DNA from: Herbiconiux daphne
GTDB lineage: Bacteria > Actinomycetota > Actinomycetes > Actinomycetales > Microbacteriaceae
Assembly (NCBI RefSeq): GCF_024979295.1
Contig: NZ_JANLCJ010000003.1
Coordinates: forward strand, 186,001 to 250,000
Direction: 5' to 3'
DNA: 64,000 nucleotides
Both the position numbers and the translations under genes were made by a program. The notes below the pieces were generated by a model that was not told the origin of the DNA, searched no databases, and saw only the letters and a program-made list of their open reading frames with translations. Positions 1 to 64,000 of this stretch are shown here, piece after piece (position 1 is the stretch's first letter; every line of letters starts with the position of its first letter).

Positions 1-136
1 ACGTCGCGCCCGGTGCGGCGGCGATCGAGAAGACGACGGTCGTGCCGAAATCGACGGTCGCGTCGATGTGGGCGAAGACGGAACGCTGCATGCCTTCGAT
101 CTTGTCACGGCCGCGGAGCCCGGCGTGACCGATCAC
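1..136 (-). CDS. N-terminal fragment, possible transglutaminase-like protein
   Basis: This is a reading frame that leaves the window at its left edge, so only about 45 codons are visible. It begins with GTG at 136, preceded by AGGA about nine bases upstream; an internal ATG at 91 is an alternative start. The visible protein contains FAHIDATVDFGTTVVFSIAA, which reads like the first beta-strands of a globular cytosolic protein and resembles the start of actinobacterial transglutaminase-like proteins. That resemblance is from memory and weak. Codon use fits the neighbouring genes better than the other frames here do. It is divergent from the tRNA gene that follows. Confidence 0.4.
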   Translation of the reverse strand, partial: MIGHAGLRGRDKIEGMQRSVFAHIDATVDFGTTVVFSIAAAPGAT

Positions 137-173
137 CGGCCGACATCCTGCTAACCTTGGTGACGCACCCCGA

Positions 174-246
174 GCCCCCATAGCTCAGGGGATAGAGCGT
201 CTGCCTCCGGAGCAGAAGGCCGTAGGTTCAAATCCTACTGGGGGCA
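174..246 (+). tRNA. tRNA-Arg (anticodon CCG)
   Basis: The acceptor arms GCCCCCA (174-180) and TGGGGGC (239-245) pair fully, with discriminator A at 246. The D-loop region reads TAGCTCAGGGGATAGAG, the anticodon loop CTCCGGA gives anticodon CCG, and the T-loop GGTTCAAATCC is canonical. CCA is not encoded. It reads CGG arginine codons, which are common in this genome. Confidence 0.96.
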
Positions 247-257
247 CCGTGTTCATG

Positions 258-282
258 CCGCGCCGCCGCCTCTGCGGCGCGG
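258..282 (+). terminator. Hairpin downstream of tRNA-Arg
   Basis: A perfect 9-bp stem CCGCGCCGC / GCGGCGCGG encloses the 7-nt loop CGCCTCT, starting 12 nt after the tRNA. There is no T-tract, as is usual in high-GC actinobacteria. The same 25-nt hairpin occurs inside repeat element A at 38206-38323, so it is either a terminator type shared by both or a remnant of that element. Confidence 0.6.
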
Positions 283-324
283 GTGGCTTATCCGCCGGTG
301 TTGCGGTGCGGGGTCGTGTTCGGG

Positions 325-1620
325 TCAGACCAGGCGGACGAAGTAGTAGCTGCCCCAGAGGCCGGGGTTGTGGGTGACGTAGCGGCCCCAGTCGGGCGAG
401 TGGATGACGCCGCCAGTGCCGTCGTAGATGCCGATGTGCGTTCCCGGCCACACGACGAGGTCGCCGGCCTGGGCGTCTTGCGGCGACACGCGCACGCCCA
501 TGGCGGCCTGGCGGCTCACCAGACGCGGCAGCTGGATGCCGAACTGACCGAAGACGTATTGCGTGAGACCGTCGCAGCCGAAGCTGTCGTTGGGGTCGGC
601 GCCGTAGCCGTAGGGAACCACGCCCACGAACTGCTCGGCGTAGGCCACGACGGCCTCACCGCTGTACGACTGGGCCGGCGGCGCCACGACGATGCCGCCG
701 CTCCCACCGCCGCCGGACCCAGCTCCCCCACCCGAACCGGAGCCCCCACCCCCGGAACCCGACCCGCCGCCGTCGCCGGCTGCGGCCGCTGCGGCGTCGC
801 GGGCGGCCTGCGCTGCCGCGGCCTCCTGCTCGGCCCTCGCCTGACGCTCGATTTCGGCCTGCACGAGGCCCTCTCGGTACTGCGCCTCGGTGTTCACCGT
901 GTCGTCTTTCAGGGCCGCGAGCTGCACCGTCAGCTCGGCCTGATGGTTCTCCTGCTCCATCAAGGCGCCCTGCACGGTCTTCTGCGCCTCGAGAGCCGAC
1001 TGCAACGAGGCATCCGCGGCCGCCGCCAGCGCGGCGAGACCGGCCTGCGCCACCGCCGCCTGATCGCTGAGCGACGACGCCGTGTTCTCGTCCTGCTTCG
1101 CCTTGTCGAACACGCCCTTGCTGGTCTCGCTCAGCTTCGACATCGTGCCGAGCTGGTAGAGCAGGTCGTCGCTGCCGCCGCCCGACACCAGCAGGTGCGA
1201 GGTCAGGTCGTTGCCGGCGCTGCGGGCGAACTGGGCCGCGAGGCCCGCGGCGCGCTTGCTCGACTGGTCGGCGATCGTCGCCGCCGTGGCGGCCTGCGCG
1301 CCGAGTTCAGCGGCCTTGCGCGTGCCCTGCGCGAGTGCGTTCTGGGCGATCTGGTCGGCCTCCCAGGCCTGGTTGGCCACCGCCTGCGCGGCCTCGACCT
1401 CGGCCTGCATGCCCGCGATCAGGCCCTCGATCTCGTCGATCTGGCTCTGCTTCGCGCCCTCACTGGCCTTGGCGGCCTGCACGTCGTCCCACGACGGGTA
1501 GTCGGTGGCGGCCGCCGGCGACGTCACGAGCAGAGTGGCGGCGAGCACGCCGACGACTGCCAGCGCACCCGCGCCGAACAGCCGCTTGAGGCGATGTGCA
1601 GATGACGCGGTGACCCGCAT
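325..1620 (-). CDS. Secreted NlpC/P60 peptidoglycan hydrolase
   Basis: This is a predicted exported cell-wall endopeptidase of 431 aa. An N-terminal signal peptide (about 1-38, ending near SPAAA) is followed by a long Ala/Gln-rich coiled coil (about 45-270), a Gly/Ser linker (about 285-318) and a C-terminal NlpC/P60 domain (about 325-431). The order is that of RipA/p60-type hydrolases, which cleave stem peptides during cell separation. The candidate catalytic Cys is C349 and the His is H395 (in HIGIYDG). The Cys context is FGCDGL rather than the usual FDCSGL, so activity is less certain than the fold. The start is supported by GGGGGAG just upstream. It is a single transcription unit. Confidence 0.88.
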   Translation of the reverse strand: MRVTASSAHRLKRLFGAGALAVVGVLAATLLVTSPAAATDYPSWDDVQAAKASEGAKQSQIDEIEGLIAGMQAEVEAAQAVANQAWEADQIAQNALAQGTRKAAELGAQAATAATIADQSSKRAAGLAAQFARSAGNDLTSHLLVSGGGSDDLLYQLGTMSKLSETSKGVFDKAKQDENTASSLSDQAAVAQAGLAALAAAADASLQSALEAQKTVQGALMEQENHQAELTVQLAALKDDTVNTEAQYREGLVQAEIERQARAEQEAAAAQAARDAAAAAAGDGGGSGSGGGGSGSGGGAGSGGGGSGGIVVAPPAQSYSGEAVVAYAEQFVGVVPYGYGADPNDSFGCDGLTQYVFGQFGIQLPRLVSRQAAMGVRVSPQDAQAGDLVVWPGTHIGIYDGTGGVIHSPDWGRYVTHNPGLWGSYYFVRLV

Positions 1621-1695
1621 GTACTCCCCCGAACGATCGAGCTCCGCGGCATCCGATTCACACCAGTCACACGCGCAACAGCAACAACGCTGATC

Positions 1696-1701
1696 ACATT
1701 A
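1696..1701 (-). promoter_or_regulatory. Possible -10 box for the NlpC/P60 gene
   Basis: TAATGT on the minus strand has CTGTCA 18 nt upstream as a poor -35. It would give a leader of about 70 nt. I looked for a ydaO-type c-di-AMP riboswitch in the leader and did not see one. Confidence 0.3.
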
Positions 1702-1745
1702 GCAACTCACCGGCGTTTCTGACAGCCGAATTCGAATCGTCGGGT

Positions 1746-1949
1746 TTATAGTCCGCGATCCGCGGTCGGGCAATAGAGCTGCGTGCGCTCTCCCGAGCGG
1801 TCGATCTCGTGCTCGTCCATCGGCCGGCCGCACAGGGGGCAGACCCGGGCGGCGGGCGGCGTCGGCACCTCGACGTCATAGGGGCCGAGCGGCGGCGGAC
1901 CGATCCAGGGCAGTAGTCGGCGATTCAACCGGTCGATGAATTTGCTCAC
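1746..1949 (-). CDS. Small zinc-ribbon-like protein, function unknown
   Basis: This protein of 67 aa begins SKFIDRLNRRLLPWIGPP and carries CPLCG followed by YC near its C terminus, which looks like a small zinc ribbon with one incomplete knuckle. Similar small proteins occur in Microbacteriaceae, but I know of no assigned function. I chose GTG at 1949; an in-frame ATG at 1976 would run through the operator-like palindrome at 1955-1966, so the shorter start is more plausible. It is divergent from the OhrR-type regulator, which may control both genes. Confidence 0.6.
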   Translation of the reverse strand: MSKFIDRLNRRLLPWIGPPPLGPYDVEVPTPPAARVCPLCGRPMDEHEIDRSGERTQLYCPTADRGL

Positions 1950-1954
1950 ATCGA

Positions 1955-1966
1955 TTAGTGTACTAA
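1955..1966. promoter_or_regulatory. Candidate MarR/OhrR operator
   Basis: TTAGT-GT-ACTAA is a 5-bp inverted repeat with a 2-bp spacer. It lies between the divergent zinc-ribbon gene and the MarR-family gene. Size, A/T content and position match operators of MarR-family repressors, which usually bind in their own divergent promoter region. Confidence 0.6.
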
Positions 1967-2011
1967 CTATTCGCACCCTCAGCGAGTGCTCCGACCTGGG
2001 AAGATGGACAG

Positions 2012-2461
2012 ATGACCGACACCGTGGCCAACCCGCTCGCGCTCGAGAACCAGGTCTGCTTCGCCCTGGCGGTCGCCTCGCGCAGCGTCATCGCGCTCTA
2101 CCGGCCCGTGCTCGAACCGCTCGGCCTCACGCATCCTCAGTACCTCGTGATGCTCGCCCTCTGGGAGCACGACCCCCGGTCGGTCGGTGAGCTCGGCACC
2201 GCGCTGCAACTCGAGCCGGCGACCCTGTCTCCGCTGCTCAAGCGGCTCGAGGCCGCCGGCTACGTCACCCGCACCCGCTCGGCCGGCGACGAGCGCCGCC
2301 TCGACATCGTGCTCACGGCATCCGGCCGCGCTCTGCGGTCGAAGGCGCTCGCGGTGCCCGCCGCCGTCGCCGAGCGGCTGGCCGTTCCGCTCGAGACGCT
2401 CGAGCACACGCGAGACCTGCTCACCGGGCTGATCGCCGCGGCGACACGCGCGCCGGCCTGA
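2012..2461 (+). CDS. ohrR: OhrR-type MarR family regulator
   Basis: This is a winged-helix repressor of 149 aa. The N-terminal motif LENQVCFALAVASR places a cysteine at residue 16, the position of the peroxide-sensing Cys of OhrR, and Y30 is also conserved. The second sensor tyrosine of Bacillus OhrR is replaced by histidine (THPQY). The HTH and wing are recognisable around residues 55-100 (LEPATLSPLLKRLEAAGYV, GDERR). OhrR proteins are inactivated by organic hydroperoxides and normally control a neighbouring ohr peroxidase, but none is present here. The divergent partner is a small zinc-ribbon protein, and a palindrome at 1955-1966 is a plausible operator. Other MarR specificities remain possible. 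Confidence 0.8.
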   Translation: MTDTVANPLALENQVCFALAVASRSVIALYRPVLEPLGLTHPQYLVMLALWEHDPRSVGELGTALQLEPATLSPLLKRLEAAGYVTRTRSAGDERRLDIVLTASGRALRSKALAVPAAVAERLAVPLETLEHTRDLLTGLIAAATRAPA

Positions 2462-2502
2462 CGCGCAGCTCAGCGGTGCGAACAGCTCGCCGGCGCACGC
2501 GG

Positions 2503-3237
2503 TCAGGCGGCGACGGCCACCTGCAGGACGAGCCGCGTGAGCAGGGCGTCGAGCTGGCCGACCGGCGCTCCGGCGTCTTCGGGATGCCACTGCACGCCCA
2601 CCACGGGGGCATCGACGTGCTCGATCGCCTCGATCAGACCGTCGGATGCCGTGGCCGCGACCCGCAGGCCCGCGCCGAGCCGGTCGACGGCCTGGTGGTG
2701 AGCGCTCTGCGTCGACACCACGTCGCCGAGCGTGAGCGCGAGCGAACTCCCCGCGGCGACGGCCACGTCGTGGGTCGCCATCACCCGCTCGATCGGCACG
2801 GCGTCGCGGCGGTGCGCCGACGACTCGCCGAGATCCTGCAGCAGGGTGCCGCCGAGGGCCACGTTGATGATCTGGTGGCCGCGGCAGACCCCGAGCACCG
2901 GCGTGCCCCGGCGCACTGCCCGCTGCACGAGGGCGATCTGCGCCTCGTCGGCGCGCTCGGCGTGGCGCCCCTCGGCGCGGTAGCCGCGCGCCGCGCCGTA
3001 GAACTCGGGGGCGATGTCTTCGCCGCCGAGCACGAGCAGGGCGTCGGAGGATACCGTACGGCGCAGCGACGCGTCGAGGCCCTCGTCTTCAGCGGCGATG
3101 ACGTCGACGATCCAGCCCGCGCGCTCCGACGCCCGCACCGCGCGCTCGACCAGCACCGACGAGTAGGCGTGGTACTCCGGGGCATGCGGCCGGGCGTGCG
3201 TCACCACGACGACGCTGAGGCGGGCCCGGGAGTTCAT
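2503..3237 (-). CDS. Peptidase C26 / gamma-glutamyl-GABA hydrolase family
   Basis: This is a class I glutamine-amidotransferase fold of 244 aa. The nucleophile elbow GVCRGHQIINVALGG and the downstream QWHPED supply the Cys and His-Glu of the triad. Stand-alone proteins of this type include PuuD, which hydrolyses gamma-glutamyl-GABA in putrescine catabolism. No other putrescine genes are adjacent, so the substrate is open. I chose the ATG at 3237 (MNSRARLSVVV); ATG at 3246 is an alternative with a similarly weak ribosome site. It converges with ohrR, and the 41-bp gap holds no clear terminator. Confidence 0.82.
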   Translation of the reverse strand: MNSRARLSVVVVTHARPHAPEYHAYSSVLVERAVRASERAGWIVDVIAAEDEGLDASLRRTVSSDALLVLGGEDIAPEFYGAARGYRAEGRHAERADEAQIALVQRAVRRGTPVLGVCRGHQIINVALGGTLLQDLGESSAHRRDAVPIERVMATHDVAVAAGSSLALTLGDVVSTQSAHHQAVDRLGAGLRVAATASDGLIEAIEHVDAPVVGVQWHPEDAGAPVGQLDALLTRLVLQVAVAA

Positions 3238-3447
3238 GGCCTTCATCCTGCCGAGGGCGGCCGACGGATGCATCCCCTCGCGTAACGCAGGGAAACATGA
3301 CGCCCACCGCCACGCGCCCGCACCGCGCCCACCCCCGTCGGAGCCTGCCGACGGTCAGCCGACGGACAGCCGACGGCCTACCCGGGAGGCTCCCGGGAAT
3401 CGCGGGGAGAACGCTCAGATTCATAGACGCCCGCGGCGCCGCCCTCC

Positions 3448-3453
3448 TAGAAT
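3448..3453 (+). promoter_or_regulatory. Leaderless-type -10 box for the TPM gene
   Basis: TAGAAT ends 8 nt before the ATG at 3462, so transcription would start at or next to the start codon. There is no ribosome site in this interval. Confidence 0.5.
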
Positions 3454-3461
3454 CTGGGTCA

Positions 3462-5549
3462 ATGAGACACCCGCACCGGAATCGCCGCGCGGCGAGCATC
3501 CGCCCTGTTTTCGCCACTGTCGCCACCGTCGTCGCAGCGATCGGCCTCGCCGTGCTCGCCCCCGCCCTGCCCGCCTTCGCGGGCGACCCCGTCGATCTCG
3601 GCGGGCGTTACATCGCCGACGAGTCGGGCGTGCTGGGCGGCGACCAGGCCGAGCTGCAAGACGCTCTCGACACCCTGTCGACCGAGCACGGCGTGAATCT
3701 CTTCGTCATCTACACCGACAGCTTCACCAACCCGTCCGACCGCGAGGCCTGGGCGAACGACGTCGCCGAGATCAACCAGTTCGGCACCAACGACGCGCTC
3801 CTCGCCGTCGCCACCGAAGACCGGGTCTACCAGCTGTCGGTCGCGTCGGACTCGCCGCTGACCGTCGACCAGCTGAGCGCCATCCAGACCGACGACATCG
3901 TGCCCGCGCTGCGGCAGGACGACTGGGCAGGCGCCGGCATCGCCGCGGCCGAGGGCATCGGCGACGCCCTCGGCGGAGGGTCGGGCGGCTCGGGTGACTC
4001 CAGCACGGGCGGCGGTCTCGGCGGGTTCGTCTGGGTCATCGCCATCCTGATCATCGTCGTGGTGGCGGCCCTCGTCGTCGTGCTCGTGCTGCGCCGGCGC
4101 CGGTCGATCGATCGATCGGTCAATCAGCAAGCGGCGGTGAGCGGCCCGACGCAGAAGGAGCTCGACCGCCAGGTGGGGGCGGTGCTCGTCGACCTCGACG
4201 ACGCCGTCACCTCGAGCGAGGAGGAGCTCGGGTTCGCGGTCGCCCAGTTCGGCGCGGAGGCCACGAAGACCTTCTCCGACGTGCTCACCGAGGTGAAGGC
4301 GTCGCTGTCGCAGGCGTTCACGCTGAAGCAGCGCCTCGACGACGCCGAACCCGACACCGACGCCGAACGGCGCGCGTGGTCGGAGCAGATCATCGCGCTC
4401 TGCGACGCCGCCGCCGACAAGCTCGACGCCCAGACCGACGCGTTCACCGCCCTCCGCGACGTCGAACGCGACCCCACGACGGCCCTCGAGACCGCGAAGG
4501 GCGAGTTGTCGGCGCTCACCGGTTCGGGCACCGACGCGCGCGAGCGCCTCGGCCGGCTCACCGCACGCTACGACCCACCCGCGCTCGGCACGGTGAACGG
4601 CAGCGTCGAGCAGGCCGACCAGCTGCGCGCCTTCGCCGGCACGCAGCTCGACCAGGCGGCGCAGTCGATCACGTCGGGCGACAACGCCCAGGCTGCACTG
4701 CGCATCCGGGCCGCTCGCCAGGCCGTGACGCAGGCTCAGACGCTCGTCACCTCGATCGCGACGCTCGAGCGCGATCTCGAGCAGGCCGCGACCGGCCTCG
4801 ACGCGGCCATCTCCGACGCGCAGCAAGACCTCGCCGAGGCCGCACGGCTCGACGCCGCCGCCGATCCGAACGCCGCCCGGCTCGACCCGCTCGCCGCGGG
4901 CCTCTCCGTCGAGGTGCGGCGGGCGCAGACGAGCGGCGCCCGCGACCCGCTCAACGCGCGCGTCGCACTCGAGAAGGCCAACGCCCCGCTCGACGCGGCC
5001 CTGGCCACCGTACGCAGCGAACAGGAGCGGGTCGCCCGCCTGACCGCCCAGCGCGACCGGGCCATCAGCACCGCGCAGAGCGAGATAGCGGCGGCCCAGA
5101 GCTACCTCCAGACCCGACGCGGAGCGGTGGGTCCGGATGCCCGCACCCGCCTCTCCGAAGCCCAGCGGCACCTCGATCAAGCACTCGCCACCGCCACCAC
5201 CGACCCCGAGGGCTCGCTGCGGGAGGCGTCGAGCGCAGCGCAGCTGGCCCAGCTCGCGTCGTCGACGGCGCAGCAGGACGTCACCTGGGCCCAGTCATCG
5301 GGCAACCAGGGCATGCCCGGCATGGGCGGCGGGGGCGGCGGCGACTTCACCGGAGCCCTGCTCGGCGGCATCCTCGGCGGTCTTCTCAGCGGCGGGGGCG
5401 GCAGCCGCTCGGGCGGTTACAGCGGCGGCAGCATCTTCGGCGGCGGCGGTGGCGGCTCCCGGGGCGGCTGGGGCGGCGGCAGCCGAGGAGGCGGCGGCTT
5501 CGGCGGTGGTGGCGGTGGCGGCCGGCGCGGCGGTGGCGGCCGCTTCTGA
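3462..5549 (+). CDS. TPM-domain membrane protein with coiled coil and Gly-rich tail
   Basis: This is a predicted envelope protein of 695 aa. A signal peptide (about 1-40) precedes a TPM domain (about 43-165), a Gly/Ser linker and one membrane segment (about 189-210, then RRRRS). A long helical region (about 225-600) and an extreme Gly-rich tail (about 620-695) follow. TPM domains occur in photosystem repair proteins and in bacterial envelope-stress proteins. The next gene encodes PspA, and TPM and PspA genes are often neighbours, which suggests shared membrane-stress work. A longer open frame reaches back to 3297, but the signal peptide and the -10 box fix the start at 3462. Confidence 0.82.
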   Translation: MRHPHRNRRAASIRPVFATVATVVAAIGLAVLAPALPAFAGDPVDLGGRYIADESGVLGGDQAELQDALDTLSTEHGVNLFVIYTDSFTNPSDREAWANDVAEINQFGTNDALLAVATEDRVYQLSVASDSPLTVDQLSAIQTDDIVPALRQDDWAGAGIAAAEGIGDALGGGSGGSGDSSTGGGLGGFVWVIAILIIVVVAALVVVLVLRRRRSIDRSVNQQAAVSGPTQKELDRQVGAVLVDLDDAVTSSEEELGFAVAQFGAEATKTFSDVLTEVKASLSQAFTLKQRLDDAEPDTDAERRAWSEQIIALCDAAADKLDAQTDAFTALRDVERDPTTALETAKGELSALTGSGTDARERLGRLTARYDPPALGTVNGSVEQADQLRAFAGTQLDQAAQSITSGDNAQAALRIRAARQAVTQAQTLVTSIATLERDLEQAATGLDAAISDAQQDLAEAARLDAAADPNAARLDPLAAGLSVEVRRAQTSGARDPLNARVALEKANAPLDAALATVRSEQERVARLTAQRDRAISTAQSEIAAAQSYLQTRRGAVGPDARTRLSEAQRHLDQALATATTDPEGSLREASSAAQLAQLASSTAQQDVTWAQSSGNQGMPGMGGGGGGDFTGALLGGILGGLLSGGGGSRSGGYSGGSIFGGGGGGSRGGWGGGSRGGGGFGGGGGGGRRGGGGRF

Positions 5550-5620
5550 TCGACCTGCCCCGCACCTCGCACCAGAACGCGTATCAGTGCCACGATTAGC
5601 CAGAACAGAAGGAGATCAGC

Positions 5621-6364
5621 ATGACCAGCAAGCAGTCCATCTTCGGACGCATCGCGCAGCTCGCGAAGGCGAACATCAACGCCCTCATCGATCAGGCGGA
5701 AGACCCGCAGCTGATGCTCGACCAGCTCGTTCGCGACTACACCGAGAACATCGCCGACGCCGAGAGCGCCATCGCCCAGACCATCGGCAACCTCCGTCTG
5801 CTCGAAGAAGACCACCGCGACGACGTCGCCGCGGCCGAGGACTGGGGCCGCAAGGCCCTCGCCGCGAGCAACAAGGCCGATGAATACCGCACGGCCGGCA
5901 ACACCGTCGACGCCGACAAGTTCGACGCCCTGGCGAAGGTCGCGCTGACCCGCCAGCTGCAGTCCGAGAACGAGGCCAAGAGCGCCGAGCCGTCGATCGC
6001 GTCGCAGACCGAGTCGGTCGACAAGCTGAAGGCCGGCCTCGGCGCCATGAAAGAGAAGCTGAACCAGCTGAAGACCAAGCGTGACAGCCTGGTCGCCCGC
6101 GCCAAGACCGCCCAGGCGCAGAGCCAGGTGCAGGATGCGCTGAAGAACATAGACGTGCTCGACCCCACGAGCGACCTCGGCCGCTTCGAAGACAAGATCC
6201 GTCGCGAGGAGGCCCGGGTGCGCGGCCAGGAGGAGCTCAACGCGTCGAGCCTCGACGCCCAGTTCGAGAGCCTCGAAGACATCGGTGAGCTGACCGAGGT
6301 CGAGGCCCGCCTCGCCGCGCTCAAGACGTCATCCGGTTCCAAGGCCGTGACGAGCGGCGAATAG
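5621..6364 (+). CDS. pspA: PspA/IM30 family protein
   Basis: This 247-aa protein is almost wholly alpha-helical with the typical opening SIFGRIAQLAKANINALID and EDPQLMLDQLVRDY. PspA-family proteins form ESCRT-III-like coats on the cytoplasmic membrane face and stabilise stressed membranes. The ribosome site GAAGGAGATCAGC directly before the ATG is the strongest on this stretch. The gene lies 71 bp after the TPM-domain gene on the same strand, and the pair probably acts together. The C-terminal end (TSSGSKAVTSGE) is short and polar. Confidence 0.93.
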   Translation: MTSKQSIFGRIAQLAKANINALIDQAEDPQLMLDQLVRDYTENIADAESAIAQTIGNLRLLEEDHRDDVAAAEDWGRKALAASNKADEYRTAGNTVDADKFDALAKVALTRQLQSENEAKSAEPSIASQTESVDKLKAGLGAMKEKLNQLKTKRDSLVARAKTAQAQSQVQDALKNIDVLDPTSDLGRFEDKIRREEARVRGQEELNASSLDAQFESLEDIGELTEVEARLAALKTSSGSKAVTSGE

Positions 6365-6378
6365 GCGCGGAGGCGCTG

Positions 6379-7206
6379 GTGCCCGCGACATTCGTGGTCG
6401 TGCCGCAGTGGCAGGGCTCGGGTTCGAGCCGTGCCATGCGGTTGATCGACGGGGCAGACGCCATTCGGGGCGACCTGCCCTCGTCGGCGACCCGGCTGGT
6501 GGAGGTGCCGGCGGGAGCCGGTGAGTCGCTCGAGACCGGGGTGCACCGGTTCTCGTCGCTCACCGTCGTCGCCGAGGCGGTCGATCAGGCCCTCGCCGAC
6601 GTCACCGACGTGCCGATCGTGATCGGCGGTGACTGCGGGGTCGAGTTCGCCGCCATCCGGGCCGCCGTGCGGCGCTCGGCCGGGCCGGTCGCGGTGGTGT
6701 GGTTCGACGCGCACGCCGATCTCAACACGCCCGAGTCCTCTCCCTCCGGGGCGTTCCACGGCATGGTGCTGCGCACCCTGCTCGGCGGAGGTCCCGCGGA
6801 GTTCGCCGACTCGCCGGTGGTCGAGCCGGGGCTCGTGGTGCTCGCGGGCACGCGCGCGCTCGACGACGCCGAGGCCGACTACGCAGAAGAGGCCGGCATC
6901 GCGCTCATCTCGCCCGATCGCTTCGACAGCCCGGATGCCGTCGTGCTCGCGTTGCGCGACACCGGCGCGACCGAGGTCTACCTGCACGTCGACCTCGACG
7001 TGCTCGACCCGAGCGAGATCACCGGCATCGCGTTCCCCGAACCCTTCGGGGTGACGACGGCGCAGTTGACGGCCGCCATCCGGGCCGTGCGCGAGGAGTT
7101 CACCGTGGTCGGCGCGGGCATCACCGAGTTCGCGCCGTCGACGCCCGAGGCCGCGGTCGACGACCTGCCGGCCATCCTGCGCATCGTGTCGGCCCTCGTG
7201 CGATGA
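6379..7206 (+). CDS. Arginase/agmatinase family hydrolase
   Basis: This is a ureohydrolase-fold enzyme of 275 aa. The metal-binding signatures of the family are visible: IGGDCGVEFAAI (where the family usually has GGDHS), WFDAHADLNTP and LHVDLDVLDP. These provide the Asp/His ligands of the dinuclear manganese site, although the first signature has Cys where the family normally has His. The substrate class (arginine, agmatine, formiminoglutamate or a guanidino acid) cannot be read from the sequence. The GTG start is preceded by GGAGG. The stop overlaps the next start by four bases (ATGA), so it is probably co-translated with the crotonase-family gene. Confidence 0.83.
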   Translation: MPATFVVVPQWQGSGSSRAMRLIDGADAIRGDLPSSATRLVEVPAGAGESLETGVHRFSSLTVVAEAVDQALADVTDVPIVIGGDCGVEFAAIRAAVRRSAGPVAVVWFDAHADLNTPESSPSGAFHGMVLRTLLGGGPAEFADSPVVEPGLVVLAGTRALDDAEADYAEEAGIALISPDRFDSPDAVVLALRDTGATEVYLHVDLDVLDPSEITGIAFPEPFGVTTAQLTAAIRAVREEFTVVGAGITEFAPSTPEAAVDDLPAILRIVSALVR

Positions 7207-7982
7207 CGCGCATCGTCACCGAGCGACGCGGGCACGTGCTGCTGATCGGGCTCGACCGGCCCGAGAAGCGCAACGCCGCCGACTTCGAGCTGCTGCAGCA
7301 GTTCGCGCTCGCCTATGGGGCGTTCGATCGCGACCCGGAGTTGCGGGTCGCCGTGGTGCACGCCGTCGGCGAGCACTTCACGGCCGGTCTCGACCTCGCC
7401 GATCTCGGGCCCCGCATCACGCCCGAGGGTCTGCGGTTCGTGCCCGACGGCGGCCTCGACCCCTGGCGCATGGAGGGCGATGGCGTGGGCAAACCGGTCG
7501 TCGTCGCCGTGCAGGGAATCTGCCTCACGCTCGGCATCGAGCTCATGCTGGCCAGCGACATCGTGGTCGCGGCGACGGATGCGCGGTTCGGCCAGGTGGA
7601 GGTCGGTCGCGGCATCCTGCCCTTCGGCGGTGCCACGCTGCGGTTTCCGCGCGTCGCGGGCTGGGGCGACGCGATGAGGTGGATGCTCACCGGCGACCTG
7701 TTCGACGCCGCCGAAGCCCGGCGGCTCGGGCTCGTGCAGGAGGTCGTCTCCCCCGCGGAGCTGCTCCCCCGCGCACTCGAGATCGCCGAGCGGGTGGCCG
7801 CTCAGGCGCCGCTCGCCGTGCAGGCCACGCTCGCGAACGCGCGGCTCGCGGTGCGCGCCGGTGACGCCGCCGCGGCCCGAGAGCTCCAGCCCGAACTCGT
7901 GCGGCTGGTCGCCACCGAGGATTCCCGCATCGGCATGCGGGCCTTCCTCTCGCGCACCGACGCGGTGTTCATCGGAGAATGA
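7203..7982 (+). CDS. Crotonase family enoyl-CoA hydratase/isomerase
   Basis: This 259-aa protein has the crotonase fold. HFTAGLDLADL forms the first oxyanion-hole segment. EVGRGILPFGGATLRFP contains the second, followed by a typical C-terminal helical region. The family hydrates or isomerises acyl-CoA thioesters, but members vary widely in substrate and I cannot assign one. Translation is coupled to the upstream arginase-family gene by an ATGA overlap. The flavoprotein gene follows after 67 bp. Confidence 0.85.
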   Translation: MTRIVTERRGHVLLIGLDRPEKRNAADFELLQQFALAYGAFDRDPELRVAVVHAVGEHFTAGLDLADLGPRITPEGLRFVPDGGLDPWRMEGDGVGKPVVVAVQGICLTLGIELMLASDIVVAATDARFGQVEVGRGILPFGGATLRFPRVAGWGDAMRWMLTGDLFDAAEARRLGLVQEVVSPAELLPRALEIAERVAAQAPLAVQATLANARLAVRAGDAAAARELQPELVRLVATEDSRIGMRAFLSRTDAVFIGE

Positions 7983-8049
7983 GAAGAAACGGCAGCCCGC
8001 CGGGTGGGCCGGGGGCCGCGCAGCAGCCACGAAGCGATCAGGAGTTGTC

Positions 8050-9498
8050 ATGACCACGGAATACGACGTCATCGTCATCGGAGCCGGAGCCATCGGCGAG
8101 AACGCGGCCGACCGTGCCGTGCAGGGCGGGCTCTCGGCCGTGCTGGTCGAGGCCGAACTCGTGGGCGGTGAGTGCTCCTACTGGGCCTGCATGCCGTCGA
8201 AGGCCCTTCTCCGCGCGGGCGACGCCATCCGCGAGGCCCAGCGGGTCGGCGGGGCGGCCGAGGCGGTCACCGGCGAGATCGACGTCGCCGCGGTGTTCCG
8301 GCGGCGCAACTCGTTCACGAGCGACTGGCACGACGACGGCCAGGTGAGCTGGGTCGAGGGGGCCGGCATCGGCCTGGTGCGCGGGCACGCCGTGTTCACC
8401 GGCGTGAAGGAGGTCACGGTCACCGGGCCCGACGGCACGGTCACCGAGCTGCGCGCGCGGAACGCGGTCGTGGTGGCCACGGGCTCGGTGCCGCTGCTGC
8501 CCGACATCCCGGGTCTCGCCGACGCCACGCCGTGGACGAGCCGCGAGGCGACCAGCGCCCAGAAGGCCCCGGCCCGTCTCGTCATCATCGGCGGCGGCGT
8601 GGTCGCGGTCGAGATGGCGACCGCCTACGCGTCGTTCGGCACCGAGGTCACCCTCGTGGCCCGCACCGTGATCCTGCAGAACCAGGAGCCGTTCGCCGGC
8701 GAACTGGTGGCCGAATCGCTCAAGAACCTGGGGGTCGACCTGCGCATCGGCGGCTCCCCCACCGCTGTCTCCCGCGACGCCGACGGGGTCGTGCACACCA
8801 CGCTGCCGGGCGGGGAGGTCATCGACTCCGACGAGATCCTCGTGGCGACGGGGCGCCTGCCGCGCACCGGCGACCTCGGCATCGAGACCATCGGCCTCAC
8901 GCCGAACCAGTGGCTCGAGACCGACGACACCATGCTCGTGCTCGGCGACGACGGCGAGCCGCTCGCGGGCGAGTGGCTCTACGCCACCGGTGACGTCAAC
9001 CACCGTGCGCTGCTCACCCACCAGGGCAAATACCAGGCCCGCGCGGCCGGCGACGTGATCGTGGCGCGCGCGAAAGGACTGCCGGTGTCGGATGCCCCGT
9101 GGGGCCGCCACGTGGCCACCGCCGACCACGAGGCCGTGCCGCAGGTGACCTTCACCGACCCGCAGGTCGGTTCGGTCGGACTCACCGCCGCCGCGGCCGA
9201 GAAGGCCGGGTACCGCACCAAGGTCGTCGACTACGAGATCGGCTCGGTCGCCGGCGCCAGCGTCTACCTCGACGGCTACGCCGGCCGCGCCCGCATGGTG
9301 GTCGACGAAGACCGCAAGGTCGTGCTCGGTGTCACCTTCGTCGGCGCCGCGGTGCAGGAGCTCGTGCACTCTGCCACGGTCGCCATCGTGGGCGAGGTGC
9401 CGCTCGACCGGCTGTGGCACGCCGTGCCCTCCTACCCGACCATCAGCGAGGTCTGGCTGCGGTTCCTCGAGACCTACGGGCGGGACGCCAGCGCGTGA
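8050..9498 (+). CDS. Pyridine nucleotide-disulphide oxidoreductase (lipoamide dehydrogenase-like)
   Basis: This FAD-dependent enzyme has 482 aa. The N-terminal VIVIGAGAIGENAA is the FAD-binding Rossmann motif. CSYWACMPSK holds the redox cysteine pair in CxxxxC spacing. VIIGGGVVAVEMA is the NAD(P) site, and the C-terminal dimerisation domain ends with HAVPSYPTISEVW, which carries the active-site His-Glu. Lipoamide dehydrogenases, mercuric reductases and mycothione reductases share this layout. There is no heavy-metal domain, and the HAVPSYPTISE spacing differs from the HPHPTLSE of classical Lpd, so the substrate is undetermined. The last base of its TGA is the first base of the next ATG. Confidence 0.83.
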   Translation: MTTEYDVIVIGAGAIGENAADRAVQGGLSAVLVEAELVGGECSYWACMPSKALLRAGDAIREAQRVGGAAEAVTGEIDVAAVFRRRNSFTSDWHDDGQVSWVEGAGIGLVRGHAVFTGVKEVTVTGPDGTVTELRARNAVVVATGSVPLLPDIPGLADATPWTSREATSAQKAPARLVIIGGGVVAVEMATAYASFGTEVTLVARTVILQNQEPFAGELVAESLKNLGVDLRIGGSPTAVSRDADGVVHTTLPGGEVIDSDEILVATGRLPRTGDLGIETIGLTPNQWLETDDTMLVLGDDGEPLAGEWLYATGDVNHRALLTHQGKYQARAAGDVIVARAKGLPVSDAPWGRHVATADHEAVPQVTFTDPQVGSVGLTAAAAEKAGYRTKVVDYEIGSVAGASVYLDGYAGRARMVVDEDRKVVLGVTFVGAAVQELVHSATVAIVGEVPLDRLWHAVPSYPTISEVWLRFLETYGRDASA

Positions 9499-9869
9499 TG
9501 GAGCGCATCCGGGCTGTTCTCTACGCACCGCCGGTCGCGCGGGCGGGCTACCTCTACGCCACGGCGGTCGGGCTCACGCTCGGGGCGCTGTTCAGCACCG
9601 GGCGCATCCGGCGCGTCGACGGCCTGTTCGTGTGCGCCGGCATGCCGTCGTGGGCGTTCCGCCGGGGCGGCACGTGCATCGGCGGGGTCTACCTCACCGA
9701 CACGAACGACGCGCCGCGGGTGCTGCGCCACGAGGCCGTGCACCGCACGCAGTGGCAGCAGTACGGCATGATGTTCCCGCTGCTCTACGCTCTGGCCGGG
9801 CAGAACCCGCTGACCAACCACTTCGAGATCGAGGCGGGCCTTCGCGACGGGAACTATCTGAAGGACTAG
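9498..9869 (+). CDS. Small HExxH-motif protein, function unknown
   Basis: This 123-aa protein carries H78-E-A-V-H82 in a helix (RHEAVHRTQWQQYG) and a conserved-looking downstream acidic stretch NHFEIEAGL. The combination is the zinc-site pattern of gluzincin metallopeptidases at minimal size. A hydrophobic N-terminal segment (about 16-34) could anchor it in the membrane. I recall similar short proteins in Microbacteriaceae and related families under uninformative names; I know of no experimental function. It is translationally coupled to the flavoprotein gene. Its stop overlaps the stop of the converging SIP-domain gene by four bases. Confidence 0.7.
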   Translation: MERIRAVLYAPPVARAGYLYATAVGLTLGALFSTGRIRRVDGLFVCAGMPSWAFRRGGTCIGGVYLTDTNDAPRVLRHEAVHRTQWQQYGMMFPLLYALAGQNPLTNHFEIEAGLRDGNYLKD

Positions 9870-10252
9870 ACCGACGCGGCGTCGTGCGGCACGTCTTTGC
9901 CGAGCCAGACGCAGATTGCATCGCCGTCGATGTCGGCGTCGCCGGTCGACATCTCGCCGACCCAGGCGCGGATGGCCCGGGCGACCGCCTGCCCGGGAGC
10001 GCAGGCGAGGCCCGTGCCCATGTCGCCGGAGCGCACGTCGCGGGCCAGCCAGGTGACCGTCACGCGCTCGGGCGTGGCCATCGGGTCGATCGCGGCAGCG
10101 GACGGCACCTCGATGAACACCTGCCCGCGAGCGTTGTCGGCGAGGGTGGCGACGATCGCGCGGATCTCGTCGAGGTTCGCCTCGGTTCCGGCGAGGAGCA
10201 CACGGCCGGCAGCACGGGAGACGACGGTGGCGTCAGAAGCGATCACATACAT
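9866..10252 (-). CDS. Stand-alone SIP-domain protein, probable iron/siderophore function
   Basis: This 128-aa protein corresponds to the C-terminal NADPH-binding half of siderophore-interacting reductases. VLLAGTEANLDEIRAIVATL resembles the nucleotide-binding start of that domain and ICVWLGKDVP its last strand. The FAD-binding half is absent, so it cannot be a complete ferric-siderophore reductase by itself. An iron-box-like sequence (10265-10298) overlaps a TATACT -10 box directly upstream, which supports repression by a DtxR/IdeR regulator when iron is plentiful. The start ATG lies nine bases after that -10 box. Confidence 0.75.
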   Translation of the reverse strand: MYVIASDATVVSRAAGRVLLAGTEANLDEIRAIVATLADNARGQVFIEVPSAAAIDPMATPERVTVTWLARDVRSGDMGTGLACAPGQAVARAIRAWVGEMSTGDADIDGDAICVWLGKDVPHDAASV

Positions 10253-10261
10253 GATGAAGTC

Positions 10262-10267
10262 AGTATA
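10262..10267 (-). promoter_or_regulatory. -10 box of the SIP-domain gene
   Basis: TATACT on the minus strand ends nine bases before the ATG at 10252, and the iron box begins inside it. Repressor binding would block the promoter directly. Confidence 0.5.
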
Positions 10268-10298
10268 GGCATCCCTAACTTAGGATTGCCATACATAA
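10265..10298 (-). promoter_or_regulatory. Two overlapping DtxR/IdeR-type iron boxes
   Basis: Plus-strand positions 10280-10298 match the 19-bp consensus TTAGGTTAGCCTAACCTAA at 14 positions. Positions 10265-10283 match at 12. The offset of 15 bp could allow two repressor dimers side by side. The site lies between the amidase 3' end and the SIP-domain gene and overlaps the latter's -10 box. Confidence 0.65.
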
Positions 10299-10354
10299 CT
10301 CCGGCATTCGGCAGACTCACGACTGCGGGCCACGTCGGGGCCGGAATCGGGCCG

Positions 10355-11782
10355 TCACCACTGCGGCGGATGCACCCGGTCCCAGTGCAGCCGGCGCTCG
10401 AGTTGCCGGCCGAGCGAGAGCAGCGTGGCCTCGCCGCCGGGGCGCCCGATCAGCTGCGCGCCCATCGGCTGACCGTCGGGGGTGCGATGCACCGGGAGCG
10501 TGATGGCCGGTAGCCCGCTCACGTTCACGAACGACGTGAACGGCGTGTACTCCACCTGCTGCGCGAAGTTGCGTTCGCCGTCGTCGCGGTCGTACCACCC
10601 GATCGGCCGCGGCGTCATCGCGAGCGTCGGCATGAGCACGGCGTCGAAACGGTCGAACTGCCGCACGATCGAGCGCTCGTAGGCCGACAGGGTCGCCAGA
10701 GCCCGCACCAGATCCGACGCCGGGAGCGCCCGCCCGCGGTGCACGAGCCAGCGCGTCAGCGGCTCGAGCAGCTGCTCGCTGTCGTCGTCGACCGGGATCT
10801 GCGACGCGCCCGCCTGCCAGATCACCCGGAAGGCGTCGGGGTAGTCGGGCGCCGGTTCGACCGCGAACTCCTCCATGCCGTGGCCGAGCGCGACGAGCGT
10901 GTCGCGGGCGACGTCGAGCGCGGCGCGCGCCTCGGGATCGAGGTGGATGTCGTAGGCCGTCTCCCAGGGCGACCCGGTGGTCACCCCGACCTGGAACCGC
11001 CCCTCGCCGCGCACCGCCGCCCCGAGGAAGAGGCCGTCGTCGAACGTCGGCGCCCGCAGGGTGTGGTGGTGCAGGATGCGGTCGCCACGACGCGCGATCA
11101 TGCCGTCGAGCAGCAGGGCGGCATCCGACACCGTGCGCGCGATCGGCCCGGCGACCGGAAGGCCGGCGAGCGAGTCCTGCCCCGACCCGGCCGGCACGAG
11201 CCCCCGGCTGGGTTTCAGCCCCACCAGCCCGCACACGGCCGCCGGGATGCGGATGGAGCCGCCGCCGTCGGAGCCGGGCGCGAACGGCAGCAGTCCCGCC
11301 GCCACGGCCACGGCCGCGCCGCCGCTCGACCCGCCGGCGCCCAGGCTCGTGTCGTAGGGGTCGCGGGCGGGCGGCGCCACCAGGTTCTCGGTGTAGCTCG
11401 GCAGCCCGAACTCGGGGGTCGCGGTCTTGCCGAGGCTCACGGCGCCCGCGCTGTCGAGCTGCAGCGGCAGCTCGTCGCTCTCGTCGGGCACGAAATCGGC
11501 GAACACGCGCGACCCGAAGGTCGTGCGCACACCGGCGCGGCGCACGAGGTCTTTGTCGGCGTAGGCGAGGCCCCAGAGCGGTGCGGTGCGCGGAACGGAT
11601 GCCTCGACCTCCCGTGCCCGGGCGCGGGCCTCGGACGCCGTCACCGTGTGGAAGGCGCCCAGCCCGCCGTCGAGCCTGTCGATGCGCTCGAGGTAGTGGT
11701 CGACCACCTCGAGCACGCCGAGCTCTCCTCGCTGGAGGAACCGGTACTGCTCGAGCGCGGTGAGGTCGTGGATCTCGGTCAC
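10355..11782 (-). CDS. Amidase signature family hydrolase
   Basis: This 475-aa enzyme has the Ser-cisSer-Lys triad: K77 in YADKDLV, S152 in GAGGSSGGAA and the nucleophile S176 in SDGGGSIRIPA. It belongs to the family of GatA and bacterial acylamide amidohydrolases. No gatB or gatC lies nearby and the C-terminal region differs from GatA, so a stand-alone amidase is more likely. An open frame extends upstream to 11848, but GTG at 11782 gives the normal family N terminus and has TATCGT seven bases upstream, fitting a [20 protein letters not shown]. It is divergent from the SMR pump gene. Confidence 0.88.
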   Translation of the reverse strand: MTEIHDLTALEQYRFLQRGELGVLEVVDHYLERIDRLDGGLGAFHTVTASEARARAREVEASVPRTAPLWGLAYADKDLVRRAGVRTTFGSRVFADFVPDESDELPLQLDSAGAVSLGKTATPEFGLPSYTENLVAPPARDPYDTSLGAGGSSGGAAVAVAAGLLPFAPGSDGGGSIRIPAAVCGLVGLKPSRGLVPAGSGQDSLAGLPVAGPIARTVSDAALLLDGMIARRGDRILHHHTLRAPTFDDGLFLGAAVRGEGRFQVGVTTGSPWETAYDIHLDPEARAALDVARDTLVALGHGMEEFAVEPAPDYPDAFRVIWQAGASQIPVDDDSEQLLEPLTRWLVHRGRALPASDLVRALATLSAYERSIVRQFDRFDAVLMPTLAMTPRPIGWYDRDDGERNFAQQVEYTPFTSFVNVSGLPAITLPVHRTPDGQPMGAQLIGRPGGEATLLSLGRQLERRLHWDRVHPPQW

Positions 11783-11789
11783 ACGAGCG

Positions 11790-11795
11790 ACGATA
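11790..11795 (-). promoter_or_regulatory. Leaderless-type -10 box for the amidase gene
   Basis: TATCGT on the minus strand is seven bases upstream of the GTG at 11782, and no ribosome site intervenes. Confidence 0.45.
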
Positions 11796-11870
11796 CCGCG
11801 CGGGGCGGCGCGCACGGCGGCCGTCGGCCGCTCCAGTAGCATTCGCATGATCCCGACCGAAGGAGCACCC

Positions 11871-12212
11871 GTGGGCTATCTCTATCTCTCCGTGGCGATC
11901 GTCGCCGAGGTCGTCGCGACCACGTTCCTGCGCGTGGCCTCCGGCGAGAGCGCCAAGTGGTGGGACTACCTGATCGTCGCCGCCGGCTACCTGCTGGCGT
12001 TCACGATGCTGAGCCTGACGCTCGGCGCCGGGGTGCCCCTCGGCATCGCCTACGCCGTGTGGGCGGGCGCCGGAGTCGTGCTCGTGGCGATCGTGAGCTG
12101 GCTGGTGTTCGGCGAGCTGCTCACCTGGCAGCAGCTGGTCGGCATCGGCCTCGTGGTGGGCGGCGTGCTGCTGCTCGAGCTGGGCGGAGACCACGCTCCC
12201 AAGGCCACCTGA
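11871..12212 (+). CDS. Small multidrug resistance (SMR) family efflux protein
   Basis: This 113-aa protein has four hydrophobic segments. The membrane-embedded glutamate that couples proton and substrate in SMR pumps is E13 (AIVAEVVATTFLRVA), equivalent to E14 of EmrE. SMR proteins act as antiparallel dimers that export quaternary ammonium compounds, or in one subfamily guanidinium. Which one is not clear here. The GTG start has AAGGAG eight bases upstream. It converges with the GNAT gene after a 57-bp gap. Confidence 0.9.
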   Translation: MGYLYLSVAIVAEVVATTFLRVASGESAKWWDYLIVAAGYLLAFTMLSLTLGAGVPLGIAYAVWAGAGVVLVAIVSWLVFGELLTWQQLVGIGLVVGGVLLLELGGDHAPKAT

Positions 12213-12269
12213 TTCCGGGCGACCCGAGGCAGGGCTACTCCCCGTGGGGCGACCCGACCGGGGCCGGGG

Positions 12270-12860
12270 CTACTTGAGCGACTTCTGCAGCAGCACCGTG
12301 CCGAGCCAGTGGCCGAACTTGAACCCCACGCGCCCCAGCCGGCCCACCTCTTTGAACCCGAAGCTCTCGTGCAGCCTGATCGACGCCTCGGCGCCCCGGT
12401 CGGCGATCACGGCCAGGATCTCCTTGATGCCCGCCGCCTTCGACCGGTCGATCAGCTCGGCCAGCAGCGCACGCCCGAGCCCCTTGCCGGTGGCCGCGGG
12501 CCCGAGGTAGATCGAGTTCTCGACCGTGCGCCGGTAGGCGGCCTTCTGCTTCCAGGCCGACACGTAGGCGAAGCCGAGCAGGGTGCCGGTCGGCGACACG
12601 GCCACGAGGAACGGGTAGTTCTGCTTGCGCGTCCAGGCGAACTTGTGCCGCCACTCCTTGAGGGTCATCGCGTCTTCGTCGAAGGTGACCACCGTGTTGG
12701 CGACGTAGTGGTTGTAGATCTCGCGGATGTAGGGCAGGTCGGTCTCGACCGCATCGCGGATGGAGTACTCGAACGGCACCTCGAGCGGTGGCTTCTCGCC
12801 CGTGACGGGGCGGAGCTCGCGGGGCAGCCGGCGGCGCGGTTGATACTCCTCTTCCAACAT
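12270..12860 (-). CDS. GNAT family N-acetyltransferase (PAT-like)
   Basis: This 196-aa acetyltransferase has an N-terminal extension of about 25 residues, then SIRDAVETDLPYIREIYNHYV typical of phosphinothricin-acetyltransferase-like enzymes. The acetyl-CoA site is GKGLGRALLAELI, and HESFGFKEVGRLGRVGFK closes the fold. This subfamily acetylates small amines such as phosphinothricin, methionine sulfoximine or polyamines. The actual substrate is unknown. TAGGCT lies six bases before the ATG, suggesting a [20 protein letters not shown]. ung lies upstream on the same strand. Confidence 0.85.
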   Translation of the reverse strand: MLEEEYQPRRRLPRELRPVTGEKPPLEVPFEYSIRDAVETDLPYIREIYNHYVANTVVTFDEDAMTLKEWRHKFAWTRKQNYPFLVAVSPTGTLLGFAYVSAWKQKAAYRRTVENSIYLGPAATGKGLGRALLAELIDRSKAAGIKEILAVIADRGAEASIRLHESFGFKEVGRLGRVGFKFGHWLGTVLLQKSLK

Positions 12861-12866
12861 GCTGTC

Positions 12867-12872
12867 AGCCTA
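12867..12872 (-). promoter_or_regulatory. Leaderless-type -10 box for the GNAT gene
   Basis: TAGGCT on the minus strand is six bases upstream of the ATG at 12860, inside the short gap after ung. Confidence 0.5.
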
Positions 12873-12896
12873 GCCAGGGATGCGGCCGCACGACGG

Positions 12897-13589
12897 TCAC
12901 GAGACGGTCCAGTCCACGGGCTCCGCGCCCTGCGCGACGAGCAGGTCGTTGGCCCGGCTGAAGGGCTTCGAGCCGAAGAAGCCGCGGCTGGCCGAGAGGG
13001 GGCTCGGATGCGGCGAGCTCACGTGCGGCACGGCACCGAGCAGCGGCACGAGCCCGGCGGCATCCCGGCCCCACAGCACGGCCACGAGCGGGCCGCCTCG
13101 GGCCACGAGCACCCGGATCGCGTGCTCGGTCACCTCTTCCCAGCCCTTGCCGCGATGAGACGCGGGAGCGCCGGGCTGCACGGTCAGCACGCGGTTCAGC
13201 AGCATCACGCCGTTGGCGCTCCACGACGACAGGTCGCCGTGCTCGGCGGGCGCGATGCCGAGGTCGTCGTTCAGCTCCCGGTAGATGTTCGAGAGGCTTC
13301 GCGGCAGGGGCCGCACGTGCCGCTCCACCGCGAACGAGAGCCCGATCGGGTGCCCGGGTGTCGGATAGGGGTCTTGCCCCACGATGAGCACGCGCACGTT
13401 CTCGAGCGGTGTGCCGAAGGCGCGCAGCACGTTCGGGCCGGCCGGCAGATAGCCCCGCCCGGCGGCGTTCTCGGCGCGCAGGAAGTCGCCGAGCCCGGCG
13501 ATCCGGTCGCCGACCGGGGCGAGCGCCGTCGCCCAACCCGGGTCGATCGACCCGTTCTCGGCCAGCGCGGCGAGCGAGAGGCCCGGCAT
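12897..13589 (-). CDS. ung: Uracil-DNA glycosylase
   Basis: This is a 230-aa family 1 uracil-DNA glycosylase that removes uracil from DNA to start base-excision repair. The water-activating Asp is D73 in [16 protein letters not shown], and the C-terminal [11 protein letters not shown] loop supplies the catalytic His and the minor-groove wedge. [10 protein letters not shown] and the uracil-pocket Asn region are also present. It follows the S51 peptidase gene by two bases and is probably part of the phosphoribosyltransferase-S51-ung unit. Confidence 0.97.
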
Positions 13590-13591
13590 CC

Positions 13592-14323
13592 TCAGCTCGC
13601 GTCGGCGCCCGCGGTCGAGACGCGCACGCTGCCGGAGTCGGGGGTGACCTTCCAGACGCTGCCGCGGCCGGCCACGCGCAGCGGGCCCTCCCCCACGATC
13701 AGCGCCGTGTGCTCGTCGATGGCGACGCCGCCGTCGACCGCACCGGCCTCCACCGCGGCGATCAGGCGGCTGACCGAGCCCCACTGCGCGGCGTGCACGT
13801 CGACCGACAGGTCGATCAGGCCGATGCCCTCGGCGACGGTGAGCTGCTCGAGGTCTTCCGAGGCGTCTTCGGAGCCGATCTCGACGGTGTCGATCTTCCA
13901 GCCGCCCACGATGGCCCGTTCGGCCGCGATGGCGGCGCCGGCCGAGAAACCGAGGTAGGGAACTCCGGATGCCACCAGGCGCCGGATCTCGCCGAAGCAC
14001 GGCTCGAGCGACGTGCGGTACGCCGGGGTGAGACCGCCCCAGACCACGATGCCGTCGACGTCGGCGAAGACCGCCGGGTCGATCGGCGCGTTCTCGGGCG
14101 ACAGCACGCCCACCGGCTCGAGCTTGGCGAACTGCTCGTAGGCCGTGACGAGCTCGGCGAACTTCTCGGGCGCATCGCCGTCGCGCACCAGCACGATGGC
14201 CAGGTGGGCGCCCTCGAGCTTTCCGGCGGCCTCGGCGTGCGCCGACACCTCCTCGAAGAACGGGCGGTAGACGGCGCCGTCGTCGTCGAACGGCCAGCCG
14301 CCGCCCACCAGGTGGATGCTCAC
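13592..14323 (-). CDS. Peptidase S51 (dipeptidase E/cyanophycinase-like) family
   Basis: This 243-aa protein contains the nucleophile elbow [13 protein letters not shown] with the Ser of the S51 family, plus [12 protein letters not shown] and a conserved-looking late ILxVGEG segment. S51 enzymes hydrolyse N-terminal aspartyl bonds or cyanophycin. No cyanophycin synthetase is in the window. The GTG start overlaps the stop of the phosphoribosyltransferase gene as GTGA, so translation is probably coupled. A longer open frame to 14368 would run into that gene and is rejected. Confidence 0.8.
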
Positions 14324-14841
14324 GACGCGTCGATCGATTCCGCGCTGACCGGGGGGTGCGCCGACCACGGGAAGACGATCCAGCGGTCGGTGGTCTTCCA
14401 GTGGAAGTCGGGCGCGATCACCGAGCGCGGCTTGATGAACAGGGTGGCCGACTTCACGGTGATGTCGACCTTCTCGAGCAGCTCCACCACGAGGGCGAGG
14501 GTGCGGCCCGAGTCGGCCACGTCGTCGACGAGCAGCACGTTCTTGCCGATCAGCGGCTCGTTGTCGAGCAGCGGGGGCAGGATGATGGGCTCGGGCAGGG
14601 TCTCCTCGATGTCGGAGTAGAACTCGACGTTGAGGCTGCCGCAGCTCTTCACGCCGAGCGCGTAGGCGAGCGCTCCGCCCGGGATGAGGCCGCCGCGTGC
14701 GATGGCGATCACGAAATCGGGCACGAAACCGCTCTCGACGATGTCGCGGGCCAGCGAGCGCGACGCGTCGCCGAACTCGAGCCAGCCGAGCACCTCCCGT
14801 TCCGGTGCGGCGGTGGGCTCAGGGTCTACGCTCAAACTCAT
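14320..14841 (-). CDS. Type I phosphoribosyltransferase
   Basis: This 173-aa PRTase carries the PRPP-binding motif [14 protein letters not shown] and an early [16 protein letters not shown] loop. Overall it resembles the xanthine/guanine salvage branch, but the hood is too divergent for a substrate call. The open frame extends upstream to 14946. The ATG at 14841 gives the family length and has TAGCGT seven bases upstream. That ATG overlaps the ATG of the divergent MFS gene within the four bases CATG. Confidence 0.85.
14827..14832 (+). promoter_or_regulatory. Leaderless-type -10 box for the MFS gene at 14840
   Basis: TACGCT is seven bases before the ATG at 14840 and lies inside the first codons of the divergent phosphoribosyltransferase gene. 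Confidence 0.4.
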
Positions 14842-16339
14842 GGGGGCCACGCTACCGGAATCTGCACGGTCGACGAGGGTCGCGATCGGGGTGACGGCGT
14901 CGCTGATCGGCTTCCTGTTCCTGGTCGAGATCACGAGCGGCATCATCCAGGGCTACTACGTTCCGCTCATCCCCGACCTGGTGAAGCATCTCGGCATCCG
15001 CGACGCCGACTTCAACTGGTTCGAAGCCGCACAACTGCTGCTCTCGGCGCTCGTGGTGCCGGTGCTCGCGAAGCTCGGCGACATGGTCGGACACAAGCGG
15101 ATGCTGCTGATCTCGACGGTCGTGACCGCTCTGGCGAGCTGGTGGCTCGTGGCCGCGGGCGACTTCACGAGCTTTCTCATCGCCTGGGCCCTGCAAGGCT
15201 TCTACGTGGTCTGGCTGCCGCTCGAGGTCGCCCTCATCTTCGATCGCGGCCGGCGCACCGGGCGCGCGGCATCGCAGACCCGGCGTGCCGCGGGGCTGCT
15301 GGTGGTGGCGCTCGAGACCGGGGCGATCATCGGCGCGCTGGCCGGCGGCCTGGTGTTCACCGCCCTCGGCGAGAACGTGCCGCTCACCATGGTGCTGCCG
15401 GCCATCGCCGTGACGCTCGTGTTCTTCGCCATCCTGTTCGGGGTGCCGGAATCGCAGCCGACGCCCGGCCGGTCGCTCGACGTCGCCGGATTCTCGATCC
15501 TCACCCTCGGCCTGCTGCTCATCACGAGCGGTCTCACCTTCCTGCGCATCAACGGGGCGGACACCTGGTGGGTGTGGGCGCTGATCGCCGCCGGAGTGCT
15601 GGTGTTCATCCCGTTCGGCCGCTACGAGCTGCGTCAGCGCGACCCCGCGATCGACCTGCGCGTTCTGCGGCAGCCGGCGATGTGGCCGGTTCAGCTGACG
15701 GCCGGCCTCGTGGGCATCAGCCTGCTCGGAGCGCAGGCCCCTCTCAGCACCTTCGCCGGCACCGATCCGGTCAACGGCTACGGGCTCGGGCTCGGCGCCA
15801 CGAGCCGCTCGCTGCTGATCGGCGTCTACCTGATCTCGATGATCGTCGGCGCCCTGCTCTTCCCGCTGCTGTCGAAGGCGACCAGCCCGCGGGTGGCGCT
15901 CATCGGGGCCACCTTCCTCGTGGCGATCGGCTACGCGCTGTTCCTGCCGTTCCACCAGGAGACCTGGCAGGTCTTCGTCAACATGTTCATCGCCGGGCTC
16001 GGCTCGGGTGCGCTCGTCGGGGCGCTGCCGGCCGCGGCGGCCGCCGCCGCTCCCCCGGGTCAGACCGGCATCGCCGCGGGGCTGACCAACACCACGAAGA
16101 CGATCGGCGGATCATTCGCATCCGCGATCTTCGCCGTGGTGCTGTTCCAGGGTGCGTCGACGGCCGTCACGGCCACGGCGTCGAGCCTGTCGGGTTACCT
16201 GATCGTGTGGTCGATCTGCTCGGCCGGCGCCCTGGTGGCCGCGGTGCTGCTGTTCTTCGTGCCCAAACTCGCCTTCGCCGACGCGACCGTGCCGCTCGAC
16301 GACCCGCGGCCGGGCGCTATTCCGCGGTCGGCTTCTTGA
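14840..16339 (+). CDS. MFS transporter, DHA2-like
   Basis: This 499-aa integral membrane protein has about 14 hydrophobic segments and the motif-A-like loop GDMVGHKRMLL after the second. Length and topology match the 14-helix drug:proton antiporter group. TNTTKTIGGSFASAIFAVV and an Ala/Pro-rich loop lie near the end. The ATG at 14840 has no ribosome site. TACGCT seven bases upstream suggests a [20 protein letters not shown]; GTG at 14891 is the fallback start. Its end overlaps the converging SDR gene by 23 bp. The substrate is unknown. Confidence 0.85.
   Translation: MGATLPESARSTRVAIGVTASLIGFLFLVEITSGIIQGYYVPLIPDLVKHLGIRDADFNWFEAAQLLLSALVVPVLAKLGDMVGHKRMLLISTVVTALASWWLVAAGDFTSFLIAWALQGFYVVWLPLEVALIFDRGRRTGRAASQTRRAAGLLVVALETGAIIGALAGGLVFTALGENVPLTMVLPAIAVTLVFFAILFGVPESQPTPGRSLDVAGFSILTLGLLLITSGLTFLRINGADTWWVWALIAAGVLVFIPFGRYELRQRDPAIDLRVLRQPAMWPVQLTAGLVGISLLGAQAPLSTFAGTDPVNGYGLGLGATSRSLLIGVYLISMIVGALLFPLLSKATSPRVALIGATFLVAIGYALFLPFHQETWQVFVNMFIAGLGSGALVGALPAAAAAAAPPGQTGIAAGLTNTTKTIGGSFASAIFAVVLFQGASTAVTATASSLSGYLIVWSICSAGALVAAVLLFFVPKLAFADATVPLDDPRPGAIPRSAS
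14849..14854 (-). promoter_or_regulatory. Leaderless-type -10 box for the phosphoribosyltransferase gene
   Basis: TAGCGT on the minus strand is seven bases before the ATG at 14841 and lies inside the first codons of the divergent MFS gene. Confidence 0.4.
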
Positions 16340-17099
16340 CCTCGAGCGGGCCCCGCGCCACCTTGTAGGCGGCCGACTGCGCGACCGGCTTGATCACCAC
16401 GAGGTCGAGGCTCACGTGCGGCGGCAGTTCGAGGGTCGACACGATCGTGGCGGCCACGTCGTCGGCGCTCAGCGGGTCGGGCACGTTCGCGTAGACCGCG
16501 TCGGCGCGCGACTGGTCGCCGCGGAACCGGTTGAGCGAGAACTCCTCGGTCTTCACCATGCCCGGCGCGATCTCGAGCACGCGGATCGGCTCACCGCTCA
16601 GCTCGAGACGCAGCACGTCGATCATGGCGTGCACCGCGAACTTCGACGCGTTGTAGCCCCCACCGCCCTCGTAGGCGATGTGGCCGGCGATCGACGACAC
16701 GGTCATGATGTCGGCGACGCCCCCCGGCTCCACCGATTCCCGCAGCAGCGGCAACAGGGCGCTCGTGACTCGCTGCACGGCGATCACGTTGATCTCGTAC
16801 ATCCAGCGCCAGTCGTCGGGGTCTCCGGCCTCGACGGGGTCGAGACCCATGGCTCCGCCGGCGTTGTTCACGAGGGTGCTGACGCCCCCGGTCGCCCGCA
16901 GGTGGTCGCGGAGGGCGTCGATGTCGGCCTGCACCGTGAGGTCGGCCACGAACACCTCGGCTCCGGTCTCGGCGGAGAGCTCGCGCAGGCGGTCCTCGCG
17001 GCGGGCGACCCCGACCACGTTCCAGCCGTGCGCGCGGAGCAGCCGCACCGTGGCCGCGCCGATTCCCGAACTCGCTCCTGTGACCACTGCTCGCTTCAT
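16317..17099 (-). CDS. Short-chain dehydrogenase/reductase
   Basis: This is a classical SDR of 260 aa. It has the cofactor motif TGASSGIGAATV, the structural motif NNAGG, and the catalytic Ser (VSSIAGH), Tyr and Lys (YNASKFA). R38/R39 after the second strand suggest NADP preference. The sequence resembles YdfG-like serine/3-hydroxy acid dehydrogenases (EINVIAVQRVTSALLPLL), a subgroup call I hold loosely. AGAAGGA five to six bases before the ATG at 17099 decides the start over the longer frame to 17126. It is divergent from the acyltransferase gene. Confidence 0.87.
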   Translation of the reverse strand: MKRAVVTGASSGIGAATVRLLRAHGWNVVGVARREDRLRELSAETGAEVFVADLTVQADIDALRDHLRATGGVSTLVNNAGGAMGLDPVEAGDPDDWRWMYEINVIAVQRVTSALLPLLRESVEPGGVADIMTVSSIAGHIAYEGGGGYNASKFAVHAMIDVLRLELSGEPIRVLEIAPGMVKTEEFSLNRFRGDQSRADAVYANVPDPLSADDVAATIVSTLELPPHVSLDLVVIKPVAQSAAYKVARGPLEVKKPTAE

Positions 17100-17152
17100 C
17101 AGCATCCTTCTGCCGGCCGGGACCACCCCGGTCCCTTCCGCACCTTCAAAGG

Positions 17153-17158
17153 TAGTGT
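17153..17158 (+). promoter_or_regulatory. Leaderless-type -10 box for the acyltransferase gene
   Basis: TAGTGT is six bases upstream of the GTG at 17165; the gap (GGAATC) is not a convincing ribosome site. Confidence 0.45.
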
Positions 17159-17164
17159 GGAATC

Positions 17165-18232
17165 GTGTCTGCTCCGGTCGCTCCCGCTGCGGTGCCCGGT
17201 CAGACGAAGCGGGTGCCCCTGTGGGACAACGCGCGCTTCATCGCCATCACCCTCGTGGTGATCGGGCACGCCATCCTCAAGCTCATCGCCGAGTCCGACA
17301 CCGCCTACGGTGTCTACCTCTTCGTCTACGCCTTTCACGTGCCGGTGTTCGTGGCGGTCGCCGGCTACTTCGCCAAAGCGAACCCGCCCGGCGTGAAGCA
17401 GTTGAAGCGCATCGTCACCGACCTCGTGCTGCCCTACCTGATCTTCGAGACCATCTGGTCGGTCATCCACTCCCTCCGGGCCGGCAGCCCGTCGATCGAC
17501 CTCGTCACGCCGTCGTGGACGCTGTGGTTCCTGCTCGCCCTGATCGTGTGGCGCGTCGTTCTGCCCTACCTCGCGCTGCTGCGATTCCCGTTCCTCATCT
17601 CGGTCGTGGTGTCGGTGGCGGCCGGCTACCTGCCCGGCGTCGGCGGCGCGTTCGCCCTGGACCGCACCCTGGCGCTGCTGCCGTTCTTCGTGCTCGGCTG
17701 GAAGATCCGGCAGTTGCCGGTGACCGCCATCTGGATCCGCGCGTCGCAACGGCGCATCCTGATCGTGCGTGCGGGAGCGGTCGCCGTGTTCGCGGCGCTG
17801 GCCGTGGTGATCGCGGTGAACGTGCCGCTCTGGCGCGACCTCAAGATCAGGCGCGTCTTCCTGTTCGAGCAGGCCTATCCCGAGTTCGGCTACGACCAGT
17901 GGTGGGCGGGGGCCCTGCGGCTCGGCGCCATCGCGCTCGCCGTGGTGCTCATCCTGGCCTTCCTCACGCTGATGCCCCGGCGCTCCACCTGGTTCTCGCC
18001 GCTCGGCCAGGCCACCATGTACGTCTATCTGCTGCACAGCTTCGTGCTCTACCCGATCCGGGAGTCGGGCGTGCTCAGCGGGCCGCAGAACGACCTGCTG
18101 CTCGTCGGCATGATCGCGTTCAGCATCCTGATCGCCGTGGCGCTCTCGACGAAGGTCGTGCAGCGCGTCTTCCGGCCGCTCGTCGCGCCCCGCGCGAAGT
18201 GGCTCTTCGCCCCCTCCGCCCGCGGCGCATAA
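17165..18232 (+). CDS. Acyltransferase family 3 membrane protein
   Basis: This 355-aa polytopic protein has about ten hydrophobic segments. RVPLWDNARFIAITLVVIGH carries the catalytic His of the acyltransferase-3 family, followed by YAFHVPVFVAVAGYF. The YLLHSFVLYPIRE segment near the end is also typical. Such enzymes O-acetylate exported sugars, glycans or lipids; fucose-4-O-acetylase-like members have this length. The glycan target cannot be told from context. Its neighbours are an SDR (divergent) and metY downstream, with an independent promoter between. Confidence 0.85.
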   Translation: MSAPVAPAAVPGQTKRVPLWDNARFIAITLVVIGHAILKLIAESDTAYGVYLFVYAFHVPVFVAVAGYFAKANPPGVKQLKRIVTDLVLPYLIFETIWSVIHSLRAGSPSIDLVTPSWTLWFLLALIVWRVVLPYLALLRFPFLISVVVSVAAGYLPGVGGAFALDRTLALLPFFVLGWKIRQLPVTAIWIRASQRRILIVRAGAVAVFAALAVVIAVNVPLWRDLKIRRVFLFEQAYPEFGYDQWWAGALRLGAIALAVVLILAFLTLMPRRSTWFSPLGQATMYVYLLHSFVLYPIRESGVLSGPQNDLLLVGMIAFSILIAVALSTKVVQRVFRPLVAPRAKWLFAPSARGA

Positions 18233-18256
18233 CGTTACGCCGCGTGTCCGGGGCGA

Positions 18257-18285
18257 TTGACCCCTCCCGGGGCCGCGCCTACTGT
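18257..18285 (+). promoter_or_regulatory. Promoter of metY
   Basis: TTGACC (18257-18262) and TACTGT (18280-18285) are separated by 17 bp, close to the primary sigma consensus. The leader is only about 33 nt, too short for a SAM riboswitch. Confidence 0.7.
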
Positions 18286-18324
18286 TCGAAGAGCCCAAAT
18301 CCCCTGACTTTGAGGAAGAAGTCC

Positions 18325-19650
18325 ATGAGCGACAACGCTGCGAACTGGAAGTTCGAGACGAAACAGATCCACACGGGCGCCCAGCCCGACCCGGTGACCA
18401 ACGCGCGTGCGACGCCGATCTACCAGACCACCTCCTACGTGTTCAACAGCGCCGAGCACGCGAAGAACCTGTTCGCCCTCGCGGAGTTCGGCAACATCTA
18501 CACCCGCATCCAGAACCCCACCCAGAACGTGGTCGAAGAGCGCGTCGCCGCCCTCGAAGGCGGAACAGCAGCGCTGCTGGTCGCCTCGGGCCAGGCCGCC
18601 GAGACCTTCGCCGTGCTCAACATCGCCCAGGCGGGCGACCACATCGTGTCGTCGTCGTCGATCTACGGCGGCACCTACAACCTCTTCAAGTACACGCTCG
18701 CGAAGCTCGGCATCGAGACCACCTTCGTCGAGAACCAGGACGACGCCGACGAATGGCGCCGCGCCGTGCGGCCCAACACGAAGCTGTTCTTCGCCGAGAC
18801 CATCGGCAACCCGAAGATCAACATCCTCGACATCGAGCTGGTGGCGGATGTCGCGCACGAGAACGGCGTGCCGCTGATCGTCGACAACACCATCGCCACG
18901 CCCTATCTCATCCGCCCGTTCGAGCACGGCGCCGACATCGTCGTGCACTCGGCCACGAAGTTCCTCGGCGGCCACGGCACGGTCATCGGCGGCATCATCG
19001 TCGACGGCGGAAAGTTCGAGTGGTCGAAGAACGTCGAGAAGTTCCCCGGCCTGACCGAGCCCGACCCGTCGTACCACGGGGCCAGCTACACCGGCGTGCT
19101 CGGCGACGGCATCGCCTACATCATCAAGGCCCGCGTGCAGCTGCTGCGCGACCTCGGCTCCTCCATCGCTCCGGCCAGCGCCTGGCAGCTCATCCAGGGC
19201 ATCGAGACGCTCTCGCTGCGGGTGGAGCGCCACGTGCAGAACGCGCAGGAGATCGCGGAGTGGCTCGACAACCACGCCGACATCGCCACCGTCTACTACG
19301 CCGGACTGCCGTCGAGCCCCTGGTATGCCGCAGCCAACAAGTACGCCCCGAAGGGCGTCGGCGCCGTGCTCTCGTTCGAACTCAAGGGCGGCGTGGATGC
19401 CGGCCGCACCTTCGTCGAGAGCCTGTCGCTGTTCAGCCACCTGGCCAACATCGGCGACGTGCGCTCGCTCGTCATCCACCCGGCCTCGACGACGCACTCG
19501 CAGCTCACCCCCGAGCAGCAGCTCACCACCGGTGTCACCCCCGGCCTGGTGCGCCTCTCGGTGGGCCTCGAGAACATCGACGACCTCAAGGCCGACCTCG
19601 AGCAGGGTCTCGCCGCGGCCCGCGCGACCGTCAAGGCGAACGCGGTTTAG
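18325..19650 (+). CDS. metY: O-acetylhomoserine sulfhydrylase
   Basis: This 441-aa PLP enzyme of the Cys/Met metabolism family makes homocysteine from O-acetylhomoserine and sulfide. The PLP lysine is K212 in [11 protein letters not shown]. The length, the [22 protein letters not shown] opening (given here only as a marker of about residues 57-78) and the C-terminal [16 protein letters not shown] are typical of MetY rather than the shorter MetB/MetC. GAGGAAGAAG before the ATG is a good ribosome site. The enzyme supplying its substrate, MetX, is encoded next, and a strong hairpin lies between them. Confidence 0.95.
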
Positions 19651-19660
19651 CCAGACAGTC

Positions 19661-19699
19661 GAGGGGCCCGGCACGTAACAATGACGTGCCGGGCCTCTC
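19661..19699 (+). terminator. Terminator hairpin of metY
   Basis: A 16-bp stem (19661-19676 with 19684-19699, one G-T wobble) has the loop AACAATG, ten bases after the metY stop. It lacks a T-tract, but the stem is very stable. Confidence 0.75.
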
Positions 19700-19750
19700 G
19701 CTCGTCCAGAATCAAGAGACCGGGAGCGAACGCAAGAGGCCGCTCCTGGA

Positions 19751-19831
19751 CGACCCAGGGTGAGCGCGCGGCCGCGAGAGCGACCGCACGGGAACATGTC
19801 GCCCGGCGCCGCAGGGGCGGCGGCGCCGGCT
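19751..19831 (+). repeat. Repeat element A, partial copy A1
   Basis: This copy starts CGACCCAGGGTGAGCGCG, identical or nearly so to the copies at 30008 and 38944, and keeps GGCCGCG, AGCGACCGC, ACATGTC, and GCCGCAGG-GGCGGCGGCGC. It diverges after about 19831, losing the third hairpin. It is preceded by an 8-bp inverted repeat (TCGTCCAG 19702-19709, CTGGACGA 19746-19753). It lies between metY and metX rather than between convergent genes. Confidence 0.65.
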
Positions 19832-19862
19832 GCTGGGCCGCCGCGCAGCAGCAGCCCAGCAG
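19830..19862 (+). promoter_or_regulatory. Hairpin abutting the metX ribosome site
   Basis: CTGCTGGGC (19830-19838) pairs perfectly with GCCCAGCAG (19854-19862). The right arm overlaps the first bases of the ribosome site AGGAAG (19861-19866) of metX, so folding could reduce translation. No known SAM riboswitch fold is visible around it. Confidence 0.4.
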
Positions 19863-19872
19863 GAAGATACAC

Positions 19873-21078
19873 ATGGACTGGCAGACTAACGAAGACACGG
19901 TTCCTAGCGGGTTCATCACCGAGGCGCAGATTCGATCGGTGCTCGGCAAGCCGCCGGCATCCGGGGCGTGGCGGGTGGGCGATCCGGTGGGGCGGCGCCG
20001 GTTCGAGGCGATCGGCGACTTCGTGTTCGAGCACGGCGACGTGGTGCCGCACGTGCACATCGCCTACGAGACCTACGGCACGCTCTCGCCCGAGCGCGAC
20101 AACGCCATCCTGGTGCTGCACGCCCTCACCGGCGACAGCAACCTCAACCACCCCGCCGGCCCCGGCCAGCCAACCGACGGCTGGTGGCCCGGCCTCGTGG
20201 GCCCGGGTCTGCCGATCGACACCGATCGCTGGTTCGTCGTGGCCCCCAACATGCTGGGCGGCTGCCAGGGCACCACCGGTCCGTCGTCGATGGCTCCCGA
20301 CGGCGTCGAGTGGGGCGCCCGCTTCCCCTACACGAGCATCGCCGACCAGGTGCGCGCCCAGCAGGTGCTCGCCGAGCGACTCGGCATCGACCGGTGGTTC
20401 GCCGTGGTCGGCGGATCGATGGGCGGCATGCAGGCCCTCGAGTGGGGCGTGCGCTTTCCCGACCAGCTCGAACGCCTCGCCGTGATCGCCGCGCCCGCCA
20501 CGAGCTCGGCCGATCAGATCGCGTTGAACTCGGTGCAGATCCAGGCCATCCGGGCCGATCCGCTGTTCCACGGCGGCGACTACTACGACGCGGCCGACGG
20601 CGAGGGCCCGCACCAGGGTCTCGCCCTGGCCCGGCGGATGGCGCTGCTGAACTACCGAAGTCCTACCGAACTCAACGACCGCTTCAAGCGCAGCTGGCAG
20701 AGCGGCATCAGCCCGCTCGGCGGTGGCGGCAAGTTCGCCGTGGAGTCGTATCTCGACTTCCACGGCAACAAGTTCACCCGGCGATTCGACGCGAACACCT
20801 ACATCACGCTCGTCGAGGCGATGAACTCGCACGACATCGGGCGTGGGCGCGCGGGAGTGGTGCCGGCCCTGCAGTCGGTCACCGCCACCACGCTCGTCAT
20901 CGGCATCGACAGCGACCGGTTGTTCCCCGTGGCCGACCAGGAGTTGATCGCCCGGCACCTGCCGAACACGCTCGACGGCGACCGGCCCGTCGTGATCGAG
21001 TCGAACTTCGGCCACGACGGATTCCTGATCGAGTTCGACGCCGTCGGCGCTCAGATCTCTCGGCTGCTCGCCAGCTGA
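19873..21078 (+). CDS. metX: Homoserine O-acetyltransferase
   Basis: This 401-aa alpha/beta-hydrolase activates homoserine with acetyl-CoA, the first committed step of methionine synthesis. HALTGDSN, the nucleophile S182 in GGSMGGMQALEW, the Asp in GIDSDRLFP and the His in FGHDGFLIE form the family signature. Length and these motifs match MetX of actinobacteria. The ATG has AGGAAG seven bases upstream; longer open frames upstream overlap the repeat and hairpin region and are rejected. It follows metY by 222 bp and its product feeds MetY. Confidence 0.95.
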   Translation: MDWQTNEDTVPSGFITEAQIRSVLGKPPASGAWRVGDPVGRRRFEAIGDFVFEHGDVVPHVHIAYETYGTLSPERDNAILVLHALTGDSNLNHPAGPGQPTDGWWPGLVGPGLPIDTDRWFVVAPNMLGGCQGTTGPSSMAPDGVEWGARFPYTSIADQVRAQQVLAERLGIDRWFAVVGGSMGGMQALEWGVRFPDQLERLAVIAAPATSSADQIALNSVQIQAIRADPLFHGGDYYDAADGEGPHQGLALARRMALLNYRSPTELNDRFKRSWQSGISPLGGGGKFAVESYLDFHGNKFTRRFDANTYITLVEAMNSHDIGRGRAGVVPALQSVTATTLVIGIDSDRLFPVADQELIARHLPNTLDGDRPVVIESNFGHDGFLIEFDAVGAQISRLLAS

Positions 21079-21121
21079 GCGGCGACCCGAGCGCCTGGCC
21101 GGGCGGGGCCGGCTGAGGCAG

Positions 21122-21171
21122 GGCCGCAAAAAAAATGCGGCCGGGGAACCGCCTTGCCAACGGTTCCCCGG
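21122..21171 (+). terminator. Double terminator hairpin after metX
   Basis: GGCCGC (21122-21127) pairs with GCGGCC (21137-21142) across an A-rich loop. CCGGGGAACCG (21141-21151) pairs with CGGTTCCCCGG (21161-21171). The two hairpins share two bases and would be alternative or stacked. They lie 43 bases after the metX stop. Confidence 0.75.
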
Positions 21172-21287
21172 CCAATTCCCCCCAGGTCTTGGTCTTCACT
21201 TTAGCGACACCTGTCGACTTGCACGCTCCCCAATTCAGGGGTCACGCGGCTGTATCATGCAGATGTGCCGGGAGTCGCGGGAGTCTG

Positions 21288-22451
21288 ATGCCGAGAACCG
21301 AGCGCGAGCGCCGCAAACTGCTGACCCGATCGGCCCGCAACTTCGGGCTGCTCTTCACCGCGTCGGCCATGACCTGCGTCGTTCTGCCCCATCTCGGGCA
21401 GCTCGGCTCGTTCGCGCCGAGTCTCGCGCTGATGGCGCTGACAGGGGTCGCGTTCTACTTCGTCGGCGAATCGCGGTCGCTCGTCATCCCGGGCCTCACC
21501 TACCTGCTGGGGCTCGCCACGCTGGCCACCTTCCTGCTGCCCGGCGCCGCTGTGACCGACTCCGCGATGGCGAGCGCAGTCACGTTCTTCGCCTCGACGG
21601 CGATCCCCTCGCTGATCGGCACGATCGCGGCATCCTCTCGCCTGCTCTGGCTGGTGCTGCCCGGCTACGTGCCCGTGCTCGTGCTGACCACGCTCGCCAC
21701 CTGGCCCTCCGACCGTGTCGCCTACGTGCTCGTGGCCCTCGCCGTGGGGTGGGTGTCGCTGTTCGTCGCCGCCGCCTGGCTCTCCGCCAGCCTGCGGCGC
21801 GCCTTCGGCGGCATGGCGCGGCTCGGCCGGGCCCACGCCGTCGAGCGCCAGGCCAGCGAGACCGAGGCCCAGCGCCGGCACGGTGCGCGCCTGCTGCACG
21901 ACACGGTGCTGGCCACGCTCACCCTGCTCGCGCACTCGGGCGTCGGGGTCGATCCCGACGCGCTGCGCAACCAGGCGAGCGAAGACGCCAGGCTACTGCG
22001 TCAACTGCGGCTCGGCGGCACCCCGATGCCGCGGTCGTCGGGCGGCTACACGCTCGAGCCGGTCGAGACGAGCGACCTCGGCCACACCCTCGAGTCGGTC
22101 AAGCAGCGCTTCGGGCGCATGGGACTGCAGGTGGCGTGGCACGGATCGGGCCAGATCCTGCTGCCGAGCCACGTTCTCGACGCCTTTCTGCTGTCGCTGT
22201 CGGAGTGCCTCGAGAATGTGCGCCGGCACGCCGAGGTCGGCTCGGCCGACGTCACGATCACCGAAGACGACAGCACGGTGCGCGCGATGGTCACCGACTC
22301 CGGCGTGGGCTTCGATCTGGAGGCCGTGGATGTCGGCCGCCTGGGCCTCGCCGAATCGGTGATCGCGCGCATCCGCGACGTCGGCGGCAAGGTGCGACTG
22401 TTCTCGTCCCCGGGCTCGGGGACGACCGTCGTGCTCGAGGTGCCGAAATGA
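21288..22451 (+). CDS. Sensor histidine kinase, NarL-partner type
   Basis: This 387-aa membrane kinase has about five or six hydrophobic segments in residues 15-185, with almost no extracytoplasmic loop, then a short linker. The phospho-acceptor is H204 in RLLHDTVLATLTLLAH. The ATPase domain has the N-box LSECLENVRRHAEV, the G1 box VTDSGVGFD and a late GSGTTVVLEV. GGGAG upstream supports the ATG at 21288; the frame opens earlier. The stop overlaps the next start (ATGA). A membrane protein and a LuxR-type regulator follow, so this is the kinase of a three-gene signalling unit. The signal is unknown. Confidence 0.87.
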   Translation: MPRTERERRKLLTRSARNFGLLFTASAMTCVVLPHLGQLGSFAPSLALMALTGVAFYFVGESRSLVIPGLTYLLGLATLATFLLPGAAVTDSAMASAVTFFASTAIPSLIGTIAASSRLLWLVLPGYVPVLVLTTLATWPSDRVAYVLVALAVGWVSLFVAAAWLSASLRRAFGGMARLGRAHAVERQASETEAQRRHGARLLHDTVLATLTLLAHSGVGVDPDALRNQASEDARLLRQLRLGGTPMPRSSGGYTLEPVETSDLGHTLESVKQRFGRMGLQVAWHGSGQILLPSHVLDAFLLSLSECLENVRRHAEVGSADVTITEDDSTVRAMVTDSGVGFDLEAVDVGRLGLAESVIARIRDVGGKVRLFSSPGSGTTVVLEVPK

Positions 22452-23719
22452 GCGGAACGGGCCCCCTGCGCGGGCGCACGCGCACGCCGTCCGACAGCGC
22501 CCTGACCGAGCTCGTGCGGGCCCGCCGCATGGGCCCGCGGGCCGTCGACGCCGTGCGGCAGGGCATCGAGCTCAACTCGCGCCTCGGCATCGGCTACCTC
22601 GGCGTCGGGGCCGTCATGGTGGGCATCCTGCTCATCATCCGCGGCGTCGCGTCGTTCTGGCTGGCCTGGCCCTACAACGACTGGCGGGCACTGACCCTCA
22701 TCGGCTGGGTCGTGGTGGCGGCCCTGTTCGCCTTCGCGGCCCTCTACGCCCGCAGCCGGCGGCGCCGGGGCAGCCTGCCGGGGTGGGCGTTCGTCGTGGT
22801 GGTGACCGGAGACGGCATCGCCCTCGGGCTCGACTACGCCGCCCTGCTGCTGAGCGGCAACGAAGCCAACTACCTCACGGTCGGCATCGGCGTGGGGGCG
22901 ACCCTGCTCGCCTGCGTCACGTTCCGCCCGATGGCGAACATGGTGCTCTCGGTCAGCGTGCTGGCCGGCATCTCGCTCCTGGGGCTCGGCTGGCTCTCGC
23001 TCACCATGCCGGCGAGTGCCTCGGTCGGCGTGGCCCAGCTCGTGCTCACCGTCGTGCCGGCCGTCGCCGGCATCGTGATGGTGCGGTCGTTCGGCCAGCT
23101 CGTGCAGCGCGAACTCGACCGCACCGTGATCGAGAGCACCATCGACGCCCCGCGCTACGGACTCGGCATCCTGGCCTCCACCGAACTCGCCCGGCTCGAC
23201 CTCGCCGCCGAGGAACTGCTGCAGGATGTCGCCACCGGGCGCGCGGCACTGCCCCTCGATCGCGATCTCTCGTCGACCGCCTCGATGCTCGCCACCGATC
23301 TGCGGCGGATGCTCGTGGCCGGCCGGCGGGAGACCTGGCTGCACCACGCGATCTCCGAGTCGGAGTACCTCGCCCCCGTGGTGACGCTGAGCGACCCCGA
23401 CGGGCTCGCGGGCTATCTCGAACCGGCCCAGCGCGACGGGCTGCTCTCGGCCATCTGGCTGATCGTCGACGAATCCGGTCGCTGGACCCCCACGATCGAG
23501 CTCGTGGTGGGCGGCCCCGACGCCAAGACCAGAACGACGCCGGCCGATATGATGGTGCTTCCGATAACCCTGTCGGTCGGCGGCATCCCGCGGCGCCGAA
23601 TCGACCCGGCTGTCTGGTCGGCATTGTCCCGAGTCGGCCTGTACTCCGTCGACGCCCGCACGGGTCGGCTTAGAGTCAGAGTCGATGCCCACGTTGTCGT
23701 TCCGGATGCCGCACGGTGA
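22448..23719 (+). CDS. Membrane protein resembling a degenerate kinase
   Basis: This 423-aa protein has about six hydrophobic segments (about 45-215) and a cytosolic part of 200 residues. The cytosolic part keeps the general plan of the adjacent kinase: a helical segment (RDLSSTASMLATDLRRML), then GYLEPAQRDGLLSAIWLIVDE where an N-box would be, then beta strands. It lacks a phospho-acceptor His and the G1/G2 ATP motifs. I infer a pseudokinase or a signal-input partner of the upstream kinase. The ATGA overlap with the kinase gene and the close regulator gene (23742) support a single operon. No specific family was recognised. Confidence 0.65.
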   Translation: MSGTGPLRGRTRTPSDSALTELVRARRMGPRAVDAVRQGIELNSRLGIGYLGVGAVMVGILLIIRGVASFWLAWPYNDWRALTLIGWVVVAALFAFAALYARSRRRRGSLPGWAFVVVVTGDGIALGLDYAALLLSGNEANYLTVGIGVGATLLACVTFRPMANMVLSVSVLAGISLLGLGWLSLTMPASASVGVAQLVLTVVPAVAGIVMVRSFGQLVQRELDRTVIESTIDAPRYGLGILASTELARLDLAAEELLQDVATGRAALPLDRDLSSTASMLATDLRRMLVAGRRETWLHHAISESEYLAPVVTLSDPDGLAGYLEPAQRDGLLSAIWLIVDESGRWTPTIELVVGGPDAKTRTTPADMMVLPITLSVGGIPRRRIDPAVWSALSRVGLYSVDARTGRLRVRVDAHVVVPDAAR

Positions 23720-23741
23720 TCCGGACGAAAGGAGTCCCCAG

Positions 23742-24449
23742 GTGACGATCACCCGCGATCCCATCCGCCTTGCCATCGTCGACGACCATCGCATGCTCCT
23801 CGGCGCCCTCACCGAGTGGATCCGCGGAGCGGCCGACGACATCACCATGGTGGCGGCCGTCACGACCTGGCCCGAGTTGCTGACGCATCCGGAGTTCCCG
23901 GTCGACGTCGTGCTGCTCGACCTCGACCTCAAAGACAACCTGCCGGTGTCGCTGAAGCTGCGGGCCCTCAAGTCGGCCGGGGTGAAGACGGTGCTGATGA
24001 GCACCTACTCCGAGCCGGTCGTGGTGCGCGAGGCCATCGCCGCCGGCGCTCTGGGCTACCTGGTGAAGAGCGAGGAGGCCGACATGATCGTCGAGGCGAT
24101 CCGCGCGGCATCCGCCGGTGACAGCTTCATCTCGACCGAGCTCGACCTCGCCCTGGCGGCCGACGACCTCGACGCCTCGCCCCGCCTGAGCGCGCAGGAG
24201 CGGCGGGTGATGGCGCTCTACGGCGGCGGTGAGCCGGTGAAGCAGGTCGCGAAGGCCCTCGACATCTCCGAGGAGACCGCGAAGAGCTACCTCAAGCGCA
24301 TCCGCGAGAAGTACCGCCTGGTCGGCATCGACGTGGGCACGAAGGTGGCCCTGCGCAAGCGGGCCATTCAAGACGGCCTGCTGCCGCGCGACGAATACCT
24401 CGGCAACCAGTCGGCCGACGACTTCGAAGACGACGTGCTGCCGAGCTGA
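23742..24449 (+). CDS. LuxR/NarL-type response regulator
   Basis: This 235-aa regulator has a receiver domain with the acidic pair VDDH, phospho-acceptor D60 in VVLLDLDLKD and the conserved Lys in GYLVKSE. A C-terminal HTH follows (LSAQERRVMALYGGGEPVKQ, then SEETAKSYLKRIREKY). This is the expected partner of the HisKA_3-like kinase two genes upstream. AAAGGAG before GTG at 23742 decides the start against the longer frame from 23685. The last 25 residues are acidic. The target genes are unknown. Confidence 0.9.
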   Translation: MTITRDPIRLAIVDDHRMLLGALTEWIRGAADDITMVAAVTTWPELLTHPEFPVDVVLLDLDLKDNLPVSLKLRALKSAGVKTVLMSTYSEPVVVREAIAAGALGYLVKSEEADMIVEAIRAASAGDSFISTELDLALAADDLDASPRLSAQERRVMALYGGGEPVKQVAKALDISEETAKSYLKRIREKYRLVGIDVGTKVALRKRAIQDGLLPRDEYLGNQSADDFEDDVLPS

Positions 24450-24474
24450 GGCGGCGGCGGTCTGGCAGGGGCGG

Positions 24475-24798
24475 TCAGGCCTCGTCGCGCCGCTCGAGGG
24501 CCGCTTCGAGGCGCTCGACCTTGCCGGTGAGCTCGCCGGTGTGACCGGGCCGGATGTCGGCCTTCAGCACGAGCGAGACGCGCGGCCCGAACGCCTGCAC
24601 GGCCAGGGTGGCGCGTTTCACGACGTCGAACACCTCGTCCCACTCGCCCTCGATCGTGGTGAACATCGAATCGGTGGAGTTCGGCAGACCGGAGTCGCGC
24701 ACCACGGCCACAGCGGCCGCCACGGCATCGTGCACGCTAGCGTCGGGTGACGGCCCCCCGGAAGGTGCCACGGAAAAGGCCACGAGCATCGTCTTCAA
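24475..24798 (-). CDS. Thiamine-binding (YkoF/DUF77) family protein
   Basis: This 107-aa protein matches the single-domain MTH1187/YkoF-like family. It opens MLVAFSVAPSGG, has GLPNSTDSMFTTIEGEWDEV in the middle, and RVSLVLKADIRPGHTG near the end. Family members bind thiamine or its hydroxymethylpyrimidine moiety and oligomerise. No thiamine genes are adjacent. Its first 62 bases overlap the 3' end of the upstream glycosyltransferase gene on the same strand, an unusually long overlap; starting at the second Met (24789) would still leave 53. Confidence 0.8.
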   Translation of the reverse strand: MKTMLVAFSVAPSGGPSPDASVHDAVAAAVAVVRDSGLPNSTDSMFTTIEGEWDEVFDVVKRATLAVQAFGPRVSLVLKADIRPGHTGELTGKVERLEAALERRDEA

Positions 24799-26017
24799 CC
24801 TCTCTCGGAGTGGTCTTCCTACTCTGCCACAGCATCGCGACGGCCATCACGAGCAGCGAGACGGTCAGCAGGTTGCGCACGGTGAGAACGGTGAGCATGA
24901 CGGGGTCGAGCCCGATCACCCAGTCGTAGGCGATGGGGTAGATCACCTGGGTCAGCGCGCCCATCACGAACGCGGTGAGCGCCGGCACGAAGAACCTCCG
25001 GCCCTGGGTGACGATGCCCAGGATGACGGGTGCCGACAGCCACACCATGAACTGCGGCGAGCCGACCTTGTTGAACACGATCAGCGCGGTGACGAGCGCG
25101 AGCGCGAGCGGCGGCAGCACGACGGTCGACGACGCGCCCGAACGCACCACCAGGAACGCGAGCACCAGGATGGCGGCGACCGCCACCACGAGCAACGGGG
25201 TCATCAGCTTCGCCGCGAGGGCGCTGCCCGGGCCGGTGACCTCGAACGTGATGATCTGCTGATCGAAGAACACCTGGGAGTGGTCGCCGGCGAAGGCCAG
25301 CCACATCCACAGCGTCGACGCCGGCGACTCGACCTGCATGCCCCGGCCGTTCTGCTCGCTGATGAAGCTGAAGACGTTCATGCCCGAACCGAACGCCATG
25401 GCACCCGCAGCGACACCCACGAGGGTGATGAGCGCGGCCACGGCCACCCGCAGCCGCTGGCGCATCGCGATGACGGCCGCCGCGATGAGTGCGGCCGGCC
25501 AGACCTTGACCCAGGTGGCGAGGGCGAGCAGCACCCCGGCGACCGCCGGGCGGGTGCTCAGCACGAGCAGTCCGGCGATCACGAGGTCGACGGTGAAGAT
25601 GTCGATGCGGCCGATCGACACCGGCCCGAGCAGCAGCAAGAAGGCCAGCCACCACCACGCCGCCACGATGCGACGGTCGTTTCCGGCGCCACGACGGCGC
25701 ACCACCAGATAGGCGAAGACCGCGGCATCCGCGATCGCGACCATCACGACCCAGCCGATGCCGTAGAGCCCCGGGCCCAGCACCATCGCGGCCAGCATGG
25801 GCAGGAAGGCGAGGATGGGGTAGACCCACGGCCCGTCGATGCCGAGCCGGAAGCCGTCGAGCGACTGCTGCACCCACGGCAGGTAGACGTTGGTGACGTC
25901 GCCGAACGGATCGTTGGCCTGCGTGAGGCCGAGATAGCCCAGCCACAGGTGGGTGGCGAGGAACGCGCCCCAGAGAACGACTGGATGAGCCGCGAGTCGT
26001 CGGAGGCGTATCAGCAC
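24737..26017 (-). CDS. Membrane glycosyltransferase, GT87-like
   Basis: This 426-aa protein has about 11 hydrophobic segments. The early extracytoplasmic loop QANDPFGDVTNVYLPWVQ carries the paired acidic residues expected of GT-C mannosyltransferases, and ATWVKVWPAALI is typical of GT87 (DUF2029) proteins. Such enzymes add polyprenyl-phosphate-linked mannose or arabinose to mycobacterial-type lipoglycans. The exact acceptor here is unknown. The GTG at 26017 has TAGGAT six bases upstream. It overlaps the downstream thiamine-binding gene. Confidence 0.8.
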   Translation of the reverse strand: MLIRLRRLAAHPVVLWGAFLATHLWLGYLGLTQANDPFGDVTNVYLPWVQQSLDGFRLGIDGPWVYPILAFLPMLAAMVLGPGLYGIGWVVMVAIADAAVFAYLVVRRRGAGNDRRIVAAWWWLAFLLLLGPVSIGRIDIFTVDLVIAGLLVLSTRPAVAGVLLALATWVKVWPAALIAAAVIAMRQRLRVAVAALITLVGVAAGAMAFGSGMNVFSFISEQNGRGMQVESPASTLWMWLAFAGDHSQVFFDQQIITFEVTGPGSALAAKLMTPLLVVAVAAILVLAFLVVRSGASSTVVLPPLALALVTALIVFNKVGSPQFMVWLSAPVILGIVTQGRRFFVPALTAFVMGALTQVIYPIAYDWVIGLDPVMLTVLTVRNLLTVSLLVMAVAMLWQSRKTTPREVEDDARGLFRGTFRGAVTRR

Positions 26018-26023
26018 GGATGC

Positions 26024-26029
26024 ATCCTA
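26024..26029 (-). promoter_or_regulatory. Leaderless-type -10 box for the GT87 gene
   Basis: TAGGAT on the minus strand is six bases upstream of the GTG at 26017. Confidence 0.5.
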
Positions 26030-26146
26030 ATCCGGGCTGGCTGAATGCCCGGTGACCATCGGCACAGGTGTCGTTCCGGCGGCTCCCAGCCACCGACCAC
26101 CTTCACTTGCTTGACTGGGGCGATCCCACGAACCGGAAGCCGCTGA

Positions 26147-26821
26147 GTGAACAACACCGTCAAGTACACCGTCGCCGTCATGGCGAGCGTCGTCGCCGTC
26201 GGCGCCGTCGCGGTGGTGGCGGTGCCGATCGTGAGTCAGGGTGTCTCGCTCGATCCCGGCGCCACGATGCAGCAGGTCATGCCGACGGTGTTCGACTCCC
26301 CCGACGGCACCCTCACGGGCTCGCAGACCACCACGTCGTGGCACCTCGACCCCGAGTCGACGGTGGGCTACCGCGTGGCGTCGACCGACGGCGACGTGGT
26401 GAGCGGCCACACGAACGACCTCTCGGGCGTCGTGATGATGTCGGGCTCCCGGCTCACCGACGCGGAGTTCATGGTCGACCTGTCGACGCTCGTGAGCGAC
26501 GACGGCACCCGCGACGCCGTGTTGCGCACGATCGTGTTCGCGACCGGCGGCAACACCATGGCGTCGTTCGTGCTGACCGAGCCGGTCGAGGTCGCCGAGG
26601 GACAGTCGGAGGGCGAGATCGTGGGTGACCTCACCATCCGCGGCGTCACCAACGAGGTGCGGGCCGAGGTGCAGCTCGACTTCGACGGCGACAGCGGCGC
26701 GATGACCGGCAGCATCCCCGTCGATCTGGCGGCCTACGGCATCCAGGTGCCCGACTTCGGCGTGATCGAGCTCGACGACACCGGGTACATCGACGTCGAC
26801 CTGGTCGCGTCGGCCGACTGA
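26147..26821 (+). CDS. YceI family lipocalin-like protein
   Basis: This 224-aa protein has an N-terminal hydrophobic segment (about 6-30) that is either a signal peptide or an anchor. The YceI beta-barrel follows from about residue 65 (SWHLDPESTVGYRV, then GDLTIRGVTNEV). YceI proteins bind isoprenoid-like ligands in the periplasm or outside the cell. The GTG start has GGAAG about seven bases upstream. It is divergent from the GT87 gene. The 3' end lies next to an 18-bp tandem repeat and the converging nnrD gene. Confidence 0.88.
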   Translation: MNNTVKYTVAVMASVVAVGAVAVVAVPIVSQGVSLDPGATMQQVMPTVFDSPDGTLTGSQTTTSWHLDPESTVGYRVASTDGDVVSGHTNDLSGVVMMSGSRLTDAEFMVDLSTLVSDDGTRDAVLRTIVFATGGNTMASFVLTEPVEVAEGQSEGEIVGDLTIRGVTNEVRAEVQLDFDGDSGAMTGSIPVDLAAYGIQVPDFGVIELDDTGYIDVDLVASAD

Positions 26822-26869
26822 CGGGGCCGGGGCTCGAGCTCAGGCTCAGACTCAGTCGGTTTGATCGGC

Positions 26870-26923
26870 TTGGTCGGCTCTGTCTGCTTCGTCGGCTCTG
26901 TCTGCTTGGTCGGCTCAGTCGGC
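26870..26923. repeat. 18-bp tandem repeat, three units
   Basis: Units at 26870, 26888 and 26906 follow the pattern TTSGTCGGCTCTGTCTGC, the third with two changes. The last unit covers the stop codon region of nnrD. A looser copy precedes the first unit. It lies in a convergent intergenic gap. Confidence 0.85.
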
Positions 26924-27808
26924 GGAGCCGCTCGCCAGGCGGGCGATGATGCGCGGCACGGCCGCGGCGATGTCGAGCGCGGCGATGGGGCCGCGGTTGG
27001 AGGCCCGGTCGGCGGCCCAGGCGTGCACGTAGGCGCCGGTGGCAGCGAGGGCCACCAGGCGCGCCGGGTCGCCGGCCTCGTCGGCGTGGGTGGCCACGAC
27101 GGCGCCGACCACGCCGCCCAGCACGTCGCCCGAGCCCGCGGTCGCCGCCCAGCTCGACGGCGCCTCGATGCGGGCCGCCGTGCGCACGCCGTCGCGGAGC
27201 GGGGAGCACACGTGCGTGACGCGCCCTTTCAGCAGCACGACGCATCCGGTGCTGTCGGCGGCGGTCTCGGCCCAGCGCTCGGGCTCGGCCGCGATCGCCC
27301 GGCGGTCGACCTCGAACCCGGCCGCGGTGAGCAGGGTCGCGAGCTCGCCGGCGTGCGGGGTGAGCACGGCGGGGCCGGTGACCCGGCCCACGAGGTCGAG
27401 GGCGCCGGCGTCGATCACGACCGGGGTGCCGTCGTCGAGGGCGTGGGCGAGCAGTTCGCCGGCCGACTCGGTGCGAGTCGCCGAATTCATGCCCGACCCG
27501 ATCAGCCAGGCCTGCACCCGGCCCGCGACGGTGACCACCTCGGGCCGGGCCTGCAGCACGAGGCGGCTCGGTCGCCGGGGCCCGAGGTAGCGCACCATGC
27601 CGAGGCCGGTGCGCACGGCCGCCTCGACGCCGAGCACGGCGGCGCCGGGGAACTCCGCCGAGCCGGTCACCACGCCGAGCACGCCGCGCGTGTATTTGTC
27701 GTCGTCGGCGCCGGGAACCTTCACGCACTCGGCGGCGGCGAGCTCGCTCCAGTCGCGCCAGGCGGTCGGCTCGGGGCCGGAGACGGGATCGGAGGGCGCT
27801 TGGGTCAT
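26915..27808 (-). CDS. nnrD: ADP-dependent NAD(P)H-hydrate dehydratase
   Basis: This 297-aa ribokinase-fold enzyme repairs hydrated NAD(P)H using ADP. KYTRGVLGVVTGS is the opening strand, GAVLTPHAGELA the middle motif, and AGSGDVLGGVVGA carries the catalytic Asp and anion hole. Many bacteria fuse this domain to the NnrE epimerase; here only the dehydratase is present. The frame is open to 27844, but ATG at 27808 gives the usual length and has TATCGT six bases upstream. The stop lies inside the tandem repeat at 26870-26923. Confidence 0.92.
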   Translation of the reverse strand: MTQAPSDPVSGPEPTAWRDWSELAAAECVKVPGADDDKYTRGVLGVVTGSAEFPGAAVLGVEAAVRTGLGMVRYLGPRRPSRLVLQARPEVVTVAGRVQAWLIGSGMNSATRTESAGELLAHALDDGTPVVIDAGALDLVGRVTGPAVLTPHAGELATLLTAAGFEVDRRAIAAEPERWAETAADSTGCVVLLKGRVTHVCSPLRDGVRTAARIEAPSSWAATAGSGDVLGGVVGAVVATHADEAGDPARLVALAATGAYVHAWAADRASNRGPIAALDIAAAVPRIIARLASGSAD

Positions 27809-27814
27809 CCCACC

Positions 27815-27820
27815 ACGATA
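27815..27820 (-). promoter_or_regulatory. Leaderless-type -10 box for nnrD
   Basis: TATCGT on the minus strand is six bases upstream of the ATG at 27808. Confidence 0.45.
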
Positions 27821-27901
27821 GGGCGACCGGAGCCGCTCCGGCACAGGCGATAATCGAACCGGTGGTCATCGTCTGCCACCGTCTCCTGCGAAAGGTCGTC
27901 A

Positions 27902-28981
27902 GTGCCCGAATCCGCGCTCTTCAGCCCCCTGTCCATCCGCGAGGTCACCACTCGCAACCGCATCTGGGTGGCGCCGATGTGCCAGTACTCGGCCGACGAC
28001 GAAGACGGCATGCCGGGCGACTGGCACCTGATCCACCTGGGGTCGTTCGCCACCGGCGGCGCGGGGCTCATCTTCACCGAGGCCACCGCCGTGAGCCCCG
28101 AGGGCCGTATCTCGCCCCAGGATCTCGGCATCTGGAACGACGAGCAGCGCGACGCGTTCGCCCGCATCACCGCGTTCATCCGGTCGCAGGGCTCGGTGTC
28201 GGGCATCCAGCTCGCCCACGCCGGGCGCAAGGGCTCGACCTTCAAGCCGTGGAGCCCCGAGCGCGGCACCGTGCCAGCCGAGCAGGGCGGGTGGGAGCCC
28301 GTGGGCCCGTCGGCGATCGCGTTCGGCGACTACGCCGTGCCGCACGAGCTGTCGGCCGGCGAGATCGACGGGGTCGTCGACGACTTCGTGTCCGCCGCGC
28401 GGCGCTCGATCGAGGCCGGCTTCGAGGTGCTCGAAATCCACGCCGCCCACGGCTACCTGCTGCACCAGTTCCTCTCGCCGCTGTCGAACCTGCGCACCGA
28501 CGAGCACGGCGGGTCGCTCGAGAACCGGGCGCGGCTGCTGATCGACGTCGTGCGCGCCGTTCGGGCAGAGATCGGCGAGGCCGTTCCGCTGTTCGTGCGC
28601 TTCTCGGCCACCGACTGGGTCGACGACGGATGGAACGAGCAGCAGACCGCCACCGTAGCCGGCTGGGCACGGGATGCCGGAGCCGACGTGTTCGACATCT
28701 CGAGCGGTGGCAACGTGGTGGGCGCGCGCATCCCGGTCGGCCCGCTCTACCAGGTGCCCCTGGCCTCCTACGTGCGCGAGCACGCGCCCGCCCCCGTGTC
28801 GGCCGTCGGCCTCATCACCACCCCGCAAGAGGCGGAAGACGTCGTCTCCTCCGGTCGTGCCGACGCCGTGATGCTCGCCCGAGAGTTGCTGCGCGACCCC
28901 CACTTCCCCCTCCGTGCCGCCCGCGAGCTCGGGGTCGACCTCACCTACTGGCCGCCGCAGTACGTGCGGGCGAAGTTGTGA
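27902..28981 (+). CDS. Old yellow enzyme family NADH:flavin oxidoreductase
   Basis: This 359-aa FMN enzyme belongs to the YqjM/thermophilic-like OYE class, shown by C27 in APMCQYSA, the His pair in HAAHGYLLHQF and the short, loop-poor barrel. These enzymes reduce activated alkenes with NADPH, and their physiological role often relates to electrophile or oxidative stress. The GTG start has AAAGG seven bases upstream. Repeat element A2 begins two bases after its stop, at the edge of island I. Confidence 0.92.
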   Translation: MPESALFSPLSIREVTTRNRIWVAPMCQYSADDEDGMPGDWHLIHLGSFATGGAGLIFTEATAVSPEGRISPQDLGIWNDEQRDAFARITAFIRSQGSVSGIQLAHAGRKGSTFKPWSPERGTVPAEQGGWEPVGPSAIAFGDYAVPHELSAGEIDGVVDDFVSAARRSIEAGFEVLEIHAAHGYLLHQFLSPLSNLRTDEHGGSLENRARLLIDVVRAVRAEIGEAVPLFVRFSATDWVDDGWNEQQTATVAGWARDAGADVFDISSGGNVVGARIPVGPLYQVPLASYVREHAPAPVSAVGLITTPQEAEDVVSSGRADAVMLARELLRDPHFPLRAARELGVDLTYWPPQYVRAKL

Positions 28982-28983
28982 CC

Positions 28984-29103
28984 CTGCCGTCGCGGCCGTG
29001 CTTCGCGCGGCTGCGACGGGGCGCGCCGCCGCCCCTGCGGCGCGCCGCGACACCTGAGCGCGCGGTCGCTGGCGCGGCCACGCGCTCAGCCTGGGTCGTC
29101 GAC
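28984..29103 (-). repeat. Repeat element A, copy A2 (left edge of island I)
   Basis: This element of about 120 bp is the reverse complement of the copies at 30008 and 38941 and nearly identical along its whole length by eye. From the gene side it would form three hairpins: a GC-rich one around a CTTCG loop, a central one (GGCGCGCCGC / GCGGCGCGCC) and a third (TGAGCGCG / CGCGCTCA enclosing GGTCGC / GCGGCC). It begins two bases after the stop of the old yellow enzyme gene. Confidence 0.85.
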
Positions 29104-29296
29104 AGCGGCCCGTTGCGTGCGCTGCCGTGCCGCCCCTGCCCCAACCCCTGAGCGCCCCTCCCTCGACAAGTCACTTCTCGTTGCAATCACCCCCTTCAGC
29201 CACCCAAGAGTGACTCCTCGGCGCAGGCAGAGGCAGCGAACAGCAGCGGCCCCCGCCCGCGCTCGCCCCACTCGCGCTCACCCCACCCCTCTCGCA

Positions 29297-29318
29297 CCCC
29301 ACCCCGCCCACCCGGCCC
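29297..29318 (-). other. Potential G-quadruplex on the minus strand
   Basis: Runs of CCCC, CCCC, CCC, CCC and CCC separated by one or two bases on the plus strand give five G-tracts on the minus strand. It lies ten bases before the palindromic unit at 29328. Confidence 0.5.
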
Positions 29319-29442
29319 GGCCACCCGCGAGAAGTCACAATCCGGTGCGCATGCACCCTTCAAGCACCGAAAAGTGACTTCTCGGCGGTGGTGGGAGTAG
29401 CGAGCACGCGGATGCCGCCCCTCACCAGCCACCCCGCGCACA

Positions 29443-29460
29443 CCCCACCCACCCGCGCCC
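29443..29460 (-). other. Second potential G-quadruplex on the minus strand
   Basis: CCCC-A-CCC-A-CCC-GCG-CCC on the plus strand gives four G-tracts on the minus strand with loops of one to three bases, in the spacer between the units at 29328 and 29534. Confidence 0.45.
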
Positions 29461-29975
29461 GGCCTCACTCGCGCCCGGCCTCACCCGCGCTCTCCCCACC
29501 CGCTCGCGCCCAACTCGCTCCTGCGCCATCCCGCGAGAAGTCACAATCCGGTGCGCGTGCACCCCTCAAGCACCGAAAAGTGACTTCTCGGCGGAGGTGG
29601 GGTAGCAAGCACGCGGATGCCGCCCGCTCATCTGCCACGTCACCCAACGGCGCACACACCACCCATTCGCGGCGAGCCCCGCCACCTGCTCGCGCCCGAC
29701 CCCGCCCACTCTCGACTCAGCCTCCCTGCGCAGTTCCGCGAGAAGTCACAGCCCGGTGCAAATGGCGCGCGGCAGCGACGAAACACGACCTCGTGGCGGA
29801 GTACAGGGAGACGGTGGGATGGCATCGCCCGGCGAGAAGTCACTTTTCGGTGCAAATGGCGCCCGCCAGTGACAGGAAGTGACTTCTCGGCGCAGGCGGG
29901 GCCCGCGAGATTTCACAATCCGTGCCGAATGCGACCTCGGGCACCGAGAAGTGACTTCTCGGGAGAATGTGGGGG

Positions 29976-29995
29976 CAGCGGCGGCGAAGCCGCTG
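29976..29995. repeat. Small hairpin inside island I, next to element A3
   Basis: CAGCGGC (29976-29982) pairs with GCCGCTG (29989-29995), and the self-complementary GGGCGCGCCC follows directly. It separates the last palindromic unit from element A3. Confidence 0.6.
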
Positions 29996-30007
29996 GGCGC
30001 GCCCACA

Positions 30008-30124
30008 CGACCCAGGGTGAGCGCGTGGCCGCGCAGCGACCGCGCGCTCACATGTCCCGGAGCGCCGCAGAGGCGGCGGCGCGCCCCGCCGCAGCCGCGC
30101 GAAGCACGGCCGCGGCGGCAGCTA
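30008..30124 (+). repeat. Repeat element A, copy A3 (right edge of island I)
   Basis: This copy is in the orientation opposite to A2. It starts CGACCCAGGGTGAGCGCG, contains the inner pair GGCCGC / GCGACC, the CATGT core, and ends CGGCCGCGGCGGCAGCTA. It ends 11 bases before the stop codon of the converging CorC gene, so seen from that gene it has the same orientation as A2 seen from its gene. Confidence 0.85.
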
Positions 30125-30135
30125 ACACACCGCAG

Positions 30136-31170
30136 CTACCGCCGAGTCGCGTCCTGTACCTCGCCCACGAGCTCCTCGATGATGTCCTCGAGGAAGAGCA
30201 CGCCCGTGGTGAGGCCCGATTCGGTGAAGGCCCGCGCCAGGTGAGCGCCCGAGCGGCGCATCGACGCGAGGGCGTCTTCGAGGTCGGTCTTCTCGAAGAT
30301 CGACGGCAGCAGGCGGATGCGCTTGGGCGGGATGGGGTCGTCGAACTCGTCGTCGTCGAGGTCGATCACGTCTTTGAGGTGCACGTACCCGGCCGGAAGG
30401 CCCTCGTCGTCGACGATGACGTAGCGCGAGAAGCCGTACTTCGCCACCGCGCGCTCCACGTCGGCCGGCGTCGCCGTCTCGGGCAGGCTGATCAGCGACT
30501 CGAGCGGCACCGCGACCTCGGCCACCGTCTTCGAGGTGAACTCGAACGCCGCCGACAGGGTGCCGGTGCGATCGGAGAGCACGCCCTCCTTCTTCGACTG
30601 CGCCACGATCGTCGACACCTCGTCGAGCGTGAAGGCACTCGCCGCCTCGCTCTTCGGCTCCACCCGGAACAGCCGCAGCACACCGTTGGCCGTCGAGTTC
30701 AGCGCCACGATCACCGGCTTGAACAGCCGCGAGATGCCCACGAGCGGCGGCGCGAGCATGAGCACGGCGCGGTCGGGCATCGAGAACGACAGGTTCTTCG
30801 GCACCATCTCGCCGAGCACCACGTGCAGGAACGACACCAGCACGAGCGTGATGATGAACGCGATGGTGCCGATCGCCTCCTCGGGCAGCCCGGTCAGGTG
30901 CAGCGGCACCTCCAGCAGGTGGTGGATCGCCGGCTCCGAGACGTTCAGGATGAGCAGCGAGCACACCGTGATGCCGAGCTGGCTGGTCGCCAGCATGAGC
31001 GTGGCGTGCTCCATCGCCCAGAGCGCCGTCTTCGCGCTCGACTTGCCCTGCTCGGCGAGCGGCTCGATCTGCGACCGTCGCGCCGAGATGACGGCGAACT
31101 CGGCCGCCACGAAGAAGGCGTTGCCCGCGAGCAGTACCACGAGCCAGAAGATCCCCAGCCAATCAGCCAC
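30136..31170 (-). CDS. CNNM/CorC (HlyC) family protein, short form
   Basis: This 344-aa membrane protein has an N-terminal DUF21/CNNM domain of three to four hydrophobic segments (about 1-150; GEMVPKNLSFS is the conserved loop) and two CBS domains (about 200-335; SRYVIVDDEGLPAGYVHLKD, LFLEDIIEELVGEVQD). The C-terminal CorC_HlyC domain is missing. Family members are linked to Mg/Co efflux and to repair of membrane damage. GTG at 31170 overlaps the stop of the longer paralogue by eight bases; the frame opening at 31218 lies within that gene. Confidence 0.88.
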   Translation of the reverse strand: MADWLGIFWLVVLLAGNAFFVAAEFAVISARRSQIEPLAEQGKSSAKTALWAMEHATLMLATSQLGITVCSLLILNVSEPAIHHLLEVPLHLTGLPEEAIGTIAFIITLVLVSFLHVVLGEMVPKNLSFSMPDRAVLMLAPPLVGISRLFKPVIVALNSTANGVLRLFRVEPKSEAASAFTLDEVSTIVAQSKKEGVLSDRTGTLSAAFEFTSKTVAEVAVPLESLISLPETATPADVERAVAKYGFSRYVIVDDEGLPAGYVHLKDVIDLDDDEFDDPIPPKRIRLLPSIFEKTDLEDALASMRRSGAHLARAFTESGLTTGVLFLEDIIEELVGEVQDATRR

Positions 31171-32563
31171 GGGTGGCCCCCTTGCTCTCGCCGGTCGCGA
31201 GTCTGCCGGGCGCGGCATCCTCTCGTTCTTCTTCGGCGGTCTCGGGCGACGGGATGAACCGCAGCCGATCGATGCGCCGGCCGTCGAGTCGCTCGACCCG
31301 CAACGCCCCCTCGGGCAGCGTCACGGTGTCGCCGACCTCGGGCAGCCGCCCCAGCTCACTCATCACGAAACCGGCGACGGTCTCATAGGGTCCGTCTTCA
31401 GGCACCCGGATGCCCGCCTGGTCGGCCAGCTCGTCGGGGCGCAGGATGCCGGGGAAGGTGGTGGCACCGCTCGACACCACGACTCCGGCCCGGCTGCGGT
31501 CGTGCTCGTCGGCGAGGTCGCCGACGAGTTCTTCGACCAGGTCTTCGAGGGTCACGACCCCCGCCGTTCCGCCGTATTCGTCGACCACCACGGCCATCTG
31601 GTATCCACGGCCGCGCAGCTCGCCGAGCAGCACGTCGAGCCGCATCGTCTCGGGCACCCGCGTGACCTCGGTCATGATGGCGACCACGGGCACCTCGCCG
31701 CGGCGCTCGTGCGGAATGGCCATCGCCTGCTTGACGTGCACGATGCCCACGACGTCGTCGATGCCCTCGTCGATGACCGGAAAGCGGGAGTGCCCGGTGG
31801 TGCGCGCGAGCTGCAACACGGATGCCGCGGAGTCGCTGCGCTTCACGCTCGAGATGCGGGGCCGGGGCGTCATGGCGTCGGCGGCCGTATGCGACGAGAA
31901 CAGCAGCGTGCGGTTCAGCAGCGTCGCGGTGTCTTCTTCGAGGCTGCCTTGGAGCGCCGACCGGCGCACGAGCGACGAGAGCTCCTCGGCCGTGCGCGCG
32001 CCCGACAACTCCTCTTTCGGCTCGATGCCGACGAGCCGCAGCAGTCCGTTGGCGCTGTTGTTGAGCAGCGAGACCGCGGGGCGGAACACCATCGTGAACG
32101 CCAACTGGAACGGCACCACGATGCGCGCCGTCTTGAGCGGTAGCGCGAGCGCGAAGTTCTTCGGCACGAGCTCGCCGATGATCATCGACAACAGGGTGGC
32201 GATCAGGATGCCGATGACCGCACTGATCGCCGGCACGACGCCCTCGGGAATGCCGAGGCCCATCAGCGGGTCGCGCAGAAGGCTCGAGATCGCGGGCTCC
32301 ATGGTGTAACCCGTGAGCAGCGTGGTGAGGGTGATTCCCAGCTGCGCGCTGGAGAGGTGGGTCGAGGTGTGCTTCAGCGCGGCGATCGCGGGCTGGAGGC
32401 CCTTCTCGCCGCGCTCGCTGCGCGCCTCGAGGTCGCTGCGGTCGAGATTGACCAGCGAGAACTCGGATGCGACGAAGAAGCCGGTTCCGACGGTGAGCAG
32501 GAGTCCGACTCCCAGCATGACGAACTCAAAGACCACGGGAACCCCCGCGGCGGTGTCGATCAT
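31163..32563 (-). CDS. CNNM/CorC (HlyC) family protein, full-length
   Basis: This 466-aa paralogue of the downstream gene has a CNNM membrane domain (about 10-200; GELVPKNFALAL), a CBS pair (about 220-340; GHSRFPVIDEG, AVVVDEYGGTAGVVTLED) and a C-terminal CorC_HlyC domain (about 355-440; YETVAGFVMSELGRLP, GDTVTLPEG). The two genes form a tight operon, and the products may form a heteromeric complex. Proposed roles for the family are divalent cation extrusion and membrane integrity. A -10 box lies about 60 bases upstream. Confidence 0.92.
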   Translation of the reverse strand: MIDTAAGVPVVFEFVMLGVGLLLTVGTGFFVASEFSLVNLDRSDLEARSERGEKGLQPAIAALKHTSTHLSSAQLGITLTTLLTGYTMEPAISSLLRDPLMGLGIPEGVVPAISAVIGILIATLLSMIIGELVPKNFALALPLKTARIVVPFQLAFTMVFRPAVSLLNNSANGLLRLVGIEPKEELSGARTAEELSSLVRRSALQGSLEEDTATLLNRTLLFSSHTAADAMTPRPRISSVKRSDSAASVLQLARTTGHSRFPVIDEGIDDVVGIVHVKQAMAIPHERRGEVPVVAIMTEVTRVPETMRLDVLLGELRGRGYQMAVVVDEYGGTAGVVTLEDLVEELVGDLADEHDRSRAGVVVSSGATTFPGILRPDELADQAGIRVPEDGPYETVAGFVMSELGRLPEVGDTVTLPEGALRVERLDGRRIDRLRFIPSPETAEEEREDAAPGRLATGESKGATRG

Positions 32564-32622
32564 GCGTGATCATGGTCGGTGACGGATGATGGGCAGAGGG
32601 AGGGTCGTCCATTGTCCGGCCC

Positions 32623-32628
32623 ACTATA
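32623..32628 (-). promoter_or_regulatory. -10 box of the corC pair
   Basis: TATAGT on the minus strand lies within a short inverted repeat (CCCAC-TATACC-GTGGG on the plus strand). The -35 is poor. Transcription would start near 32616 and give a leader of about 53 nt. Confidence 0.45.
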
Positions 32629-32748
32629 CCGTGGGCTGCTGACCGTCAGCCAGGGGTGGATAGCCGAACGCGGCCGCGCCGCAAACCCGACGGCCCCGAG
32701 CCGGCGACCGGCCGGACACCGCCCCGGCCCGCCACCGCCCCGCTCGGC

Positions 32749-34188
32749 TCACCAGCTGACCGGCAGCGCCTTGCCCTCCTCGTAGCCCGCGGCCGACTGG
32801 ATGCCGACGAGCGCCCGGTCGTGGAACTCGGCCAGCGTCGACGCGCCCGCATAGGTGAACGACGAGCGCACCCCGGCGGTGATCATGTCGAGCAGGTCTT
32901 CGATCGAGGGCCGCAGCGGGTCGAGGTAGATGCGGCTCGACGAGATGCCCTCCGCGAACAGCGTCTTGCGCGCGAGCTCATACGCGTCGAGCCGCCTGAA
33001 CCGCTCCTGCACCGCCTTCGTCGAGGCCATGCCCCAGCTCTCCTTGTAGAGCCGGCCGGCCGGGTCGACGTCGAGGGTTCCGGGCGCCTCGATGGTTCCG
33101 GCGAACCACGAGCCGATCATGACGGATGCCGCCCCCGCGGCCAGCGCCAGGGCGACGTCGCGCGGGTACCGCACCCCGCCGTCGGCCCACACGTGCGCCC
33201 CCAGCTCGCGCGCCGCCGCCGCGGTCTCGAGAACCGCCGAGAACTGCGGCCGGCCCACCGCCGTCATCATGCGGGTCGTGCACATCGCGCCCGGGCCGAC
33301 GCCCACCTTGAGGATGTCGGCACCGGCATCCACGAGGTCGGCGACGGCCCGCGCGGTCACGACGTTGCCCGCCGCGATCGGGATGCCGAGCTTCGCCTTC
33401 GCAAGCGCCCGCAGTGCGCGCAGCATGCCCTCCTGATGGCCGTGCGCGGTGTCCACGACGAGCACGTCGACCCCCGCGGCCACGAGCGCACGCGCCTTCG
33501 TGACCACGTCGCCGTTGATTCCCACGGCGGCGGCCACGCGCAGGCGCCCCGAACCGTCGAGCGCCGGGCGGTAGATGGTCGAGCGCAGCGCACTCGTGCG
33601 GCTGAGCGTGCCGACCACGGAACCGTGCCGCATGATCGGCGCGAAGTCGATGTCGGCGGCGACCATGGCGTCGAACGCGTCACGCGGGCCCGCGACGTCG
33701 TCGGCCGAGATGGAGGTCAGGGCTCCGTGCAGCAGATCGCCCAGCCGGGCATCCGGCAGCGCGGTCGCCAGGCGCGACGCCGCGATGCACCCCACGAACG
33801 TGCCGTCGGGCTCGTGCAGCACGAGCCCTTGGCCGGCCACGGCCGGCACCACGCGCAGCGCGTCCTCGACGGTGTCGGAGGGGCTGAACGAGAACGGGGT
33901 GTCGAAGGCCACCGGCTGCTGCTTGACCCAGCGGATCGCGGCATCCAGGTCTTGCAGCGGCATGTCCTGCGGAAGCACACCGAGCCCGCCGCGGCGCGCG
34001 AGCGAGGCCGCGAGCCGGGGGCCGGTGACCGAGTTCATGTTCGCCGAGACGATCGGAATGGTCGCGCCGGTGCCGTCGGTCGGATCGAGCGAGACATCCA
34101 GTCGTGACGTCACCGCGGAGCGGCTCGGAATGAGGAAGACGTCGGAATAGGTCAAGTCGTTCCGGCCGGGATCGCCATAGAATTCCAT
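32749..34188 (-). CDS. guaB1: GuaB1 family IMP dehydrogenase-related protein
   Basis: This 479-aa barrel protein has the catalytic loop GVGPGAMCTTRMMTAVG with the active-site Cys and a CBS-like insertion after residue 95. It is the actinobacterial GuaB1 branch, shown to work as a GMP reductase (GMP to IMP) in mycobacteria rather than as IMP dehydrogenase. The opening YSDVFLIPSRSAVTSR and the ending SFTYAGASTLAEFHDRA are diagnostic. TAGCGT is six bases upstream of the ATG. It is divergent from kgd. Confidence 0.93.
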   Translation of the reverse strand: MEFYGDPGRNDLTYSDVFLIPSRSAVTSRLDVSLDPTDGTGATIPIVSANMNSVTGPRLAASLARRGGLGVLPQDMPLQDLDAAIRWVKQQPVAFDTPFSFSPSDTVEDALRVVPAVAGQGLVLHEPDGTFVGCIAASRLATALPDARLGDLLHGALTSISADDVAGPRDAFDAMVAADIDFAPIMRHGSVVGTLSRTSALRSTIYRPALDGSGRLRVAAAVGINGDVVTKARALVAAGVDVLVVDTAHGHQEGMLRALRALAKAKLGIPIAAGNVVTARAVADLVDAGADILKVGVGPGAMCTTRMMTAVGRPQFSAVLETAAAARELGAHVWADGGVRYPRDVALALAAGAASVMIGSWFAGTIEAPGTLDVDPAGRLYKESWGMASTKAVQERFRRLDAYELARKTLFAEGISSSRIYLDPLRPSIEDLLDMITAGVRSSFTYAGASTLAEFHDRALVGIQSAAGYEEGKALPVSW

Positions 34189-34194
34189 GCTTCC

Positions 34195-34200
34195 ACGCTA
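34195..34200 (-). promoter_or_regulatory. Leaderless-type -10 box for guaB1
   Basis: TAGCGT on the minus strand is six bases upstream of the ATG at 34188. Confidence 0.5.
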
Positions 34201-34335
34201 ACCGGCCCCGGCTGGGCGGACTACCAGCGCGAAAGGCATAGGCTTGTTGCTGCACGTGTCCACGCGTGAACAAGCAGCGCAGCAGACACCGGCACGTGCG
34301 ACCTACGTGAGGCAACGGGAAGTGGGCGATCGGCT

Positions 34336-37300
34336 TTGGCTAGCCAATTGACAGGTACGAGCACCGACGACGGCGCGTCGGGCGAATTCGGAGCGAACGA
34401 GTGGCTCGTCGACGAGCTCTACGAGCAGTACGTCGCCGACAAGAACTCGGTCGACAAATCGTGGTGGCCGGTGCTCGAGAGCTACCGCTCGCACGTGTCC
34501 GGGGGCAGCACGGCTCCGGATGCCGCGGCCGCACCGGATGCCGCCGCCGCAACTCCCCCGGCACCCGCCGCCGCGGCACCCGCACCCGCGCCCGCCGCCC
34601 CCACCGCCGCACCGGCATCCGCCGCCCCGACGGGCATCGAGGCCGCCGAGTCCGACGGCCCCGCGGCCCCGGCGCCGGCCGCGCCCTCCCCCACCGCCGA
34701 CTCGCGCCCCGCGACCCAGCCGGTCGCGCGCACCACGAGCATCGAGGCGAAGCCGCAGCCCATCCCGGCCGAGGCGCCGAGCGCCCGGCCGAGCACCCCC
34801 GAAGAGGCCGCCAAGGAGGCGGCCGAAGACGCCGAGAAAGACACGGTCACCCCGCTCCGCGGCATGTCGAAGTCGCTCGCCACCAACATGGACGCGAGTC
34901 TCACCGTCCCCACGGCCACGAGCGTGCGGTCGATCCCGGCGAAGCTGCTGATCGACAACCGCATCGTCATCAACAACCACCTCCGTCGCGCCCGTGGCGG
35001 CAAGGTGTCGTTCACGCACCTCATCGGCTGGGCCCTCATCCAGGCGCTGAAGGAGTTCCCGAGCCAGAACGTCTTCTACGAAGAGGTCGACGGCAAGCCC
35101 TCCGTCGTGGCACCCGCGCACGTCGGCCTCGGCATCGCCATCGACATCCCGAAGCCCGACGGCTCGCGCGCGCTGCTGGTTCCCGGCATCAAGCGCGCCG
35201 ACACCATGGGCTTCAACGAGTTCCTCGCCGCCTACGAAGACCTCGTGCAGCGCGCCCGGCAGAACAAGCTCACCGCCGCCGACTTCCAGGGCACCACGAT
35301 CTCGCTGACCAACCCGGGCGGCATCGGCACCGTGCACTCCGTGCCGCGGCTGATGAAGGGCCAGGGCGCCATCATCGGCGCCGGGGCGCTCGAATACCCC
35401 GCCGAGTTCCAGGGCGCCTCGCCCAAGGTGCTCGCGAACCTCGGCATCGGCAAGGTCATCACGCTGACCTCCACCTACGACCACCGCGTCATCCAGGGCG
35501 CCGGCTCCGGCGAGTTCTTGAAGAAGGTGCACGAGCTGCTACTCGGCGAACGCCACTTCTACGAGAACATCTTCGCCGAGCTGCGCATCCCCTACGAGCC
35601 CATCCGCTGGGCCGCCGACATCAGCGTCGACGAGGCGAGCGCCATCGACAAGACCGCGCGCGTGCAGGAGCTCATCAACGCGTTCCGCGTGCGCGGCCAC
35701 CTGATGGCCGACATCGACCCACTGGAATACCGCCAGCGCACCCACCCCGACCTCGACATCGCGACCCACGGGCTGACGTTCTGGGATCTCGACCGCGAAT
35801 TCGTCACGGGCGAGTTCGGCCTCACCCGGCAGGCCTACCTGCGCGACATCCTGGGCGTGCTGCGCGACTCCTACTGCCGCAAGATCGGCATCGAGTACAT
35901 GCACATCCAAGATCCCGCGCAGCGCCGCTGGATCCAGGAGAAGGTCGAGCGGCCCTACGCCAAGCCCGGCCACGACGAGCAGATGCGCATCCTCGAGAAG
36001 CTCAACGAGGCCGAGGCCTTCGAGACGTTCCTTCAGACGAAGTACGTCGGCCAGAAGCGCTTCTCGCTCGAGGGCGGCGAGTCGACCATCGCGCTGCTCG
36101 ACGCGATCATCCAGGGAGCGGCCGAAGAAGATCTCGACGAGGTCGCCATCGGAATGGCCCACCGCGGCCGGCTGAACGTGCTCACCAACATCGCGGGCAA
36201 GACCTACGGCCAGATCTTCCGCGAGTTCGAGGGCACCCAAGACCCGCGCACCGTGCAGGGCTCGGGCGACGTGAAATACCACCTCGGCACCGAGGGCACC
36301 TTCACAGCCAGCGACGGCAAAGAGATCCCGGTCTACCTCGCGGCGAACCCTTCGCACCTCGAGGCCGCCGACGGCGTGCTCGAGGGCATCGCCCGCGCGA
36401 AGCAGGATCGCAAGCCGATCGGCACCTTCTCGACCCTGCCCATCCTCATCCACGGCGACGCCGCCCTCGCGGGCCAGGGCGTCGTGGTCGAGACCCTGCA
36501 GATGTCGCAGCTGCGCGGCTACCGCACCGGTGGCACCATCCACGTGAACATCAACAACCAGGTCGGCTTCACCACGCCGCCCACCGAGTCGCGGTCGTCG
36601 GTGTACTCAACGGATGTCGCCAAGACCATCCAGGCCCCCATCTTCCATGTCAACGGCGACGACCCCGAGTCGGTCGTGCGTGTGGCCCAGCTGGCCTTCG
36701 AATACCGCCAGCAGTTCCACCGCGACGTGTTCATCGACCTCATCTGCTACCGCCGCCGCGGTCACAACGAGGGCGATGACCCGTCGATGACCCAGCCGCT
36801 GATGTACAACCTCATCGAGGCCAAGCGGTCGGTGCGCAAGCTCTACACCGAGTCGCTGGTCGGCCGTGGTGACATCACCGAGGCCGAGTACGAGGCCGCC
36901 CACGCCGACTTCCAGGACCGCCTCGAGCGGGCCTTCGCCGAGACGCACGCGGCGCAGACCGCGTCGATCCCGGTGGTCACGGGCGACGTCAACGCCGTGG
37001 CCGACCTCGAGCGCCCCGAGGCGCAGCGTGACGACAGCGCGAAGTCGCCGTTCGAGACCAAGGTCTCCGAGTCGACCATCCAGCTCATCGGCGACGCGTT
37101 CAACAACCCGCCCGCGGGTTTCTCGGTGCATCCGAAGCTGCAGCAGCTGCTCACGAAGCGCGTCGAGATGACCCGCAACGGCGGCATCGACTGGGCGTTC
37201 GGCGAGTTGCTCGCCCTGGGCTCCCTGCTCGTCGAGGGCACCCCGGTGCGCCTGGCGGGTCAGGATGCGCGCCGCGGCACGTTCGTGCAACGGCACGCGG

Positions 37301-38205
37301 TGCTGCACGACCGTGAGAACGGCCAGGAGTGGCTGCCGCTGGCGAACCTCGCCGACAACCAGGCCCGCTTCTGGATCTACGACTCCCTGCTCAGCGAATA
37401 CGCCGCCATGGGCTTCGAATACGGCTACTCCGTCGAGCGGCCCGACGCCCTCGTGCTCTGGGAGGCGCAGTTCGGCGACTTCGCCAACGGCGCGCAGACC
37501 ATCATCGACGAGTTCATCTCGTCGGCCGAGCAGAAGTGGGGCCAGCGCTCGTCGCTCGTGCTGCTGCTGCCGCACGGCTACGAAGGTCAAGGCCCCGACC
37601 ACTCGTCGGCCCGCATCGAGCGCTACCTGCAGATGTGCGCCGAAGACAACATGATCGTGGCTCGGCCCTCGACCCCGGCGTCGTACTTCCACCTGCTGCG
37701 CCGGCAGGCCTACGCCCGCCCGCGCAAGCCGTTGATCGTGTTCACGCCGAAGGCGATGCTGCGACTGCGCGGCGCGACCAGTTCGGTGGAATCGCTCACC
37801 GAGGGTCGCTTCGAACCGGTCATCGACGACGCACGCATCACCGACAAGGCCGCGGTGCGCCGCGTGCTGCTGCACTCCGGCAAGATCCACTACGACCTCG
37901 CCAGCGAACTGCAGAAGAACCCGGATGACGGTGTGGCGCTCGTTCGCCTGGAGCAGTTCTACCCGCTGCCCGTCGAAGAGCTCAACGTGGTCGTCGCGGA
38001 ATACCCGAACGCCGAGCTCGTGTGGGTGCAAGACGAACCGCAGAACCAGGGCGCCTGGCCGTTCATCTACGCCGAACTCCCCCAGCGCCTCGAGGGCCGC
38101 CCCCTGCGAGTCGTCTCCCGCCCCGCCTCCGCCTCCCCCGCCGCCGGCTCTGCCAAACGCCACGCGGTGGAGCAGACGGAGCTGATCGCGAGGGCGCTGA
38201 GCTAG
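34336..38205 (+). CDS. kgd: Multifunctional 2-oxoglutarate decarboxylase/dehydrogenase
   Basis: This 1289-aa enzyme is the actinobacterial SucA variant that carries its own acyltransferase domain. The order is a short E1 N-terminal helix (NEWLVDELYEQYVADKNSVD), an Ala/Pro linker (about 55-165), an E2-like succinyltransferase domain (about 175-415, HRVIQGAGSGEF) without a lipoyl domain, then the thiamine-diphosphate E1 part to the end (GMAHRGRLNVL, FGDFANGAQTIIDEF). It decarboxylates 2-oxoglutarate in the TCA cycle, working with separate E2 and E3, and in relatives is inhibited by GarA. I follow the TTG start at 34336, which has only GGGAAG well upstream. Repeat A4 follows its stop directly. 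Confidence 0.95.
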   Translation: MASQLTGTSTDDGASGEFGANEWLVDELYEQYVADKNSVDKSWWPVLESYRSHVSGGSTAPDAAAAPDAAAATPPAPAAAAPAPAPAAPTAAPASAAPTGIEAAESDGPAAPAPAAPSPTADSRPATQPVARTTSIEAKPQPIPAEAPSARPSTPEEAAKEAAEDAEKDTVTPLRGMSKSLATNMDASLTVPTATSVRSIPAKLLIDNRIVINNHLRRARGGKVSFTHLIGWALIQALKEFPSQNVFYEEVDGKPSVVAPAHVGLGIAIDIPKPDGSRALLVPGIKRADTMGFNEFLAAYEDLVQRARQNKLTAADFQGTTISLTNPGGIGTVHSVPRLMKGQGAIIGAGALEYPAEFQGASPKVLANLGIGKVITLTSTYDHRVIQGAGSGEFLKKVHELLLGERHFYENIFAELRIPYEPIRWAADISVDEASAIDKTARVQELINAFRVRGHLMADIDPLEYRQRTHPDLDIATHGLTFWDLDREFVTGEFGLTRQAYLRDILGVLRDSYCRKIGIEYMHIQDPAQRRWIQEKVERPYAKPGHDEQMRILEKLNEAEAFETFLQTKYVGQKRFSLEGGESTIALLDAIIQGAAEEDLDEVAIGMAHRGRLNVLTNIAGKTYGQIFREFEGTQDPRTVQGSGDVKYHLGTEGTFTASDGKEIPVYLAANPSHLEAADGVLEGIARAKQDRKPIGTFSTLPILIHGDAALAGQGVVVETLQMSQLRGYRTGGTIHVNINNQVGFTTPPTESRSSVYSTDVAKTIQAPIFHVNGDDPESVVRVAQLAFEYRQQFHRDVFIDLICYRRRGHNEGDDPSMTQPLMYNLIEAKRSVRKLYTESLVGRGDITEAEYEAAHADFQDRLERAFAETHAAQTASIPVVTGDVNAVADLERPEAQRDDSAKSPFETKVSESTIQLIGDAFNNPPAGFSVHPKLQQLLTKRVEMTRNGGIDWAFGELLALGSLLVEGTPVRLAGQDARRGTFVQRHAVLHDRENGQEWLPLANLADNQARFWIYDSLLSEYAAMGFEYGYSVERPDALVLWEAQFGDFANGAQTIIDEFISSAEQKWGQRSSLVLLLPHGYEGQGPDHSSARIERYLQMCAEDNMIVARPSTPASYFHLLRRQAYARPRKPLIVFTPKAMLRLRGATSSVESLTEGRFEPVIDDARITDKAAVRRVLLHSGKIHYDLASELQKNPDDGVALVRLEQFYPLPVEELNVVVAEYPNAELVWVQDEPQNQGAWPFIYAELPQRLEGRPLRVVSRPASASPAAGSAKRHAVEQTELIARALS

Positions 38206-38323
38206 CTGCTTCGGGCGCCGTGCTTCGCGCGGCGTCCGAAGCCCGCGCCGCCGCCTCTGCGGCGCGGGGCGACACCTGAGCGCGCGGTCGCTGCGCGGCC
38301 ACGCGCTCAGCCTGGGTCGTCGA
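38206..38323 (-). repeat. Repeat element A, copy A4 (left edge of island II)
   Basis: This copy has the same orientation relative to its gene as A2. It begins at the base after the kgd stop codon. The outer hairpin differs from A2 (the arms read CTTCGGGCGCC and GGCGTCCGAAG, which still pair). The central hairpin is the 25-nt form also found after tRNA-Arg, and the third hairpin (TGAGCGCG / CGCGCTCA) is unchanged. Sequence change with preserved pairing in the outer stem argues for selection on structure. Confidence 0.85.
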
Positions 38324-38360
38324 GTACGGCCCGCGCCTCCGCCCCCGCACCCACCTCCCC

Positions 38361-38412
38361 GCAAGACACCCCACCCCTCGCGCGAGACACGCCGCCCTCC
38401 TCCGCAAGACAC
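38361..38412 (+). repeat. Degenerate direct repeat of about 21 bp in island II
   Basis: GCAAGACAC, GCGAGACAC and GCAAGACAC at 38361, 38382 and 38404 each head a C-rich unit of 21-22 bp (for example GCCCTCC). It lies between A4 and the palindrome array. Confidence 0.55.
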
Positions 38413-38431
38413 GCAGCCCTCCCCTCCCCCG

Positions 38432-38861
38432 CGAGTGGTCACTATCCGTGCCAAAACCCCGCGCTTACCCCCAAAAGTGACCACTCGACGGACGAGGGCG
38501 TGCGCCAACTTGACGGACGAGAGCGCGCGCCCCACCCTTACGCGGGCGTCCGAACCGTGCCGCCCCGCGACACAGCCGCGAGTGGGCACAATCCGCGCCA
38601 AACCCGCGCGCTAACAACGGAAAGTGACCACTCGACGCACGGGATCGCCGGATGGGAAGAACGCAATCGTCCGGCCACCGCAGGCACTGCCCGAGTGGGC
38701 ACTATTCGCGCCAAGATCGCCCTTTTACCGTCGAAAGTGACCACTCGCGGAGCGGGACGTGGGATCGGAGGCACGAGGAGGTCCGAGATCGCCGCGATAC
38801 GGACCCGAGTGGGCGGAAAGTGCGCCAAGGGCGCGTGTTTGCCGCCGAAAGCGACCACTCG
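38432..38861. repeat. Array of 56-bp palindromic units, family II
   Basis: Four units lie at 38432-38487, 38579-38634, 38692-38747 and 38806-38861, each exactly 56 bp. The arms are CGAGTGGTCAC (or CGAGTGGGCAC) and GTGACCACTCG. The fourth unit has GCGACCACTCG on the right and a changed left arm. The segment after the left arm (for example ACTATCCGTGCC) matches family I units (CACAATCCGGTGC), so both arrays belong to one superfamily. Start-to-start distances are 147, 113 and 114 bp. Confidence 0.85.
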
Positions 38862-38940
38862 GCGGAAGAGGTCGAGGAACGGGGGGGGGCGCGCGATGTC
38901 GCGGGGATGACGGGGACGGCACCGCAGGTGTTTGGGCCTT

Positions 38941-39063
38941 GTCGACGACCCAGGGTGAGCGCGTGGCCGCGCAGCGACCGCGTGCTCACATGTGCCGGCG
39001 CGCCGCAGAGGCGGCGGCGCGCCCCGCCGCAGCCGCGCGAAGCACGGCCGCGGCGGCAGCTAG
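38941..39063 (+). repeat. Repeat element A, copy A5 (right edge of island II)
   Basis: This is the best-preserved copy, nearly identical to A3 and to the reverse complement of A2. It starts GTCGACGACCCAGGGTGAGC and ends GGCGGCAGCTAG against the stop codon of rsrA on the minus strand. Confidence 0.87.
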
Positions 39064-39303
39064 CTAGTGACTCTGCAGGCTGCGGATGCGCACCAGGAGC
39101 TGGTCGCGCAGTTCTTCGGGGGCGGTCTCTTTGCAGGCGCGCTGCACGGTCTGGGTCAGCACGATGCCGATGTGCAGTTCACTTTGGCACCCCTCGCAGG
39201 TTTCGAGGTGAGCACGGATGTCGGCGGCATCCGTTCGGCAGATCTCGTTGCGCAGATACTCCTCGAGCTCGGCTCGGGCTTTGTCGCAGCCGCAGTCAGT
39301 CAT
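39064..39303 (-). CDS. rsrA: Mycothiol-system anti-sigma factor
   Basis: This 79-aa zinc anti-sigma factor has the signature H-x3-C-x2-C (AHLETCEGC) and further cysteines in TDCGCD, NEICRTD and RACKET. In this family, disulfide stress oxidises the cysteines, zinc is released and the sigma factor is set free. The gene starts within the sigma gene stop as ATGA, so the two are translationally coupled, as in Streptomyces and Mycobacterium. Element A5 abuts its stop. Confidence 0.93.
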
Positions 39304-40013
39304 TTCTTGCTCCCTTTGACGCTGGCGGTGGCCAGGCCGCGTTCGCGTGCGTAATCGGTGAGAAGCCCTCGCAGAAGCCGTCGGCCTCGATGCAGGCGAC
39401 TCATGACCGTGCCTACGGGGGTCTTCATGATGTCGGCTATCTCCTGGTAGGAGAAGCCTTCGACGTCGGCCAGGTAGACGGCCAGACGGAAGTCTTCGGG
39501 AATCGACTGCAACGCTTCTTTGACGTCGCTGTCGGGCAGGTGATCGATGGCCTCGGCCTCGGCCGACCGGCTCGAGAGCGTGGCGGTCGCCGACTCGGCG
39601 GTGCCGAGCTGCCAGTCCTCCATGTCGCTGGTGGAGTTGAGGTAGGGGTCACGCTGCTTCTTGCGATAGGTGTTGATGAACGTGTTCGTGAGAATGCGGT
39701 ACAGCCACGCCTTGAGGTTCGTGCCCTGCTCGAACTGGCCGAACGCGGCGTAGGCCTTGACGAAGGTCTCCTGAACGAGGTCTTGGGCGTCGGCGGGGTT
39801 GCGGGTCATGCGCAACGCCGCGCCGTAGAGCTGGTCGAGGAACGGGATCGCCTGCTCTTCGAACAGGGCGCGCGGATCTGCGGGAGCCGGTTCGACGGGG
39901 GCTTGCTCTGCGGGAGTGGGAGTGCTCATCACGCCCCAGTCTACGACCGGCGCGCTGAGGTCGATCGTGGGAGCGAGGGCGATGCGCTCGGCTACTGCCG
40001 TGGTGCTCGTCAC
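39300..40013 (-). CDS. sigR: ECF sigma factor SigR/SigH (thiol stress)
   Basis: This group 4 sigma factor for the thiol-oxidative stress regulon has 237 aa in its long form. Region 2 is [21 protein letters not shown] with [20 protein letters not shown], and region 4 is [20 protein letters not shown] with [12 protein letters not shown]. Two starts are credible. GTG at 40013 has the strong ribosome site GAGAGGAGAG. ATG at 39929 has TAGACT eight bases upstream, giving a leaderless 209-aa form. Streptomyces makes two such SigR forms with different stability. I could not find a clear SigR-dependent promoter upstream. rsrA follows, overlapping. Confidence 0.93.
39938..39943 (-). promoter_or_regulatory. 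Leaderless-type -10 box for a short sigR form
   Basis: TAGACT on the minus strand is eight bases upstream of the internal ATG at 39929 and inside the coding region of the long form. Confidence 0.4.
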
Positions 40014-40109
40014 GCGCTCTCCTCTCGTCTGCTCGGATCGTCTGCCCGGGTCGTCTACTCGGTCGCATCCCGATGATGATCTTCCAGGGGCCGGATGCCT
40101 GCACCCGAC

Positions 40110-40115
40110 TATTCT
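40110..40115 (+). promoter_or_regulatory. Leaderless-type -10 box for aroA
   Basis: TATTCT is eight bases upstream of the ATG at 40124, with no ribosome site between. Confidence 0.5.
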
Positions 40116-40123
40116 GATAACCG

Positions 40124-41482
40124 ATGCCTGTTTCGAGATATTCCAAGCCGGAGTTCAATCCCTACGGTGACGACGCGCCGATCACGGTCGACGAGCACTG
40201 GGTCGCGCCGCGCGCGACCGCGCCGCTGGACGCCACGCTCTCGCTGCCGGGCTCGAAGTCGCTCACCAACCGCGAACTCGTGCTCTCGGCGCTCGCGAGC
40301 GGTCCGTCGGTGCTGCGTGCTCCCCTGCACTCGCGCGACACCGATCTCATGATCGAGGCCCTCCGCTCGCTCGGCACCACCGTCTCCCCCGTCGAGGGCA
40401 CCGGAGAATACGGTGCCGATCTCGAGATCACGCCGGCCGAGGAGCTGATCGGCAGCACCACGATCGACTGCGGACTCGCAGGCACGGTGATGCGCTTCCT
40501 TCCCCCGGTGGCCGCGCTGGCCCTCGGTCCCACCACCTTCGACGGCGACGAGGGCGCCCGGCGGCGGCCGATGGCGACGACGATCACCTCGTTGCGCGCG
40601 CTGGGTGTCGACATCGGCGACGACGGCCGCGCCGCCCTGCCGTTCACCGTGCACGGCTTCGGCCGGGTAGCCGGCGGCTCCCTCACCATCGACGCCTCGG
40701 CGTCGAGCCAGTTCGTCAGCGGCCTGCTGCTCTCGGCCGCCCGCTTCGACGACGGCCTCGAGTTGCGCCACTCGGGCGCGCGACTGCCGAGCCAGCCCCA
40801 CATCGACATGACCATCGCGGCCCTCCGCGCCCGCGGCGTCGATGCCGAGTCGGGCGACGACGGCAGCTGGTCGGTGCGGGCGGGCGCGATCGCGGGGGCG
40901 GAGGTCGCGATCGAGCCCGACCTCTCGAACGCGGCGCCGTTCCTCGCGGCCGCCGTCGTCACCGGCGGACGGGTGACGATCACCGGCTGGCCGGAGTCGA
41001 CGACCCAGGTGGGAGCCGATCTCGCCGACATCCTGCCCCTGTTCGGTGCGACCGTGGAACGCGACGGAGACCGGCTCACCGTGACCGGCGGCGACACCGT
41101 TCGCGGCATCAGCATCGACCTCAGCACCGGCGGTGAGCTCGCGCCGGCGATCGTGGCCATCGCGGCTCTCGCCGCCGAGCCGAGCGAGATCACCGGCATC
41201 GGGCACATCCGTCATCACGAGACCGACCGGCTGGCGGCCCTGGCCACCGAGATCAACAATCTCGGCGGAGCCGTCGTCGAGTTGCCCGACGGGCTCGCGA
41301 TCACCCCCCAGCCGTTGCACGGCGGACTCTGGTCGAGCTACGCCGATCACCGCATGGCCACGGCCGGCGCCATCATCGGCCTCGTCACGGACGGCGTGCT
41401 GATCGAGGACATCGCCACCACCGCCAAGACCCTCCCCCAGTTTCCGGAGCTGTGGCGCGGCATGCTCGCGGGGGGCCTATGA
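40124..41482 (+). CDS. aroA: 3-phosphoshikimate 1-carboxyvinyltransferase (EPSP synthase)
   Basis: This 452-aa enzyme of the shikimate pathway transfers the enolpyruvyl group of PEP to shikimate-3-phosphate. [18 protein letters not shown] holds the phosphate-binding Lys/Ser. [18 protein letters not shown] is the region that affects glyphosate binding, and [14 protein letters not shown] and [15 protein letters not shown] close the active site. It heads the aroA-rsgA-hisN unit and overlaps rsgA as ATGA. It is divergent from sigR, a conserved actinobacterial arrangement. Confidence 0.97.
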
Positions 41483-42531
41483 GCTGGTGGTCCGACGCCG
41501 ACGACGATGACGACGACGAGTTCGACGAGTCGTCGATCCGCACCCGGCCGAACCCGAAGGGCAACCGCCCCCGCACGAAGACGCGGCCGGAGCACAAAGA
41601 CGCGCTGGCCGGCCGCATCATGACGGTCGACCGCGGTCGGTTCTCGGTGCTGATCGATCAGGACACGCCCGTCGAACGCGAGATCACGGCATCCCGAGCC
41701 CGGGAGCTCGGCCGCACGCACATCGTGACCGGCGACTGGGTCGATCTGGTGGGCGACACCTCGGGTGAGCCCGGCACGCTGGCGCGGGTGGTGCGGGTGC
41801 ACGACCGCAGCACGCTACTGCGCCGGAGCGCCGACGACTCCGATGCCGTGGAGCGCGTGATCGTGGCCAACGCCGACCAGATGCTGATCGTGGTGGCCGC
41901 GGCGAACCCCGAACCGCGCGCCCGCCTCATCGACCGCTACCTCGTGGCGGCGTTCGACGCGGGCCTGAAGCCGATCCTCTGCATCACGAAGACCGACCTC
42001 GCCGACCCGGCGCCGCTGCTCACGCAGTTCGCCTGTCTCGACCTGACCGTCGTCACCCTCTCGCACGACGACGTGCCGCTCGCGGCGCTCACCGACCTGC
42101 TCGTGGGTCACACGACGGTCACCGTCGGGCACTCGGGCGTCGGCAAGTCGACGCTCGTCAACATCCTGGTGCCGGGCGCCGACCGCGCGACCGGCGTGGT
42201 CAACACCGTCACGGGGCGCGGCCGGCACACCTCGTCGTCGACCCTCTGCCTGCGGTTGCGCGCGCCCGACGGCCGCACGGGCTGGATCATCGACACCCCG
42301 GGAGTGCGCTCGTTCGGGCTCGGACACGTCGACCCCGCGAACATCCTCAAGTCGTTCGCGGCGACCGCGTTCGTGCCCGAGGGCGAACCGCCGGGCGGCA
42401 TCCCGCTCACCGAGGCGCACGACTGGGAGATCATCGACCGCGTCGAGGGTGGGGAGCTCGGCGAGTGTGGCAAGGCGCGCATCGAGTCGCTGCGCAAACT
42501 CATCGGCACGACCGCCGACCCGCTTCGGTAG
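41479..42531 (+). CDS. rsgA: Ribosome small subunit-dependent GTPase A
   Basis: This 350-aa circularly permuted GTPase acts in 30S subunit maturation. After an acidic N terminus (WWSDADDDDDDEFD) and an OB fold, the G motifs appear in the order TKTD (G4), GHSGVGKSTLVN (G1) and DTPGVRSFG (G3). The C-terminal domain normally binds zinc through three Cys and one His, but here the region GEPPGGIPLTEAHDWE has no cysteines. The zinc knuckle therefore seems lost while the surrounding fold remains. It is translationally coupled to aroA. Confidence 0.92.
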   Translation: MSWWSDADDDDDDEFDESSIRTRPNPKGNRPRTKTRPEHKDALAGRIMTVDRGRFSVLIDQDTPVEREITASRARELGRTHIVTGDWVDLVGDTSGEPGTLARVVRVHDRSTLLRRSADDSDAVERVIVANADQMLIVVAAANPEPRARLIDRYLVAAFDAGLKPILCITKTDLADPAPLLTQFACLDLTVVTLSHDDVPLAALTDLLVGHTTVTVGHSGVGKSTLVNILVPGADRATGVVNTVTGRGRHTSSSTLCLRLRAPDGRTGWIIDTPGVRSFGLGHVDPANILKSFAATAFVPEGEPPGGIPLTEAHDWEIIDRVEGGELGECGKARIESLRKLIGTTADPLR

Positions 42532-42534
42532 CCT
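42529..42534 (+). promoter_or_regulatory. Possible leaderless-type -10 box for hisN
   Basis: TAGCCT, which includes the stop codon of rsgA, ends six bases before the GTG at 42541. GGAG in the gap could instead act as a ribosome site in operon transcripts. Confidence 0.3.
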
Positions 42535-42540
42535 GGAGCC

Positions 42541-43383
42541 GTGACCTCGACTCCTGCCGCCGCAGCACCCCCGACGAGCCCCTACGCCGACGACCTCGCG
42601 CTGGCCCTGCGGCTCGCCGACCTGGCCGACGCCGTGTCGCGGTCGCGGTTCCGTGCCACCGACCTCACCGTCGTGACGAAGCCCGACATGACGCCGGTGA
42701 CGGATGCCGACCGCGCGGTCGAGCGGGTCATCCGCGAAGAGCTCACCCTCACCCGGCCCACCGACTCCATCTTCGGTGAGGAGTTCGGAACGGCCGGGGA
42801 GTCCGACCGGCAGTGGATCGTCGACCCGATCGACGGCACCGCCAACTTCATGCGCGGGGTTCCGGTGTGGGCCTCGCTCATCGCGCTCGCCGTCGACGGT
42901 GTTCCCGTGGTGGGAGTGGTGAGCGCGCCCGCCCTCGGCCGGCGATGGTGGGCGGCGGAGGGAGCCGGCGCCTTCACCACCGACGTGCTCGACGGCGGCG
43001 CGGATGCCCCGCGACGGCTCCGGGTGTCGGGCATCTCCGATCTCTCCGACTCCTCGCTCAGCTACAACAGCTTCAAGGGCTGGGACGAGGAGGGCCGGCT
43101 CGACGACCTCACCGCCCTCGCCCGGACGGTGTGGCGCACGCGTGCCTACGGCGAGATGTGGTCGTACATGATGGTGGCCGAAGGGCAGCTCGAGGTGGCG
43201 GCCGAGTTCGATCTGAAGCCCTACGACATGGCGGCCCTGGTGCCGATCGTTGAGGAGGCCGGGGGCCGGTTCACCTCGGTCGAGGGCGAACCCGGGCCCT
43301 GGGGCGGCAGCGCCCTCGCCTCGAACGGGCTCGTGCACGACGCCGTGCTCGGCATCGTCGGCGGCGGTCGTGACTCGCGCTGA
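42541..43383 (+). CDS. hisN: Histidinol-phosphatase, inositol monophosphatase family
   Basis: This 280-aa Mg-dependent phosphatase has the metal site motifs GEEFGTAG and WIVDPIDGTANFMRG, and the late DLKPYDMAALVPIVEEAGG. The inositol monophosphatase-type enzyme directly after aroA-rsgA in actinobacteria is the HisN histidinol-phosphatase, by synteny and by study of the corynebacterial and mycobacterial enzymes. Sequence alone would allow other substrates. The lipoprotein gene begins 14 bases before its end. Confidence 0.88.
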   Translation: MTSTPAAAAPPTSPYADDLALALRLADLADAVSRSRFRATDLTVVTKPDMTPVTDADRAVERVIREELTLTRPTDSIFGEEFGTAGESDRQWIVDPIDGTANFMRGVPVWASLIALAVDGVPVVGVVSAPALGRRWWAAEGAGAFTTDVLDGGADAPRRLRVSGISDLSDSSLSYNSFKGWDEEGRLDDLTALARTVWRTRAYGEMWSYMMVAEGQLEVAAEFDLKPYDMAALVPIVEEAGGRFTSVEGEPGPWGGSALASNGLVHDAVLGIVGGGRDSR

Positions 43384-43987
43384 GCGCGCGGGTGCGTCGC
43401 GCCCGGCAGTGACCGGCGCGACGACGGAGCGGTCGGCGCCGGCGCCGGCCCGCCGCGTGCTGACCCGCCACGTGCTGGCCCGGCGTGCTCCGGCCCTGGG
43501 CGCACTGGCGCTGTGCCTCGGCCTCGCCCTCGCGGGGTGCACCGCCGCCGACTCGGGCGCAGACGGCCCGGGCGCGGCGTCGGGCTCCGGCAGCACGCCG
43601 AACGCCGAGGCCCAGCCCGAACAGAACGACACCGACGTCTTCACGATCTCGGTCGGCCAGTGCTTCGACGATGCTCCGGGCACCGAGGTGACCGAGGTGC
43701 CCGTGGTCGACTGCGGCGACCCCCACGACTTCGAGGTGTACGCCGACTTCGACCTCTCGGGCGACGACTTCCCGGGCGAATCCGACGTGGCCGACAGCGC
43801 CGAAAGCGGATGCCTCGACGAATTCGAGCCGTTCGTCGGCATCGCCTACGACGACTCGCAGTACGCCTACAGCTACTTCGCGCCGACCGAGCGATCGTGG
43901 TCGGAGGGCGACGACCGCCTCGTGAGCTGCATCATCGGCGACCCCGACGGGCCCGTGACGGGCTCGCTCGCCGGGGTCGCCGAGTGA
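43370..43987 (+). CDS. Lipoprotein with septum-formation domain
   Basis: This predicted lipoprotein has 205 aa in the form given. The lipobox LALAGC places the lipidated Cys at residue 57, an unusually long N terminus, so GTG at 43457 (28 residues before the Cys) may be the true start. The mature part, from DVFTISVGQCFDD to VSCIIGDPDGPVTGSL, matches the septum-formation domain found in many actinobacterial lipoproteins, with four cysteines likely forming two disulfides. Despite the name, the function is poorly defined. It converges with the S1C protease gene after 13 bp. Confidence 0.75.
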   Translation: MTRAERAGASRPAVTGATTERSAPAPARRVLTRHVLARRAPALGALALCLGLALAGCTAADSGADGPGAASGSGSTPNAEAQPEQNDTDVFTISVGQCFDDAPGTEVTEVPVVDCGDPHDFEVYADFDLSGDDFPGESDVADSAESGCLDEFEPFVGIAYDDSQYAYSYFAPTERSWSEGDDRLVSCIIGDPDGPVTGSLAGVAE

Positions 43988-44000
43988 GCGGCGACCGGGA

Positions 44001-45512
44001 TCAGAACACCGCGGCGAAGCTGCCCATCACGTGCTCGATCGCGGGCAGGTCGGCTTCGCTCGCGATCGCGACGCTGACCACCACCACGTAGCTCTGATCG
44101 CTCGGGTAGGCGACCACGATCGCGTAGTCGCTCACCCCGCCGCAGGCGGTGAAGTACTGGTACTGGCCCTCGTAGACGCCGTCGGAGTAGGCGTCGGTCT
44201 CGGCCGGCGTGCACTGCGCCGTCAGGTCGGCGAACGACGCGAAGATCGCCTCGGGCGTGAGGTCGTCGGCCATCTCGGCGGCGGACAGGGTGACCCCCGA
44301 CGTGCCCCACGACTCCGCGAACTGCTGCAGATTCGTGCTGGCCCGCACGTCGAGGAACTCGTGCCCGTTGATGCCTGTGAACGATGCACCGTCGACGTCG
44401 GTCCAGTCGGCCGGCACCTCGACGCCGAGAACTCCCGAGTCGTCGTACACCGTCGTGTAGGCCCGGTCGTCGGGGCCGGCCGACGTGGCTCCGTGGCCCG
44501 GAACCGTGACCGCCTCGAGCGGCTTGCCGTTGAACTGCCCGCGGTAGAGCGCGTCGTCGGAGGGGCGGTAGACGTCGACGTCGATCGTGCCGTCGGTGCC
44601 CTGGGTCTGGATGACGTCGCAGTACTCCTCGAGGGTGCCGTCGCTCGCCAGCGTCTTGCCCGCCATGCGGGTGAGCACGTCGCCGGGCAGGATGCCGGCG
44701 GCGTCGGCGGGCGACCCGGCCTTGACCGAACTCACCCAGACGCCGAGCGACTCACCCTGGTCGTCGAGCGGCAGCGCCTGCGCGTTGACGCCGAGGCTCT
44801 GCACGTCGTCGCCGTCGATGAGCTTCTGCACCACCTTCTCGGCTTCGTCGCGGTGGATGGCGAAGTTCGAGTCGTTCTCGGCCACGCTGGCGTAGTTGAC
44901 GCCCACCACCTCGCCCGACGCGTTCACGAGCGGCCCGCCCGAGTTCCCGGGCCGGATCTTCGCGTCGTGCTCGATGATGTGGTCGATCGACGCCCAGGCG
45001 GACTGCCCCGGGGTGTCGTTCTTCGACACGATGCCCTTGGTGAGGGTGAACTCGGGGTCGCCCAGCGGGAAGCCGGCGGCGTAGACCTCCTCGCCGGTCG
45101 TGACGTCGCCCTTCTGCCAGTCGAGGAACGGGAAGCCCGACCCGTCGACCTTGATCACCGCGAGGTCGAGGCACTCCGACGAACCGAGGATCTCGGCGTT
45201 GTAGTCGGAGCCCTCACCCCCGACGCGCACCTTCATGGTGCCCGCACCCACGACGACGTGGTTGTTCGTCAGGGCCAGGCCGTCGGCCGAGATGAAGAAC
45301 CCGGAGCCGAGGCCCGCCTGCTCCTCGGTCTGCCCGTTGTCGGGGTTCGCGAAGGTGCCGTCGGACTCGATCTGGATCGTCGCCGATTGCACGCCCGAGA
45401 AATCGGCGGCTCCGCTCGAGCCGGCACCGCCGCCGGAGCATCCGCCCAGGGCGCTCGCCACGAGCCCGACCGACACGACTGTCAAGGCGCGGCGCGCCGA
45501 CGAAGGATTCAT
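44001..45512 (-). CDS. Lipoprotein trypsin-like serine protease with PDZ domain
   Basis: This 503-aa protein is an exported HtrA-like protease with a lipobox (SALGGC, Cys 25). The triad is H85 (LTNNHVV), D116 (CLDLAVIKV) and S191 (RPGNSGGPL). A PDZ domain follows (about 240-320; GVWVSSVKAGSPADAAGILPGD shows it around residues 248-269). The last 150 residues form a second extracytoplasmic domain that I do not recognise. Such proteases degrade or monitor misfolded exported proteins. The ATG at 45512 is preferred over the TTG at 45524. A promoter is visible at 45558-45585. Confidence 0.87.
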   Translation of the reverse strand: MNPSSARRALTVVSVGLVASALGGCSGGGAGSSGAADFSGVQSATIQIESDGTFANPDNGQTEEQAGLGSGFFISADGLALTNNHVVVGAGTMKVRVGGEGSDYNAEILGSSECLDLAVIKVDGSGFPFLDWQKGDVTTGEEVYAAGFPLGDPEFTLTKGIVSKNDTPGQSAWASIDHIIEHDAKIRPGNSGGPLVNASGEVVGVNYASVAENDSNFAIHRDEAEKVVQKLIDGDDVQSLGVNAQALPLDDQGESLGVWVSSVKAGSPADAAGILPGDVLTRMAGKTLASDGTLEEYCDVIQTQGTDGTIDVDVYRPSDDALYRGQFNGKPLEAVTVPGHGATSAGPDDRAYTTVYDDSGVLGVEVPADWTDVDGASFTGINGHEFLDVRASTNLQQFAESWGTSGVTLSAAEMADDLTPEAIFASFADLTAQCTPAETDAYSDGVYEGQYQYFTACGGVSDYAIVVAYPSDQSYVVVVSVAIASEADLPAIEHVMGSFAAVF

Positions 45513-45557
45513 CCTCTGTTCCAATCCGGCGAAGCTGGGAAATGCTCACCTCTGATG

Positions 45558-45585
45558 ATTGTACAGAGAAATGACGTTTTGTCAG
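45558..45585 (-). promoter_or_regulatory. Promoter of the serine protease gene
   Basis: On the minus strand CTGACA (45585-45580) and TACAAT (45563-45558) are 16 bp apart. The start would be near 45551, giving a leader of about 40 nt. TGAC-GTTTT-GTCA at 45572-45584 is a small inverted repeat overlapping the -35. Confidence 0.6.
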
Positions 45586-46817
45586 GTAGTGAACTCGTCG
45601 AGAGGAACGGACGTGTCGGCGAGGGCGACCGGGTCGACGACCGCGCCACCGCGGATGATGCGCTGCACCGTCTCGTTGACGTCCCACACGTTCACGTTCA
45701 TGCCCGCGACCACCCGGCCCTCGTGCAGCCAGAAGGCGACGAACTCCCGGTCATCGACGCTTCCCCGGAACACGACCTCCGCACCCTTCGCGAGCGGACC
45801 GTAGCCCGAGTATTCCATGCCGAGGTCGAACTGGTCGGTGTAGAAGTAGGGGATCTCGTCGTAGCCGACCTCGAGCCCGAGCATCGACCGGGCGGCGGCA
45901 GCCCCGGTGGCCAGCGCGTTGGCCCAGTGCTCGCTGCGCAGCCGGAGCCCCACCCGCGGATGCAGCACGTTCGCGATGTCGCCGGCCGCCAGGATGTCGG
46001 GGGCGCTCGTGCGGAGCGCGGCATCCACCACCACCCCGTCGGCGCACTCGAGCCCCGCCGACTCGGCGAGGTCGAGCACGGGCGCGGCCCCGAGCCCGAA
46101 CACCACGACGTCGGCCTCGAGGCGCTCGCCGCCGGCCAGCACCACCCCGGTCACCGCGCCGCCCGTGCCGATCAGTCGATCGACGGATGCCTGCTGCCGC
46201 AGCTGCACGCCGTGCTCCCGGTGCAGCGCGGCGAACACCGCGCCCACGCGCTCGCCGAGCGCCGAGGCCAGCGGAACCCGCCCACGATCGAGCACCACGA
46301 CGTCGTTGCCGAGCGTGGTGGCACTGGCGGCGACCTCGAGCCCGATCCATCCGGCCCCCACCACCACGACCCGCTTGCCACCGCCGGCCAACACGGCGCG
46401 CAGTGACTCCGAGTCGTCGAGCGTGCGCAGCATGTGCACGCCGTCGAGCTCCGCGCCCTCGACGTCGGGCCGGCGGGGAGTCGACCCCGTCGCGAGCAGC
46501 AGCTTCGCGTAGGGGAGCTCCCGCAGGTTGTCGAGCGCGACCAGGCGGTCGACCGGGTCGACTCCGAGCGCCCGCACCCCGGTGAGGAGTTCCACGTCGT
46601 GCGCGGCATACCAGTCCGATTGCTCGACGAACACCGTGGAGCGGTCGGCCGCCCCCTGCAGGTAGTCCTTCGACAACGGCGGACGGATGTAGGGCTGATG
46701 CGACTCGGCCCCGACGAGCACGATGCGGCCGTCGAAGCCCTCCTCCCGCAGGGTCGAGGCGGCGGTGGCGCCCGCGAGGGCGGCTCCGACGATCACGAAG
46801 GTGCGCGAATCCGTCAT
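45582..46817 (-). CDS. Ferredoxin reductase-like FAD/NAD(P) oxidoreductase
   Basis: This 411-aa flavoprotein has an FAD site (FVIVGAALAGATAASTLREE), an NAD(P) site (VVVVGAGWIGLEVAAS) and the late FAD contact TSAPDILAAGDIAN. It ends with the extra C-terminal domain of rhodocoxin/putidaredoxin reductases. Such enzymes pass electrons from NAD(P)H to a ferredoxin that serves a cytochrome P450 or dioxygenase. No ferredoxin or oxygenase is adjacent, so it may serve several partners. AAAGGAAC before the ATG is a reasonable ribosome site. It is divergent from the DUF72 gene. Confidence 0.9.
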   Translation of the reverse strand: MTDSRTFVIVGAALAGATAASTLREEGFDGRIVLVGAESHQPYIRPPLSKDYLQGAADRSTVFVEQSDWYAAHDVELLTGVRALGVDPVDRLVALDNLRELPYAKLLLATGSTPRRPDVEGAELDGVHMLRTLDDSESLRAVLAGGGKRVVVVGAGWIGLEVAASATTLGNDVVVLDRGRVPLASALGERVGAVFAALHREHGVQLRQQASVDRLIGTGGAVTGVVLAGGERLEADVVVFGLGAAPVLDLAESAGLECADGVVVDAALRTSAPDILAAGDIANVLHPRVGLRLRSEHWANALATGAAAARSMLGLEVGYDEIPYFYTDQFDLGMEYSGYGPLAKGAEVVFRGSVDDREFVAFWLHEGRVVAGMNVNVWDVNETVQRIIRGGAVVDPVALADTSVPLDEFTT

Positions 46818-46848
46818 GGAGTTCCTTTCGGCGCGGCTGGCACCAGCG

Positions 46849-46854
46849 TACGCT
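46849..46854 (+). promoter_or_regulatory. Leaderless-type -10 box for the DUF72 gene
   Basis: TACGCT is seven bases upstream of the ATG at 46862. Confidence 0.5.
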
Positions 46855-46861
46855 CCACGAC

Positions 46862-47707
46862 ATGGCGCGCGCGATCGTGGGGATCTCCGGATGGCGCTAC
46901 CCGAGCTGGCGGGGCGACTTCTACCCCGAGGGGCTCCCCCAGCGTCGTGAGCTCGAGTTCGTGGGCCGGCACCTCGACTCGGTCGAACTGAACGGATCGT
47001 TCTACTCGTTGCAGCGACCGGAGAGCTACCGGCGCTGGCGCAGCGAGGTGCCGGCCGACTTCGTCTTCGCGGTGAAGGGCGGCCGGTTCATCACCCACAT
47101 GAAGAGGCTGCGCGGCATCCGCACCCCGCTGGCGAACTTCTTCGCCTCGGGAGTGCTCGCCCTGGGGCCCACGCTCGGGCCGGTGCTGTGGCAACTGCCC
47201 GAACGGTTCGAGTTCGATGCCGACGTGCTCGCCGAGTTCTTCGACGAACTGCCGCGCACGACGCTGCAGGCGCGCGACCTCGCCCGGCAGCACGACGACA
47301 AGCTCGACGGTCGCGCCTTCGTCGAGACGGAGACGGATGCGCCGCTGCGGCACTGCCTCGAGGTGCGGCATCCGAGTTTCCAGACCGACGCGTTCACCGC
47401 GTTGCTGGCGGCTCACGACATCGGAACGGTGATCGCCGACACGGCCGGCCGCTGGCCCATGATCAGGGCGGTGACCTCCGACTTCGTCTATGTGCGTCTG
47501 CACGGCGCGGAGGAGCTCTACGCGAGCGGCTACGACGACGACGCGCTCGACCGCTGGGCCGACGACGCCCGCGGGTGGCTGAGTGGTGCCGACGGGCGCG
47601 ACGTCTACGTCTATTTCGACAACGACGCCCGCGGTCACGCTCCCTTCGACGCCGTGCGCCTGCGGGAGCGGCTGGCCGTAGGCTGGAACGGATGCGACTC
47701 CTCCTGA
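46862..47707 (+). CDS. DUF72 family protein
   Basis: This 281-aa TIM-barrel-like protein has the family marks GISGWRYPSWRGDFYPEGLP, SVELNGSFYSLQ, FVFAVKGGRFITH and the late FVYVRLHGAEELY. The family is widespread and its biochemical function is not established. Its last 16 bases overlap the next gene, and a -10-like box for that gene lies inside its coding end. Confidence 0.9.
   Translation: MARAIVGISGWRYPSWRGDFYPEGLPQRRELEFVGRHLDSVELNGSFYSLQRPESYRRWRSEVPADFVFAVKGGRFITHMKRLRGIRTPLANFFASGVLALGPTLGPVLWQLPERFEFDADVLAEFFDELPRTTLQARDLARQHDDKLDGRAFVETETDAPLRHCLEVRHPSFQTDAFTALLAAHDIGTVIADTAGRWPMIRAVTSDFVYVRLHGAEELYASGYDDDALDRWADDARGWLSGADGRDVYVYFDNDARGHAPFDAVRLRERLAVGWNGCDSS
47679..47684 (+). promoter_or_regulatory. 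Leaderless-type -10 box for the histidine phosphatase gene
   Basis: TAGGCT is seven bases upstream of the ATG at 47692, inside the DUF72 coding region. GGAACGG in the gap could instead be a weak ribosome site. Confidence 0.35.
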
Positions 47708-48351
47708 TCAGACACGGCCAGACGATCGACAACGTGCACGGCGCCCTCGGCACCCTTGTGCCGGGGCCCGGGCTCACCGAGCTCGGGTTCGAGCAGGCGG
47801 CGGCGGTGCCGACCGCGCTCGCGGATCAGCCGATCGAGGCGATCTACGTGTCGACGATGGTGCGCACCCAGCTCACCGCCGCTCCCCTGGCGGCCGCGCT
47901 CGGCCTGCAGCCCGTCATCACCGAGGGCCTGCAGGAGATCGATGCCGGCGACTTCGAGGGGCGCAGCGACAAAGAGGCCATCCACGGCTACATGAGCACG
48001 ATCTTCACCTGGTGGACCGACTTCAGCGCGCGCATCCCCGGCGGCGAGAACGGCACCGAGTTCTACGAGCGCTATGACCGGGCGATCGGCGAGATCAGCG
48101 AGCGGCACCCCGACGGGACGGTGGCCGTTTTCAGCCACGGTGCCGCCATCCGCACCTGGGCGTCGTGGTCGTCGCGCAACCTCGACGCGGATTTCTCGCG
48201 GGCGCACCCGCTCGAGAACACCGGCGTGGTCACGCTCGAGGGCTCGGCGGCCGAGGGCTGGCTGACCACGCACTGGCAGGGCACCCCGGTGGGCGGCCTC
48301 GAACTCGTCGACGACTCGGCGCCCGACCCCACGGGCGAGGCGCTCGGCTGA
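47692..48351 (+). CDS. Histidine phosphatase (phosphoglycerate mutase-like) family protein
   Basis: This 219-aa enzyme has the phospho-His motif LLLIRHGQTIDN at its start, the Glu-containing QEIDAGDFEGRS segment and the second catalytic His in VFSHGAAIRTW. The family includes cofactor-dependent mutases, phosphatases of sugar phosphates and acid phosphatases. Length and the DAGDFEGRSD motif fit a broad-specificity phosphatase. The substrate is unknown. It overlaps DUF72 by 16 bases. Confidence 0.88.
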   Translation: MRLLLIRHGQTIDNVHGALGTLVPGPGLTELGFEQAAAVPTALADQPIEAIYVSTMVRTQLTAAPLAAALGLQPVITEGLQEIDAGDFEGRSDKEAIHGYMSTIFTWWTDFSARIPGGENGTEFYERYDRAIGEISERHPDGTVAVFSHGAAIRTWASWSSRNLDADFSRAHPLENTGVVTLEGSAAEGWLTTHWQGTPVGGLELVDDSAPDPTGEALG

Positions 48352-48428
48352 TCGCCGGAAGGCTGACGCCAGAGCGGTGGAGCGCGGCGATCTCACGCGC
48401 TGGTCTCACAACGTGCGACAGTGACCGG

Positions 48429-48827
48429 TGGTGGAGATGGGGGGAATTGAACCCCCGTCCATCGCTGTGATTCTGCGCCTTCTACGGGCGTAGCCTGTTG
48501 AGGCGTTCTGCTCGGCTCCGACCTTTGCTACAGGCATCTAGGTCGACGAGCCCAGTCCCAGTGCACGTCCCGCGTGGCCCTGAGGCACAACCACGCAGCA
48601 ATCTCTCTAGATAATGCCGGAACCCGGGTAGAGAGCATTCCCGGACCGACAGTTGCTAATTAGCTAGGAAGGAAGTCCTACGCCGCAAGGGCGAAGGAGG
48701 CCTTCTTGGCCGCAACAGTGCTGTTTGAATTGGCACTTATGTTTTGCGGAGGACGTTTACGAGATAACTCCGCATTCTCGACCCGCTTCTCGCAGTTTCG
48801 CAGGCGATGTCGAAACCGATCATCCCC
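48429..48827 (-). ncRNA. ssrA: tmRNA
   Basis: This 399-nt gene rescues stalled ribosomes with SmpB. The 5' end GGGGAUG pairs with the 3' CAUCUCC before the encoded ACCA, and the T-arm GGGGGTTCAATTCCCCC and the 5' segment GATCGGTTTCGACA are canonical. The tag frame ends KKASFALAA before TAG and is about 20 codons long. The ALAA frame reads CAA-AAC-ATA at its beginning; the nearby GCA is out of frame by one base, so the resume codon is not the usual alanine codon and needs checking. Downstream pseudoknot regions are present but I did not fold them. smpB lies 1.8 kb upstream on the same strand. Confidence 0.95.
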
Positions 48828-48898
48828 GAGCGGGGTCACTGTCGCACGCTGTTGAGTTTCCAAAGCCGCCCTCGAAAACCTCTCTCAGGCAGCCCTCT

Positions 48899-48904
48899 AG
48901 TATA
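48899..48904 (-). promoter_or_regulatory. Probable -10 box of ssrA
   Basis: TATACT on the minus strand lies 72-77 bases upstream of the mature 5' end. The transcript would carry a leader of about 65 nt to be trimmed, as is usual for tmRNA. No good -35 is visible. Confidence 0.45.
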
Positions 48905-48968
48905 CGACATCCGGCGGCCGGCTGCGCACACCCGGGAGGCATGCATCCGCATGGAATATCGTGGAGGC

Positions 48969-49643
48969 ATGTCTGAGACCATCATCACCGTCGCGGGTTC
49001 CAGCCAGCTGCGACGCAACCCCGAGCGCGCCCGCGTGCGCATCGGGGTCGGCTTCGAAGGGTCGAAGCGCGACAGCGTGCTGGCGGCCACGCGCGCGGCC
49101 CACGAGTCGCTGACCGGTTCGCTGGAGTCGATCCTCGACGAGCAGAACGGTCCGGTGCGCAATTGGCACAGCGAAGACATCCGGGTGTGGGGCCAGCGGC
49201 CCTGGAGTCAGGACGGGGCTCGGCTGCCGGTGGAATTCCACAGCGCCGTGTTCGTCGACGCCGAGTTCGACGACTTCGAGGCGCTCTCGGAGTGGATCGA
49301 CGTCGTCTCCATTCGCGAGGGCATCGCGATCGACGGCATCGACTGGCTGCTGTCGCGCGAGACCGAACGCGCCCTGCAGTCGGAGGCCCGCCAGGAGGCC
49401 ATCGCCGACGCCGTAGCGAAAGCCCACGAATACGCCGATGCTCTGGGCCTCGGCGACCTCACGGCCCTGTCGATCAGCGACCCCGGCCTGCTCGACAACC
49501 CCGCCGGACAGCCGCCCGCGGGCGCCATGATGATGATGGCGAAGGGCGCCCCGGGCGGGGGCGGCATGGAACTGCGGCCCAGCATGATCTCGGTCGACGC
49601 CTCGGTGCACGCCCGCTTCTCGGCCTCGACCCCGCTGGCATGA
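48969..49643 (+). CDS. SIMPL (DUF541) domain protein
   Basis: This 224-aa protein has the SIMPL beta-sheet pattern: ETIITVAGSSQLRRNPERAR at the start, SVLAATRAAHESL, and DAVAKAHEYADALGLGDL in the second half. No signal peptide is visible, although many family members are exported. A Met-rich segment (GAMMMMAKGAPGGGG) precedes the last strand. The start is uncertain: ATG at 48969 and ATG at 48951 are both possible, the latter with GGGAGG ten bases upstream. The function of the family is unclear. It overlaps the next gene as ATGA. Confidence 0.82.
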   Translation: MSETIITVAGSSQLRRNPERARVRIGVGFEGSKRDSVLAATRAAHESLTGSLESILDEQNGPVRNWHSEDIRVWGQRPWSQDGARLPVEFHSAVFVDAEFDDFEALSEWIDVVSIREGIAIDGIDWLLSRETERALQSEARQEAIADAVAKAHEYADALGLGDLTALSISDPGLLDNPAGQPPAGAMMMMAKGAPGGGGMELRPSMISVDASVHARFSASTPLA

Positions 49644-50575
49644 GCCGGCCTGCGCCGCGCCAAGCGCTCCCCGACCTCGAGGGCCGGGTCTACGTCGTCA
49701 CCGGAGGCACCGGCGGCCTCGGCTACTGGGCGAGCGAGCAGCTCGCCGCGGCCGGCGCCACGGTGGTGGTCGCCGCGAGGAGTGCCGAGAAGGGCTCCGC
49801 TGCGCTCGCGTCGCTCGCCGCGCGGGTGCCGGGAGCCGACGCCCGCTTCGTGCGCCTCGACCTGGCCGACCTCGAGTCGGTGGCCGCGGCATCCGCAGAG
49901 CTCGCGACGCTGCCGCGCATCGACGCGCTGATCGCGAACGCGGGGGTGCTGTCGTCGAAGGGCCGCAAGGAGACGGCCGACGGTTTCGAGTCGATGATCG
50001 GCACGAACTTCCTCGGCCATTTCGCGCTGATCGGCAGGATGCTGCCCGCCCTCACCGCGCACCCCGGCACCCGGATCGTGCACCTCGGCAGCATCAGTCA
50101 CGAGTTCTTCCGGCTCGACCTCGACGACCTGCAGAGCACCGCGCGGTTCCGGGAGTTCCGCACCTACGGGCGGTCGAAGCTCGCGGTGATGACCTATGGC
50201 TTCGAGCTCGACCGTCGGCTTCGGCTCTCGGGCTCGCCGACGGCGAGCCTCATCGCGCATCCGGGGTTCGCGGTCGACGAACTGGCCCCGGCCCGCGACA
50301 TCCTGCCCCGGCCCAAGCGCGGCGCGGCGCCGGTGCGCGCGGCCTATTCGGTGATCGGTCAGGGCAAAGACGCCGGTGCCTTGCCGATCGTGGCGGCCGC
50401 GGTCGACCCGGGCGCGGCCGGCGGCCAGTACTGGGGCCCCGACGGCTGGCGGCAGCTCAAGGGTGCGCCGGCCGTCGTGGGCGCGAAGCCCTACGCGCGC
50501 GATCCGGCGATCGGCCGGAGGCTCTGGAGCCTGGCCGAAGACCTGACGGGCGTGCGCTACGACCTGGACAGCTGA
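49640..50575 (+). CDS. Short-chain dehydrogenase, retinol dehydrogenase-like
   Basis: This 311-aa SDR has the cofactor motif VTGGTGGLGYWASEQL, ANAGVLSS, catalytic Ser in HLGSISHEF, and YGRSKLAVMTYGFEL with the Tyr and Lys. The C-terminal QYWGPDGWRQLKG is typical of the NAD(P)-dependent oxidoreductase group resembling retinol dehydrogenases and WW-domain oxidoreductases. Substrates in bacteria are mostly unknown. It is translationally coupled to the SIMPL-domain gene and converges with smpB. Confidence 0.87.
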   Translation: MSRPAPRQALPDLEGRVYVVTGGTGGLGYWASEQLAAAGATVVVAARSAEKGSAALASLAARVPGADARFVRLDLADLESVAAASAELATLPRIDALIANAGVLSSKGRKETADGFESMIGTNFLGHFALIGRMLPALTAHPGTRIVHLGSISHEFFRLDLDDLQSTARFREFRTYGRSKLAVMTYGFELDRRLRLSGSPTASLIAHPGFAVDELAPARDILPRPKRGAAPVRAAYSVIGQGKDAGALPIVAAAVDPGAAGGQYWGPDGWRQLKGAPAVVGAKPYARDPAIGRRLWSLAEDLTGVRYDLDS

Positions 50576-50582
50576 CGGTTGG

Positions 50583-51059
50583 TCAGTCGCCGAGGTTGCG
50601 GCGGCTCGAGATGGCGCGGTCGGCCTCGCGCTTGTCCTGCCGCTCGCGCAGGGCCTGGCGCTTGTCGTATTCGCGCTTGCCCTTGGCCACCGCGATCTCG
50701 ACCTTCGCGCGACCGTCGCTGAAGTAGAGCCGTAGGGGCACGAGGGTGTAGCCGCCCTCTTTGGTCTTGTGCGAGATCTTCACGATCTGCTCCTTGTGCA
50801 GCAGGAGCTTGCGCTTGCGCCGGGGAGGGTGGTTGTTCCAGGTGCCCTCGTTGTATTCCGGGATGTGCACGGCGTCGAGCCAGGCTTCGCCGCCGTCGAT
50901 GTAGGCGTAGCCGTCGACGAGCGACGCCCGGCCGGCCCGCAGCGACTTCACCTCGGTGCCGGTCAGCACGAGTCCGGCCTCATAGGTGTCTTCGATGGTG
51001 TAGTCATGCCGCGCCTTGCGGTTGGTCGCGACGACCTTCTCTCCGCGTTCGCGTGGCAC
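50583..51059 (-). CDS. smpB: SsrA-binding protein
   Basis: This 158-aa protein binds the tRNA-like part of tmRNA for trans-translation. Family marks are [46 protein letters not shown] and the basic C-terminal tail [22 protein letters not shown] five bases before GTG at 51059 fixes the start; the open frame upstream runs into ftsX. It is the last gene of the prfB-ftsE-ftsX-smpB cluster. Confidence 0.96.
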
Positions 51060-51139
51060 GGTGTTCTCCTCGGCAGTCTCTCGCCGGCGAATCCGGCAGC
51101 CCACCAGCATAGCGGTTCGGCGGGCCGGGTTCGGCGGTT

Positions 51140-52054
51140 CTAGACCTTCAGATAGCGCGTGATGGCGAACTTCGCCGAGAGCGCAGCGAGCAGGGCGCCC
51201 ACCACGATCAGGATCGGCACCACGATGACGGTGTCGCTGTCGCCGACGAACGACGTGAACGGCAGTTGCGGCGCCAGCCAGCCCTGCACGAAGAACTTCA
51301 CGATCGCCCAGATCGCCACGCCGGCCAGCACCGAGCCGATCAGCGAGGCGATGATGCCCTCGAGGATGAACGGCGTCTGGATGAACCGATTCGACGCGCC
51401 GACGAGCCTCATGATGCCCAGCTCGCGCCGGCGGGAGAACGCCGAGAGCCGGATGGTGGTGGCGATCAGCAGCACGGCGGCCACGAGCATCAGGGCGGCG
51501 ATGCCGATCGCGGTGTAACTGGCGGCGCTCAGGATCGAGAAGATCTGCTCGAGATAACTTCGCTGGTCGGTCACGCTGTCGACGCCGGCGAGACCCGAGA
51601 GGCTCTCGACCAGCACATCGGACTGCGACGGGTCTTTGAGGTTGACCCAGTAGGTCTGGCTGAGCAGGTCGGCCGTCACGTAGTCGGTGACCGGGTTGCC
51701 GGCGAACTGCTTCTGGAAGTTCTCGAACGCCTGCTCGTGGTTCTCGAAGTAGTACTTGTCGATGAAGGGCTGCAGCGTCGGCGAGTCGAGCTGGGCCTGC
51801 ACGGTGGCGATCTGATCGGCGTTCGCCTCGCCCCCCGCGCAGTTGTCGCCTCCGGATGTCGCGGTGCACATGTAGATGGCCACCTGCGCCTTGTCGTACC
51901 AGAAGTTCTTCATCTGGCCGATCTGCATCTGCAGGAGGATGGCCGCGCCGACGAAGGTCAGCGAGATGAACGTCACCAGCACGACCGAGATGACCATCGA
52001 GACGTTGCGGCGGAGGCCGGTGCCGACCTCGCCCAGGATCAGTGCGAATCTCAT
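51140..52054 (-). CDS. ftsX: Cell division protein FtsX
   Basis: This 304-aa membrane protein of the FtsEX complex controls cell-wall hydrolases during division. Four hydrophobic segments are seen (about 22-44, 180-200, 230-255, 275-295), with a large extracytoplasmic loop (about 46-170) after the first. That loop contains two cysteines ([11 protein letters not shown]) and is where FtsX contacts the peptidoglycan hydrolase. The ATG overlaps the ftsE stop as ATGA. Confidence 0.95.
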
Positions 52055-53400
52055 GTGGTGGGCCCTACGTTCTGGTCTTTCGCCGCGTCGGCCGGAGCAC
52101 CCGGTGCACGGAGGCCGAGCTTCTCGGCCAGGGTGAGCGACTCGGTCGCCGGGTCGGCCGGGTCGACCCGCGGGTTCGACTGGGTCTGCGGCATCGGAGG
52201 CGTCGACGGATGCGCCTGGGGCGCGGCCACGGGAGCGGCGACCGGTGCGGTCTGGCCGGTCACGGGGCGGGTGTAGGCCTGGTACTGCTCACGCGCATCC
52301 GGTTGCTCGCTGCGCGCGGCGGGAACGGTGACCGGTTCGCGCACGGGCTCGGGCCGCGGGGCGGGAGTCGCTGCGGGCGGTGCCGGGGGTGCGGTGCGGG
52401 AGGGCACGGGTGCGGGCTGGGCGGCGGCCGGCGTGTGCGCGTGCGCGGGGGCTGGTGTCGCCGGAGAGTGGGCGGGGACGGGCTGGGCGGCGGGAGCCTG
52501 GGCCGCTGCCGCCTGGGCCGCGGCCTGCGCGGCGGCAGCGGCTTGCGCGGCGGCAGCCTCCGTCACGACCGGCGTCGACGTGGTGTTGGTGCCCGGCATC
52601 GGCGGCGTGTAGCGCGGCGGAGCGACGTGCGGCTGGGCGGGCCCCACCGGGCGCACGAGACCGTCGCCGAGCGCGATCTCGGCGGTGAGCCCGGAGTCTT
52701 GCAGGGCGATCTCGGCGGTCATGCCGTAGCCGCCCTGGTCTTCGTCGCGCACGATCTGGCCCGTCACGAGCTCGATCACGCGGCGCTTCATGTGGTCGAC
52801 GATGGCGTTGTCGTGGGTGGCCATGACCACCGTGGTGCCCCCGGCGTTGATGCGCTCGAGCACGGTCATGATGCCCGCGCTGGTCGAGGGGTCGAGGTTA
52901 CCGGTCGGCTCGTCGGCGAGCAGGATGGCGGGCTTGTTCACCACGGCTCGGGCGATGGCCACGCGCTGCTGCTCACCACCGGAGAGCTCGTGCGGCAGGC
53001 GGTTCGCCTTCTCGGCGAGACCCACCATCTGCAGCACGTCGGGTACGGCCTCCTGGATGAAGCCGCGCGACTTGCCGATCACCTGCAGGGTGAAGGCCAC
53101 GTTGTCGAACACGTTCTTGCCGGGCAGCAGGCGGAAGTCTTGGAAGACCACGCCGAGGTTGCGCCGGAAATAGGGCACCTTGCGGTTCGAGATCGCATTC
53201 AGGTCTTGCCCCAGCACGTGGATGTTGCCGGAGGTGGGCCGGTCTTCTTTGAGGATGAGCCGCAGAAAGCTCGACTTGCCCGAACCCGATGCTCCGACGA
53301 GGAAGACGAACTCCCCGCGCAGGATTTCGAGGTCGATCGAGTTCAGCGCGGGCCGCTTCGTGCCGCGGTAGGTTTTGGTTACGTGATCAAACCGAATCAT
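52051..53400 (-). CDS. ftsE: Cell division ATP-binding protein FtsE with long C-terminal tail
   Basis: Residues 1-225 form a normal FtsE ATPase: Walker [10 protein letters not shown] (36-44), signature LSGGEQQR (139-146), Walker B ILLADEP (159-165). Residues 225-449 are an added tail, rich in Ala, Pro and Gln, with a low-complexity [16 protein letters not shown] stretch, which doubles the normal length of about 230 residues. The reading frame and codon use are continuous, so it is a genuine extension rather than a fused separate gene. It could tether FtsE to other divisome proteins. It is coupled to ftsX and lies 102 bp downstream of prfB. Confidence 0.94.
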
Positions 53401-53502
53401 GACGAGATGAGCCTAAGCAGGGCATCCGCGATTCCCGGGCACGACGCGCTGGCCACGCCGATTCATAGAATTCACATGTTCGGGAGGTCGCGATGCGACG
53501 TC

Positions 53503-54612
53503 TCAGTCGCGGTCGGGCTGCTTGCGCCAGCGGATGCCGGCTGAGATGAAGCCGTCGAGGTCGCCGTCGAACACGGCCGACGGGTTGTTGACCTCGTAGT
53601 CGGTGCGCAGGTCTTTGACCATCTGGTAGGGCGCCAGCACGTAGCTGCGCATCTGGTCGCCCCAGCTGGCCGTGATGGTTCCCGCCAGCTCCTTCTTCTG
53701 CGCCGCCTCGGCCTCGCGCTGCAGCAGCAGCAGGCGTGAGGCGAGCACGCGCATGGCGGCCGCGCGGTTCTGGATCTGGCTCTTCTCGTTCTGCATCGAC
53801 ACCACGGTGCCGGTGGGGAGGTGGGTGATGCGCACGGCGGAGTCGGTGGTGTTGACCGACTGACCGCCGGGGCCCGACGAACGGAACACGTCGACCCGGA
53901 TGTCGTTCTCGGGGATCTCGATGGCCGCGGCCTCTTCCATCAGCGGGATGACCTCGACCGCGGCGAAGCTGGTCTGGCGCTTGCCGGCCGCGCCGAACGG
54001 GCTCATCCGCACGAGGCGGTGCGTTCCGGCTTCGACGCTCAGCGTGCCGAAGGCGTAGGGGGCGTCGATCTCGAAGGTGGCCGACTTGATGCCGGCCTCT
54101 TCGGCGTAGCTCGTGTCCATCACGGTCGCCTTGTAGCCGTGCTGCTCGGCCCAGCGCAGATACATGCGCATCAGCATCTCGGCGAAGTCGGCGGCATCCA
54201 CTCCCCCGGCGCCCGAGCGGATGGTGATGACGGCTGGTCGTGCGTCGAACTCGCCGTTCAGCAGCGTCTGAACCTCGAGGTCGCCGAGCACCCGCTGGAT
54301 GTCGGTCAGCTCGGCCTTGGCCTCGTCGGCCGACTCCTGGTCGCCGGCCTCGTTGGCGAGTTCGACCAGCACCTCGAGGTCGTCGAGGCGGCTCTCGATG
54401 CTCTCGATCTTCGCGAGCTCGCCCTGCCGGTGGCTGAGCGCACTCGTGACCTTCTGGGCCTTGTCGGTGTCGTCCCAGAGATCGGGCGCCCCGGCCTCTT
54501 CGCTGAGCCTCGCGATCTCGGCCTTGAGGCCGTCGACGTCGACGACCGAGCGGATGTCGGCGAACGTGGTTCGGAGCGCGGCGATTTGTTCGGAGAGATC
54601 GATATCTAGCAT
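53503..54612 (-). CDS. prfB: Peptide chain release factor 2
   Basis: This 369-aa factor recognises UGA and UAA. The codon-recognition motif SPF is at 204-206, and GGQ, which promotes peptide release, is at 249-251 in [10 protein letters not shown]. The reading frame is uninterrupted, so the autoregulatory +1 frameshift known from many bacteria is absent. TAGACT is eight bases upstream of the ATG. It opens the prfB-ftsE-ftsX-smpB cluster. Confidence 0.97.
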
Positions 54613-54620
54613 TTGGGCCC

Positions 54621-54626
54621 AGTCTA
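54621..54626 (-). promoter_or_regulatory. Leaderless-type -10 box for prfB
   Basis: TAGACT on the minus strand is eight bases upstream of the ATG at 54612. Confidence 0.45.
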
Positions 54627-54694
54627 GCGACCGGGCCCCAGGGGTGTGCCGCCGCTCTGCACCGGGAATGGCACGGGAAGATGGTTGCCCGGCG

Positions 54695-54700
54695 TAAAGT
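54695..54700 (+). promoter_or_regulatory. Leaderless-type -10 box for the MFS gene at 54708
   Basis: TAAAGT is seven bases upstream of the ATG; TTTGG in the gap is not a ribosome site. Confidence 0.5.
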
Positions 54701-54707
54701 AGTTTGG

Positions 54708-55946
54708 ATGAGCGCCACGACGACCGAGTTCCGATTCCGGTCGATCGCGCTGCCCGCCCTGCTGCCGGCGTTCCTGTTCGCGATCGGCGAGGGGGCGGTC
54801 ATCCCCATCATCCCCGGGGTCGCGACGTCGCTCGGCGCCGGACTCGCGGGGGCGGGATTCATCGCCGCCATGATCGTGGTCGGCCAGCTGGTCGGCGACA
54901 TCCCGAGCGGCGTGCTGGTGTCGAGGATCGGCGAACGGCGGGCGATGATCATCGCCGGGCTGCTCGCCATCGCGGCCGTGCTCGTGGCGCAGTTCGCCGT
55001 GAACGCGGCCATGTTCGGCGTGGGCATCTTCTTCCTCGGGCTCTCGGCGGCCGTGTTCGCCCTCGCCCGCCAGGCGTTCATGACGGCGTTCGTGCCCGTC
55101 CCCCTCCGGGCCCGCGCGCTCTCGACCCTCGGCGGAGCTTTTCGCGGCGGCTGGTTCGTCGGCCCGTTCGTCGGCGCCGCGGTGATCGCTCTCACCGGCA
55201 CGGTGCAGGCCGCGTTCTGGGTGCAGATCGCCTGCGCCACCGCGGTGACCGTGCTGCTGTTCTTCCTGCCCGATCCGCGCGCGCCGAAGGGCGAGCCGGA
55301 TGCCGGCGCGCAGCTGGTGCGCGCCGAGTCGGCCGGGCTCTTCCACACCATCTGGCGGAACCGCGGGGTGCTCGTGCGGGTCGGCAGCGGCGCCGGCGTC
55401 GTGGGCGCGCTCCGCGCCAGCCGTATGGCGATCCTGCCGCTCTGGGCCGTGAGCATCGGCCTGCCGGAGTCGACCACGGCTCTCGTGATCGGCATCGGCG
55501 CTGCCGCCGACTTCGCCCTCTTCTACACCAGCGGCCAGATCATGGATCGGTTCGGTCGGCTCTGGAGCGTCGTGCCGTCGATGGTGGGCATGGGCATCGC
55601 CCTCATCGTGCTGTCGTTCACCCACGACCTGCCGGGAGCGGCCGGCTGGTTCATCGCGGTGGCGATCGTGATGGGCGTGGCGAACGGCGTGGGCAGCGGC
55701 ATCATCATGACGCTGAGCGCCGATCTCGCCCCGCGAGACGATCCGGCGCCGTTCCTCGGCGCGTTCCGGTTCACCGCCGACGCCGGGGCCGCGCTGGCAC
55801 CGCTCGCCGTGTCGGGCATCGTGGCGATCGCGACGCTGTCGCTCGCCACCGGCCTCGTGGGGGTCGTGGGCATCGTGGGTGCCGGCATCCTGGTGCGTAA
55901 CGTGCCTCGTTATGTGCCGCGCATCCGCCCCGCCGCCGCCCGCTGA
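54708..55946 (+). CDS. MFS transporter, 12-helix
   Basis: This 412-aa polytopic protein has about 12 hydrophobic segments and the motif-A-like loop [15 protein letters not shown] between the second and third. The halves are joined by a loop of about 40 residues. The second motif-A copy, [11 protein letters not shown], is also kept. It resembles drug exporters of the DHA1 type, but no substrate can be assigned. It is divergent from prfB. Confidence 0.86.
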
Positions 55947-55987
55947 GAAGCTGCCCGCGACCCTCCCCCTACACTGGAATTACTCCG

Positions 55988-56069
55988 GCGGGAGTGGTGA
56001 AATTGGCAGACACGCAGGATTTAGGTTCCTGTGCTTTCGAGCGTGAGGGTTCAAGTCCCTTCTCCCGCA
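55988..56069 (+). tRNA. tRNA-Leu (anticodon UAG)
   Basis: The acceptor arms GCGGGAG (55988-55994) and CTCCCGC (56062-56068) pair fully, with discriminator A at 56069. The anticodon stem-loop CAGGATTTAGGTTCCTG gives UAG. A long variable arm (TGCTTTCGAGCG) identifies a class II tRNA, and GGTTCAAGTCC is the T-loop. It reads CUA and other CUN codons. Confidence 0.96.
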
Positions 56070-56143
56070 CCTTCGACCGCCACACCTGAACGAGAATGCG
56101 CCGCCGGGCGGATGCCCCGCCCCGACGACTGGAGAAACCACCT

Positions 56144-56896
56144 GTGATCGCCGCCTCCGCCCCCGCCGCACTGATCCCCTGGCTCGACCCGAACACTCTT
56201 CTCGCGGGCGCTTTCGGCCCGGTCGCCCTGCTGATCGTGTGCGCCATCGTGTTCGCCGAGACCGGTCTGCTGGTCGGCTTCCTGCTTCCCGGCGACACGC
56301 TGTTGTTCTTCACCGGCGTGCTCGCGGTGAGCGGCAAGTTCGGCGTCGACATCTGGTGGGTCTGCCTCGCGATCTCGCTCGCCGCATTCCTCGGCGGAGA
56401 AGTGGGCTACCTGATCGGCCACAAGCTCGGCCCGAGGGTGTTCGAGCGCAAGGAATCAGGGCTGTTCAGCGTGAAGAACGTCGAGCGCACCAACGCGTTC
56501 TTCGAGCGATTCGGTCCGTTCGCCGTGGTGGTGGCCCGGTTCGTGCCGATCGTGCGCACCTTCGCCCCGGTCGCCGCCGGCATCGGCCACATGAACTACC
56601 GCCGCTACTCGCTCTACAACGCGGTCGGTGCCCTCATCTGGGGTTCGGGCATCGTGCTACTCGGCTACCTGCTGGGTCAGATCCCGTTCGTGAAGAGCTT
56701 CGCCGAGAACTACCTCGACCTGGTGCTCATCGGCGTGGTCGTGCTCACCGTCATCCCGACCGTGTTCCACTACATCCGCACCGCCCGCAAGGCGAAGCGG
56801 GATGCCGCGGCCGCCGACGCCGAGCAGGTCGAGATCACCGGCGCCGCCGAGCAGCTGACCCTCGAGCCCGAGGTCTTCGGCAAAGACCCCGAGTAA
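56144..56896 (+). CDS. DedA family membrane protein
   Basis: This 250-aa protein has the DedA/SNARE-associated domain: GLLVGFLLPGDTLLFFTGVLA (here about 47-66) with its conserved acidic residues, GGEVGYLIGHKLG, and RFVPIVRTFAPVAAG with the essential arginines. DedA proteins act as lipid scramblases or flippases, for undecaprenyl phosphate among others, and support membrane energetics. GGAGAA before GTG at 56144 fixes the start. The last 40 residues are a charged cytosolic tail. A large palindrome follows its stop. Confidence 0.92.
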   Translation: MIAASAPAALIPWLDPNTLLAGAFGPVALLIVCAIVFAETGLLVGFLLPGDTLLFFTGVLAVSGKFGVDIWWVCLAISLAAFLGGEVGYLIGHKLGPRVFERKESGLFSVKNVERTNAFFERFGPFAVVVARFVPIVRTFAPVAAGIGHMNYRRYSLYNAVGALIWGSGIVLLGYLLGQIPFVKSFAENYLDLVLIGVVVLTVIPTVFHYIRTARKAKRDAAAADAEQVEITGAAEQLTLEPEVFGKDPE

Positions 56897-56897
56897 C

Positions 56898-56977
56898 CCC
56901 CGCCCCGCCGAGTTGCGCCAAAGTGCCCTATAACCCGCAGGGTTAGGGCACTTTGGCGCAACTCGGCGGGGGCGGGG
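56898..56977. terminator. Long palindrome between convergent dedA and CDF genes
   Basis: The left arm (56903-56936) and right arm (56940-56971) pair along 32 bp with a 2-nt bulge and the loop GCA. A further five G-C pairs extend the stem outward after a 1-nt bulge. The core reads CGAGTTGCGCCAAAGTGCCC. It fills the whole 83-bp gap between the two stop codons, so it can terminate both genes. There is no T-tract. Its outer CGAG matches the palindromes of the two islands, but the rest differs. Confidence 0.85.
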
Positions 56978-56979
56978 AG

Positions 56980-58005
56980 CTAGTGGTGCTGGTTCTCTTC
57001 GTGCTTGGCGTGCTCGGCGGGCTCGAGCTGGAAGGTCGAGTGCTCGACGTCGAAGTGGGTGTCGAGACATCCGCTCAGTGAATCGAGCAGCGGACCGGTC
57101 TCGCCGCGTTCGAACACGGCCTGCTCCACGACGATGTGCGCCGAGAAGACGTATTGCCCCGACGTGATGGCCCAGACGTGCACGTCGTGCACGTCGACCA
57201 CACCCGGCTCGTCGAGGATGTGGGCACGGATCTGCGCGACATCCATCGCCGGCGGCGTGGACTGGTTGAGCACCGACACCACATCGCGCAGCAGCGAGAC
57301 CGCCCGCGGCACGATCATGGCCGCGATGAGCAGCGAGGCGATCGCGTCGGCCTTCTCGAAGCCGGTGAGCAGGATGACCACGGCGGCGAGGATGACTGCG
57401 ATCGACCCGAGCAGGTCGCCGAGCACCTCGAGGTAGGCGCCGCGCATGTTGATCGAGGTCTTCGCTCCCCCACGCAGGATCATCAGCGACGCGAAGTTGG
57501 CCACCAGGCCGACGGCCGCGACGACCAGCATCAGCGGCGCCTTGACGTCGCCGGGCTCGGTCGAGACCAGCCGGCTCACGGCCTCGAACGTGACGAAGGC
57601 GGCGACGACGATGAGGATGAGGCTGTTGACGAGGGCGCCGAACACCTCCGCGCGCTGATAGCCGTAGCTGTGCCGGTCGTTGGCCGGGCGGGCGGCGACG
57701 ATGGTGGCGATCAGCGCGATGACCAGGCCGATGAGGTCGGAGAGCATGTGGCCGGCGTCGGCGAACAGCGACAGCGACCCCGTGAAGAAGGCGCCGAGGG
57801 CTTCGACCACGAGCACGGTCGCCACGATCGCGATGGCGATCGAGAGCCGCGAGCGGTTCGCGCCTGCCCCATGGCCGTGACCGTGGGAGTGACCGCCCGG
57901 CACCTCGACCGCGCCCCGTTCGGCCGCGGGCACGCCGAGGTGCTCGGTCTGCGGGCCGCAACCGGCGCGCGAACCGTGCTCGCCGGGGCCGGATGCGTTC
58001 GTCAC
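56980..58005 (-). CDS. Cation diffusion facilitator family exporter
   Basis: This 341-aa metal/proton antiporter has six hydrophobic segments (about 55-245) and a C-terminal cytosolic domain. A His-rich N terminus (GGHSHGHGHG) is typical of zinc-handling members. The metal site on helix 2 is HMLSD (ADAGHMLSD). On helix 5 the usual HxxxD is ExxxD here (LEVLGDLLGS), which may broaden or alter metal choice. Zinc or cobalt is the likely substrate. GTG at 58005 has TACCGT six bases upstream. It converges with dedA. Confidence 0.9.
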   Translation of the reverse strand: MTNASGPGEHGSRAGCGPQTEHLGVPAAERGAVEVPGGHSHGHGHGAGANRSRLSIAIAIVATVLVVEALGAFFTGSLSLFADAGHMLSDLIGLVIALIATIVAARPANDRHSYGYQRAEVFGALVNSLILIVVAAFVTFEAVSRLVSTEPGDVKAPLMLVVAAVGLVANFASLMILRGGAKTSINMRGAYLEVLGDLLGSIAVILAAVVILLTGFEKADAIASLLIAAMIVPRAVSLLRDVVSVLNQSTPPAMDVAQIRAHILDEPGVVDVHDVHVWAITSGQYVFSAHIVVEQAVFERGETGPLLDSLSGCLDTHFDVEHSTFQLEPAEHAKHEENQHH

Positions 58006-58011
58006 CCTTCA

Positions 58012-58017
58012 ACGGTA
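58012..58017 (-). promoter_or_regulatory. Leaderless-type -10 box for the CDF gene
   Basis: TACCGT on the minus strand is six bases upstream of the GTG at 58005; GAAGG directly at the start could also act in initiation. Confidence 0.35.
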
Positions 58018-58050
58018 ACCGCCCCACGGAGGCCTGCGCCACAAACCGCG

Positions 58051-58647
58051 CTAGTTGGGAATGACGCTCATTTTCAACACCGGGATCGCGGCCTCGAACG
58101 CGCGGGCACGGTGGCTCACGGCGTTCTTCTCGGCCGCGGAGAGCTCGGCGGCCGAGACGTCGTAGCCGTCGGGCACGAAGATCGGGTCGTAGCCGAACCC
58201 GCCGCCGCCGTGGGCACTGCGGGCGAGCCGGCCCGGCCAATGACCCGACACCACCGTCTCGAATCCGGTGGCCGGCACCACGACGGCGATGTGGCACGCG
58301 AACTGCGCGCCGCGGTGCTCGTCGTGGATGTCGGCGACCTGGTCGAGCAGCAGGTCGAGGTTGGCCTGGGCGCCCTTGCCGTGACCGGCCCAGCGCGCCG
58401 AGAAGATGCCCGGCGCCCCGCCGAGCACGTCGACGCAGATGCCGGAGTCGTCGGCCAGCGCCGCCAGCCCGGTGTGGGCGGCGGCCGCCCGCGCCTTGAT
58501 CAGCGCGTTCTCGGCGAAGGTGGTGCCGTCTTCGACCGGCTCGGGCCCGTCGTAGGCGACGATCTCGAGCTCGGGCAGCACCGCGCCGAGAATGCCCTGG
58601 AATTCTTCGACCTTGTGCTGGTTGTGGGTCGCGAGCACCACGCGCAT
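58051..58647 (-). CDS. rdgB: Non-canonical purine NTP pyrophosphatase
   Basis: This 198-aa enzyme removes dITP, XTP and similar faulty nucleotides before they reach DNA. Family motifs are VLATHNQHKVEEF at the start, FAENALIKARAAA, ADDSGICVD with catalytic Asp, and GFGYDPIFVPDG. It follows rph by 11 bases. The murI-rph-rdgB order is common in actinobacteria, although the three functions are distinct. The ATG at 58647 is the family start; the longer frame upstream overlaps rph. Confidence 0.95.
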   Translation of the reverse strand: MRVVLATHNQHKVEEFQGILGAVLPELEIVAYDGPEPVEDGTTFAENALIKARAAAAHTGLAALADDSGICVDVLGGAPGIFSARWAGHGKGAQANLDLLLDQVADIHDEHRGAQFACHIAVVVPATGFETVVSGHWPGRLARSAHGGGGFGYDPIFVPDGYDVSAAELSAAEKNAVSHRARAFEAAIPVLKMSVIPN

Positions 58648-58658
58648 CCGGATGCCGC

Positions 58659-59413
58659 CTACTCCGCCGGCCCGGCGAGCACCGCGTTCTGCAGCAGCGC
58701 GAGCTCGGTTGTGCCGACGAGGGCCAGGTCGAGCAGCGAGTCGAGCTCGCTGCGGTCGAAGGGCGCGCCTTCGGCCGTGCCCTGCACCTCGACGAAGAGT
58801 CCGCGGCCGGTTACGACCACGTTCATGTCGGTCTCGGCCCGCACGTCTTCGACGTAGGCGAGATCGAGCATCGGGGTGCCGTCGATGATGCCGACCGAGA
58901 CAGCCGAGACGCTGTCGATGAGGGGCTTGGAGCGCTGCCCGATGAACTTCTTCTCGCGCGCCCACTCGATGGCGTCGGCCATCGCCACGTAGGCCCCCGT
59001 GATCGCCGCGGTGCGCGTGCCGCCGTCGGCCTGCAGCACGTCGCAGTCGATCACGATGGTGTTCTCGCCCAGCGCCTTCATGTCGACGACGGCGCGCAGC
59101 GAACGGCCGATCAGGCGCGAGATCTCGTGGGTGCGACCGCCGATGCGGCCCTTCACCGACTCGCGATCCATGCGGTCGTTGGTGGAGCGCGGCAGCATCG
59201 AGTACTCCGCGGTCACCCAGCCCTTGCCCGAGCCCGACTTCCAGCGCGGAACGCCATTGGTGAACGACGCGGTGCACAGCACCCTGGTCTTGCCGAACGA
59301 GATGAGTGCGGAGCCCTCGGCCTGGTCGCTCCAGCCTCGCTCGATGGTGATCGGGCGCAGCTGGTCGAGCGTGCGGCCGTCTTTGCGGCTGCCGGCGCTC
59401 GTGGTGGTGTCGG

Positions 59414-59417
<4 letters not shown>
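58659..59417 (-). CDS. rph: Ribonuclease PH
   Basis: This 252-aa phosphorolytic exonuclease trims tRNA 3' ends. [49 protein letters not shown] and [20 protein letters not shown] (about 127-146) are hallmark segments of the RNase PH fold, including the phosphate-binding arginines. Its ATG overlaps the murI stop as ATGA, so translation is coupled. Confidence 0.97.
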
Positions 59418-60250
<833 letters not shown>

Positions 60251-60258
60251 GACACAAC

Positions 60259-60264
60259 AGCCTA
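60259..60264 (-). promoter_or_regulatory. Leaderless-type -10 box for murI
   Basis: TAGGCT on the minus strand is eight bases upstream of the GTG at 60250. The pncB box lies 13 bp away on the other strand, so the two promoters interleave in 38 bp. Confidence 0.45.
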
Positions 60265-60276
60265 GCCCGACCGGCC

Positions 60277-60282
60277 TAAGCT
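60277..60282 (+). promoter_or_regulatory. Leaderless-type -10 box for pncB
   Basis: TAAGCT is six bases upstream of the GTG at 60289, with no ribosome site. Confidence 0.5.
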
Positions 60283-60288
60283 CAGATC

Positions 60289-61596
60289 GTGACCGAGTCA
60301 ACCGCGCTGCTCACCGACCGCTACGAACTGACGATGATCGATGCGGCAATCCGGGCGGGAACCCACGACCGCCCGAGCGTGTTCGAAGCCTTCGGCCGCT
60401 CACTGCCGGCCGGTCGCCGCTACGGCGTGGTCGCGGGCACCGGGCGACTGCTCGAGCTCATCGCCGACTTCCGGTTCGGAGACGCCGAACTCGAGTTCCT
60501 GCGGCAGAACCGGGTCGTCAGCGACGCGACCCTCGACTGGCTCGCGGGCTACCGTTTCACCGGGTCGATCACGGGCTACCGCGAGGGCGAGGTCTACTTT
60601 CCGAACTCGCCCATCCTCGTGGTCGAGTCGAGCTTCGCCGAGGGGGTCGTGCTCGAAACGCTCATCCTGAGCGTGCTCAACTACGACTCGTCGGTGGCGA
60701 GTGCCGCGTCGCGCATGGTCACCGCCGCCCTCGGCCGCCCGCTGGCCGAGATGGGTTCGCGGCGCACGGGTGAGCACTCGGCGGTGGCGGCGGCCCGTGC
60801 TGCCTACATCGCGGGTTTCGGCGCCACCTCGAACCTCGAGGCCGGCCGCACCTGGGGAGTGCCGACCATGGGCACCGCCGCCCACGCCTTCACGATGCTG
60901 TTCGACTCCGAGGAAGAGGCGTTCCGGGCGCAGGTCGACGCCCTCGGCGCGTCGACCACGCTGCTGGTCGACACCTACGACGTGCCCCACGGCGTCGAGA
61001 CCGCTGTGCGGGTGGCGGGCCCGGAGCTCGGGGCGGTGCGCCTCGACTCGGGCGACCTGCTGACCCTGGTGTCGTCGGTGCGCCGGCAGCTCGACGGGCT
61101 GGGCAACACCGCGACGAAGATCACGGTGACGAACGACCTCGACGAGTACACGATCGCGGCGCTCGCCGCCACGCCGGTCGACTCGTTCGGGGTGGGCACC
61201 TCGGTGGTCACCGGCTCAGGCTCCCCCGCCGCCGGCATGGTCTACAAGCTCGTCGCGCGCCAGGGCGCCGACGGCGACTGGGTGTCGGTGGCCAAGAAGT
61301 CGCCCGAGAAGGCGACCCACGGCGGTCGCAAGCACCCGGTGCGGCTGCTCGACGCATCCGGAACCGCGGTCTCGGAGACCATCTACGTCGGCGCCGCCGC
61401 CCCCGCTGTGGTGCGCGGCCGGGCGCTGCACACGACGCTCGTGACCGACGGCGTCGCCGACCCCGCGCACCTGGGGCACCGGGGCGTCGAGGCGGCGCGG
61501 GAGAGGCGGGCCACGGCGCTCCGCGAGCTGCCGCCGGAGGCCTTCCGTCTCGCTGCCGGCGAACCGGCGGTGCCGACCGTCTACGCCGAGGTCTAG
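60289..61596 (+). CDS. pncB: Nicotinate phosphoribosyltransferase
   Basis: This 435-aa enzyme salvages nicotinate to nicotinate mononucleotide for NAD synthesis. [15 protein letters not shown] opens the protein. [33 protein letters not shown] and [13 protein letters not shown] are family segments around the PRPP and phospho-His sites. It is divergent from murI. Its end meets a 13-bp tandem repeat and the converging DUF3039 gene. Confidence 0.95.
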
Positions 61597-61601
61597 GCGT
61601 C

Positions 61602-61645
61602 GTCGGCCTCAGCCGTCGGCGTCAGTCGTCGGCCTCAGTCGTCGG
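61602..61645. repeat. 13-bp tandem repeat, three units
   Basis: GTCGGCCTCAGCC, GTCGGCGTCAGTC and GTCGGCCTCAGTC follow one another from 61602, then a partial GTCGG. The array spans the convergent gap and the stop region of the DUF3039 gene, as the 18-bp repeat at 26870 does for nnrD. Confidence 0.85.
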
Positions 61646-61928
61646 TGAGGTTCTCGTAGATCTCTTTGCAGGTGGGGCACACGGGGAACTTCTCGGGGTC
61701 GCGGCCGGGCGTCCACTTCTTGCCGCAGAGGGCCTTTACCGGCTTGCCGGTCATCGCCGACTCGAGGATCTGCTCTTTCTTGACGTAGTGCGAGAAGCGC
61801 TCGTGGTCGCCGGGATCGATCTGCTCGGTGGTGAGCAGTTCTTCGAGTTCGCGATCGAGCGTCGACGTTCCGCCACCGGTGGGGATGCCGCCCGGCTCGG
61901 AGATGCTTGCGGATGCGGGGTTGACCAT
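61635..61928 (-). CDS. DUF3039 family protein
   Basis: This 97-aa actinobacterial protein carries a putative zinc site: ALCGKKW and PVCPTCKEIYENL. The middle ERFSHYVKKEQILESAMTG is typical of the family. No function is established. Homologues often lie near DNA helicase or NAD genes; here pncB converges with it. TAGAAT lies seven bases upstream of the ATG at 61928. Confidence 0.9.
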   Translation of the reverse strand: MVNPASASISEPGGIPTGGGTSTLDRELEELLTTEQIDPGDHERFSHYVKKEQILESAMTGKPVKALCGKKWTPGRDPEKFPVCPTCKEIYENLTDD

Positions 61929-61935
61929 GACGACG

Positions 61936-61941
61936 ATTCTA
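61936..61941 (-). promoter_or_regulatory. Leaderless-type -10 box for the DUF3039 gene
   Basis: TAGAAT on the minus strand is seven bases upstream of the ATG at 61928. Confidence 0.55.
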
Positions 61942-62004
61942 CGGCTCGTGGAACGGTCTCGGTCAGCCCGGCGCGATCTGCCCGGCGCGATCAGGTGAGC
62001 GCGA

Positions 62005-63576
62005 TCAGTTGCGCTGCGCCGCGGCGAGGATCTCGGGGCCGCGGCGGTTGAAGATGCCCGCGCCCCAGGCCACGCCGCCCACCAGCACGACGACGCCGAC
62101 GCCGAGTCCGGTCCAGAGCGACATCCAGAAGTAGTCCGGGTCGACGAACACGCCGAGCACCCCGAACACGATCGACGGCGTCGACAGCGCGATGGTGCCG
62201 AACAGCGAGAAGCTCTGCGCGAGCACGGGCGTCGGGCCGGTCGACTGCGGCTGCGTGAAGGCGCTGTCACCCGGCCGCGTGGCGGCATAGGGGAAGCGCG
62301 CCGAGAAGATGCTGCCGAGACCGAGGCCCGTGAGCACCAGGCAGGTGCTCGCGCCGAGCACGGCCGGCAGCGCGTCGGGGTTGTTGGCGAACAGCACGCT
62401 GAGGAACGAGCCGATGCCGATCAGCGGAATCGCGATGAGCACGACCGGGATCATGCGGCCGATGCGGTCGGCGACGCCGAGCTTGCCCGCGACGACGTGC
62501 AGCCACACGGCGGTGTTGTCGAACGCCACGTCGTTGTGCACCACCCAGCCGAGGAAGATGCACATCAGCGGCACCGGCAGCAGCGCCGTGTATTCGATCG
62601 GGATGCCGACGAACACGAACACCGCCACGGCCACGATCGGCACCAGCGGCACCGGCAGCAGCTGGGCGTAGTAGCGCGCGTCGCGCCCCCAGTAGGTGAG
62701 TGAGCGGGCGGCGATGGCGCCGGTGGGAGTGGTCGGCGTGCGGCCGAACCAGCCGAGACCGACGTGCTCGCGCTGCTCGACCTGGTGGCCGGGGTTGACG
62801 AGCATGAGCGCCACGAGTCCCTTCCACGCGAGCCAGAGCAGCGCGACCGTGGCCAGGGCGATCAGGAGCTTCAGCACGGCGAACACCCACTGGCCGTTGG
62901 CCGCATCGGCCGGGATGGCCCAGGCCGCGCCGAGCGGCGTCCAGCCCAGCACATTCTCGAGCGAACTGAAGAAGCCGCCGTCGTCGGCGCCCCAGCCGGT
63001 GAGCACGAGCAGCAGGATGCCGGGAACGATCACGATGAGGGCCAGCACCCCGATGACGGCACCGAACTCGCGCGCCCGCCGGGTGGCGAAGGCGAACGCC
63101 GAGATCGACAGGGTGACCCGGGCGCCGAGCACGCAGGTCAGGGCGCCGATGACGGCCGAGACGACCGCGAGCAGCACCGAACCCGGCGACTGCGACCAGG
63201 TGACGATGGTGGCGAGGCTCACGAGCGTCACGACGAGCGCCGGCACGCTGACGAAGGCGGCGACGAACAGCCCGAGGGCGACCTTGTCGTCGGAGACGCC
63301 GTACAGAGAGAACGACCGTGGATCCATGGCGTCGGGAAGACTGAACACGATCGGCACGAGCAGGAAGCCGGCGACCACGAGCGACCCGCCGACGACCACG
63401 ATGTTGCGGGTCAGCTCGGGTTCGCCGTCGCGGAGGCCCACGAGCACCGCGACCAGCGCGATCGTCACGATCGCAGCGAAGGCGATGCCGATGACGACGG
63501 CGACGAGCTGCGGGGTGCTGCGTCGGGCGGTGTTGCCGAGGAGCCGGAACCTCAGTCTGACGAACTCAGCAACCAT
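62005..63576 (-). CDS. ABC transporter permease
   Basis: This 523-aa membrane protein has about 12 hydrophobic segments. It starts 25 bases before the end of the ABC ATPase gene, so it is the membrane partner of that ATPase. The opening FVRLRFRLLGNTARRS and the central WGRDARYYAQLLPVPLVP are seen in actinobacterial permeases of the ABC-2-like group with uncharacterised substrates. Nothing in the context suggests a substrate. Confidence 0.8.
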   Translation of the reverse strand: MVAEFVRLRFRLLGNTARRSTPQLVAVVIGIAFAAIVTIALVAVLVGLRDGEPELTRNIVVVGGSLVVAGFLLVPIVFSLPDAMDPRSFSLYGVSDDKVALGLFVAAFVSVPALVVTLVSLATIVTWSQSPGSVLLAVVSAVIGALTCVLGARVTLSISAFAFATRRAREFGAVIGVLALIVIVPGILLLVLTGWGADDGGFFSSLENVLGWTPLGAAWAIPADAANGQWVFAVLKLLIALATVALLWLAWKGLVALMLVNPGHQVEQREHVGLGWFGRTPTTPTGAIAARSLTYWGRDARYYAQLLPVPLVPIVAVAVFVFVGIPIEYTALLPVPLMCIFLGWVVHNDVAFDNTAVWLHVVAGKLGVADRIGRMIPVVLIAIPLIGIGSFLSVLFANNPDALPAVLGASTCLVLTGLGLGSIFSARFPYAATRPGDSAFTQPQSTGPTPVLAQSFSLFGTIALSTPSIVFGVLGVFVDPDYFWMSLWTGLGVGVVVLVGGVAWGAGIFNRRGPEILAAAQRN

Positions 63577-64000
63577 TCCATGCCTTCTGCGCTCTTGCGG
63601 CCGCCCGCCAGTTCGACGAATCGTTGTTCGAGGGTGCCGCCTTCACGCACCTGGTCGACCGTGCCCTTCGAGAGCACCCGGCCTTCCACGATGATGGCGA
63701 CGCGGTCGCAGACGCGCTGGATCATGTCCATGCTGTGGCTGGAGAGCACCACCGTGCCTCCGCCGGCGACGTACTTCTGCAGGATCTCGACCACGTTCGC
63801 GGCCGACACCGGGTCGACCGACTCGAACGGCTCGTCGAGCACCAGGATGCGCGGCGAGTGGATCATCGCGCACGCCAGGGCGATCTTCTTGGTCATGCCC
63901 GCCGAGTAGTCGGCGACCAGCCGCCCGAGCGCGTCTTCGAGCCCGAAGGCCACCGCGAGGTCGTCGCTGCGCCGGCTGACGGTCTGTGCGTCGAGCCCGC
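63552..64000 (-). CDS. ABC transporter ATP-binding protein, C-terminal part
   Basis: The gene is cut by the right window edge; about 148 C-terminal residues are visible. The signature motif is YSAGMTKKIALA rather than LSGGQ, a form common in this ABC-2-like group. Walker B is ILVLDEPFESVDP and the switch His lies in VVLSSHSMDM. The Walker A part lies beyond the window. It overlaps the permease gene by 25 bases, so the two are an operon. Confidence 0.9.
   Translation of the reverse strand, partial: GLDAQTVSRRSDDLAVAFGLEDALGRLVADYSAGMTKKIALACAMIHSPRILVLDEPFESVDPVSAANVVEILQKYVAGGGTVVLSSHSMDMIQRVCDRVAIIVEGRVLSKGTVDQVREGGTLEQRFVELAGGRKSAEGMEWLLSSSD

Follow-up and report, generated by a model that had tools for sequence, protein, structure and literature searches.

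What are the inverted and palindromic repeats that fill the space between two convergent genes of Herbiconiux daphne, and what might they do there? The window analysed here is a 64-kb stretch (64,000 nucleotides) of this genome (hereafter G000; 5.3 Mb in 889 contigs, 98.6% complete). It holds two islands of such repeats, which we compared with the rest of G000 and with same-genus genomes (G001-G015).

Two hairpin families in the islands

Island II takes up the entire intergenic space shared by the 3′ ends of two convergent genes. The left one (34348..38205, plus strand) encodes a kgd-like multifunctional 2-oxoglutarate dehydrogenase (Pfam E1_dh, 2-oxoacid_dh, Transket_pyr and OxoGdeHyase_C), and the right one (39064..39303, minus strand) a small anti-sigma-like protein (Pfam zf-HC2), behind which lies a sigma factor gene (39300-40013; Pfam Sigma70_r2 and Sigma70_r4_2); gene calls come from a home-made codon-usage caller. 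Each of the two convergent genes is followed by a copy of an element that we call A. The copy A4 (38202..38341, plus strand; R1 score of 129.8 bits) is sense to kgd and starts at its stop codon TAG (38203-38205). Its predicted fold has three hairpins (38208-38242, 38243-38267 and 38276-38310) and an energy of -90.9 kcal/mol (z -5.1 against shuffles). The copy A5 (38923..39063, minus strand; 132.4 bits; fold z -3.1 against shuffles) is sense to the zf-HC2 gene and starts beside its stop codon. Their inverted arms, 38200-38323 in A4 and 38942-39065 in A5, are 124 nt long and 84% complementary, and they face inward, 618 nt apart.

Between these arms lie four 56-bp palindromes of a second element, P, all of the type that we call TG. 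Thus, the inverted A pair around four palindromes, which a sequence-only reading of this DNA had described, is real. The arm sequences that it had assigned to all four are exact in the first palindrome (38432..38487; arms CGAGTGGTCAC/GTGACCACTCG; fold z -6.6), and the three others have changed bases: one arm base in the second (38579..38634) and the third (38692..38747), both with the left arm CGAGTGGGCAC, and more in the fourth (38806..38861), whose arms are decayed (CGAGTGGGCGG...GCGACCACTCG). Island I is placed in the same way, its flanking genes being of the Oxidored_FMN and CNNM/CBS kinds (Pfam, gene calls), and it too was found as first described, with arms of the AA type. One A element (28980..29121, plus strand) lies at the 3′ end of the gene at 27902-28981, and another (29985..30125, minus strand) at that of the gene at 30136-31170. 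The palindromes in between (29164..29961, with starts at 29164, 29328, 29534, 29833 and 29906) are four of 57 bp and one of 56 bp; a sixth, decayed one at 29735 was found in a separate search.

The P pattern is not a product of chance, as its forward matches far exceed those of the reversed-pattern control. Over the whole of G000, with up to three mismatches allowed, the 56-bp arm pattern had 37 matches in the forward direction and the control had 4; with at most one mismatch, the counts were 28 and 0. By R2, which was trained on 33 palindromes with those of G000 among them, P amounts to at least 100 copies at no fewer than 53 sites, a list for which 150 of 1982 candidates were scored and into which some sites were taken because they bear A. 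Every copy had to be assigned to the type with the nearer arm, which placed 29 copies in the TG class, all of 56 bp, and 71 in the AA class (64 of 57 bp, 6 of 56 and 1 of 54); AA stands on both arms in 55 of these 71, the rest being variants such as AC/AA and one CC/CC. P is near-symmetric and reads as a hairpin from either strand. Among 50 placed sites, 31 lie between convergent genes, 15 between co-directional genes, 1 between divergent genes and 3 inside called genes; three more are at contig edges. As a separate observation, the window also contains a 57-nt palindrome between convergent genes at 56909-56965, with CGAG/CTCG ends like those of P and another interior (TTGCGCCAAAGTGCCC).

The sequence-only reading had proposed that A forms a standard casing within which one founder palindrome was amplified locally, a model that we now consider highly improbable. 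One of its expectations holds well: palindrome type is uniform per site, since 21 of the 22 sites with several P copies carry a single arm type (mean of 9.1 after shuffling; none of 5000 shuffles reached 21), and L065 is the sole site where both types are mixed. The A-pairs also speak in its favour. All five pairs found in G000 enclose P copies, and 13 of the 16 pairs in G001 enclose a similar interior of 128-140 bp, as judged by eye, with a different palindrome (GAAACGACGGAG/CTCCGTCGTTTC; for instance at L174, L196 and L217). However, only 5 of the 53 P sites have A on both sides, 7 have it on one side and 41 lack it on either side, and a simple A casing was rejected on this ground. Arrays without A at their ends, an outcome that the sequence-only reading had itself named as arguing against its model, refute the casing half and make up 12 of the 22 multi-P sites, two of the 12 (L242 and L248) being near contig ends. 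Most A copies are single (18/28 unpaired in G000 and 59/91 in G001). Moreover, over the 16 genomes the counts of A (0-91) and of the P pattern (0-43) are uncorrelated (Spearman 0.02): G001 has 91 A and no match to the P pattern, and G003 has 7 P and no A.

The idea that each array arose from one local founder fared differently in the two palindrome classes. In the 64 AA copies of 57 bp, a set that leaves out the 7 AA copies of other length, the interiors are more alike within sites than between them (0.74 vs 0.53; 0 of 2000 permutations as high). This is not so for the TG interiors (0.67 vs 0.65; 537 of 2000 permutations as high), and the four copies of island II, with a mutual likeness of 0.65, resemble each other no more than TG copies from separate sites do (0.65). 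Local amplification or conversion would thus fit the AA-type arrays and not island II, for which a local founder is unsupported. One further AA array, L063 (1884-2830; contig C445 of G000), has seven palindromes, with a mean likeness of 0.90 among those of 57 bp, and no A at either end.

Altogether, A and P are two unrelated, independent hairpin families. The exchange of filling between A pairs is real, and the simplest account of an inward-facing pair is that each of the two convergent genes bears its own A. The two A of one G001 pair often differ in R1 score.

Structure and placement of A

We showed that A is an element of about 140 nt with three consecutive hairpins, as established from 26 G000 copies, in which 19 of the 42 predicted pairs show two-sided changes. 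In G001, where an alignment fitted to the model took 62 of the 91 copies, the predicted partners pair in 93.8% of cells, compared with 80.3% for shuffled and 36-50% for slid partners, and the covariation score is 0.282 vs 0.083. The model does not hold at every position: the pair of columns 96-152 does not form in 60 of these 62 copies, and two pairs of stem I fail in 21 of 54 G001 copies. On the sense strand of A, G.U outnumbers A.C by 137 to 2 in G000 and by 370 to 10 in G001, an excess mostly supplied by near-constant G.U columns and the tail helix; without these, the counts are 29 to 2 and 60 to 10, respectively. Such a predominance of G.U on the sense strand speaks for an RNA of the mRNA strand.

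No covariance model of Rfam 15 matched positions 38150-39120 up to E = 1, and at gathering scores the same collection recognised only tRNA and tmRNA in the 64-kb window. Both A and P are devoid of a U-tract. Indeed, a scan of 34000-41000 for U-tract terminators gave three, all outside island II, for 2.5 expected. Hairpin II of A (23 nt) also occurs as a lone exact copy at 259..281 (plus strand), 10 nt 3′ of a tRNA-Arg(CCG) gene and placed as a tRNA terminator would be; the chance expectation in the window is 0.02 matches with up to three mismatches. At another locus, L078 (2430-2500; G000 C112:477734-477804), the stop codon and A are separated by short tandem copies of the 5′ leader of A, similar to GTGCTAGCTGCCGCCGCGG.

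The position of A follows the ends of genes. In G000, where three fragments under 70 bp were left out of the count, 24 of 28 copies are sense to the preceding gene, 22 of them within 40 bp of its end; in G001, this is the case for 74 of 91 copies, 58 of them within 60 bp. Copies that are both sense and between convergent genes number 20/28 in G000 and 61/91 in G001, to be compared with 12 convergent junctions among the 58 of the window. The copies that are not sense to a called neighbour (4/28 in G000 and 17/91 in G001) may partly reflect gene-calling errors. One exception to the sense rule is found in the window itself, a lone A at 19727-19869 that lies on the minus strand although the genes on both sides of it are on the plus strand.

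Turnover at the kgd and glmM junctions

Among the 16 genomes, the junction downstream of kgd carries A in three, arranged as A-4P-A in G000, A-X-A in G001 and A-A in G014. A P-like hairpin only is present in G006 and G010. Eight genomes (G002, G003, G005, G007, G009, G011, G012 and G015) have a gap of 57-86 bp that folds into a hairpin specific to this locus (z -2.9 to -13.0, relative to single-base shuffles), an extra open frame is called beside kgd in G004 and G013, and the contig ends at this place in G008. On the kgd tree, in which 4 of 13 inner branches are starred, the presence of A requires at least three changes, gains or losses. We did not retain a single origin of A at kgd, as the tree needs three changes, possibly losses.

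A second junction, between genes that we take to be glmM and coaA (recognised from their protein ends, without a family search), was compared in 15 genomes. It carries P in G000, where a weak A match (20.8 bits) inside the glmM gene was ignored. Two genomes (G004 and G014) have A on the side of glmM, two others (G001 and G007) on that of coaA, and a relic of an A tail was recognised by eye in G006. In 8 of the 15 genomes, the junction measures 61 bp or less, or the genes overlap, and there is no A or P match, so that the elements are dispensable there; the short gaps of G003 and G013 fold a short hairpin. G001 and G004, which are sisters on the kgd tree (99/98), bear closely similar A copies on opposite sides of the glmM junction; this could stem from an in-place inversion, from separate gains, or from a pair of which each genome lost a different member. 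The comparisons at kgd and glmM thus show that A and P are gained and lost, that is, turn over, at both junctions. In G009, the 174-bp gap after glmM (L227) contains inverted repeats of another kind (TTGCCACA/TGTGGCAA), which may be one more species-specific family.

The same genes bear A in G000 and G001 more often than chance predicts. Of the 24 sense copies in G000, nine (located at 7 junctions) are on genes whose likely G001 orthologue also bears A, where about 0.5-1.5 would be expected, an expectation that assumes about 3900 genes or 1200 convergent ends (both estimates). Likely orthologues were single blastp matches with at least 70% identity, one gene with matches of 31-35% having been dropped, and in one of the nine shared pairs the A match is weak (41 bits). 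The copies themselves are no more alike than random G000-G001 pairs (mean likeness of 0.649 vs 0.67); random pairings were as high in 1330 of 2000 trials, and reshuffling restricted to the nine partners gave as high a value in 1584 of 2000. On this basis, we rejected the idea that individual A copies are inherited vertically. The kgd pair taken alone ranks 1 of 91 in likeness. At all nine shared places, the likeness of each member to some other copy in the same genome (0.64-0.99) exceeds its likeness to the counterpart (0.54-0.79), meaning that A copies interconvert within a genome or that the same ends are refilled. Mean likeness among A copies is 0.79 within G000, 0.68 within G001 and 0.67 between the two genomes; the G001 value barely exceeds that between genomes because G001 has several A subtypes.

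Candidate roles and comparison with known repeats

From the structure, strand and position of their copies, we consider it probable, though well short of certain, that A and P are dispersed, turning-over hairpins with a terminator or insulator role at 3′ ends. The locus-specific hairpins that take their place at kgd in eight genomes, and the lone hairpin II of A after tRNA-Arg, also count in favour of this role. Once transcribed from the upstream gene, A would fold into a hairpin cluster that ends the mRNA or stabilises its 3′ end. As A lies in sense at the stop codon of each of the two convergent genes, the pair faces inward. The P hairpins could serve as back-up bidirectional stops on both strands, so that A and P together would keep convergent transcripts from running into each other's genes. 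Copies would be renewed from other copies of the same genome, by some copying mechanism, and with time A and P come and go at a given junction. A more specific reading, which we put forward only tentatively, is that A copies are genus-specific movable terminators: three-hairpin 3′ ends that would insert in sense at stop codons through some enzyme or copying process, be re-supplied in each lineage to the same genes and replace ordinary terminators. If this were true, the 3′ ends of a bacterium would evolve jointly as one repeat family.

Some observations count against a terminator role. The eight glmM junctions without A or P and the missing U-tracts speak against an essential terminator, and the three P sites within called genes and the one between divergent genes are also unfavourable, as are the A copies that are not sense to a called neighbour and the model pairs that fail to form in G001. 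In addition, the placement of A and P would equally be expected of selfish elements that are tolerated only at 3′ ends. This is the main rival to the terminator or insulator role, and both can hold together: A and P would be miniature elements of REP or MITE type with no host role, persisting at convergent 3′ ends because insertion harms least there. We regard it as possible, and clearly less likely than a terminator or insulator role. It would account for copy numbers that vary widely among congeners, for the patchy presence at kgd (3/16, with its three or more changes), for the closely similar A copies on opposite sides of the glmM junction in the sisters G001 and G004, and for A copies on nine shared genes that are no more alike than random ones (0.65 vs 0.67). 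However, the excess of G.U over A.C on the sense strand and the compensatory changes indicate selection on an RNA, hairpin II of A is used alone after a tRNA gene, and the sharing of A-bearing genes between G000 and G001 (9/24) exceeds the 0.5-1.5 or so expected; nor was a Y1/RAYT transposase found in the G000 genome.

It is unlikely, in our judgement, that A and P act as DNA-level sites, which would bind a nucleoid or segregation protein or serve as cruciform supercoil buffers. The spread of the frame of P over several genera would suit such sites: when searched as CGAGNNGTCAC, 34 bases and GTGACNNCTCG, this 56-bp frame is found with other inner stems in 22 of 299 genomes of the family (1/299 with the reversed pattern as a control), belonging to 12 of 85 genera. 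Of the 22 matching genomes, 16 are outside the genus, and five of these hold 3-7 copies each; several single matches may be due to chance. Nevertheless, the G.U pairing of A is strand-specific, which is unexpected for a double-strand site, and the positions of A and P follow the 3′ ends of genes.

The usual view of repeats at the ends of bacterial genes is that they are junk or scattered REPs. The A family has three hairpins, its RNA covariation is strand-specific, and it occupies dozens of stop codons in each genome across many species of a single genus. If A terminates transcription, a dispersed repeat family can supply and renew the 3′ ends of genes, and the 16 congeners, with their filled, half-filled and empty junctions, make such a renewal directly testable.

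Among the closest known systems is the hairpin-cluster terminator, which A resembles in form and place. According to a report on these terminators, clusters of hairpins near the stop codon coincide with transcript ends derived from RNA-seq, do not need a U-tract and abound more in genomes that are GC-rich (PMC8355165). Like A, they consist of several adjacent hairpins directly 3′ of the stop codon; they lie mostly within 50 nt of it, and A lies within 40 bp of the gene end in 22/28 G000 copies and within 60 bp in 58/91 G001 copies. By this analogy, A would fit a hairpin-cluster terminator and P a bidirectional version of it. The two differ in that hairpin-cluster terminators are an independent set of hairpins for each gene, whereas A is a repeat family with conserved sequence and loops and up to 91 copies.

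P was also compared with the REP family. REPs are described, in two reports, as dispersed intergenic palindromes that are often clustered and lie mainly between convergent or co-directional genes, with several types per genome and some types that are species-specific (PMC3733652, PMC2817692). P shares this location downstream of coding regions (31 convergent and 15 co-directional among the 50 placed sites), and arrays of its near-symmetric units exist at 22 multi-P sites. The REPs of BIMEs are regularly spaced and alternate in orientation. However, REPs measure 20-40 bp and carry an unpaired GTAG or CGTC tag, whereas P measures 56-57 bp and has paired CGAG/CTCG ends; it also differs in being accompanied by the unrelated three-hairpin element A. 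The RAYT transposase domain (Y1_Tnp, PF01797) had no match in the 98.6% complete G000, and the same search was positive in 5 of 14 control genomes. Membership of P in the REP/RAYT system was rejected, given the absence of PF01797 matches in G000 and the different size and tag. GTAG REPs flank a RAYT gene in their genome, and CGTC REPs have no dedicated transposase.

In the accessible portions of the open-licence literature on REP and palindromic repeats of Microbacteriaceae, actinobacteria or Herbiconiux, or on MIRU at stop codons, we found no description of A or P. Mycobacterial MIRU repeats and MITEs are small structured repeats at gene borders, some of them at stop codons, as is A. MITEs are marked by a target-site duplication and a related autonomous transposon. 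A differs in that only one genus of the family sample bears it. Within the genus, it was detected by R1, among the best 150 candidates per genome, in 15 of the 16 genomes, with 1 to 91 copies. Under stricter filters, it was present in 6 of the 7 Herbiconiux genomes of the Microbacteriaceae sample and in 0 of the 292 others. A strict A pattern run over a collection of genome contigs matched five of them, three from Herbiconiux and two from one Microbacteriaceae bacterium.
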